Positions 1-38,297 of a DNA stretch of 38,297 nucleotides are shown here, in pieces (within the stretch, counting starts at the first letter, position 1; each line of letters starts with the position of its first letter). The stretch covers positions 9,754 to 48,050 of the forward strand of contig PBMS01000026.1 in the NCBI GenBank assembly GCA_002722695.1. The letters run 5' to 3'. This stretch comes from Methanobacteriota archaeon. GTDB lineage: Archaea; Thermoplasmatota; Poseidoniia; Poseidoniales; Poseidoniaceae. The notes under the pieces are model-generated. The model saw only the letters and a list, made by a program, of their open reading frames with translations, had not been told where the DNA came from and ran no database searches. A program made the translations under genes and the position numbers.

Positions 1-75
1 TTCACGACCCCACCTCAATTGAACACGCCACCGTGCTCAATCACGGTTGGAAGATCGGCGAACAAGGCGCAAGAT

Positions 76-2205
76 TTAGTCTGTGACCTGGACCATGCCG
101 CTGGGCTGGAAGACAAGCATGGTCAGTGTGACGGTCACGGTTTCGCTGTTGTCATTACCGAAAGGACTTCCTTCGTTCGTGTTGAGAGCGACGTCCATGG
201 CCACCGTTCCGATCATTTCAGGAGCTTTGCCGAGCATGGTGAGGATTTCGATGAGTTCGCTTTCCGTTCCGTTCAGTGTGTAGTCTCCCTGACCGTCACT
301 TGCGTACTGATTGAGGTCCGTGTTTGGACGAATGGTGCCGACCACCGTGGTCGTGTCGCAGGCTGTGGTGGACTTTGTCGCATCGTCGCTTTCGGAAAGG
401 GGCCCTGCAAGGCTGCTGTAATCGGGGGTCGTGACGACTTCGTCGCACGCCGCGGTGAAGGTTTCGCCCGTATCGGAATAGGTGATGCTGAGCTCTGCAA
501 TCACCACGCCGGTCATGGTTTCATCGATCGTCACTTCGAAGGTCTGCGTGTCGCCGTCGGACAGGGTAAGTATCTCCTCTTGGGTCCATTCGCTGACCGT
601 GTAGGTCAACTGATACGGGTTGTCTCCCGGGGCGTCCGATGCGTCGGGCGCCACCGCAAGGTAGGTCCCTTCCAAGCTTCCGAACATCATCAATACGGCG
701 GCGGCCCCAATGGCTACGGTTTTTTGCGTGGGAAGGCTGTAGCGTCCAAGGGGATTGGAGTTCGATTCAGCTCGTCTCCAGCAGAGGATGAAGTGCGTTG
801 CAAAGGCGGCGCTCATGGCGGGTATGGACGGGAAGATGTCCTCGCCGTAGCCGCTGAGGCTCCATACGATGACGGCACTCATGGCGGCCGTCATCATCCA
901 AACCGTGTGTTCGGTGTCGGGTTCGTAACCCATCATTCGAACGAGAAGAAGCGGAACGAAAATGCCTCCAAGGCCGTACACGGCCAAAACGACCAGGGCG
1001 AACACGGAATCCCCGAATCCCGGAAATCTCTGTCCGACAAGCGCAATCAGCGTCACGAAGATGGCGACAGCGATCGTGACCAGCTTTGCAGCCATGTGGT
1101 CTTGACTCCACTCGGGCTTGACGTCGTCGGTGATGGCGGCGGTGCAGGCAAGCACTTGGCTGTCGGCGGTGGACATGGTTGCAGCGAAGATGGACGCCAA
1201 AATCACACCGGCGAGGAAGGGGTTCAACACTTCCATCGCCAGCAACGGTAGACCGTCCTGGGCATCGGATGCATCGAGGTCAAGGAAGATGGCTCTGCAC
1301 GCAAGGCCGATGATGAACATGAGGGCGATGAAGGGTGTTTGCCAAACGAAGAACCAGACGGCGGCTTGCTTACGGTCGTTGTCGTCTTTGAGCGTCATCA
1401 CCCTCGACACAACCTGCGGCTGACCCGCCACGCCCAGCCCTCCGAGGAAGAACGCACCGATCCACAGCGTCACACCGAACGTCAAATCAGCCGGGAACAG
1501 ATTCACCATGCCCGGGTCAATGTCCCTGAGCGTTCCGTGAAGGCCGGACAAGCCACCCACCTCCGAGACGGCTACGAAGCACAGAATGGTGGAACCGACG
1601 ATCATCACGCAGGATTGTGCCGCATCGGTCCAGATGGAGGCTCGAATACCGCCGGCGTAACAATAGGCAACCACGAGGACGAACCCGATGAGGATTCCAG
1701 CCACTTCGGACCATCCCAACATGGCGCGAAGCGCAACGCCACCCGCCACGAGTTGGGCGGCGGCGTAAATAGCGAGGAAGAAGACCGAGAGGACACCTGC
1801 AAGTTTGGCTTCGGGCGCCCCGGTGGTTTTCGAAACCAAGGAGGAAAGCGAACGCACGCCTCGCTCGCTGCCTTCCTTCTGAATGAATTTGTAAATCCAA
1901 ATCCAAGCGACGGCCTGGCCGAGGGTGGACACAAGACCGATCCAAAGCCCCGAATACCCTTGGACAAAAATGAACCCGATGAACCCGATGAACATGTAGC
2001 CTGAGTTCCACGTGCTGACCGCACTCAACGCCGCCAACGCGGGGTGCATGCCGCGTCCCGCAACCAGATAATCATCGGTCGTGTCTTGTTTGACTCGCAT
2101 GGAAGCCAAGCCCACGCCAGCGAAGAATCCCATGAACAACAGGAAGGAGAGCACCAAGACGATTTCGTCTGGAAGACCGAACATGTTCACGCACTCCGTC
2201 GCCAA
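76..2205 (-). CDS. Sodium:solute symporter (SSS / PutP-like) with an extra C-terminal beta-rich domain
   Basis: 709-aa ORF with many TM segments; SSS-like motifs (DDYLVAGRGMHPALAALSAVSTWNSGYMFIGFIGFIF, GGIRASIWTDAAQSCVMIVGS, LGGLGVAGQPQVVSRVMTLKD). About 190 non-TM residues follow the last TM segment. Confidence 0.88.
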   Translation of the reverse strand: MATECVNMFGLPDEIVLVLSFLLFMGFFAGVGLASMRVKQDTTDDYLVAGRGMHPALAALSAVSTWNSGYMFIGFIGFIFVQGYSGLWIGLVSTLGQAVAWIWIYKFIQKEGSERGVRSLSSLVSKTTGAPEAKLAGVLSVFFLAIYAAAQLVAGGVALRAMLGWSEVAGILIGFVLVVAYCYAGGIRASIWTDAAQSCVMIVGSTILCFVAVSEVGGLSGLHGTLRDIDPGMVNLFPADLTFGVTLWIGAFFLGGLGVAGQPQVVSRVMTLKDDNDRKQAAVWFFVWQTPFIALMFIIGLACRAIFLDLDASDAQDGLPLLAMEVLNPFLAGVILASIFAATMSTADSQVLACTAAITDDVKPEWSQDHMAAKLVTIAVAIFVTLIALVGQRFPGFGDSVFALVVLAVYGLGGIFVPLLLVRMMGYEPDTEHTVWMMTAAMSAVIVWSLSGYGEDIFPSIPAMSAAFATHFILCWRRAESNSNPLGRYSLPTQKTVAIGAAAVLMMFGSLEGTYLAVAPDASDAPGDNPYQLTYTVSEWTQEEILTLSDGDTQTFEVTIDETMTGVVIAELSITYSDTGETFTAACDEVVTTPDYSSLAGPLSESDDATKSTTACDTTTVVGTIRPNTDLNQYASDGQGDYTLNGTESELIEILTMLGKAPEMIGTVAMDVALNTNEGSPFGNDNSETVTVTLTMLVFQPSGMVQVTD

Positions 2206-3056
2206 CGAGCAAGGGCCTTCTCTTCAACCTCACCCGTGCTTGCAGGGAAAAGCAGACAATTCAAGCGGCCCCCCGGCTCTGCGCTCAACGCCCCCACGGT
2301 GGTGGTGACGATGCGTTGCTCCGGCGTCCCCATGTCGGAACACAACACAACGGGGACGTCGTCCAACGGGCGCTCGAAATAGGCGGTTTGCATTGACGAA
2401 CGCGCCATCGATTCAGGCGTTGAATCCGCCGAATGGTTGTCGTCGCTCTCGGCAAGCTTCTTCCACATCGCTCGCATCGATTCAACCGCATCGGCCGGGG
2501 TCATCGGGCGTTGGTCGCCAACCCCTTGCCCCGTTGGGTCGAGATCGAGGAGCACCAAGGTGTGGAGGTGCTGTCCCCAGTTGGCGATCAACACTTCGAG
2601 GGGCGAGGTGGCGATCCACGTCCCGTACGGGTACGTGAAGGTTGTTTGACGTCCAAATTTGTAGTTTGATAGACCTGCGGCCCCGGTGACCAACGAGGTG
2701 ATGGAAACGCCGTGAAACACCCTGCACGCCACCTCTGCTTCACGGGCTCGGAGTTGAAGATCCACGTGTGTTGTGGCCTGCAGGGGATCACCGACCACCA
2801 ACAGCGCCACCAACGACGTCTTCGCCAGCGCCAGCAGCGCTTGAGGCTGTTCGACATCAGGGCGCATCACGCGTTCAATGGGGCCGACGGTTGCTTCCAA
2901 CCGATTCAATTCTTCGTCAGGCCACAGTGCGGTGTAGGCTTCGTATCGGCGATGGTCGGCGAGCCTCGCTGCTTCCAAAGCCTCGAGCGTCATGCCCTCT
3001 TTCCGTCCCATGCCCATACCGATGAGCAACAACCCCGTCTCAGGCAGTGAATTCAT
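2187..3056 (-). CDS. dphB: Diphthine synthase (Dph5/DphB family)
   Basis: ORF 2187..3116; the likely start MNSLPETGLLLIGMGMG is at 3056. Motifs VVGDPLQATTHVDLQLRA, YKFGRQTTFTYPYGTW, SPLEVLIANWGQHLHTLVLLDLDP are typical of diphthine synthase. Confidence 0.88.
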   Translation of the reverse strand: MNSLPETGLLLIGMGMGRKEGMTLEALEAARLADHRRYEAYTALWPDEELNRLEATVGPIERVMRPDVEQPQALLALAKTSLVALLVVGDPLQATTHVDLQLRAREAEVACRVFHGVSITSLVTGAAGLSNYKFGRQTTFTYPYGTWIATSPLEVLIANWGQHLHTLVLLDLDPTGQGVGDQRPMTPADAVESMRAMWKKLAESDDNHSADSTPESMARSSMQTAYFERPLDDVPVVLCSDMGTPEQRIVTTTVGALSAEPGGRLNCLLFPASTGEVEEKALARWRRSA

Positions 3057-3114
3057 GTGGGTTTCATCGGCCGCCATGCTCAAACCACCGAGACGCTTGG
3101 AACGTGCGAGGGCC

Positions 3115-4206
3115 ATGCGTCATTTGAGCGTGCCGAGGAACCAAACACAGGTTTGGTTGGAGCGCTGCAAGGCAAACGGATGGCTCGCAGACACGGGGGT
3201 GGTTGCCTTGGACGAGCACCTGCGTGCGATACCGCTCAGCGATGCCGCACCCAACGCAGAGGACGAACGGTGGGAAGGTCACGAGCATGTTGACATGACT
3301 CCAAACGAGCAAAACCCTCAGCACTGGCATCAGCATTTGCCCCCTGAACTTCAGTCTCTACCCGATTCCCTCTGGCCCAGAGCGTACGAACTTCAAGGCG
3401 ACGTCCTTCTGGTCAAGCTGGAAGACGATGTCCTACCTTACGCTCACGCCATGGCGACGGCCATGCTCGACCACATGCCGAACGTACGTCTTGTGTGCGC
3501 GGATGAAGGTGTACATGGTGATTTCCGCGTACGTAATCTTCGCATCTTGGGCAGTCGAGATGGAAGCGCGGAGACCGAGACGACGGTCCGAGAGCACGAC
3601 GCCGTCATCCGAGTTGACCCCGCCTCGGTCTACTTCTCAGCCCGCCTTTCCCAACAGCGCTGGGGCACGTACGAGGCGGTGCAGGCCTTGAGGGAGCGCC
3701 TCGGGCATCCGGTGGTGGTTGCCGACCCGTACGCAGGTGTGGGGCCGGCTTTTCCGTTGCTGTTGAAGCACGAAGGGCTGGTCAGCGGTTATCTGGCTGG
3801 TGATATGAATCCTCGAGCGGTGGAGTTACTCACCGTTAACCTCGATCGTTGGACTCGGAAGTCCACGTCGGTCTTTTCACCGTCGAGCGTGGTGTGCAAG
3901 GACGCCCGCACCTGGAAGGACGAGGAACCCCTTCGAGGAAAGGCCCACGTGGTGTTGGTGAACCTGCCGCACGACAGTTTCGAACATCTCCCTGCTCTTT
4001 TCCCGCTCTTCGACCAGGAGGGCTTGACCCTTTTGCGCGGTTGGGCCATCGTTGAACGAGAATCTCTTCCCTGACGGAAAACTCAGCTGAAGGAAGCGAT
4101 TGAAGCATCAGGCGGTTTGCCAACCGAGACTCACGTTTCCGAGATCAAAGGCTTCTCAACCTCGCGCTGTTTCGTGGTCTTTGAATCGCTCATCGCATGG
4201 GTTTGA
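3115..4206 (+). CDS. trm5: Trm5/Tyw2-family tRNA (guanine37-N1) methyltransferase, interrupted by an in-frame TGA at 4072-4074
   Basis: MRHLSVPRNQTQVWLERCKANGWL...GDFRVRNLRILGS...VADPYAGVGPAFPLLL...GDMNPRAVELLTVNL...VLVNLPHDSFEHL. After ERESLP* the same frame continues RKTQLKEAIEASGGLPTETHVSEIKGFSTSRCFVVFESLIAWV* to 4206, which looks like the normal Trm5-type C-terminus. Confidence 0.78.
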
Positions 4207-4244
4207 AGCGTTCAATTCATGAAGCACCTCTTCGTGTGCGCACC

Positions 4245-4367
4245 ATGAAGAACATCGTGACCTGCACCTGCGGGGCGAAGATCAACATCGCAGGTGTTCC
4301 TCCCCGGAAGGACGGCATCAAGGTATGGTGCAAGGTTTGCGGGACCATCACCGTCCACCACCGGTGA
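4245..4367 (+). CDS. 40-aa zinc-ribbon-like microprotein (CxC ... CxxC)
   Basis: Hand-translated MKNIVTCTCGAKINIAGVPPRKDGIKVWCKVCGTITVHHR*; below the length cutoff of the supplied ORF track. Confidence 0.6.
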   Translation: MKNIVTCTCGAKINIAGVPPRKDGIKVWCKVCGTITVHHR

Positions 4368-4460
4368 TGCCTATCCACCGTTGTCTGGGCCTGTCAAAGG
4401 CGCCTCATTCATCGGCATGTTCATGGTCGTTCCTCAAGTGTGGGCAACGCAGTGAGAGGC

Positions 4461-5051
4461 ATGTCGGAGAAACCACTCGTCATTGACGTCGTCGACAACG
4501 GAGGTCAGTGGACGCACCGGGAATGGCGCATGCTCCGCTACCTCAAGGTGGATACGCAAATCATCGATAACACCACCCCAGTATCAGAACTTCGGGAGCT
4601 GGACGGGTTGATTCTTTCCGGTGGCGCAGCTCGCGTCGGGCTGACCGGGGAACTCGGAAATTGCGGGGCGTACCTTGCGCTCGACATTCCCATCTTGGGC
4701 ATCTGTGCCGGTCATCAGTTCATGGCTCGGCACTATGGCGGCGACGCTCGAGAATCGCCCGAACCTGAATTCGGGGCCATGGAAATTGAACTGATCGAGG
4801 GTGGCGGGGCTCTCTTTGCCGGTACCGGACAAACTCAGACGGTTTGGGAGTCGCACAACGACGAAGTTCACGTGGTCCCCGAGGGTTTCTTCATCACGGC
4901 GGGCAGCGCGTCCTGCAAAGTCCAAGGGATGGAAAACGAAGCCGGTGACCGCTTTGGCCTTCAGTTCCATCCCGAAGTGAACGACTCGGAGTTTGGCAGG
5001 GAGATGTTCGAGAATTTCGTTGCCCTCTGCCGTGATCGTCGCAACGGGTAA
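4461..5051 (+). CDS. guaAA: GMP synthase [glutamine-hydrolysing] subunit A (class I glutamine amidotransferase)
   Basis: VIDVVDNGGQWTHREWRMLRYLKVDTQIIDNTTP, LDGLILSGGAARVG, PILGICAGHQFMARHYGG, GLQFHPEVNDSEFG; the split archaeal form. Confidence 0.92.
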   Translation: MSEKPLVIDVVDNGGQWTHREWRMLRYLKVDTQIIDNTTPVSELRELDGLILSGGAARVGLTGELGNCGAYLALDIPILGICAGHQFMARHYGGDARESPEPEFGAMEIELIEGGGALFAGTGQTQTVWESHNDEVHVVPEGFFITAGSASCKVQGMENEAGDRFGLQFHPEVNDSEFGREMFENFVALCRDRRNG

Positions 5052-5056
5052 TCGTC

Positions 5057-6124
5057 ATGTCAGCCAGTGCGAAACGCAATCTCGGGCAATTTTTTACCCG
5101 AGACAGCGTATGGATGCACCCTCACATAAGGGCTCACTTAATCGAGCTCAGTCAGCGGTATTCTATGTGCGTCGACCCCTTTGCGGGCGACGGGCACCTC
5201 CTCGACGCCGTGGCCGAATTTGGCTTCACACCGATTGGGCACGACCTCGATCCCACCATCTGCAGAAACAACGGGTGGGGTGCGCCAAACGATTCAATAC
5301 GCAACGTTATTGCTCACGACGGGGCCTTTGTCCTGACCAATCCTCCCTACCTGGCAAAAAATTCTGCAAAGCGACTTGACTCACCCATGGTGGAATATTT
5401 TCGCGACAGTGCCGTTCTTGCTGCTGGTTCGGGCCGAACCACCGTCCTCGACGATTTGTTCAAACTCGCCATTGAACGAACCATTGCCCACTACAACGAT
5501 TCGGTCTGGATTGTTCCTGAGTCGGTGGTTCAGGATTTGGACCGCTTACCCCACTGGAGAAAACGTCTCCACTCCGTGACCATTCTCGAACAGAACCCGT
5601 TTACGGACACAGAACATCCCGTGTGTGTCTTGGTGTTTACGACCAACAATCCTGAGGGATCGATTTGGAAAAACGACGAGCATTTGGGCACGTACGACCA
5701 ACTCCAAGAGGTCCACAACGCCATCACCGCCTCACCAACTTCAGCCTTGAACATGCGGTTCAACGCCCCCACGGGATCGCTGGGTTATCGGGCGGTGGAC
5801 GGGACGAAATCCGACGGATCGATGCGAATCAAATTCTGCCCTGCCCAAGATCTCGATTACGACCGGGGCAACATCAAGGTCAGCAGCCGGCACATCACCT
5901 ACATCGAAACCTCCCTTTCTCCGGAGGAACTTGTACCGGTCATTTTCGAGGCCAACCGCCGAATTGAGGCGTATCGCTCGGCCACCTCGGACGTGTTCCT
6001 CACTGCGTTCATGGGGAACACCAAGGACGGCGTCCGTCGTCGAAGGTTGGATTACAAACTCGCACGACGAATGTTCAACTTGGCGTACATGGCGATAAAA
6101 AACCGTTCAAATCGGCTCCATTAG
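5057..6124 (+). CDS. N6-adenine DNA methyltransferase, probable gamma-class (motif I then NPPY)
   Basis: LGQFFTRDSVW, motif I VDPFAGDGHLLDAV, motif IV LTNPPY, C-terminal region compatible with a target-recognition domain. No restriction endonuclease next to it. Confidence 0.8.
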   Translation: MSASAKRNLGQFFTRDSVWMHPHIRAHLIELSQRYSMCVDPFAGDGHLLDAVAEFGFTPIGHDLDPTICRNNGWGAPNDSIRNVIAHDGAFVLTNPPYLAKNSAKRLDSPMVEYFRDSAVLAAGSGRTTVLDDLFKLAIERTIAHYNDSVWIVPESVVQDLDRLPHWRKRLHSVTILEQNPFTDTEHPVCVLVFTTNNPEGSIWKNDEHLGTYDQLQEVHNAITASPTSALNMRFNAPTGSLGYRAVDGTKSDGSMRIKFCPAQDLDYDRGNIKVSSRHITYIETSLSPEELVPVIFEANRRIEAYRSATSDVFLTAFMGNTKDGVRRRRLDYKLARRMFNLAYMAIKNRSNRLH

Positions 6125-6155
6125 CATTATATGGCATGCGATTGAGCCCAAAGGG

Positions 6156-9100
6156 ATGTCCACCCGCTCAAAAACGACCCCCGGCCTGCTTGTTTCCCTT
6201 CTTTTGCTCACCGCGCTTTCGCCCATTGCGATGGTTCAAGCCGTTCCTTCCGAAGCCTCGGAGTACTACTACGGTGTTGAATACGACTGGGCCAGTCTCG
6301 ACAGCGATCTGCAAAACGTGACCGGCTTGGACATTCAGGAATTGTTCACCGAAATCATGGCCGACGCCGACGAGGCGGGGTTCAACCTTGACATTGGGCA
6401 GCTGACCACCGGCGCGACCAACGTCTACGTTCACCAGACGGAGGACATCAGCATGCAGACGATTCAGGACCTCGAAGGAAACGCCGTTCAGGTTTGGAGC
6501 CGAAGCAGCGACGTTGTGCTCCGACACGGCCTGCTCTCCAACGCGGTGTTCATGACGGATTGGACGGAACCAGCGAGCTTCGGCCAGACCAACCCTGCTG
6601 CGTTTGATATCGACGTTCAAGCCATTGCCGAGAACGTCTTGACCGTGGACATCCTCTACACCGAATACCTCAACGACGCCTACCAGCTGGTGGGCGCCAA
6701 CATGGACGTCGCCATGACGGTGAGCAACGACGCCGACCTCAACGTTGACATCACGCTCGAGGGCGACGGCGAAGAATTGGTCGTGAATCTCGGCTTGGGT
6801 TCCGATTTCAGCTATTCAATTGCCTCCGACGCTGTGTGGCGACTGGGTAATCCCAGCCCGATTTACATCGAGGCGTCCGACAACGATCGCACGTCGTGGA
6901 GTTGTGCGGATTCGTCCGATGTGGGTGTTTACGGCGACGGCGGCGGCGCTGAAGTGGTTGACGACTGCGGTGTCATCGACGGCACCTACAGCGGCTCTGC
7001 CGACTACGACCTCTTCCTTTCCGGTTTGCCGACCGAGGAATTCGGGCTTGACGAAGGTCAGTTCGACATCACCATCAACGACGAGTTCACCAGCCAGGGT
7101 GACTACGAGGGAGAAGCCGACATGGACGGCGTGGAATTCAACATGCGCATGGACGAGACCCTCTCAGTGGACCTCGGAGACGGGACCATGACCGACGTCA
7201 CGCCCTGCGAAACCTGTCCACCCGGCAACCCCGTCATGTTTGTCATGATGGCCAACGTTCTTGCCGAAGCCAGCGAAGCCTTTGGGGAAGCCGTTCAGGA
7301 GGATTTCGAAACGGCCTTCGAAGACTCGCTGGGGGAAATCTTCGGCGATTTGTTTGGCGGAGATGAAAACGACGACGACGGTGGCGATGACACGTGGACG
7401 TGCGACGACGGCGAAGAAATCTCCACCCACTGGGTCAACGACGGCCAAGAGGATTGCGACGACGGCTCGGACGAAATGGACTTTTATGTCCAAGGCGAGG
7501 TTATGCACGACTACAGTTCGGGAGAAGACCACTACGGATTTAGAGGCCAAATTGATGTTTCTCAACTCGGGTACGAGGCCAACCCAACCTTCACGTGTTA
7601 CGAAGACGGGTACACCTACACCATCACCATCGACGACGTCAACGACGGCTATGACAGCTGCGACGACGGCTCAGACGAATACGACAACGGCATCACGACC
7701 ACCTACATCTGCAACGACGGAACAGAAATTTCGTTTGCGTTGGTGAACGACGACCAGGAGGACTGCGGCGACGGCTCGGACGAACCCGTTGACAACAACG
7801 GCGACTGGCACTATTGCGACGGCGAGCAGATTCCGTTCCAATGGGTCAACGACGGCATCGCCAACTGCGACGACGGCGGCGATGAATACGACGCCGACAA
7901 TCCACAGTATTTCTACTGCGACGACTACCAAACAACGATTTCCTTCGCCTTGGTGAACGACGGGAACTTTGACTGCACCGACCAGGCTGACGAAGGCTAC
8001 GCCCTGTACTATCTGATGGACGCTACCCTCAACGACGGGCAGGGTGGCGCTTTGGTGATCGCCGAGGACATCATGGCCTGCGCTTCGTGGGCGTGCGAAG
8101 CTCGAATCAGCACCGATGGAGGGCACATCGATTACCGTTCCGATGTGGTCGCACCTGCCATGGATTACGGCGACACCGTCATGTGTGCTTCCGCCTCGCT
8201 CTCCGAGGCGGACGGAGCGACCCTCGTCGAAGCAGACAACTGGTGCACCGGGGTTTGGAACGGACCGGAAATTCGCGACTACGCCACCTACCTTGATGAC
8301 GCAGGAGACAATCAACTGCATGTTTCTTTGGAGGCCGGCGATTGGGGCGACACCTACAACGACGTGACGGTTAACTGGGAAGTGGTCGACACCACCGATG
8401 GCGCTGAACAAACACTTGCTCAGGGCAGTGAGGCGTTTGTGGACTCGTCCACCGTGAGCGTGGAGTCCATGGTTGACATATCAGGACCGGGCGACTACTG
8501 CCTTGAGGCCGAACTCGTTCAGGACGGAAACACCGAACCGTTTGACACCCATACGACCTGCACCACCATTCGAGACTCACCTGAGCCGAGCTCGAAGGTC
8601 CAAACGGTGATCGAAGCGCTTGCAGAATCCGGCGTTGACGAAGTGTTCGCCAACTTTGGAGAACATCTCGGTGAGACATTTTCCGAAGTTGCTGAGAACG
8701 AGGCACCGGAGTTCCCCTACACCGATGGCATGTGGGCGCCCATGTGGAGCAACGAACACGCCACCATTGTCGGCGTTGGTGTGTATGCTTGGGATGAGTC
8801 TGAGAACGGCTACGTCATCGCAGGGCCCACGACCACCGGCTACAGCCAAGAACTCCCCATGACCTTCGCCAGCATTCGCTACATCACGGGTGTCCCCGCT
8901 CAAGAAGCGCAGCAAGAGATGGCGGAGTTTGACGACTTGGAAGACATCGTGGATGTGGAAAACCACGACCTGACAGAACTCGTGGACGTGCTCCAAGAAG
9001 CGGGCGCCGATACGTCGGACCTCGGTCTGGGTGAAGGTTCCGACGATTCGAGCGACGGAAGTGAGCCTCAGACCGCAGAAGAGGTGGCTGAAGACAGCGG

Positions 9101-9188
9101 TCTTCTGCCGTTCGTTTCTCCGCTTACGGTCATGGCCCTGATCGGTCTTGCCGCACTTGCGGGCAACCGACGCAACGAGAACGAGTGA
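6156..9188 (+). CDS. Large secreted, C-terminally anchored surface protein with LDL-receptor class A-like repeats
   Basis: Signal peptide (TTPGLLVSLLLLTALSPIAMVQA); acidic 1010-aa ORF; five C...WVNDGxxDCxDGSDE-like repeats; C-terminal TM anchor LLPFVSPLTVMALIGLAALAGNRRNE. Confidence 0.88.
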   Translation: MSTRSKTTPGLLVSLLLLTALSPIAMVQAVPSEASEYYYGVEYDWASLDSDLQNVTGLDIQELFTEIMADADEAGFNLDIGQLTTGATNVYVHQTEDISMQTIQDLEGNAVQVWSRSSDVVLRHGLLSNAVFMTDWTEPASFGQTNPAAFDIDVQAIAENVLTVDILYTEYLNDAYQLVGANMDVAMTVSNDADLNVDITLEGDGEELVVNLGLGSDFSYSIASDAVWRLGNPSPIYIEASDNDRTSWSCADSSDVGVYGDGGGAEVVDDCGVIDGTYSGSADYDLFLSGLPTEEFGLDEGQFDITINDEFTSQGDYEGEADMDGVEFNMRMDETLSVDLGDGTMTDVTPCETCPPGNPVMFVMMANVLAEASEAFGEAVQEDFETAFEDSLGEIFGDLFGGDENDDDGGDDTWTCDDGEEISTHWVNDGQEDCDDGSDEMDFYVQGEVMHDYSSGEDHYGFRGQIDVSQLGYEANPTFTCYEDGYTYTITIDDVNDGYDSCDDGSDEYDNGITTTYICNDGTEISFALVNDDQEDCGDGSDEPVDNNGDWHYCDGEQIPFQWVNDGIANCDDGGDEYDADNPQYFYCDDYQTTISFALVNDGNFDCTDQADEGYALYYLMDATLNDGQGGALVIAEDIMACASWACEARISTDGGHIDYRSDVVAPAMDYGDTVMCASASLSEADGATLVEADNWCTGVWNGPEIRDYATYLDDAGDNQLHVSLEAGDWGDTYNDVTVNWEVVDTTDGAEQTLAQGSEAFVDSSTVSVESMVDISGPGDYCLEAELVQDGNTEPFDTHTTCTTIRDSPEPSSKVQTVIEALAESGVDEVFANFGEHLGETFSEVAENEAPEFPYTDGMWAPMWSNEHATIVGVGVYAWDESENGYVIAGPTTTGYSQELPMTFASIRYITGVPAQEAQQEMAEFDDLEDIVDVENHDLTELVDVLQEAGADTSDLGLGEGSDDSSDGSEPQTAEEVAEDSGLLPFVSPLTVMALIGLAALAGNRRNENE
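7393..7994 (+). repeat. Five protein repeats resembling minimal LDL-receptor class A modules
   Basis: WTCDDGEEISTHWVNDGQEDCDDGSDE / FTCYEDGYTYTITIDDVNDGYDSCDDGSDE / YICNDGTEISFALVNDDQEDCGDGSDE / WHYCDGEQIPFQWVNDGIANCDDGGDE / YFYCDDYQTTISFALVNDGNFDCTDQADE. Confidence 0.8.
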
Positions 9189-9219
9189 AGTCAAAAGGAG
9201 CAACGGAGACGGATGAGCC

Positions 9220-10113
9220 GTGCTGCCACGGCCCACTCCGCACCCGGCGTTTGGCGCAGTACGTCTCGCTGTGACGGCGTTTTTGGCTGTTCATGTGTTC
9301 ATTTCAGCCTGGCTCGTGGCCACCGTTGAAGGAGCGTACACCGAAGGCCGACCGGCACCCACCGAGGTGCATTCGCTGGTCGCCATCGACAAGGACCGCA
9401 CGATGATCGATGTTGAAATCAAGAAAGCCACGTCGTTTTTTCTCTACACGCTGATCCGGGACGGCGACGCCTCGGTTCCCGTGAACGAGAGCGGTGAGCA
9501 GGACGCCCCGCGGGCCAACAACGGTTCTGAAACGGCGCCGAGTGAATCGACTGAGGAGGAGCAGGAGCGAGCCTGGCTTGATCTGGGTCGTCAATCGGTT
9601 ATGGTCGCCTTGGTGGTGTTGGTTCTTAGTGAAGCGCTGATGCTCACCGGAATGAGGTGGCGCCACCATGTCCGCAGCCTGGCGTTCCTCTCAACACTCG
9701 TTGTCTTCTCTGTCGTTTTCCCAGCGTGCTACATGCTCGAATTGAGCGGCGGAGAGGACGAGGACGAAACCGCCACCAACACCCCCGGTGCTGAAATAGA
9801 AACGGTCTCCTTTGTCCACACCAATTCATCGTCCGACGTGTCGCTGGTTTGGTTGGGCCTTCAGTTGGACGCAGGGTTTTCAGGGTACGACCTGGGGTTG
9901 GTTGAGGAAGAGAATCGAACCACCGTTGCCGCTTCAATTCCAGAACCGGGCAGCGAGGATGCTTCGTCCTACATCGCCTTTGAGTCGACGTTTCAGATTC
10001 AACTCGGACAAAATCTCGACTCCCTGTTGATCTTGCCGCTCGTGTGGTACATGTTGCCCGCACCGAACCTTCGAGGCCCGTCAGAGACGGACCTTCTGAA
10101 CGAAGAGGAATGA
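9220..10113 (+). CDS. Uncharacterised membrane protein (GTG start)
   Basis: 297-aa ORF with several hydrophobic helices (LAVTAFLAVHVFISAWLVATV, VMVALVVLVLSEALML, LAFLSTLVVFSVVFPACYM); no family recognised. Confidence 0.65.
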   Translation: MLPRPTPHPAFGAVRLAVTAFLAVHVFISAWLVATVEGAYTEGRPAPTEVHSLVAIDKDRTMIDVEIKKATSFFLYTLIRDGDASVPVNESGEQDAPRANNGSETAPSESTEEEQERAWLDLGRQSVMVALVVLVLSEALMLTGMRWRHHVRSLAFLSTLVVFSVVFPACYMLELSGGEDEDETATNTPGAEIETVSFVHTNSSSDVSLVWLGLQLDAGFSGYDLGLVEEENRTTVAASIPEPGSEDASSYIAFESTFQIQLGQNLDSLLILPLVWYMLPAPNLRGPSETDLLNEEE

Positions 10114-10115
10114 GG

Positions 10116-10190
10116 TGGCGCCCACTCCGGGAATTGAACCCGGGTCGCAGGAATGACAATCCTGCATGATAACCTCTACACCAAGCGGGC
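10116..10190 (-). tRNA. tRNA-Asp(GTC), CCA encoded
   Basis: Reverse complement GCCCGCT..GTGTAGAGGTTATCAT.CAGGATTGTCATTCCTG.CGACC.CGGGTTCAATTCCCGG.AGTGGGC.G.CCA; 7-bp acceptor stem, 5-bp anticodon stem with loop TTGTCAT, TTCAATT T-loop. Confidence 0.95.
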
Positions 10191-10218
10191 AGTTGCAACT
10201 CTCCCGGGGCGCAACCGC

Positions 10219-10225
10219 TATTTAA
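10219..10225. promoter_or_regulatory. TATA-like box (TATTTAA / reverse CTTAAATA), possibly bidirectional
   Basis: gcTATTTAAGc lies about 23 nt upstream of the ATG at 10245 (+) and about 30 nt upstream of the tRNA-Asp 5' end at 10190 (-). Confidence 0.5.
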
Positions 10226-10244
10226 GCCGCGCCATGTCGGTGAA

Positions 10245-11552
10245 ATGGGTGCTGTCATGGCGAAAGGAAAAACATCCGCAGAAAAGGCACGGGACGACCA
10301 ACAACAATCCCAACTCGACAACCTACTCGGAGGGGCTTTTGGAGATATTGGGGCCCTTGAACAACCGGCTGCTGTGGAAACCCCGCCCGCCGAGGAATCG
10401 AATGGGAGCGAGGCCCCTGCACCCAACAAACCGCCTTCAGGCCCCCCTAAAGGCCCCCCCGGTGGCCCACCTTCTGGCCCTCCATCCAAACCACCCTCAG
10501 GTCCCCCCAGCGGGCCCCCTCCTTCCGGCCCTCCGTCCAAACCATCCCGGGGTCCACCCTCCGGTCCTCCCAGTGCCCTGTCATCAACCCCGCCCGTGGA
10601 AGAACCAGCGCCCGAAGAGGCGCCACCCGTCGAGGAAGAACCAGCGCCCGAAGAGGAACCAGCACCCGTCGAGGAAGAACCAGCACCTGAAGAAAAACCA
10701 GCACCCGTCAAGGAAGAACCAGCACCTGAAGAGGAACCAGCACCTGAAGAGACGCAGGTTGCAGAAGAGGTCCCGGAACCAGCATCGGCTGAGGTCGACC
10801 AAGCGACGCTTGATTTACTCGCCGAGAAAGAGGCTGAGCTGGAACGCCTCCACATGGAAAATGCGCGTTTGCGCCAATCCGTGGTGGGCGCGACGGAAGT
10901 CATCGAAGAACTCGAGGAGCCGCCCATGCCACCGATGGTTGAGGACAACATCGTCATTCCTCCGTACATCGTTTCTGACTTCGTGCGACTGGGCCGACAA
11001 CTGGATCGTGAACATCTCGTTCGCGCAACCATGGGGTCGCTGGCCATGATTCATCCCGAACAGCCAGGACTGATGATCTCGACCAAACACATGGTGACTC
11101 TCCCCCGGATGAACGAGCGTTCATTGTGCGCTGCTCCCCTTGGGTCAACCTCGCCCCGAGGCGCCCCCACCGACTGGCACGTGCTCGAAGTGGTGCTCGC
11201 GTCGGTGGCCATGGTCACCGGCGGTCCGGCGGCCGTCATCCACATGCACGGCCCGCACACCACGGCAGCAAGCTGCGAGAAGGATCTGATTCTCTTGAAC
11301 CCAATCGATGAGATCGGAAAGCAGCACATTGGCAAGATCATCATCGTCGACCCGGACCCCGATCACCCAGAGGACTATCTTCGACAAGTCGCTGAGGCTC
11401 TAAATCAGGGCGGCATGCGCTGCGTGGTTGTTCGAGGAAACGGCGCCTACGCCGTGGGTGCTGATTTTGATCAAGCATGGGCCAACGCTGCCATGGTTGA
11501 GCACAGCATGCACATTCACCTTCTCGCCCGTCAGGCGAACCTCAAACTTTGA
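10245..11552 (+). CDS. Class II aldolase/adducin-like domain protein with a long Pro-rich and Pro/Glu-rich N-terminal region
   Basis: N-terminus has SGPPSKPPSGPP and EEPAPEEEPAPV repeats followed by a possible coiled coil; C-terminal half has DWHVLEVVLASVAMVTGGPAAVIHMHGPHTTAAS and CVVVRGNGAYAVGADFDQAWANAAMVEHSMHIHLLA, resembling class II aldolase. The start could also be 10257. Confidence 0.75.
   Translation: MGAVMAKGKTSAEKARDDQQQSQLDNLLGGAFGDIGALEQPAAVETPPAEESNGSEAPAPNKPPSGPPKGPPGGPPSGPPSKPPSGPPSGPPPSGPPSKPSRGPPSGPPSALSSTPPVEEPAPEEAPPVEEEPAPEEEPAPVEEEPAPEEKPAPVKEEPAPEEEPAPEETQVAEEVPEPASAEVDQATLDLLAEKEAELERLHMENARLRQSVVGATEVIEELEEPPMPPMVEDNIVIPPYIVSDFVRLGRQLDREHLVRATMGSLAMIHPEQPGLMISTKHMVTLPRMNERSLCAAPLGSTSPRGAPTDWHVLEVVLASVAMVTGGPAAVIHMHGPHTTAASCEKDLILLNPIDEIGKQHIGKIIIVDPDPDHPEDYLRQVAEALNQGGMRCVVVRGNGAYAVGADFDQAWANAAMVEHSMHIHLLARQANLKL
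10603..10752 (+). repeat. Tandem coding repeat encoding EEPAPEEEPAPV-type units
   Basis: Repeated gaagaaccagcacccgaagaggaaccagcacccgtc-like units inside the CDS. Confidence 0.75.
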
Positions 11553-11655
11553 GTTCTTCATATACGCTGGGAAGCGTTGTGTGTTGGAATTGAGTGAGAT
11601 GCCCCTGCACATCGAAGACCGTCCCGTACACGCCGCTCTCGGCGCTTCGTTCGCG

Positions 11656-11664
11656 TCTTTATTA
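11656..11664 (+). promoter_or_regulatory. Candidate TATA box for the ubiquitin-like gene
   Basis: tctttattag about 40 nt upstream of ATG 11701 in a 148-nt intergenic region. Confidence 0.35.
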
Positions 11665-11700
11665 GGGGTGGAAACATCCTTCTCCAAAAGGTGAACAACC

Positions 11701-12135
11701 ATGCAAAAAGAACAGAAGTTTGACGTAGAAATTGCCGATGCATCTGGACACTCCATCGTCCAGATGTCACAGAACGAAATCGCCGACAAGGCCAGCCAGA
11801 CCCAGGGCTCCTGGGTGTTCGTGAACGACCAACTCGTCAGCGCTGCTGACGTTGCCAACATGGACTTGGAAGCAGGAAGCCGCATCCGTTTGATGCCCGG
11901 ACTCGTTGGCGGTCAAGACGCACCGACTTTCGTGGTCGAAATCGCCGACCCCACCGGCCACACTGAAGCCGTGATGACTCAAGCCGCTCTCGCCGACAAG
12001 GCCAGCCAAACCCAAGGCTCTTGGGTGTTCGTGAACGACCAACTCGTCAGCGCCGCTGACGTTGCCAACATGGACTTGGAAGCGGGAAGTCGCATCCGAC
12101 TGATGCCCGGACTCGTTGGTGGCAGCGTCTGCTGA
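11701..12135 (+). CDS. Tandem (two-unit) ubiquitin-like beta-grasp protein with a Gly-Gly at the end of each unit
   Basis: Unit 1 FDVEIADASGHSIVQMSQNEIADKASQTQGSWVFVNDQLVSAADVANMDLEAGSRIRLMPGLVGG; unit 2 FVVEIADPTGHTEAVMTQAALADKASQTQGSWVFVNDQLVSAADVANMDLEAGSRIRLMPGLVGG + SVC tail. The C-terminal part aligns by eye with ubiquitin [35 protein letters not shown]. Confidence 0.72.
   Translation: MQKEQKFDVEIADASGHSIVQMSQNEIADKASQTQGSWVFVNDQLVSAADVANMDLEAGSRIRLMPGLVGGQDAPTFVVEIADPTGHTEAVMTQAALADKASQTQGSWVFVNDQLVSAADVANMDLEAGSRIRLMPGLVGGSVC
11782..11913 (+). repeat. Direct repeat copy 1 of a 132-bp near-identical block (ADKAS...LVGG)
   Basis: Encodes the same 44 aa as 11992-12123; by eye the nucleotide differences are synonymous. 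Confidence 0.9.
11992..12123 (+). repeat. Direct repeat copy 2 of a 132-bp near-identical block (ADKAS...LVGG)
   Basis: See copy 1. Confidence 0.9.
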
Positions 12136-12141
12136 AGACGC

Positions 12142-12345
12142 ATGTCGCTGCGCTGGTCACCGCACGAAGAGGAGTTCCTGGTCGAACATCTTGAGCTCGG
12201 TCACGACCTCGAATGGATTGCAGCGGTCTTGGATCGCACGATGACGGAGGCGGCCGTAAAGGTGGTTGAGCTGTACCAAGACGGAACGGTCATGATCATG
12301 GCCGGCCGTACCTACGATGCACAGATTCGACGGAACGGCGAATGA
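12142..12345 (+). CDS. Small SANT/Myb-like helix-turn-helix protein
   Basis: 67 aa MSLRWSPHEEEFLVEHLELGHDLEWIAAVLDRTMTEAAVKVVELYQDG; begins 6 nt after the ubiquitin-like gene. Confidence 0.6.
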   Translation: MSLRWSPHEEEFLVEHLELGHDLEWIAAVLDRTMTEAAVKVVELYQDGTVMIMAGRTYDAQIRRNGE

Positions 12346-12385
12346 ACAGTTTAAAGCGGGGTGCGAAGTCGCGAAAATCGGAGAG

Positions 12386-12541
12386 ATGACAATGGTCGAA
12401 CTCGTTGATTACAAGTGCGCCAACTGCGGGAACCTCGAATCGTTCCACCGAGAGCGAAACGGCATCAGTTGCAAAGCCTGCGGCTCTCGCATCTTCATGA
12501 AACTCCGCCGTCACGGCACCAAGCGCCTGAACGCAGAGTGA
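12386..12541 (+). CDS. rpo12: DNA-directed RNA polymerase subunit Rpo12 (RpoP)
   Basis: MTMVELVDYKCANCGNLESFHRERNGISCKACGSRIFMKLRRHGTKRLNAE; CxxC..CxxCGSRI zinc ribbon typical of RpoP. Confidence 0.82.
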   Translation: MTMVELVDYKCANCGNLESFHRERNGISCKACGSRIFMKLRRHGTKRLNAE

Positions 12542-12589
12542 ATCAACGCACTCGCAGAGTTCAAAGACCATCGTCCGAACCTCACCGAC

Positions 12590-13744
12590 ATGACCGTTTG
12601 GCTTGAGCAGCACAAGCCCGAGCTCTTTGACGAACTGCTCACATCAACACAGGTCATTGACGCCCTGAAACAACTCGCGTTGCAGGCCAACCCCCCTCAC
12701 CTGCTTCTCTCGGGTCCTTCGGGTTGCGGAAAAACCGCTGCACTCCATCTCGTTTGTCGGCAGGTCCTCGGCCCGTCTTGGCGCGCAACCACGCACGTTC
12801 TCCAAGCGCGAGACCTTGACAAAACGTCAGGCGCCATGGCCAAGTTCGAGGCCTTCTTGCGCCCGGAGGGCGCTGGCTCGGAGGACACGCTTGCGGGACG
12901 GACCAGCCTCGACGCCTTTGACCACAACATCAGTGCCTCAGCGGGCCGTTCCCCACCACCCGCCGGCGAGGAATCCCCTGCTCCATCATCGGGAAGTTTT
13001 GCCGCCGTATCTCGAATCATCATCATCGAAGACGCCGACTACCTGGGTCATGCGCGCCAGTCCTACCTGCGAAGAATGATGGAGGAGAGCAGCCGCAGCG
13101 CTCGATTCATCTTCACCACCCACACGCCCTCTCGCATTATCGAGGCGTTGAGAAGCCGAACACAGCACGTTCGCATGCCATCGCTGACGCGCATCATGAT
13201 CGAGCAGCGTCTGGAAAGCATTGCTCATGCCGAGGAACTCCGGCCTGCACAAGGTGTGTTGGGCGACATCGCCCACGTTGCCTCCGGGAATCTACGAAAG
13301 GCCATTTTCACCTTCCAGCTTCTCGCATTTCGCGATCTCCTTGACGATCGAAAAAACATCCAATTGTTGATGGCCAACAGCAGCCGACGGGAGGTACAAG
13401 TGGTCCTTGAGGAAGCGCTTCGGGGGCGCGTTCACGAATGGAAGTGGGAGCGTCAAGGTGAGAAAAACACGCGGGTGCTCAAAGGTGCCATGGGGGCCTT
13501 GGACCACATGATGGCGACGCACGACCTTGATGGGCGAAGCGTCATCGACCGCCTGCACCACTTCTTGGTTGCCGGACGAACGCACTACCCTGATGCGATG
13601 CTAGCGGATTTGTTGGAAGCTGTTTCGGGATGCGACACAAAACTCCAGCGGTCTGCACAAGAACGAATTCAACTTGAGGAACTGCTTCACAGGGTTTCAG
13701 AAATTGGACATCGTCATCTTCGCACTCCGACGCAAGCGTCATGA
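12590..13744 (+). CDS. Divergent RFC small-subunit-like clamp-loader AAA+ ATPase
   Basis: WLEQHKPELFDELLTSTQVIDALKQLA, Walker A LLLSGPSGCGKTAALH, Walker B-like IIIIEDADYL, FIFTTHTPSRIIEALRSRTQHVRM, SGNLRKAIFTFQ. Confidence 0.8.
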   Translation: MTVWLEQHKPELFDELLTSTQVIDALKQLALQANPPHLLLSGPSGCGKTAALHLVCRQVLGPSWRATTHVLQARDLDKTSGAMAKFEAFLRPEGAGSEDTLAGRTSLDAFDHNISASAGRSPPPAGEESPAPSSGSFAAVSRIIIIEDADYLGHARQSYLRRMMEESSRSARFIFTTHTPSRIIEALRSRTQHVRMPSLTRIMIEQRLESIAHAEELRPAQGVLGDIAHVASGNLRKAIFTFQLLAFRDLLDDRKNIQLLMANSSRREVQVVLEEALRGRVHEWKWERQGEKNTRVLKGAMGALDHMMATHDLDGRSVIDRLHHFLVAGRTHYPDAMLADLLEAVSGCDTKLQRSAQERIQLEELLHRVSEIGHRHLRTPTQAS

Positions 13745-13767
13745 AAGGGTGCTTCTCAGGAACGGTT

Positions 13768-13844
13768 GGGCGTGTAGCACAGCTGGATAATGCACCGGCC
13801 TCCTAAGCCGGAGATCGCGGGTTCGAATCCTGCCACGCCCGCCA
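13768..13844 (+). tRNA. tRNA-Arg(CCT), CCA encoded
   Basis: GGGCGTG.TA.GCACAGCTGGATAATGC.ACCGGCCTCCTAAGCCGG.AGATC.GCGGGTTCGAATCCTGC.CACGCCC.G.CCA; anticodon loop CTCCTAA. Confidence 0.95.
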
Positions 13845-13896
13845 TATTCTGGACAAGAGCCATAATCAAGGCCATCCACCCAATCACGGGGATGGC

Positions 13897-15414
13897 ATGG
13901 CCGACGATGCAGGTGAGCCGGCGAGCGCGCTTCCCGATCCGTACGGCCACGGGTTCGCTCGGACTGAAAATCCAGTCGAGCGGACGGTGGAAAAATGGCA
14001 GCAGCAAGAACGGCTCCGCATGCGTTTTGGCCGAGTTGCCCGCCATCCAGCTACGATGCTTGTTCGTCTGTTCCTCGGTGCCAGCGTCGCTGTGGTGGCC
14101 TTGCTGTCGGTCATCGTACCGTCCGTCGCCCCGCCTCATCCTGGCTGGGTGGTGCTGTTTTGGCTGCTTCCACTGATTCTCATCGCTTTGCCAGCACTTA
14201 TGGCCGGTGAAGCGATGTGGCAATCCATCCAAGCCCGCATATCGCTTCGAGAAATTGACGAGGACGCCTCAGGTGGAAAACTGTCGTTGCGTTCGCAACC
14301 GGGCATGGACCGTATCCTGGAGGGGCTTACCGACGTACGTCGCCACAACACGGTGAACAGCCTTTTGGCTACGAGCGCCGTTTTCCTCCTTGGTCTGGGA
14401 ACGGTTATTCGCCAAGACTCCCTTGTCTGGAACCTCTCGTTCCTCGTCTCGATGACGCTCGGCTTTGCGCACTCGTTCCACTCGTTCTTCACGTCGGATG
14501 TGGTTCGTCAGCAGGGCGACAACATGCCCTGCCTGGTCCATCACGCACCCACGCATCACCCCACGCAGTTGGGTTCCATCCTTGGCGAACTCATCGTTCT
14601 CCACCTCGACCCTGATCTGTACCTCGACTGGCGAGCATGGTTGGAGGACTTTCGTGCGAGCATTCTCCCCGGCTACGACAAAGATCAATCGTGGGAACGT
14701 GTCCTCTACATCTTGCATCTCCATGCAAAAAACGATTTGAGCGACAGCACCGCCATGGGCGAATTGACCGAATTTATTCGTCCCGACGCCATCAAGGGCG
14801 TTCTGCTCGATGAAGAGGCCAAATTCAACTGGCGCACCCTTCAACGGCTCCTCGCTCACGCCCGTGTTTGGCAACCCAGTGCGTTCCGTTTGCTGGAACG
14901 CTTGCAACTCGACCTTCTCTCGGGCAACCCCGACATGCTCCGCTCCCCCTGGCGAATGGACGTTGCGCTGGATCCCGAATGCGACGAAGGCACCGGGCAC
15001 CTTTTCATTGCCCTCAACAATCAAACGTTCAACCAAGCGGTGGCTCGCATCGAAGTCGTCTGCCCTGGTGGAGAGCCGTTTGCACGCGACCATCGATTTG
15101 AACTCCAAGCCTGCCCCCCGCCTCGTCAAGCGGTTGAGCTCAACACAGATGGGGAAGACGACGCTCTCGACTGGGTTCCGAGGTACCTCCAACAAGGCGT
15201 GGTTCTCTGGCTTGGCGTTGCGTGGCCGGAGAAAGAAATCGGTGAGCGGTACGTTCAGGTTATTCTCAGAGACGAGGAGGGCGTGGTCATTGAGTCTCGA
15301 GTTTTGAGAACGATTGTTGAACGAAAATCCAGTTTCCAAACGCGTACGAAAAACCAGCAGTTGGAACGAGCTCGCGCATGGGCAACACGCCCACTTCCTA
15401 AAGTCCAATTGTAG
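13897..15414 (+). CDS. Uncharacterised membrane-associated protein (505 aa)
   Basis: Four hydrophobic helices in the N-terminal third (TMLVRLFLGASVAVVALLSVIV, WVVLFWLLPLILIALPALMAGE, LLATSAVFLLGLGTVI, NLSFLVSMTLGFAHSFHSF) and a soluble C-terminus; no family recognised. Confidence 0.7.
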   Translation: MADDAGEPASALPDPYGHGFARTENPVERTVEKWQQQERLRMRFGRVARHPATMLVRLFLGASVAVVALLSVIVPSVAPPHPGWVVLFWLLPLILIALPALMAGEAMWQSIQARISLREIDEDASGGKLSLRSQPGMDRILEGLTDVRRHNTVNSLLATSAVFLLGLGTVIRQDSLVWNLSFLVSMTLGFAHSFHSFFTSDVVRQQGDNMPCLVHHAPTHHPTQLGSILGELIVLHLDPDLYLDWRAWLEDFRASILPGYDKDQSWERVLYILHLHAKNDLSDSTAMGELTEFIRPDAIKGVLLDEEAKFNWRTLQRLLAHARVWQPSAFRLLERLQLDLLSGNPDMLRSPWRMDVALDPECDEGTGHLFIALNNQTFNQAVARIEVVCPGGEPFARDHRFELQACPPPRQAVELNTDGEDDALDWVPRYLQQGVVLWLGVAWPEKEIGERYVQVILRDEEGVVIESRVLRTIVERKSSFQTRTKNQQLERARAWATRPLPKVQL

Positions 15415-15508
15415 CGCAGTTGGCTGAACAAGGACCCGTTTTCGCTTGTGGTTCAAGCGCGCACCTTATGTCGGTCCTCTGTCTCGCTGGACATGAGGGA
15501 GTTCCAAC

Positions 15509-17128
15509 ATGGAAGCATGGGACATCGTTGTGCTCGGTGACGGTCCCGCGGCGCTTCACGCCGCTGCCGAAGCAGCAAAATCGGGGGCGAGCACGTTGCT
15601 GATGTCGGCGACCGGCTTGGGCAACCCTGGGATGGCCGCCATGGACGGACTTTCTGCGTCTCTTCAGGAGTCCAACAATCGCAGCCATCGTGAAGACACG
15701 ATTCGATGCGGGGCTTTCCTGTGCGATCAAGACATCGTTGCCGAGACAACGGCTGGGGCCGTTCGACAGGTTGACCTCCTTGAGCGCAGAGGTCTCAACT
15801 TCCGACGAGACCTCCAAGGTTTACCCATGGTTCGGAAGGGCCCCGGACACCAACAGCCCCGAACCGTTGATGCAGGCAGTGCAACGGCCATTGGCCTCCA
15901 GCATTTGGCCGAAGAACAATGCATGCGCCACGGCGTCATTCGCCGAGGCGACCAAATCCCTCTGACGTTGGTCCACACCAATCAGTCGGTCGAAGGCCTC
16001 GTCGCTCTTGACATGGTCAATGGCCGCATCATCGGTCTTCAATGCAAGGCACTCATCGTGGCCGACGAAGGCTTCGAGGGGGCGTTCTCCTCTGGAGTTG
16101 TCGGTCTTGGCATGGACATGGCCTTCCGAGCCGGAGTTCACCTTCGCGACATGGAATTTACGGTCCGTCATCCCTTGGTCATCAAGGGAACAAATCTGTT
16201 CTTGCCCACCGGGCTGCTTCTTGACGGCGCTCAACTTCACGAAGCCACAGGAGCGGCCATCGAAACGGCTGGCGAATCCTCACATTCGATCAACCAAGCG
16301 GTTTCCGCCGCTGTTCAACCCGTTCTCGATGCCCGAAAACTTGGCGAAAGCGCTGCATGGTGGGGGTCCCTCTTCCGGTTGGTCAAGCAGCGAACGGGCA
16401 TTGACATGAATCGCCAAACGGTCCCCCTCGAATCCACCGTCGCCCACACCCTGGGCGGCCTCCCAGTTGACGGAAACGGTCGCTGCGTCGTCGGTACATG
16501 GGCGCGATGGTTCACCGGCCTCTATGCGGCCGGCGATGCTTCCTGCACCGGTCTTCACGGCGCAGCCCCCTTGAGCGGCAATCGACTTTTGGACAGCTTG
16601 ACTTCAGGGACATCTGCTGGAAAACACGCCGGCGAGTGGGTCGCTGGGCGAAAGTTCAGCACGGCGTCGGGCCTCGAGGCGGCCGTTAACGAAGCAGAAG
16701 CCGACGTTTCTGCCACGATGGACGTTGGAGACGCCACCCACGTGGTCCGCTGCGGCACCGTCATGGCCAACCTTCAGGCCGCTCTGGGTTCTCTATCGGC
16801 CCTCACGGCGGACAGCATGAGCAGCGCCTTGGCCAAGTTGGAGCGAATTTCCATCACGGCTGAATCGCTTCATCTCGACCAACAATCCCTCATCGCAAAC
16901 ACGAATCTTTTGGAAATTCTACGCGTCCAAGCCGCCGTTCGCATGGTGATGGCCTCGCTTCAAAGCGGGCTGGCCCGAGAGGAATCTCGCGGCGTTTTCC
17001 AGCGTGAGGATTTCCCGGAGACCAACAACGACTTCCTGCATCACATCACGGTAAGTCATGACGGCACCACAGGTTCTCTTGCCATCAAAAAAGGCGCTGG
17101 CGGCCACTGGGTTCTCCCTCCACAATGA
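15509..17128 (+). CDS. FAD-binding fumarate reductase/succinate dehydrogenase flavoprotein-like oxidoreductase
   Basis: DIVVLGDGPAALHAAAEAAKSGASTLLMSA, LGGLPVDGNGRCVVGTWARWFTGLYAAGDASCTGLHGAAPLSGNRLLDSLTSG. No SdhB/C/D genes adjacent. Confidence 0.82.
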   Translation: MEAWDIVVLGDGPAALHAAAEAAKSGASTLLMSATGLGNPGMAAMDGLSASLQESNNRSHREDTIRCGAFLCDQDIVAETTAGAVRQVDLLERRGLNFRRDLQGLPMVRKGPGHQQPRTVDAGSATAIGLQHLAEEQCMRHGVIRRGDQIPLTLVHTNQSVEGLVALDMVNGRIIGLQCKALIVADEGFEGAFSSGVVGLGMDMAFRAGVHLRDMEFTVRHPLVIKGTNLFLPTGLLLDGAQLHEATGAAIETAGESSHSINQAVSAAVQPVLDARKLGESAAWWGSLFRLVKQRTGIDMNRQTVPLESTVAHTLGGLPVDGNGRCVVGTWARWFTGLYAAGDASCTGLHGAAPLSGNRLLDSLTSGTSAGKHAGEWVAGRKFSTASGLEAAVNEAEADVSATMDVGDATHVVRCGTVMANLQAALGSLSALTADSMSSALAKLERISITAESLHLDQQSLIANTNLLEILRVQAAVRMVMASLQSGLAREESRGVFQREDFPETNNDFLHHITVSHDGTTGSLAIKKGAGGHWVLPPQ

Positions 17129-17157
17129 AGAAAGACATCGTGCGCTCACGGTTGGGC

Positions 17158-17583
17158 ATGACCACGCTCTTTGAGCGAATCCTCTCCGGTGAGATTCCAT
17201 CTCATAAAGTTGCAGAAGGAGATGGGTGGTACGCCTTCCTCGACATCTTTCCACGACGACCAGGTCACACCCTGGTTGTACCGCATCGAGGGGTGCAGCG
17301 CTTTGCTGAACTGGACGCTGCGGAACGATCGCACCTCATGGACGGTGTTGCTGAGGTCCAACGGCGACTCGGCCATCGTTTCTCCACCCGAGATTTCACC
17401 GTGTGCATTCACGACGGACCACTCGCCGGGCAAGAGGTCCCTCATGTTCACGTTCATGTCCTTCCGCGCACTGCAGGCGACGGTGGGGGGACGCTCATGT
17501 CCATGTGGCCGGCCGTTGGTTCGGGCGAACCTGACCATGCTGCGCTGAGCGCCCTTGCAGCCCAACTCGAGGACGTGGCGTGA
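17158..17583 (+). CDS. HIT family protein
   Basis: MTTLFERILSGEIPSHKVAEGDGWYAFLDIFPRRPGHTLVVPHR...GQEVPHVHVHVLPR; HxHxH motif. Confidence 0.92.
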   Translation: MTTLFERILSGEIPSHKVAEGDGWYAFLDIFPRRPGHTLVVPHRGVQRFAELDAAERSHLMDGVAEVQRRLGHRFSTRDFTVCIHDGPLAGQEVPHVHVHVLPRTAGDGGGTLMSMWPAVGSGEPDHAALSALAAQLEDVA

Positions 17584-19175
17584 TGGCGACCATCGTCACC
17601 GAACAGGACGAAATGACGCACAACGGCGAGGAGTTGCCCATTTTGTCCGCTTCGGCTAAGCGAATGAAAATCGACAAGTTGCTCGCCACACCGCTCCCAA
17701 CGTACGATGGCTCTGTTCCTGGGTCCTACCTATGGACGAAACTTGCTTTCTGGATGATTCGTCGGGTCTCGAGCGTTCAATTCCGGACATCGTCCACCTC
17801 AACAGCGGCCCAGCTTTCGACGGATGGAGCCGGCGCCATGTGCTGCGGATGGCACACAAACGGTCTGATGGACCCTTTGGGCATTTTTCTCAACCACCCC
17901 AAGGAATTTGTTGTGGGTGCACGCCACGACCTGGTCACTCGTCCGCTCCTGGGTTGGTGGACCCGCCGCCTCGCTGTTCAGCCCGTTGTCCGCAAGGCTG
18001 AGCTTCTCCGTGGCGGCTGCACCGAGGAAGAGGCGGCCCAACTCAACGGCCGCTCTCTGCTGGCGCTTTCAAGCGGGATCGCCCACGGGTTTGGATGCGT
18101 CCTTTTCCCGGAGGGGACAAGTCACAGTCAGTCTCACATGATCCGATTCAAAACCGGGCCGGTCAGAACGCTTCTGGCCGCAGCTGCGCTTGCGAAAGCC
18201 AACGATTTACCCCTCCCACATTTGGTCCCCGTGGGGCTCCATTATCGACGCCGAGAACATTTTCGTACCGACAAGTTCGTGGAATTTGGAGAACCGATCG
18301 AACTTGATGAAACCTCGATTCCAACGGAAATGGTTGACGCCGTTGGACGAGGAGGTTGGGTCGAACCGCCCCAAGCCACGGTGCATCGTGTTCGAGACCG
18401 GCTCCAAGCGCACCTACCGGCCTTAACGCCGAACACGTCCACGTGGGAGGAGCACCGGGCGTTGCACCTCATGGCCCACGCAAAGGCACGGGACGCAGGA
18501 ACGAGGTTAACGAGTTGGCAGGATGAAGTGCTTGCAGCACGAGAGGTTCGACGTGCGTGGCCAAATCGAGTGGCGTCCTTTCCACCGGAACCGCTCGAGG
18601 GCGACTCACTTCGCTCCGCCTCGGAGGCTGCCGAACTCCTTGAAGCCCGGGGCTTGGACGGCCGAGATCTCGGCCCGAAAGGCCACGTGTTGCGAAAAGC
18701 CAGTCTCAATCGGTTTCCGGGGGCCGTTCTGGCTGTGTTGACCTTCGCGCTTTTGTTTCCGTTCGCCCTGACTTCGTTGGGGGTCCAGATTGCGCTTGGC
18801 CGCCTGCTTGGCGACTCAACCGATGAAGGCTTGGATGCGAGAACCAGTTTCCAATTCTTGGCCGCATTCTTTGGTTCAATGCTCGTTTGGCCGGTGGTGG
18901 CGGCTGTGTGGACCCTCATCGCTTGGTACAACCGTGCCGCGGTCGGGGACTTCACGGGGTGGGGCGACGGGTGGTTGGAGCTTTTCGCAGCCTCATCGAT
19001 CTCCGGTTTGTTGATGCTCTACCTGTTGTGTTTCCCCATTTTTTGGGCGAGTGGAAAGGCCTTTGCTGCGGCGTGGGACGTGTGGGTGGACAGCAAAAAA
19101 GCATGGACACGAGCTCGCTTTCCTGCAGACCAAAAAGCGGAACTTGCGCGACTGCTCGGCGAACTGACCCCGTGA
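17580..19175 (+). CDS. PlsC-like glycerol-phosphate acyltransferase domain protein with C-terminal TM region
   Basis: HTNGLMDPLGIF (HX4D), CVLFPEGTSHSQSHMIRFKTGPVR, LPHLVPVGLHYRRREHFRTDKFVEFGEPI; C-terminal TM helices. Confidence 0.82.
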   Translation: MMATIVTEQDEMTHNGEELPILSASAKRMKIDKLLATPLPTYDGSVPGSYLWTKLAFWMIRRVSSVQFRTSSTSTAAQLSTDGAGAMCCGWHTNGLMDPLGIFLNHPKEFVVGARHDLVTRPLLGWWTRRLAVQPVVRKAELLRGGCTEEEAAQLNGRSLLALSSGIAHGFGCVLFPEGTSHSQSHMIRFKTGPVRTLLAAAALAKANDLPLPHLVPVGLHYRRREHFRTDKFVEFGEPIELDETSIPTEMVDAVGRGGWVEPPQATVHRVRDRLQAHLPALTPNTSTWEEHRALHLMAHAKARDAGTRLTSWQDEVLAAREVRRAWPNRVASFPPEPLEGDSLRSASEAAELLEARGLDGRDLGPKGHVLRKASLNRFPGAVLAVLTFALLFPFALTSLGVQIALGRLLGDSTDEGLDARTSFQFLAAFFGSMLVWPVVAAVWTLIAWYNRAAVGDFTGWGDGWLELFAASSISGLLMLYLLCFPIFWASGKAFAAAWDVWVDSKKAWTRARFPADQKAELARLLGELTP

Positions 19176-19214
19176 ACGGGTGCATTCAAACGGGATGAGA
19201 GTCTCGGTTGATTC

Positions 19215-19850
19215 ATGACGCCCGACGAGACCGTTGAAGTTTTGAAAAAGTGGCTGTCGGAAGAGCGTCTATCCGCCAAAGCTCAAAACGACCCTCGGGC
19301 TCATGCACACTTTCTGGTTCGATACCCAAGCGGGAAGCAAGGGCACATGTTTGCCGTCGTTGTTCCCAAGGGACGCGATTTGGTGGCCGTATCCAGCATG
19401 ACTCGGGTCGACGAGGGGCAGCAAAAGGAAATGAAGGACCACATGGGAGACGAAGGAAGCGATTGGTCAGAGTGGATTCACGAAAGTCGACTGCATCTCA
19501 TCCGAACCGGCGTGGATTGGGTGATTCACATGGGCCACGAAGGCGAAAAGAAGCCCGGACCCCTTCAAGCGTTCAACGTCAGTTTGCCCATTTGGTTTGA
19601 CGGATTGAGCAAGCACGAATTCATGAACAGCCTCCGCCGATTGTGGCTTGCAAAACTCTCGTTGATTCACGAAATCAAGTACTCCTACGGACCCGGCGTC
19701 GGAAAGCCCGGACCGGTGGACGACTGGGCCAAATCCAAGCCGAACAACACTGGTCGATCCGGGCCGAACGAAGCTCAACCAACCGCAGAGATTGAATTCG
19801 ACGAAAAACTGTCGTTTGGGTCAGGTTTCGATCCATCGGAATGGGCGTAA
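19215..19850 (+). CDS. Uncharacterised protein, possibly DUF2299-like
   Basis: MTPDETVEVLKKWLSEERLSAKAQNDPRAHAHFLVRYPSGKQGHMFAVVVPKGRDLVAVSSMTRV...LQAFNVSLPIWFDGLSKHEFMNSLRRLWLAKLSLIHEI. Confidence 0.6.
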   Translation: MTPDETVEVLKKWLSEERLSAKAQNDPRAHAHFLVRYPSGKQGHMFAVVVPKGRDLVAVSSMTRVDEGQQKEMKDHMGDEGSDWSEWIHESRLHLIRTGVDWVIHMGHEGEKKPGPLQAFNVSLPIWFDGLSKHEFMNSLRRLWLAKLSLIHEIKYSYGPGVGKPGPVDDWAKSKPNNTGRSGPNEAQPTAEIEFDEKLSFGSGFDPSEWA

Positions 19851-19865
19851 AACCCCGCAAAAAAC

Positions 19866-19893
19866 CTTCCCTGAACGGCTTTTACAGGGGAAG
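19866..19893. terminator. Stem-loop (CTTCCCTG...CAGGGGAAG) followed by a T-rich stretch
   Basis: Inverted repeat with a one-base bulge, 16 nt after the stop at 19850, followed by attttact. Confidence 0.4.
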
Positions 19894-19990
19894 ATTTTAC
19901 TGAAGTCTGTTTCGCTGGGATATGACCGTTAAGGGACGCGGTTAAGTATGATTAGATTCACGAGAAATCGTAGAAGTCTGGGGTGTACCT

Positions 19991-22900
19991 ATGCGTCAAA
20001 AAATCAAATCTGTTAGCCTTGCATCCATCATGGTGCTTTCCGTGATGTCCTCGTTGTTGATCGCCTCGGTTCCGGTGAGCGCCAGCACCGTCGTCATCAC
20101 TGAAGCCGTTCAAATTGTGGACGGAGGCACGGCGTCCGACTCGCAAGCAGCCGTGGGCTCCGACAGCTCCGGCAACGTTCACCTGGTTTGGACGCGAAAC
20201 AACCTCCATCTGTACTACTCCATGATTTCGCCCCGCGGGGAGACCCTCATCGACGCGACCCAAATCACCAATTCCGGCCTTCACAAGGTCTGGCACCCCG
20301 ATTTGGCGGTCGATGAGTACGACCGCATCCACGTTGTTTGGGCCGACAAAGCCGGTCAACACGCCATCATGTACACCGCCCTCTCACCGTGGGCCGCGCC
20401 CATGGACGGCATGGCCTCCGACGACGGGACCATCACCGCCATCGACGACGTCATCATTTCCCGTCGCTCCCAAAACCGAGACTGGCCCTCGCTTGACATC
20501 GACAGCCAGAACAACGTCCACATTGTGTGGCAGGACAACTACGACGAGCTCGGCCGTTTCTTCAACCAGCCACAAATCTACTATTCCATGATCCAGCCTG
20601 ACATTGGCTCGGGCGCCATCGTCACGCTCTTTGACGACACCTTGCTCACACCGATCATCGGCCACAAGGGACACCCCGACGTCGTGGTGGACGCCAACGA
20701 TTACGTTCAAATCGCATGGGACGACACCCGTGGCGGAAAGGTCGAACTTGCCTTCATCGTCGACACCTCCGGCTCAATGTACACCGAGTGGGCGGACATC
20801 TGCACGGTGATCTACGGCGGTAACTTCGCCAGCGGACCGTACTTCCAGGGCATCAAACCGATGCTTGAGGAAGGCAACATGACGGTGTACGAGACCATCT
20901 ACGGACTCGGCAACACCCTCCCAGGCGCTGCAAGTTCCGGCAACTGTCAGGGTTACAACCAGAACACCGGTCCACGAACCACACCGTTGGGGCAAACTCC
21001 GGGGGACAATTCCGGTGGTATCCGAAAGTTGCCGGGGACCGTCTACAACGGTAACACCTACTCCGGCTACTCCGGTGAAGACTGGGGCCCAGGTTCCAAC
21101 TGGGCTTGTCTTTCATGGAAGGACGCTCAAGGCAATGTCGGGTATCAAGCCAACCCCCCTACGCAGTCGGACCACCGATGGAACCCCAACGCCACCAAGA
21201 TTGTGATTCCTGTTTCCGATGAGGGACCCAAGGACGGTGACCCGTCGCAGCAGGCTGACGACAAGGCCGCTATTCAGGAAGCGCACGACAACTGTCTGCT
21301 TGCAGGCGTTGTGCCCGTTGGCTTGTACGGACAGGGCTACGGCGGCGCCGGCAACATTCAGTCGCACTTCATGGACCTCGTCCAGTGCCCCAACGGTGTT
21401 GTGTCCACTCAGACCCGTAACTGCCCAGGAAACACGCTGGCCAACACCGACGCCGGCGGCCAAGCCTACGAATTCCCGTCGGGCACGGGCACCAACCAAA
21501 TGGCTCTCCTTGTCGAAGCCATGGTCTACATCTCAACCAACAATTCCCGTGAGATCTACATGTCCATTCTTGACCCCTATGCCAAGATGAACAACGATCC
21601 GAGCTTCACGCCAGGTCTTCCCGGGCACTCTTCCCAAGGCGGAACGTACGCTGAAGACACCGGCGCAGGATCCGATGGCCATCTGGTCGTGGTGAACGAC
21701 ACCCGTGTCACCATCGACGACGCTTATTCCTTCCACCCCTCCATCGGTGTTGACATGCAGGGCAACACCCACATTGCATGGATGGACGGTCGCGATTACG
21801 GCTTTGAGAAGGACGTCAACTACGAGGTCTACTACACCAAACTCCGCCTTCAGGGCGCAGGTGCATGGGACGGTGCTGAAGAAGGCCTTTCCACATACGC
21901 CATCAAGAAGATCAACGACACGCCCATTTCCAATGTTGAAGGAAACGGTGGGTTGCCACCGGCCTCTCCGTACGCCGGAAACTCGGTCTTCCCATCGTTG
22001 TTGACCGACGATCAAAACAACGTTCACATCGCTTGGGTCGATTCAGGAAACCTCTCGGCCAACGAAGAGGTCCTCTACGCTCGTCTGAACCAAACCGACT
22101 TGACCGGAGACGGCGAAGTGGCGCTTGACCCTTGGGAAGCGGTCGCTGTAACCTCTTGGAATTCAAACAAGTTGGGCCCGAACAGTGGACGGCAGCCTGC
22201 CATCGGGATGCCTCCGGCGTTCGCAAACGACTTGGGGAGCGGCGCGCACATCGCCTGGTCGGACACCAACACGTGTGACGATGAAGGAAACAACAATCGG
22301 TTCACGATTTGTTATTCGCACGTTCTCACCGGCCAAGTCGATGTGGAATTCGATGAAGGCGAGACTTTCTACCACGTGATTGAACCCGGCCAGCAAACCA
22401 TCTACAACATGACGATGAACAATTCAACGCCTGGACCCAAAGATTTGGTCGCCGACACCTACGGCTTGAACATCTCCGGTGTGCCGATGAATTGGACGGC
22501 GAACCTCTACTTTGCCTCGAACCACTCGAGCATCTTCCCCGACACCCCCATCTTCCTCGAGGGCGGCGAAGATATTCGCTTCTACATGCGAGTGCAGGCC
22601 CCGTCCATCTACCAGGCCAACGGCGACGAACTCGCAGAGATCACGGTAACGGCTCAATCCTACAAGGACCCGGCCATCCAAAACGATCTCATCACCCTGA
22701 CGCTGATGGACGTGGTCCACGGCATCAATCTGGACACCTCGCACAGCATGGCCGATATTGAACAGGGCGACACCGCCATCTTCTCGATCACCATCACCAA
22801 CACTGGAAACGTCCACGACGCCTTTGTCTTCTGGGACCCGAACAGCTTGGAAGGTCAACAGGAATGGCTGCTACCGTTCGGATGGCAGGTCAATTTCCCG

Positions 22901-25030
22901 ATTCGGGTCGAGTTGGACCCAGGTCAATCGGTCACGAAGAACCTCGAAGTGTTCGTTCCGACTTCAGAAGACCCTGGAGCCTTCGTCATCTACGTCAAGG
23001 GTTGGTCAGAGGGCGAACCCATCAAGTCCGTGGAAAAAGGCACGTACGACATCCTTGAACTCGGCGTGTTCGTTTCGATTCGCTCGACTGGAAACATCGT
23101 GTTTGCCGTGGACGATCGTTCTTCTCAAGTGAAACCGGGTGAGTGTGCCTCCTACGACGTTGATGTCACCAAGAACTTTGACAGTGGAGAACTCGTGTTT
23201 GCTACGCCGGGTGCGCCCGACACCAAACCCGACGGCATCGCCATGGACGCTTGGCGGCAAGAGAACTGGCTCGTGATCGTTGACTTTGCCAACGCAACGG
23301 GTTCTGCTGACGCCGGTGACGGTCTCGGAGACCCCATCGCATGGAACATCCCGGGCAACGCTGAGAAGATCACCAAGCGAGTTACCGTTCACGTGTGCGC
23401 ACCGCACAACGCCACGGCAGGACTTGGCCCAGCCATCACGCTGAAGGGCTACCTTGACGGCTACCCCCGAATTTCCGATTCGGCGATTCTCTCAACCAAC
23501 GTTGAACACGTCTTTGACCTCGACGCTGGCGTCGACCCGGCCGTGGGAACGACGATGAACGTCAACCCCGGCGACAAAATTTCCCTGCCCATCACCGTCA
23601 CCAACGACGGCAACGGGCCCGATCGTTTTGATTTCCGCCTCGCTCGTGTCACGGACGCGTTCGGCGTTGATGTCATCTGGGACATTGAAATCCCGCGTGA
23701 GACGCTTCAAGAGCTCTCTCCGGACACACACCAAGCCTTCGAAGTCATGATGAACGTGCCCGACCGAGTGCCTGCCGGTGAGTACACCGTCGTGATGCAA
23801 GCCTTCTCCGAAGAGGTCTACCCGGATGCGTCCGGTCGAGAAACTCGAATTCGAGACAGCATCGTGTTGGCCGTGACCGTGGACGAGTTCCACGACATGC
23901 AGATTTCGATGGATCCAACCGTCGACAACGCTGTCAAGACCTCAGCACCCGGACGAGTGGTCCGCTTCACGTTCAACATCACCAACAACGGCAACGTGCC
24001 CGACGTTCCGACGCTCAACAACCACACGGCGCAACGAGATGGCGATGCCCTCTTGTGGAACGAACTGCCAGGCATGGAAGTCCTGAACACGTGGGACGTC
24101 AATTGGTTCATCATGCGCCAGGTTAGCGCCGATCTCGTCATCGAAGAAGGCTGCACCGTTATGCAATCCACGGCGTCATCGTACCCAGAGGATGCGTGCG
24201 TTTACCTCGAAGACATCGATGAGTGGCGACTGCCTGAAATGGCTCCGTACGAGACCATCACAACGGTCGCTGCGATTCAAGTGGGCATCGATGCCAAACT
24301 GGACACGCGCAACATCGGACTGAAAGTTGTCTCCATGTTTGGCGACATGGAAAACGATGGCGACCACGACGATTCGCCCGCTTGGGACGGTGAGAACCTC
24401 GATACAAACGAGTTCGTCGTCACGCTCCGTCTCCGAGCGCCCAACCTCGAGATTGATGATATCATCATGCCACCTTCGACCTCGAGCGATGTGGACAGCA
24501 CCATCCCAATCGGCATCATCCTGCAGAACACTGGAAACGTTCACGCCACCGACATAGAAATCGTGTTGTGCGAATACGACGATGCCAACGACGCCGACAC
24601 CATTCGAGACATCCGCGAAAACGGTTGCGACGAGGAGCGCGTGGTCATGCGCCAGGTCGTCGGAGCACTTCTCGCTCCCGACGAAGGCGACGATGGCGCC
24701 AAGCAGATTGAACTGTACCTCCTCTACCCTGTGACCGCCGGTAGCAAAGGCGTCTACGTGGTGGTTGATCCGATGAACGAAATCGTTGAATCCGATGAGA
24801 GCGACAACGTCAAACCGATTCCCGAAGCGCTCGAGTCCAACAGCCCCCTGTTAGACATGGCGAGAGAAGTGGTTGGCAAGACCGCTCTGCCCTTCGCCGT
24901 CATCGTCCTGACCATCGCTCTCCTGGGCGTTGTGTACTTGGTGGGCAAGGGTCGCCGAGACGAGGTGAACAAGCGATTGGCCGAGCAGTCATCGCTGGTC
25001 TCCGTTCTCGCCGACGAGGCCAACAACTGA
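19991..25030 (+). CDS. Giant secreted, C-terminally anchored surface protein: propeller-like repeats, VWA-like insert, CARDB/NEW3-like domains
   Basis: Signal peptide SLASIMVLSVMSSLLIASVPVSA; repeats VHLVWTRNNLHLYYSMI / IHVVWADKAGQHAIMYTAL / VHIVWQDNYDELG...IYYSMI; MIDAS-like LAFIVDTSGSM; tandem NTGNVHD/TNDGNGPDRFDF/NNGNVPDVP domains; C-terminal TM LPFAVIVLTIALLGVVYLVG. Confidence 0.88.
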   Translation: MRQKIKSVSLASIMVLSVMSSLLIASVPVSASTVVITEAVQIVDGGTASDSQAAVGSDSSGNVHLVWTRNNLHLYYSMISPRGETLIDATQITNSGLHKVWHPDLAVDEYDRIHVVWADKAGQHAIMYTALSPWAAPMDGMASDDGTITAIDDVIISRRSQNRDWPSLDIDSQNNVHIVWQDNYDELGRFFNQPQIYYSMIQPDIGSGAIVTLFDDTLLTPIIGHKGHPDVVVDANDYVQIAWDDTRGGKVELAFIVDTSGSMYTEWADICTVIYGGNFASGPYFQGIKPMLEEGNMTVYETIYGLGNTLPGAASSGNCQGYNQNTGPRTTPLGQTPGDNSGGIRKLPGTVYNGNTYSGYSGEDWGPGSNWACLSWKDAQGNVGYQANPPTQSDHRWNPNATKIVIPVSDEGPKDGDPSQQADDKAAIQEAHDNCLLAGVVPVGLYGQGYGGAGNIQSHFMDLVQCPNGVVSTQTRNCPGNTLANTDAGGQAYEFPSGTGTNQMALLVEAMVYISTNNSREIYMSILDPYAKMNNDPSFTPGLPGHSSQGGTYAEDTGAGSDGHLVVVNDTRVTIDDAYSFHPSIGVDMQGNTHIAWMDGRDYGFEKDVNYEVYYTKLRLQGAGAWDGAEEGLSTYAIKKINDTPISNVEGNGGLPPASPYAGNSVFPSLLTDDQNNVHIAWVDSGNLSANEEVLYARLNQTDLTGDGEVALDPWEAVAVTSWNSNKLGPNSGRQPAIGMPPAFANDLGSGAHIAWSDTNTCDDEGNNNRFTICYSHVLTGQVDVEFDEGETFYHVIEPGQQTIYNMTMNNSTPGPKDLVADTYGLNISGVPMNWTANLYFASNHSSIFPDTPIFLEGGEDIRFYMRVQAPSIYQANGDELAEITVTAQSYKDPAIQNDLITLTLMDVVHGINLDTSHSMADIEQGDTAIFSITITNTGNVHDAFVFWDPNSLEGQQEWLLPFGWQVNFPIRVELDPGQSVTKNLEVFVPTSEDPGAFVIYVKGWSEGEPIKSVEKGTYDILELGVFVSIRSTGNIVFAVDDRSSQVKPGECASYDVDVTKNFDSGELVFATPGAPDTKPDGIAMDAWRQENWLVIVDFANATGSADAGDGLGDPIAWNIPGNAEKITKRVTVHVCAPHNATAGLGPAITLKGYLDGYPRISDSAILSTNVEHVFDLDAGVDPAVGTTMNVNPGDKISLPITVTNDGNGPDRFDFRLARVTDAFGVDVIWDIEIPRETLQELSPDTHQAFEVMMNVPDRVPAGEYTVVMQAFSEEVYPDASGRETRIRDSIVLAVTVDEFHDMQISMDPTVDNAVKTSAPGRVVRFTFNITNNGNVPDVPTLNNHTAQRDGDALLWNELPGMEVLNTWDVNWFIMRQVSADLVIEEGCTVMQSTASSYPEDACVYLEDIDEWRLPEMAPYETITTVAAIQVGIDAKLDTRNIGLKVVSMFGDMENDGDHDDSPAWDGENLDTNEFVVTLRLRAPNLEIDDIIMPPSTSSDVDSTIPIGIILQNTGNVHATDIEIVLCEYDDANDADTIRDIRENGCDEERVVMRQVVGALLAPDEGDDGAKQIELYLLYPVTAGSKGVYVVVDPMNEIVESDESDNVKPIPEALESNSPLLDMAREVVGKTALPFAVIVLTIALLGVVYLVGKGRRDEVNKRLAEQSSLVSVLADEANN

Positions 25031-25041
25031 GCGGTTTTGGT

Positions 25042-25788
25042 TCACTTGGACCTCGGTCCAAGGTACCATCGCAGTTCGGTGTCCAACGGTGCTGCGATGA
25101 CTTGACCCGATCGACGCGCGATTTGCTTCTCAAGCCGTGAGCGAAGTGTGCTGATGACGTCCCCGACGTCTGAATTCCCCATCAGTTGCTGTTGAACGAG
25201 TGCCGTGAGATCGATTCGGTCGCCGGTTGCCTCCACCATGGTTTGGATGATGCTTCGGTCCTCGTAGGACTCGAAATCGGCTTCCACGGCAGCGGAGACC
25301 CGCTGGCGAACGTGCTGGTGCAAGGAGATCAAGGCGTCACGTTGCGCATCCAATTCTTCGAGGACCGATGCGAGGGTGCGCATGTGAGCCAAGCCTTCTG
25401 CTACCGCAATTTTCTTCCGTCCGCTGAGCGATTCAGCCACCGGGACGGAAGCCGGTGGGAGCGTGGATGAGAGACGCATTGGCCCACCCGCTGGCAACTT
25501 TCGCTCTTCACAACGGAACAGATCGGGCCCAATGTCAACGTGGATGGACATGGCCCGTTCGACCGAGTACACGGTGCGCGGAGGTCCTCCTTTTTCCGAG
25601 GGAATCTTGTTCTTCGACACCATCCCTCCTTTCTCAAGTTCCTTCAGGTGCTTGACCACCGCAGGCTGACTCACACCGATCAGTTCGGCCAGTTGCATGG
25701 GGTAGTGCGGCTCACGGGCCAAGCGTTCCAGAATCTGTCGACGCACCTTGTTTTGCAGCAAATGAAGAACTCGATCGAGGTCGGCCAT
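25042..25788 (-). CDS. ArsR-like winged-helix transcriptional regulator
   Basis: MADLDRVLHLLQNKVRRQILERLAREPHYPMQLAELIGVSQPAVVKHLKELEKGGMVSKNKI; start reassigned from 25968 to 25788. Confidence 0.82.
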   Translation of the reverse strand: MADLDRVLHLLQNKVRRQILERLAREPHYPMQLAELIGVSQPAVVKHLKELEKGGMVSKNKIPSEKGGPPRTVYSVERAMSIHVDIGPDLFRCEERKLPAGGPMRLSSTLPPASVPVAESLSGRKKIAVAEGLAHMRTLASVLEELDAQRDALISLHQHVRQRVSAAVEADFESYEDRSIIQTMVEATGDRIDLTALVQQQLMGNSDVGDVISTLRSRLEKQIARRSGQVIAAPLDTELRWYLGPRSK

Positions 25789-25841
25789 ACTTCTCAACTC
25801 ATGGTTGGGTAGTGAACCCCCTCTATGAACGCACCGTTCGT

Positions 25842-26882
25842 TCACTGTTCGTCCCAGTCTTTCCAAGCGTCGGTCGTGTTGGGCTCGGTCGTGGACGGTG
25901 GTCGCTTGACCGAGGCAACCGTTCGTTGAACGGGCTGAGGTTCCGCCAGCGGCACCCCTTCGTCCCATGATGCGATGGCGGCTGCGTTGGCAGCGTCTTG
26001 AATGGCTTCCTCCGCCGTGGTGGATTGATATCGCTCGGTTTTAGCGTGGTCTTGCGCTCCTTCAACATCGCCTCGCATCAGCGCGTAAACTTGTTCGGTG
26101 GTCAACATCGTTCCCGACGCCACACCGCCCAAACCGTCAACGAATTCCTGAGACGGCTGTTGTTCAGCGGTGTCTGCAAACGGGGGAGCGACGGTCTGCT
26201 GCACCGGCGTGTCTGCGTCGGGCTGGACGAACATCGTTGGATTGTCGGGGTTGACGTCCGTGATGGGGATCAGTTGACCTTCAGGTCCGACCATCATCAC
26301 CCGGGGAGCTTTACTGGGCTTTGAAGCGAAGTAAACGATGAGTGCAACAGGTGTGGTCAACACACCCAAGCAGCACATGGCGCCGCCAACGACCAGCCAA
26401 GTTGAGGAGAGAAGGTCGGATTGGAGTTGGTCAACCGACATCAGCCAGCCGCTGACCTCGCTGCAATCGTTCTCACACGAAATCACCAGTGCGTATTCGC
26501 CTGTGGTGTTCAGGGTCCACGCTGAGCGCTCGGCAAATTCCGTACCATCGGTCGCCATGGCCTGCCAGTCAAGCAGACACGGGTTTTCTTCAAGCGACTC
26601 ACCTGCAAGGGACGAGCCCTCGACTCGATGCAACTCGACGTTCATGACGGGTTCACCTGAGATTTGGTAGAATCGATAGCAGGTGTCGTTGAGTTCGCCC
26701 AGAGCGAACGTGCCTTCGCCCGTGTAGGGTTCGCCGTGGTGCTGCTGACGGGGGTCCATGCTTGCGTCCAAGTTGCTCGCTTGGCTGGACATCATCAATG
26801 CGCCAATGAACAGCAGCAAGCCTCCGATGCCTGCAAAACGCAGTCCCCAAGGTGAACGCTTCGCAGGCTCAGAGGGTTGCAT
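25842..26882 (-). CDS. Uncharacterised membrane protein (two TM segments, 346 aa)
   Basis: GLRFAGIGGLLLFIGALMMSS, extracellular region with Cys residues, second TM TWLVVGGAMCCLGVLTTPVALIVYFA, cytoplasmic Pro/Thr-rich tail. Confidence 0.7.
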   Translation of the reverse strand: MQPSEPAKRSPWGLRFAGIGGLLLFIGALMMSSQASNLDASMDPRQQHHGEPYTGEGTFALGELNDTCYRFYQISGEPVMNVELHRVEGSSLAGESLEENPCLLDWQAMATDGTEFAERSAWTLNTTGEYALVISCENDCSEVSGWLMSVDQLQSDLLSSTWLVVGGAMCCLGVLTTPVALIVYFASKPSKAPRVMMVGPEGQLIPITDVNPDNPTMFVQPDADTPVQQTVAPPFADTAEQQPSQEFVDGLGGVASGTMLTTEQVYALMRGDVEGAQDHAKTERYQSTTAEEAIQDAANAAAIASWDEGVPLAEPQPVQRTVASVKRPPSTTEPNTTDAWKDWDEQ

Positions 26883-26927
26883 CGGGACTTTCCAGACCCT
26901 CGTCCTCCATAAGGGTCGCTCATGGAC

Positions 26928-28028
26928 TCACGCAAGACCGAGGTCGCGTAGTTTTTCAGGGAGATAGGTGTCTGTGACGAAATCCAATCCGTATTTTGCC
27001 AAGGACTGCTGTTCCGCTTTTTTGCCCAACTCCAGCATCATGTTGATCTGATCTTGCCACCACCCGCTCGCAAACCTCGGGTCGGACAGTTCCGCCTTCA
27101 GGGCGTCAACATCCCGGGGAGAGAGATCGTCGCTTGGGAGATCGTAGGCTTCGATGTCGTCGGCCGTGATGCCGAGATAGGTGGCTGAAGGGGTCGCCAA
27201 ATATTCGGAGATGTGAGCCGTCTTGATCGCGCCGTAAGCGATGGAAGCGAAGATGCGGAACGACCAGGGGTCGCCGTCGAGGAACACCACCACAGGCAGG
27301 TCCCACTCTTCGCTCATTCGCTTCAAAATACGACGGGTGGAACGAGCTGGTTGGCCTTTGAGATGGACCAGCGCGCAATTAAAGTCCTCGTCAAAACCGT
27401 TCTCGATGAGTCGGTCAAACATTCCACCGGTCTCAATGGCCATGATGAACTTCACATCGTGCTCAAGAAGCTCGATTTTCTCTTCCTCAACGTTGTACGG
27501 CACACCGTATCCAGAATCACCGACGTCGTCTCGAGCGTTGATGCGCATCCACTCTCCTCTCCGATTTCGCTCCTGAAGGGTCACGTTTCCGATCATTCGC
27601 GCGCCGTCCTCCTCCGGTCGGAGTTTGAAGTCCTCTCGCAAGCACTCCGTCACGACCTCCAAGTCTTCGGCGAGGTTGTTTGACTCGTTTTGAGATGAGA
27701 ACTTTCCAAGCCCCCAACTTTCCGAGATGTAGTACATTTCTCTCAAGGTCGAGGACTTGCCGTCGTCGATCATACCTTCGATGAATTCAACGACGTACAA
27801 CGCTCGCAGCAGTTGCTTTGCCGACCCCAGACTCGTGGCGTCGCGTATGGACCGCTTTTTCCCGTACTTGTACACGCCCAGCGACTTGTCAAACCCAATG
27901 TTGTTTTTCGTTCGAACCGGCAACGTCATGGTCGGAGCTTCGCCTTTGATGATTTTGTCGTACATCTCGGTGACGACGTCGTGCAGCGCAGCCTTCGTCT
28001 CCTCTGGTGAATGGCTGGCCGACATCAT
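26928..28028 (-). CDS. top6A: DNA topoisomerase VI subunit A (Spo11-like)
   Basis: KQLLRALYVVEFIEGMIDDGKSSTLREMYYISESW, IMAIETGGMFDRLIENGF, LPVVVFLDGDPWSFRIFASIAYGAIKTAHISEYLATPSATYLGITADDI. Confidence 0.95.
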   Translation of the reverse strand: MMSASHSPEETKAALHDVVTEMYDKIIKGEAPTMTLPVRTKNNIGFDKSLGVYKYGKKRSIRDATSLGSAKQLLRALYVVEFIEGMIDDGKSSTLREMYYISESWGLGKFSSQNESNNLAEDLEVVTECLREDFKLRPEEDGARMIGNVTLQERNRRGEWMRINARDDVGDSGYGVPYNVEEEKIELLEHDVKFIMAIETGGMFDRLIENGFDEDFNCALVHLKGQPARSTRRILKRMSEEWDLPVVVFLDGDPWSFRIFASIAYGAIKTAHISEYLATPSATYLGITADDIEAYDLPSDDLSPRDVDALKAELSDPRFASGWWQDQINMMLELGKKAEQQSLAKYGLDFVTDTYLPEKLRDLGLA

Positions 28029-30100
28029 GCATCACTCCCGAACCCCATCAGGGTTTGCTGGCCACTCGGTTTTGCCTCCTCGCTGACGACCGGAACGGCC
28101 GCTGAGACGGTCTCTTCATCGGGTGGAGCGACGTCCTCCTCGTGGTCCACTTCGTTCGCTCTTGCCTCTTGCCGGCGTATCTCATCGAGGAGTTTTTCGT
28201 CCATCTTTGAGGCGCCGATGACCTCTTGACTGCCGCGATAAAACACATCGGTCTCGGTCCAGTCGCCTCGCTCAAGTCCCGAGAGGGAATATGAAATCGT
28301 GTACGTGGTGCCGGGTTCGAGGGTTTCCAATTTCCACGCCCACACGCCCGTTGCTTCTTTTCGCCCTCCCGTTGTGTTGTTTTCCATTCCAGCCCCTTCG
28401 CTTTCTGGCCACGAGGCCAGCAAGGTGTAGGCCCGAGCGCGAGAAGTGTAGTTGAACAGGGTGATGGACACGTCCGTCATCTTGGTGGTCTTGTTCCAAT
28501 GCGTGGTGCTTTCGGCAATAACGGCGCCCATAATTTTCGTGATGGAGCCTGAAAGATTCGGCATTGGTCGTTTGAGAATGGCGGCCGACTTTTCTGCGAT
28601 GGCGGGAATGATGTCGTTGACCAGCTCAAACTTCTCCTGAACCTTGACCATCTTTTTCTTCTTCTCCAGGTGCTTTCGAAGTCCGCGACCCATCTCAAGC
28701 ATCGCCTTGCGCACCTCGTCCATCACCTCTCCGTTGTCGGCCAGCGCTTCCTTCGCTTCCGACGTAAACTGTACGTTGGTGCTTGCGAGGTGAACCAGGA
28801 CAGCAGCAGGGCCTTTGGGCACCCCTCGTCCACCTGCTTGGTCGAGGCCGTATTGGCGCCAGTCGACGGATTCGATGGCTTTGGTGAGCAAGCAGCCGCC
28901 CTGCTGGTACATCAGCGGGACTCGGTTGGCGAAGCGGAGAATTTCGACCGGTTTGTCGGCGGCCATGCCTTCTCCGAAGATCAATCCCACCTCCACTTGG
29001 TAGGGGTTACCTTGGGAAACGGTCGCTGCACGCGTCATGGTCGTGACGAAGCGGGAATCGATCGTCTTTGAGAGCCCTTTTTTGATGAGCAGTTCCTCAA
29101 TGGGCGACAGACAGTTTGTGGGCGGATTGAGCAACTTCACAGGTTTTCCACCCAGCTCTCGCTCGCCCTGAAAGGATTCCAGCAAGGCCCTGATTTGATC
29201 GGGTTTCATCGATTTAGGTTTCGCTTTCTCGTTGATCTCCGCCGCTTCAAGCAATTGCTTGGCGGCACGGGACGATACCCCTGAGAAGTTCTTGTAGAGG
29301 AACGACGTCATTCGCGTGTCGGTCGATTCCGTGCACATACGCTGCAGCGTTCCCAAATGAATCCCGTGGGGGTGCGGTTTGATGCTCTCAACTTTACGAG
29401 GCAATCGCTCCGTCACTCGCGGCCAATGGTGAACGTCACCGTCCGGGTCAACGAACGTGATGTCAGCGTGCGGGTTGACGATGCTGGTCATACGAAGGTA
29501 CTGATACACGCTTTGCCGACCGCGCTGATATTTGGCTTTCATCCGGCAGGTGATCTCCAGGCCGTGTTCCTTCAACGTCCCGTCGTCGGCTTCCCAAACC
29601 TCACGGCCTTCGTTTGACTTCGTGGCCTTGTTTTTACGTGTGTCGAGCCCGATGTCCACCACCGCAGCGGAGGTCTCGGTCGCAATCTTCGAGCGCACGT
29701 GCGTCTTTCCTCCCGTGGTCAGCTGGCTGTACATGACCACGCCGGTGATTCCGATTCCTTGCTGGCCGCGGGACTGACGAATAGCATGGAAACGCGAACC
29801 GAAGAGCAACTGACCGAACACCTTCTCGATGCTTCGCTTTGGTATACCCGGTCCGTTGTCTTCCGTCTGAAGCTCAACGATGTTTTTCTTATCGTCCAGC
29901 TTTGTGATTTTCACCTTAATGTCGGGCAAGATACGCGCTTCTTCGCACGCGTCGAGGGAATTGTCCACGGCTTCTTTGACAGCCGTGATGAGGGAGCGCG
30001 TAAGGGAATCAAATCCAAGGAAGTGCTTGTTCTTTTCAAAGAATTCCGAGATAGCAACCTGTTTCTGGTTTTTTGCCATGCGTTCTGCTGTGCCTGCCAT
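28025..30100 (-). CDS. top6B: DNA topoisomerase VI subunit B (GHKL ATPase)
   Basis: LITAVKEAVDNSLDACEEA, VELQTEDNGPGIPKRSIEKVFGQLLFGSRFHAIRQSRGQQGIGITGVVMYSQLTTG; overlaps top6A by 4 nt. Confidence 0.95.
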   Translation of the reverse strand: MAGTAERMAKNQKQVAISEFFEKNKHFLGFDSLTRSLITAVKEAVDNSLDACEEARILPDIKVKITKLDDKKNIVELQTEDNGPGIPKRSIEKVFGQLLFGSRFHAIRQSRGQQGIGITGVVMYSQLTTGGKTHVRSKIATETSAAVVDIGLDTRKNKATKSNEGREVWEADDGTLKEHGLEITCRMKAKYQRGRQSVYQYLRMTSIVNPHADITFVDPDGDVHHWPRVTERLPRKVESIKPHPHGIHLGTLQRMCTESTDTRMTSFLYKNFSGVSSRAAKQLLEAAEINEKAKPKSMKPDQIRALLESFQGERELGGKPVKLLNPPTNCLSPIEELLIKKGLSKTIDSRFVTTMTRAATVSQGNPYQVEVGLIFGEGMAADKPVEILRFANRVPLMYQQGGCLLTKAIESVDWRQYGLDQAGGRGVPKGPAAVLVHLASTNVQFTSEAKEALADNGEVMDEVRKAMLEMGRGLRKHLEKKKKMVKVQEKFELVNDIIPAIAEKSAAILKRPMPNLSGSITKIMGAVIAESTTHWNKTTKMTDVSITLFNYTSRARAYTLLASWPESEGAGMENNTTGGRKEATGVWAWKLETLEPGTTYTISYSLSGLERGDWTETDVFYRGSQEVIGASKMDEKLLDEIRRQEARANEVDHEEDVAPPDEETVSAAVPVVSEEAKPSGQQTLMGFGSDA

Positions 30101-30241
30101 GGGCGTTCACCTCCCCCGGTCCTCCTCCGTCTTGACGACGTCGGGCCGACAGATGACCAACGCCTCGTTTGAGGGATTATAGTCTCCACAGGCGAAACGG
30201 GACGATGGACACCGAAAAAGGGGGTTGGCGCTGAAACCCGC

Positions 30242-32230
30242 TCAAGCAAACAGGTCGGGTTTCCAGACACTGATGTGACCGGTGAACGCCGACGCAGCGA
30301 CGGTCAGTGGACTGGCGAGGTAGAGTTTGCCCGGCCCACTTCGCCCTTGGAAATTGCGATTGATGGCCGACACCGTGACCTGTTCGGGTGTGAGAGAAAC
30401 GCCCGGTCCCGCACCGATGCACGCTCCACAACCCGGGTCGATCAGTTTGACACCAACCTCGATGAAGAGGTCGTGCCAGCCGTTGCGTTCGGCCAAGGCT
30501 TTTACTTGCCCAGAGCCGTATTGGATGTAGAAATCCACACCTTCCTTCACGGTCAGCCCGGCGTCCTTCGCAGCCTGGCACACCTCGGCGTAGTAGGCGA
30601 TGTCGTCTTCCTTGCCAGCCGTGCACGAACCGCCGTAGGCGATGTCGACCAGAACCTGGCCGATGTCAGAAATGTTGGCGCCGTTGGTGGGGTCGCTTGG
30701 AATGCCTTGGTCTGGGTCGCCGGGGTGGGCGACCATGGGGACGATGCTGGAGAGGTCGATCGTGTGGCCCCCGCCGCCGTAGTGAGCGCCTTGGTCGGGC
30801 GCCACCATGCGGGCGCGCTGTTCACTCTCCGAGAGGTGCGGTTGAGCGTGGAGCATCCAGGTCAGCAGCGCTTCGTCGGCTTCGCAGATGCCCGTTCGTC
30901 CGGAGCATTCCGTCGCCATGTTGCACAGCGTGGCTCGCTCGTCCACGGAGAGGGACGTGAGTCCGGGACCACCGAACTCCATGCTTCGGTTGAGAGTCAA
31001 TTCTTTACGCGCGTGATCAGCGAGGATGGCGAGAATCACGTCCTTGGCGGTGCAACCTTGGTGGAGTTCGCCAACCAACTCAAAACGAATGGATTCGGGA
31101 ACTTTGACGAAGGTGAACCCGGCGCTGACGAGGTTGGCGTATTCTGTGGCACCCACCCCCCAGGTTAACGCGTTGGAGGCACCTCCCATGCAGGTGTGGG
31201 AGTCGGTGGCTTGGATGAAATCGCCGACCTCGATGAATTCCTCGCGAGCCACTTGGTGGCAGATGCCGGGTGAAACGCCGTCCACGGCGGAGTAATCCCT
31301 GACCCCCGTGTGCTCTTGGAACGCCACTTGGAGGTCGCGAAGCGTCTGCACTTTGTGCATGAATGGGACGAACTTTGGGTTGTGCTGGGCGTAGAGCAAA
31401 TGGTCTTCGAAGACGGCAAACTTCCCCGGGTTGGGAAGCTGATAGCCTTCCCCGTACTCCTCTTGCAGGAAGGTGTGAACTTGCGCCGTGGTAAATTCGT
31501 GGGAATACCCGCCTTGAACCTCGGCGATGACTGGGTCGCCGGGTTTGACGCACTGCCCGTCGGGCTGACCCACCAAGTTCCGACTGATGATGCGCTCAGC
31601 CATCGTCATTGGCCGCTGTGGCGTGTCAAGCGGGGCAAGGTTCAGTTCACCGGATTTCAGAGCCTTTGCGAACGGGAACAGACCACCGTGTTCCACAATG
31701 AGTTGGGTCACTGGGTCGTACTGGTTCGTAAATTCGCTCAGGGAGATGGATTCGCCGTTTTGGAGGCGCTCAAGCACGTCGTGGTCGGCCATCAGCTGAC
31801 CGAGGTTGATGTTGTTTCGCTCGTGAATGGGGGCAAACGAAGCCGCGATGACGATGTTGATGCCGGCCCAGCGCTCGCACTGAGCTGCCGTCTCTCGACT
31901 TGAACCGGTTCCTTTGCGCTGACCGGAAACGATGACTTCGAAGTTTCCGTTCTTTAGTGCATTCTCTCGAAACACCCGGAGACCGTTGTGCATGAGCCCA
32001 GCGTAAGCGTTCTTGGCGATCTCTGCAGGGTCGTGGTCGAAGCACACCCACGCTGGCGTCATGACGTCGGTGTTGATGTCGTCGAGCAAATCCTCAACGG
32101 ACAGGTCTTCCATACGGAGGTCCAACCCGTCGTAGAGTTGCCTTTTGATGAGGTCCAAATCTTTCGTGAGGAACAGGACCCGCTTGCCGGGCGATAGGGC
32201 GATGCTGTCCGCAGGTTTGTTGTCGCCCAT
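30242..32230 (-). CDS. Aconitase/isopropylmalate dehydratase-family fusion: swivel domain N-terminal, catalytic domains C-terminal
   Basis: N-term FEVIVSGQRKGTGSSRETAAQCERWAGINIVIAASFAPIHERNNIN (swivel); C-term FIQATDSHTCMGGASNALTWGVGATEYA and IDPGCGACIGAGPGVSLTPEQVTVSAINRNFQGRSGPGKLYLASPLTVAASAFTG (4Fe-4S ligand motifs). Confidence 0.88.
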   Translation of the reverse strand: MGDNKPADSIALSPGKRVLFLTKDLDLIKRQLYDGLDLRMEDLSVEDLLDDINTDVMTPAWVCFDHDPAEIAKNAYAGLMHNGLRVFRENALKNGNFEVIVSGQRKGTGSSRETAAQCERWAGINIVIAASFAPIHERNNINLGQLMADHDVLERLQNGESISLSEFTNQYDPVTQLIVEHGGLFPFAKALKSGELNLAPLDTPQRPMTMAERIISRNLVGQPDGQCVKPGDPVIAEVQGGYSHEFTTAQVHTFLQEEYGEGYQLPNPGKFAVFEDHLLYAQHNPKFVPFMHKVQTLRDLQVAFQEHTGVRDYSAVDGVSPGICHQVAREEFIEVGDFIQATDSHTCMGGASNALTWGVGATEYANLVSAGFTFVKVPESIRFELVGELHQGCTAKDVILAILADHARKELTLNRSMEFGGPGLTSLSVDERATLCNMATECSGRTGICEADEALLTWMLHAQPHLSESEQRARMVAPDQGAHYGGGGHTIDLSSIVPMVAHPGDPDQGIPSDPTNGANISDIGQVLVDIAYGGSCTAGKEDDIAYYAEVCQAAKDAGLTVKEGVDFYIQYGSGQVKALAERNGWHDLFIEVGVKLIDPGCGACIGAGPGVSLTPEQVTVSAINRNFQGRSGPGKLYLASPLTVAASAFTGHISVWKPDLFA

Positions 32231-32278
32231 GTCCCCCCCTCAACATGGTTCAAGGGCCGTTCATTCATAATCGGTTCG

Positions 32279-32305
32279 GGGTCTTACGGTGGCGCCGTGA
32301 CCCCT
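32279..32305. terminator. Stem-loop GGGGTC-tt-ACGG-tggcg-CCGT-GACCCC
   Basis: Ten paired positions with a 2-nt bulge, just downstream of the GNAT-aminotransferase stop (32315, - strand); followed by ttgttttt on the + strand. Confidence 0.4.
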
Positions 32306-32314
32306 TGTTTTTCT

Positions 32315-34012
32315 TCAGGATGAAAGAACGGAGCCGACGATGCCGAGCATCGTTTTGTTTTCATCAATCGAACGAACGGCAAACCTGACCGCGGTGTTGG
32401 GCAAGTGGACGCCCATGTTTTGGGCGTCTCGGACGAACAACCCCTCGGCTCTGCACGCTTCGATGAACCCCACCGACGTATAACTGGATTCGGCAGGAAG
32501 GTAGGTGAGCAAATAATTGGCAACCCCTGAGAAGACTCGGAACCCCATCGCTTCAAGCGAGTGATGCATCTTTCGTCGCTCGGCGTGAATCACCTCGTAC
32601 TGTTGGGCGTAGTACGCCTCGTTGCGGAGGGCCGCAACCGCTGCGAGCTGACCCGGGAGGCTGACCGCCCAGGGCGGGATGTATCGCTTGAGCATCGGCA
32701 TGTTCTGACTTACGGCGTAAGCGACTCGCAACCCAGACAGGGCGTAGCACTTGCTCATGCTTTTGCAGACCACCAATTCGGGCAACGAGGCGCACAGCGC
32801 TTCCAGGGAAACAGCATCTGGAAGGTAATTGATGTAGGTCTCGTCGACCCAAATCATCTTGCACATCGAGTCAGGATTTTGCGTGTGCGCAATCGCACTG
32901 ACCACGTCGGCCATGGATTCGCAATACACGCCCGTTGGGCTGTTCGGGTTGACAAAAATCACGGCATCGTGTTCGCAAGCTTGGGAAATCAACTCGTCGG
33001 CATCGATGGAAAAATCGGTGCTGTCCTCGAGCACAAAATACGTGATGTGGCAGCCGATCACGTGCTGGAGGATGTGGCTGTACTCCCCGTACATGGGCGA
33101 CAAAACGAGGACGCGGGAGTGTTCGTTCAACAACTGCGGGAGGAGCGAGAACATCAGCGATGAGGAGCCCGAAGAGACCGCGATGTGGTTCGCTGGAACG
33201 TTTCGAACCTCAGCAATGGTTTGGATCAATTCCTCGCACTGAGTCGGTGGTGATTCCTGACAGCAACGCTCCAGTTGTTCGCTGATGACCGCGAGGGCCT
33301 CCGGGCAGGGCGGGAACGGACTGTCGAGAACATCGGCCACGATCAGAGTGTCTCGAACATCGAAGTCAAATTTTGAGGTCTCCCACGACTGTCCGCCGTG
33401 GTAGCAAGCATCATCACCGCTTTCCTCCTCCACGTCGGCTTGGATTTTTTCGGCGAACGCAGCCACGGTGACGGCCACGTCCATGTGCATGGGAAAGTAC
33501 ACCGTTTCTCCGTGGGAAACGCCTTCCTCGCGGAACACTTTCATGCCGTTGTTTTCGTAGAGATTGACCACGTCGGTGTGTCCCATAGCAACGATGTCGG
33601 CCCCTCCGCGCTCAACCACAAATTCCAGTGCGTAGCGCATCAAACGAAACGCGAGATTCTGTCCTCTGTGGGTCGGAGCCACGGTCAATCCTCTGACCTC
33701 AAAGGTCGAGGCTTCAGGGTCGTCGCACCGGTCGAACACCGTTCGCTGAAGGACATCGTCCGAGAAGTAGGTTGTCAGCCTGAACGGTTGGCCTCCCGGA
33801 GGATTCAAGCTGATGTAGCCAACGAGGTCGTCCCCCTCAACACAGGCGATGAAGTGTCGCCCAGGGTCCTCGAGTTTTCTCCCCTCGTTGGTTTTGTACT
33901 GCCGCAATTCGTCGGCGTAAACGTCGTGGCGAATGGAGGACAGTTGTTCCCAAAGCTCGTGAATCCTTTCGTTTTCTGGGAGCGGATAATCAAATTGCAG
34001 AATTTCAGTCAT
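32315..34012 (-). CDS. Fusion of GNAT-like N-acyltransferase and fold-type I PLP aminotransferase (HisC/CobD-like)
   Basis: GNAT part FEVRGLTVAPTHRGQNLAFRLMRYALEFVVERGGADIV...NLYENNGMKVF; aminotransferase part VSSGSSSLMFSLLPQLL, VIFVNPNSPTGVY, MIWVDETYINYL, VVCKSMSKCYALSGLRVAYAVS. Confidence 0.85.
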   Translation of the reverse strand: MTEILQFDYPLPENERIHELWEQLSSIRHDVYADELRQYKTNEGRKLEDPGRHFIACVEGDDLVGYISLNPPGGQPFRLTTYFSDDVLQRTVFDRCDDPEASTFEVRGLTVAPTHRGQNLAFRLMRYALEFVVERGGADIVAMGHTDVVNLYENNGMKVFREEGVSHGETVYFPMHMDVAVTVAAFAEKIQADVEEESGDDACYHGGQSWETSKFDFDVRDTLIVADVLDSPFPPCPEALAVISEQLERCCQESPPTQCEELIQTIAEVRNVPANHIAVSSGSSSLMFSLLPQLLNEHSRVLVLSPMYGEYSHILQHVIGCHITYFVLEDSTDFSIDADELISQACEHDAVIFVNPNSPTGVYCESMADVVSAIAHTQNPDSMCKMIWVDETYINYLPDAVSLEALCASLPELVVCKSMSKCYALSGLRVAYAVSQNMPMLKRYIPPWAVSLPGQLAAVAALRNEAYYAQQYEVIHAERRKMHHSLEAMGFRVFSGVANYLLTYLPAESSYTSVGFIEACRAEGLFVRDAQNMGVHLPNTAVRFAVRSIDENKTMLGIVGSVLSS

Positions 34013-34094
34013 AAACGCACCAAAGCCGGTGTTCCTATGAAGGATTCCCCGTTTATTTGGCGGAAAAAGGAAGGCTCCTTGTCAGAAGCGTGGA

Positions 34095-34185
34095 GATTGC
34101 CCTTCTTTTGAACCGATGAGAGGGCTACCTCCCGGCTATGCAGGTGCAAAAGCATACCCCACAAAGCATGTCTCGAAGGGCAATC
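34095..34185. other. 11-bp perfect inverted repeat GATTGCCCTTC (34095-34105) / GAAGGGCAATC (34175-34185) in a divergent intergenic region
   Basis: Read directly from the sequence; 69-nt spacer. Confidence 0.6.
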
Positions 34186-34205
34186 CGTCGGTGGTGCAAC
34201 GACTG

Positions 34206-34214
34206 AAATTATAT
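34206..34214 (+). promoter_or_regulatory. TATA-like box (aaattatatt) for the downstream gene
   Basis: AT-rich hexamer about 25-30 nt upstream of ATG 34238, consistent with leaderless initiation there. Confidence 0.45.
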
Positions 34215-34237
34215 TCTTCTTGCCTGTAGCATACCGC

Positions 34238-35620
34238 ATGACTACCCTTTCAGAATACTATGGACGAGCGTTCAGCTCTGAATTGTTTTTTGGGTTGAGA
34301 ATGGTCATCAACATCGGTTCGATGTTGGTGATGTTGTGGATGTTTGCGCTCGCTTATCTTGTCTGGAGGGCCGACTCCAAGTCCCTCCAGAATCGATTCA
34401 TAGCGACGTTGCTCTTGGTTGAAGGATTCAAGTGTCTGTGGATCGCCTTGGAGGTCTTCCCTTACACGCACGAATGGAATGCATTTTGGGTTGTGGCATG
34501 GAACATCAAATTTGATTTCTTTTTCGCCATGCAAATCGCTGCCATCTTTCTCTATCTGTGCTTTCCTATCTACTACAAAATACGGGGCTTGGGCTTCATG
34601 CACCGTCCGAGTTTGCAAACGCACGCGTACTACCTACCGTTGATCGCCGGAATTGGCCTTTGGGCGCTGATTCAAGGCCAACCAGCGTTTGCTGTGAACG
34701 ACCTGTCATGGATCGAGTGCACAGCAGAAGGTGCTGCCCCAGTCGTTCATGAATTCCTCGGCACATCCACGTCGGCGGTCGTCACCAGTGGAATCGAGAC
34801 AACGTTTCCTGACGGGGTGTGCCCAGCGGCTCTGGACGCCTCACTGGGAGACGAACCGTTTGGGATTTGGGCCATCGTCTTCGCCCAAACGCCAATTTCC
34901 ATCCTCGCATTGCTCTTTATTCGCTCGTCCATCAAGAAGAACGCAGGCGACGAAGTGGGCGCAATCAGGAACCAAATCTCCAATTCGTTCTACATCGGAT
35001 TTCTAGGAAAAGTGCTTGGTAGCGTGCTGTTTTTTGTCATGCTGTTGCTTGTTTTACCTTTGCTCAACGGTGGCATCGTGCCGAACTTTCAGGATGAGAT
35101 ACTCTGGAGGTATTCGGATCCAACATTCATGGCACGTTTCAAGTATTTTCTGTTTATTCTGGTCTTTGCCTTTGGCCCGATTGGGCTGGCATTTGAAGCC
35201 ATGATGTTCGTTCATGCCTCTCTCAACGACTCGGTCTTCGGCATTGATCAGGACTTGCGAAGAACATTTCGAAACGCCCTCTTCACAGGATCTGGTGCCT
35301 TTCTCTTTATCCTCACGAGCGAGATCATGGAGAACATGTTGGGCTTTGGTTTGGCCGGAGGTGTCATCGTAGGTCTTGGCTTCCTCGGTGTGCGAAGGCC
35401 TGTTCTTTCGTTGATCGATGGTTTCTCAGGCAGACTGATTCCCACCACCTATTCGTTCGAAGAAACCCAATATCTGAAAGCGTATTCGGATGTGATCATC
35501 GACGGTGAGGTCAGTGAAAAAGAGCGAACCCTGCTCGCCACCCTTGCAAGAGCTTACGGCATAGACGCACAGAGGGTTTCAGACCTCGAGCAAGGTTTTG
35601 CTGGCGACGACTCGATTTGA
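34238..35620 (+). CDS. Polytopic membrane protein with C-terminal TerB-like cytoplasmic domain
   Basis: Multiple TM helices; C-terminal YLKAYSDVIIDGEVSEKERTLLATLARAYGIDAQRVSDLEQGF resembles TerB-type domains. Confidence 0.7.
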   Translation: MTTLSEYYGRAFSSELFFGLRMVINIGSMLVMLWMFALAYLVWRADSKSLQNRFIATLLLVEGFKCLWIALEVFPYTHEWNAFWVVAWNIKFDFFFAMQIAAIFLYLCFPIYYKIRGLGFMHRPSLQTHAYYLPLIAGIGLWALIQGQPAFAVNDLSWIECTAEGAAPVVHEFLGTSTSAVVTSGIETTFPDGVCPAALDASLGDEPFGIWAIVFAQTPISILALLFIRSSIKKNAGDEVGAIRNQISNSFYIGFLGKVLGSVLFFVMLLLVLPLLNGGIVPNFQDEILWRYSDPTFMARFKYFLFILVFAFGPIGLAFEAMMFVHASLNDSVFGIDQDLRRTFRNALFTGSGAFLFILTSEIMENMLGFGLAGGVIVGLGFLGVRRPVLSLIDGFSGRLIPTTYSFEETQYLKAYSDVIIDGEVSEKERTLLATLARAYGIDAQRVSDLEQGFAGDDSI

Positions 35621-35697
35621 ACTTCAGACGCACGAGCAGTGGGCTGCGTTCACGCCTGGGCACGGTCAACCGCATGTTGGCAACGGCCTTGAGCGCC

Positions 35698-36594
35698 CTA
35701 ACTCTTTGTGAATCGGGGGAGAAGAGCCGGCGTGTTTTTTCTGTACGTTTGATATTCCTCGTCATCTCCCCACTTTTCCAAAGCTCGTTTATCGAGTATG
35801 GGGATTCCACTGAGCTTCGTCAAAAGAAGAAAAACGAACACGGGCGAAATCCAAGCGACTCGTTCGAGGCCGGTAAAGCAGGGTACTCCAAAGCAGGCGA
35901 TTCCAGTCCAAAGGAGAATCTCTCCGAGGTAGTTTGGATGTCGAGAATAGGACCACAAGCCGCTGTCTATCCATTTACCTTGATTGTCCGGGTCTTTGTT
36001 GAACGCCGATTTTTGGTTGTCTGCGATCACCTCAACGCCAAATCCGAGCAACCATATCGACAAGCCCACAACATCCCAGGCCCCCATTTCAGGAGCTGAA
36101 CCTGCTTGACTGTTGATGACAAGAACCACGATCATGGTTAGAAACACCCACAGACCTTGTATCGTCCACGGTACGAGAAATCGAACAGGGGATGCTTTGA
36201 GTTGGTCAAAACGCCCATCTTTTCCAGTTCGATGAATACGAAAATAAAGGAAACTGGACAGGCGTAAAGCCCAGATAACAACAAGAAAACTGACGATGAA
36301 TTCTCGCAAACTCGGCGCTTCGGACAGCGAGCCTGCCCAAAGACTGAACCCCACGACGACGAGATACGTGAGGCCGCCCATTAGGTCGTAGAAGCGTTCT
36401 GTTTTTGCTGCAGATGCTGGTATCCATGCTATCCATTGCATACCGATGCAAATCACGGCACAATACAGCACAGCAGAGTATCCGTTCAACTTGACTGAAT
36501 TGTTTCCAACAGCCCCCACCATCAAAGCCGTGATGAAAAACACCGACATTACAACGATGGTTGTCAAACGTAGATCTTCACGGGCAGAGCTCAT
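35698..36594 (-). CDS. DUF1295 / steroid 5-alpha-reductase-like membrane protein
   Basis: FLVVIWALRLSSFLYFRIHRTGKDGRFD, IEVIADNQK-like GVEVIADNQKSAFNKD, SGLWSYSRHPNYLGEILLWTGI. Confidence 0.88.
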   Translation of the reverse strand: MSSAREDLRLTTIVVMSVFFITALMVGAVGNNSVKLNGYSAVLYCAVICIGMQWIAWIPASAAKTERFYDLMGGLTYLVVVGFSLWAGSLSEAPSLREFIVSFLVVIWALRLSSFLYFRIHRTGKDGRFDQLKASPVRFLVPWTIQGLWVFLTMIVVLVINSQAGSAPEMGAWDVVGLSIWLLGFGVEVIADNQKSAFNKDPDNQGKWIDSGLWSYSRHPNYLGEILLWTGIACFGVPCFTGLERVAWISPVFVFLLLTKLSGIPILDKRALEKWGDDEEYQTYRKNTPALLPRFTKS

Positions 36595-36711
36595 GTGAAC
36601 GGTTGTGTTCTCATCGTCATCGTGTTAATACTCATGTTTACCCATTCAAGCAATCGTTGTGTTGTCGCGGGCGGTGGAATCAACCCGGGCAAATCATCTT
36701 CCGTCACTCGG

Positions 36712-38297
36712 TCAATTCGCTTCCCAGAACGGGTTTTGGGTGGCTGAACCTTGCTGCAGTTCGTGGTCGTACACCAGGTACGTTGTGTCGGCCGTCTCAA
36801 AACGGGTCAGGTTTCCAACCTTGTGCTGAGCGACGATTTTGCCCGTCGTGATTTTTTTGGTGAAATTGTTTCGGTGGTCGGGAACCATCCCTTTCAGCCG
36901 GAGGTCCTCAAGCTCAGCGTCCTTCATCCAAATCTCCTCGTTGTTGTCGGCTCGGAGTTCAACATCAACGCGTTGATGCAAGGTGTAGCCGCCGTCTGAG
37001 AAGAGACGTAGGCTCCAACGACCCTGTTCTTGACCCGGCAAGGTAGCGTTGCTGACGTCGATGTCTCTCAGGTAGTGCCAGCGGTCGCCGTGGTCGCGGT
37101 CGTCCGCATTCGCCGGGTACAAGCCCACCCATGCATTGTTGTGTTGTGGGGGGTTTGTGATCTTGAATCGAACGGGTTGACGATGATTGAAGGACAGGAC
37201 CTCAAGGTTTGTTGAAGTGCTACCTGCGCCAAGGACGGTGCCAACGCTCATGGCAGCGACCGCGCTCCTCTTGGAAGATGAGGGAGCATTGGATTTGAAT
37301 CCCGTGTTCAAGAGCGTCCCCAAGGCCACGACAAAAGTAAATGCGCCGATACCCATGAAAATGGCGCCAGGAATGAGCATCCCTAAGATTTCCTTCTTCT
37401 CCTCGTTTTGAATCCACATGCTGAGTCCATCCCCGTTTTGGTTTTGTATCGTGATGGTTGTTGTGCCGGCCATGCAACCGTGGCACGCCTGTCCTATTTT
37501 GATGAGCATTCTTCCCTCGTGATGGCGTTCTTCAACGGGATCCGTATGTCCGCAATAATCGTCGAACACCTGTCGGCTTTCATCTGGAGGGTTGACTTTT
37601 TGTTCCCACGTCCACGGGTCCGACACCCAACTTCCTGAGTGGGTAGCGTTCACGAAGATGTTTTCACAGTGATCATAGATACCGTTTGAATTGTAATCAA
37701 CGAGGCTTCCCTCAATGTAAATCCCCCATCCCAAGTCGCCCCGCCCGTCGCTGTCTTCGACCTCCAGGGTTGCGGAGGTCATGCTGTCGCTGAGCCCCTC
37801 GCCCAAACCAATGATGAACAAAGGAATGCTTGGTGCGAGCAAAATCATACCGATGACCAGAGCAATCTTCGCACTCCCTCTGGTTGATTGTACTGCGGCT
37901 GGGTCTCGAGGTTCTGGCGGACTCACATCGAAGTCTCTCCGTTCGTGCAGCGCATGCCCTCCGTTGGAGAACACACGTATGCTCCAGGGGCCTGCTGCCC
38001 GCTTTGGGAACGATGCGTTGTTCACATCGATGTTGCGAAGCCATTTCCATCGGTTGTTTTCCGCTCCGTGGTCTTGGTCGCTTGCGTTCGGCGGGTAGAT
38101 ACCGACCCACGCATCGTGGTTGGTTGGAGGGTTGTTGATTTTGAAACGAACGGGTTTCTTGGCCACGGCTTCCAGAATTTCAATCGATTCCCTGGCTGGT
38201 GATACCGCCTTGCTTGAGTGGATTTTATTTGCCGAGTGGATGGTGAACTCTTTTCGTTCGACCAGCGTGTATCCACCGTCTGAAAAGACACGTATGC
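36712..38297 (-). CDS. Membrane protein with at least three copies of a SKICH-like domain; gene continues past the right edge
   Basis: PVRFKINNPPTNHDAWVGIYPPNASDQDHG...WKWLRNIDVNNASFP...GPWSIRVFSNGGHALHERRDF and PVRFKITNPPQHNNAWVGLYPANADDRDHGDRWHYLRDIDVSNATLP...WSLRLFSDGGYTLHQRVDV. The frame stays open upstream of the called start: ...IRVFSDGGYTLVERKEFTIHSANKIHSSKAVSPARESIEILEAVAKKPVRF. Confidence 0.82.
   Translation of the reverse strand, partial: IRVFSDGGYTLVERKEFTIHSANKIHSSKAVSPARESIEILEAVAKKPVRFKINNPPTNHDAWVGIYPPNASDQDHGAENNRWKWLRNIDVNNASFPKRAAGPWSIRVFSNGGHALHERRDFDVSPPEPRDPAAVQSTRGSAKIALVIGMILLAPSIPLFIIGLGEGLSDSMTSATLEVEDSDGRGDLGWGIYIEGSLVDYNSNGIYDHCENIFVNATHSGSWVSDPWTWEQKVNPPDESRQVFDDYCGHTDPVEERHHEGRMLIKIGQACHGCMAGTTTITIQNQNGDGLSMWIQNEEKKEILGMLIPGAIFMGIGAFTFVVALGTLLNTGFKSNAPSSSKRSAVAAMSVGTVLGAGSTSTNLEVLSFNHRQPVRFKITNPPQHNNAWVGLYPANADDRDHGDRWHYLRDIDVSNATLPGQEQGRWSLRLFSDGGYTLHQRVDVELRADNNEEIWMKDAELEDLRLKGMVPDHRNNFTKKITTGKIVAQHKVGNLTRFETADTTYLVYDHELQQGSATQNPFWEAN

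Follow-up and report, generated by a model that had tools for sequence, protein, structure and literature searches.

The in-frame TGA that interrupts a Trm5-like tRNA(G37) methyltransferase gene in a Poseidoniales draft genome is best explained, with a probability of about 94%, as an isolated single-base nonsense change in that one genome, arising either as an error in the assembled consensus or as a recent null allele. The codon lies in frame at positions 4072-4074, it is unique among the relatives compared, the tail behind it is intact, and no recoding signature was found. Both halves of this explanation are ordinary, and readthrough and the other alternatives are together improbable. The case carries a caution, as a lone stop in a draft genome can make a key gene look truncated or recoded, whereas its relatives and a scan across the genome reveal an isolated one-base change.

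The window, meaning the whole 38,297-nucleotide stretch that was analysed, corresponds to positions 9754-48050 of contig C26, which places the TGA at C26:13825. The genome is a 1,628,016-base draft in 50 contigs, is 70.7% complete, and belongs to the Poseidoniales (Marine Group II); its relatives are Poseidonia and other Candidatus Poseidoniales of Marine Group II.

Gene model

The features discussed below are as follows:

2992-3114, forward strand: 5' extension of the listed ORF, outside the gene; open, antisense to the gene at 2187-3116, with stops in relatives
3115-4206, forward strand: Trm5-like tRNA(G37) methyltransferase gene of 363 codons plus stop, with one TGA interruption; homologous to 29 congeneric copies
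4072-4074, forward strand: in-frame TGA at codon 320; a sense codon in 29 of 29 congeneric copies, GGN in the closest
4075-4203, forward strand: post-stop tail of 43 codons, homologous and undecayed; it codes for the final two strands of the methyltransferase domain and for most of its last helix
4204-4206, forward strand: natural stop TGA; most congeneric orthologues stop at this codon too, and AGC usually comes next in them as well

The reading frame of the Trm5-like ORF was confirmed to run through the first TGA, which is followed by CGG, and to stay open up to the second TGA with no frameshift. The original prediction described a convincing C-terminus in this continuation, and in every congeneric orthologue the C-terminus indeed aligns with the translated sequence, RKTQLKEAIEASGGLPTETHVSEIKGFSTSRCFVVFESLIAWV. 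As the continuation shows homology in addition to being open, the observation stands well beyond chance.

The ATG at 2992 was rejected as the start in favour of the ATG at 3115, which begins the sequence MRHLSVP conserved in all copies. Homology to relatives is consistent from MRHL onward, and the 41 codons with which the listed ORF begins are antisense to the neighbouring gene at 2187-3116 and contain stops in several relatives. Apparent in-frame stops in the relatives' matches were likewise set aside; in directly readable loci they sit in this 5' extension, upstream of the true start. With a query begun at the real gene start, no congeneric relative showed an interior stop.

Codon 320 and the gene end in relatives

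Orthologues were collected from a genus set of 30 genomes, 29 of which gave a match, yielding 29 copies from 28 other genomes in addition to the window's own. A single-sequence scan of genome contigs gave no match; an alignment-based scan succeeded. The comparison of the codon in close relatives, proposed in the original prediction, returned a sense codon in every congeneric copy and a stop in the window copy only. The residue at this site is variable (Gly in 6 copies, Gln in 6, Glu in 5, Ala in 4, Thr in 3, Ser in 2, and Arg, Lys and Asp in 1 each) and is never Cys or Trp among the 29 copies. The copies with Gly include those of the four nearest genomes; the codon is GGT in the nearest relative and GGA or GGG in others nearby, so the simplest history is a one-base change in a Gly codon. 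The ancestral codons suggested earlier as examples, CGA or TGG, differ from those of the closest relatives, with GGN (Gly) in six copies from nearer relatives. The nearest of the intact Poseidoniales orthologues (examples are MED790, IN1219 and UBA8339) are about 68-73% identical to the window gene and share its length, its end and the bases that follow, but at the position of the window's TGA they carry a sense codon, which is GGN in the nearest.

In the alignment, the stop of most congeneric orthologues coincides with the window's second TGA, and AGC usually comes next. A wider comparison took in 80 loci; the motif DPYAGVGP allowed 77 to be read, and in all 77 the stop falls 159-173 codons after this motif. 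Counted in the same way, the first TGA of the window lies at 116 and the second at 160. The ends of the relatives thus match the second TGA, and the window gene is a gene of 363 codons that is broken once. The original prediction had reserved the case that relatives naturally end at the first TGA, and none does so among the congeneric copies or the 77 readable loci of the wider set.

Divergence of the tail was compared with that of an intact sister copy (L034). Measured against four outgroups, the dN of the tail is 0.26-0.33 in the window copy and, if anything higher, 0.35-0.38 in the sister; identity to the outgroups is similar, and the conserved (V/I)KGFST motif is kept. The tail after the TGA has thus not decayed. 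Because it is no more diverged than that of the sister, any mutation would be recent, and an undecayed tail implies that the stop is very recent, is absent from the living population, or is read through.

These data bear directly on the reading in which the first TGA is the natural end of the protein in this lineage, leaving the tail as a fossil or as a gene of its own. The stop itself is the one point in its favour, and this reading is hardly credible given a tail that retains (V/I)KGFST, evolves like that of the intact sister, and supplies the two closing strands of the domain along with the greater part of its last helix.

Programmed or basal readthrough, in which an amino acid would be inserted at a leaky UGA-C to give both a short and a full-length enzyme, is favoured by the tail, which is intact and not accelerated. 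A C directly follows the TGA, the gene is probably important, and at so variable a codon the protein could accept nearly any inserted residue. The stop, however, is conserved in 0 of 29 congeneric copies and in none of the wider relatives, hence there is no conserved programme; TGA is also the usual stop codon in this genome, the scan for interior stops turned up no further case of this kind, and the short form would be without core strands of the fold. Readthrough is therefore considered very unlikely. The same slight chance is given to a lineage-specific form, natural suppression at UGA-C by which one Poseidoniales species would maintain the function of a probably essential tRNA methyltransferase. 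If true, it would represent an unusual instance of a core archaeal tRNA enzyme relying on stop-codon suppression.

Search for UGA recoding

TGA is the stop codon of 462 of the 602 long ORFs in the genome. As it ends most long ORFs, TGA is not reassigned. The Sec machinery named in the original prediction as a possible check was sought, as tRNA-Sec and SepSecS, in the window's own genome and 57 relatives, and neither was found. No tRNA-Sec match above the gathering score was obtained in these 58 genomes, of which 19 are at least 90% complete and the window's own is 70.7% complete; the best three candidates in the latter are tRNA-Leu(taa), tRNA-Gly(tcc) and tRNA-Arg(tcg). SepSecS likewise gave no match over the cut-off in the 58 genomes, while the Methanocaldococcus jannaschii control was positive.

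Selenocysteine insertion or another recoding of UGA is strongly disfavoured, more so than any other alternative. The identity of the codon as TGA is its sole support, and it is opposed by these searches and by the complete lack of Cys or Trp at the site in congeneric copies. Known archaeal readthrough and selenocysteine genes resemble the window gene in having an in-frame TGA; the window gene differs in that the stop is unconserved, the site is without Cys or Sec in relatives, and Sec machinery was not found.

Trm5 identity and predicted effect of truncation

Assignment to the Trm5/TYW2 family was based on profile matches to the methyltransferase domain (PF02475, 30.7 bits, cut-off 28) and the matching N-terminal domain (PF25133, 42.4 bits, cut-off 27.7). 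The NCBIfam Trm5b equivalog model gave 66.6 bits against a cut-off of 600, and the gene is consequently called Trm5-like and is not filed as the equivalog. Structural comparison was made with an AlphaFold model of the close, intact orthologue L035 (pLDDT 91.2), which does not represent the truncated window product. The best structure match of this model is Trm5b (5yac, E 1.2e-23), and the top 13 PDB matches are all Trm5. Pyrococcus abyssi Trm5b (5yac) and M. jannaschii Trm5 (2yx1, 2zzm and 2zzn) share the fold over nearly the whole chain at about 20% identity. As in archaeal Trm5, the AdoMet-motif region is present (DPYAGVGP), whereas the window gene is very divergent and carries an in-frame stop at codon 320.

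Arg145 and Asn265 of M. jannaschii Trm5 have roles in recognising G37 (PMC5372744). The Arg of FRVR, invariant as R138, aligns with Arg145, and the Asn of NLPH (N283) is the invariant equivalent of Asn265 in the NPPY-type motif, the second motif position being Leu versus the stated I or P. Both the catalytic Asn and the Arg equivalents lie upstream of the TGA and are intact in sequence.

In the L035 model, residue 320 is inside a helix (315-331) that is followed by two strands (334-346 and 351-362). Truncation at residue 319 would deprive the Rossmann-type methyltransferase domain of this last helix and of both strands after it. As the lost strands close the catalytic-domain sheet, the short protein is probably not functional; if the stop is real, the truncated enzyme would most likely be misfolded and inactive.

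Deficiency in m1G37 leads to severe growth defects (PMC5372744). The window gene is the only Trm5-type match in the assembly; a second Trm5 was not found there, and the other PF02475 gene is closest to Taw2. The point made in the original prediction, that truncation would be surprising for a Trm5 enzyme, accordingly holds. That other gene (L001:862-2085, contig C47 of the same genome) has a GLLPSSE motif in place of NLPH, and its best NCBIfam match is Taw2, below the cut-off of that model. Its presence suggests wyosine-type modification in the lineage.

Interior stops elsewhere in the genome and consensus quality

Parts of two related genomes (G004 and G013) were used as tblastn queries against stretches of the window's own genome amounting to 1.42 Mb, overlaps included. 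Unfiltered scans were swamped by shadow frames and leaders; the filtered version was usable and covered approximately 154,000 aligned residues. It returned 12 stop-site rows representing 11 distinct sites, one being the window TGA and one a natural gene end (L121:1096). The remaining sites, sorted by eye, are mostly located in 5' leaders, immediately ahead of a conserved Met; a few come from weak or short matches. No second convincing interior stop was found in the approximately 154,000 residues, and as the sole convincing case in the scan, the window TGA looks like an isolated event. A codon-bias scan for interrupted genes was too weak, as the tail of the window gene scores 1.9 and would go unflagged.

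Single ambiguous bases occur on many contigs in clusters within about 20-250 bases, and these probably mark joins between contigs of different samples. Any gene that spans such a cluster should be read with care, and the clusters indicate that the consensus is imperfect. One cluster, C26:9515-9689, lies just upstream of the window start. Two close relatives, IN1219 and MED790, carry isolate names in what we take to be the style of a Tara Oceans MAG set. Contigs of that set were merged with Minimus2 at a minimum identity of 95% (PMC5769542). On this contig, the closest cluster that was found lies about 4.1 kb upstream of the TGA, which puts the codon outside any visible merge zone; at this distance, merging serves as background and not as proof.

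Among the three options raised in the original prediction, nonsense mutation and sequencing error both fit these data, while programmed readthrough gains no support, given relatives without the stop, a variable residue, TGA as the main stop and no Sec machinery found. For the preferred reading of an isolated single-base change, the ancestral codon at this variable site was probably Gly (GGN), and one changed base would have given TGA. The wrong base may have entered the assembled consensus, or the mutation may be a recent one in the sampled population, in which case translation would end at residue 319.

We infer that a wrong base in the consensus is the somewhat likelier half, favoured a little over even odds. 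It is weighed slightly above a null allele because the gene occurs in nearly all relatives and is apparently single, and because the last helix and two strands would be lost from the only Trm5-type gene. Having just one such match in the assembly argues against a tolerated null. Such stops are rare in the genome, and a general rate of error thus gives no particular reason to expect one in this gene. A recent true null allele in the sampled population is a serious contender at somewhat below even odds.

Downstream sequence

Directly downstream, at 4245-4367, lies a small 40-residue protein of the CxC...CxxC type, MKNIVTCTCGAKINIAGVPPRKDGIKVWCKVCGTITVHHR. A similar ORF start (such as MENIVKC or MDNIVKCEC) follows the Trm5-like gene in many congeneric relatives in which downstream sequence was seen. 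In much of the genus, the bases at 4204-4224, from the natural stop on (TGA AGC GTT CA...TTCATGAAGC), show conservation although they are noncoding for the Trm5-like gene; they may be part of a promoter or leader for the small gene that follows.
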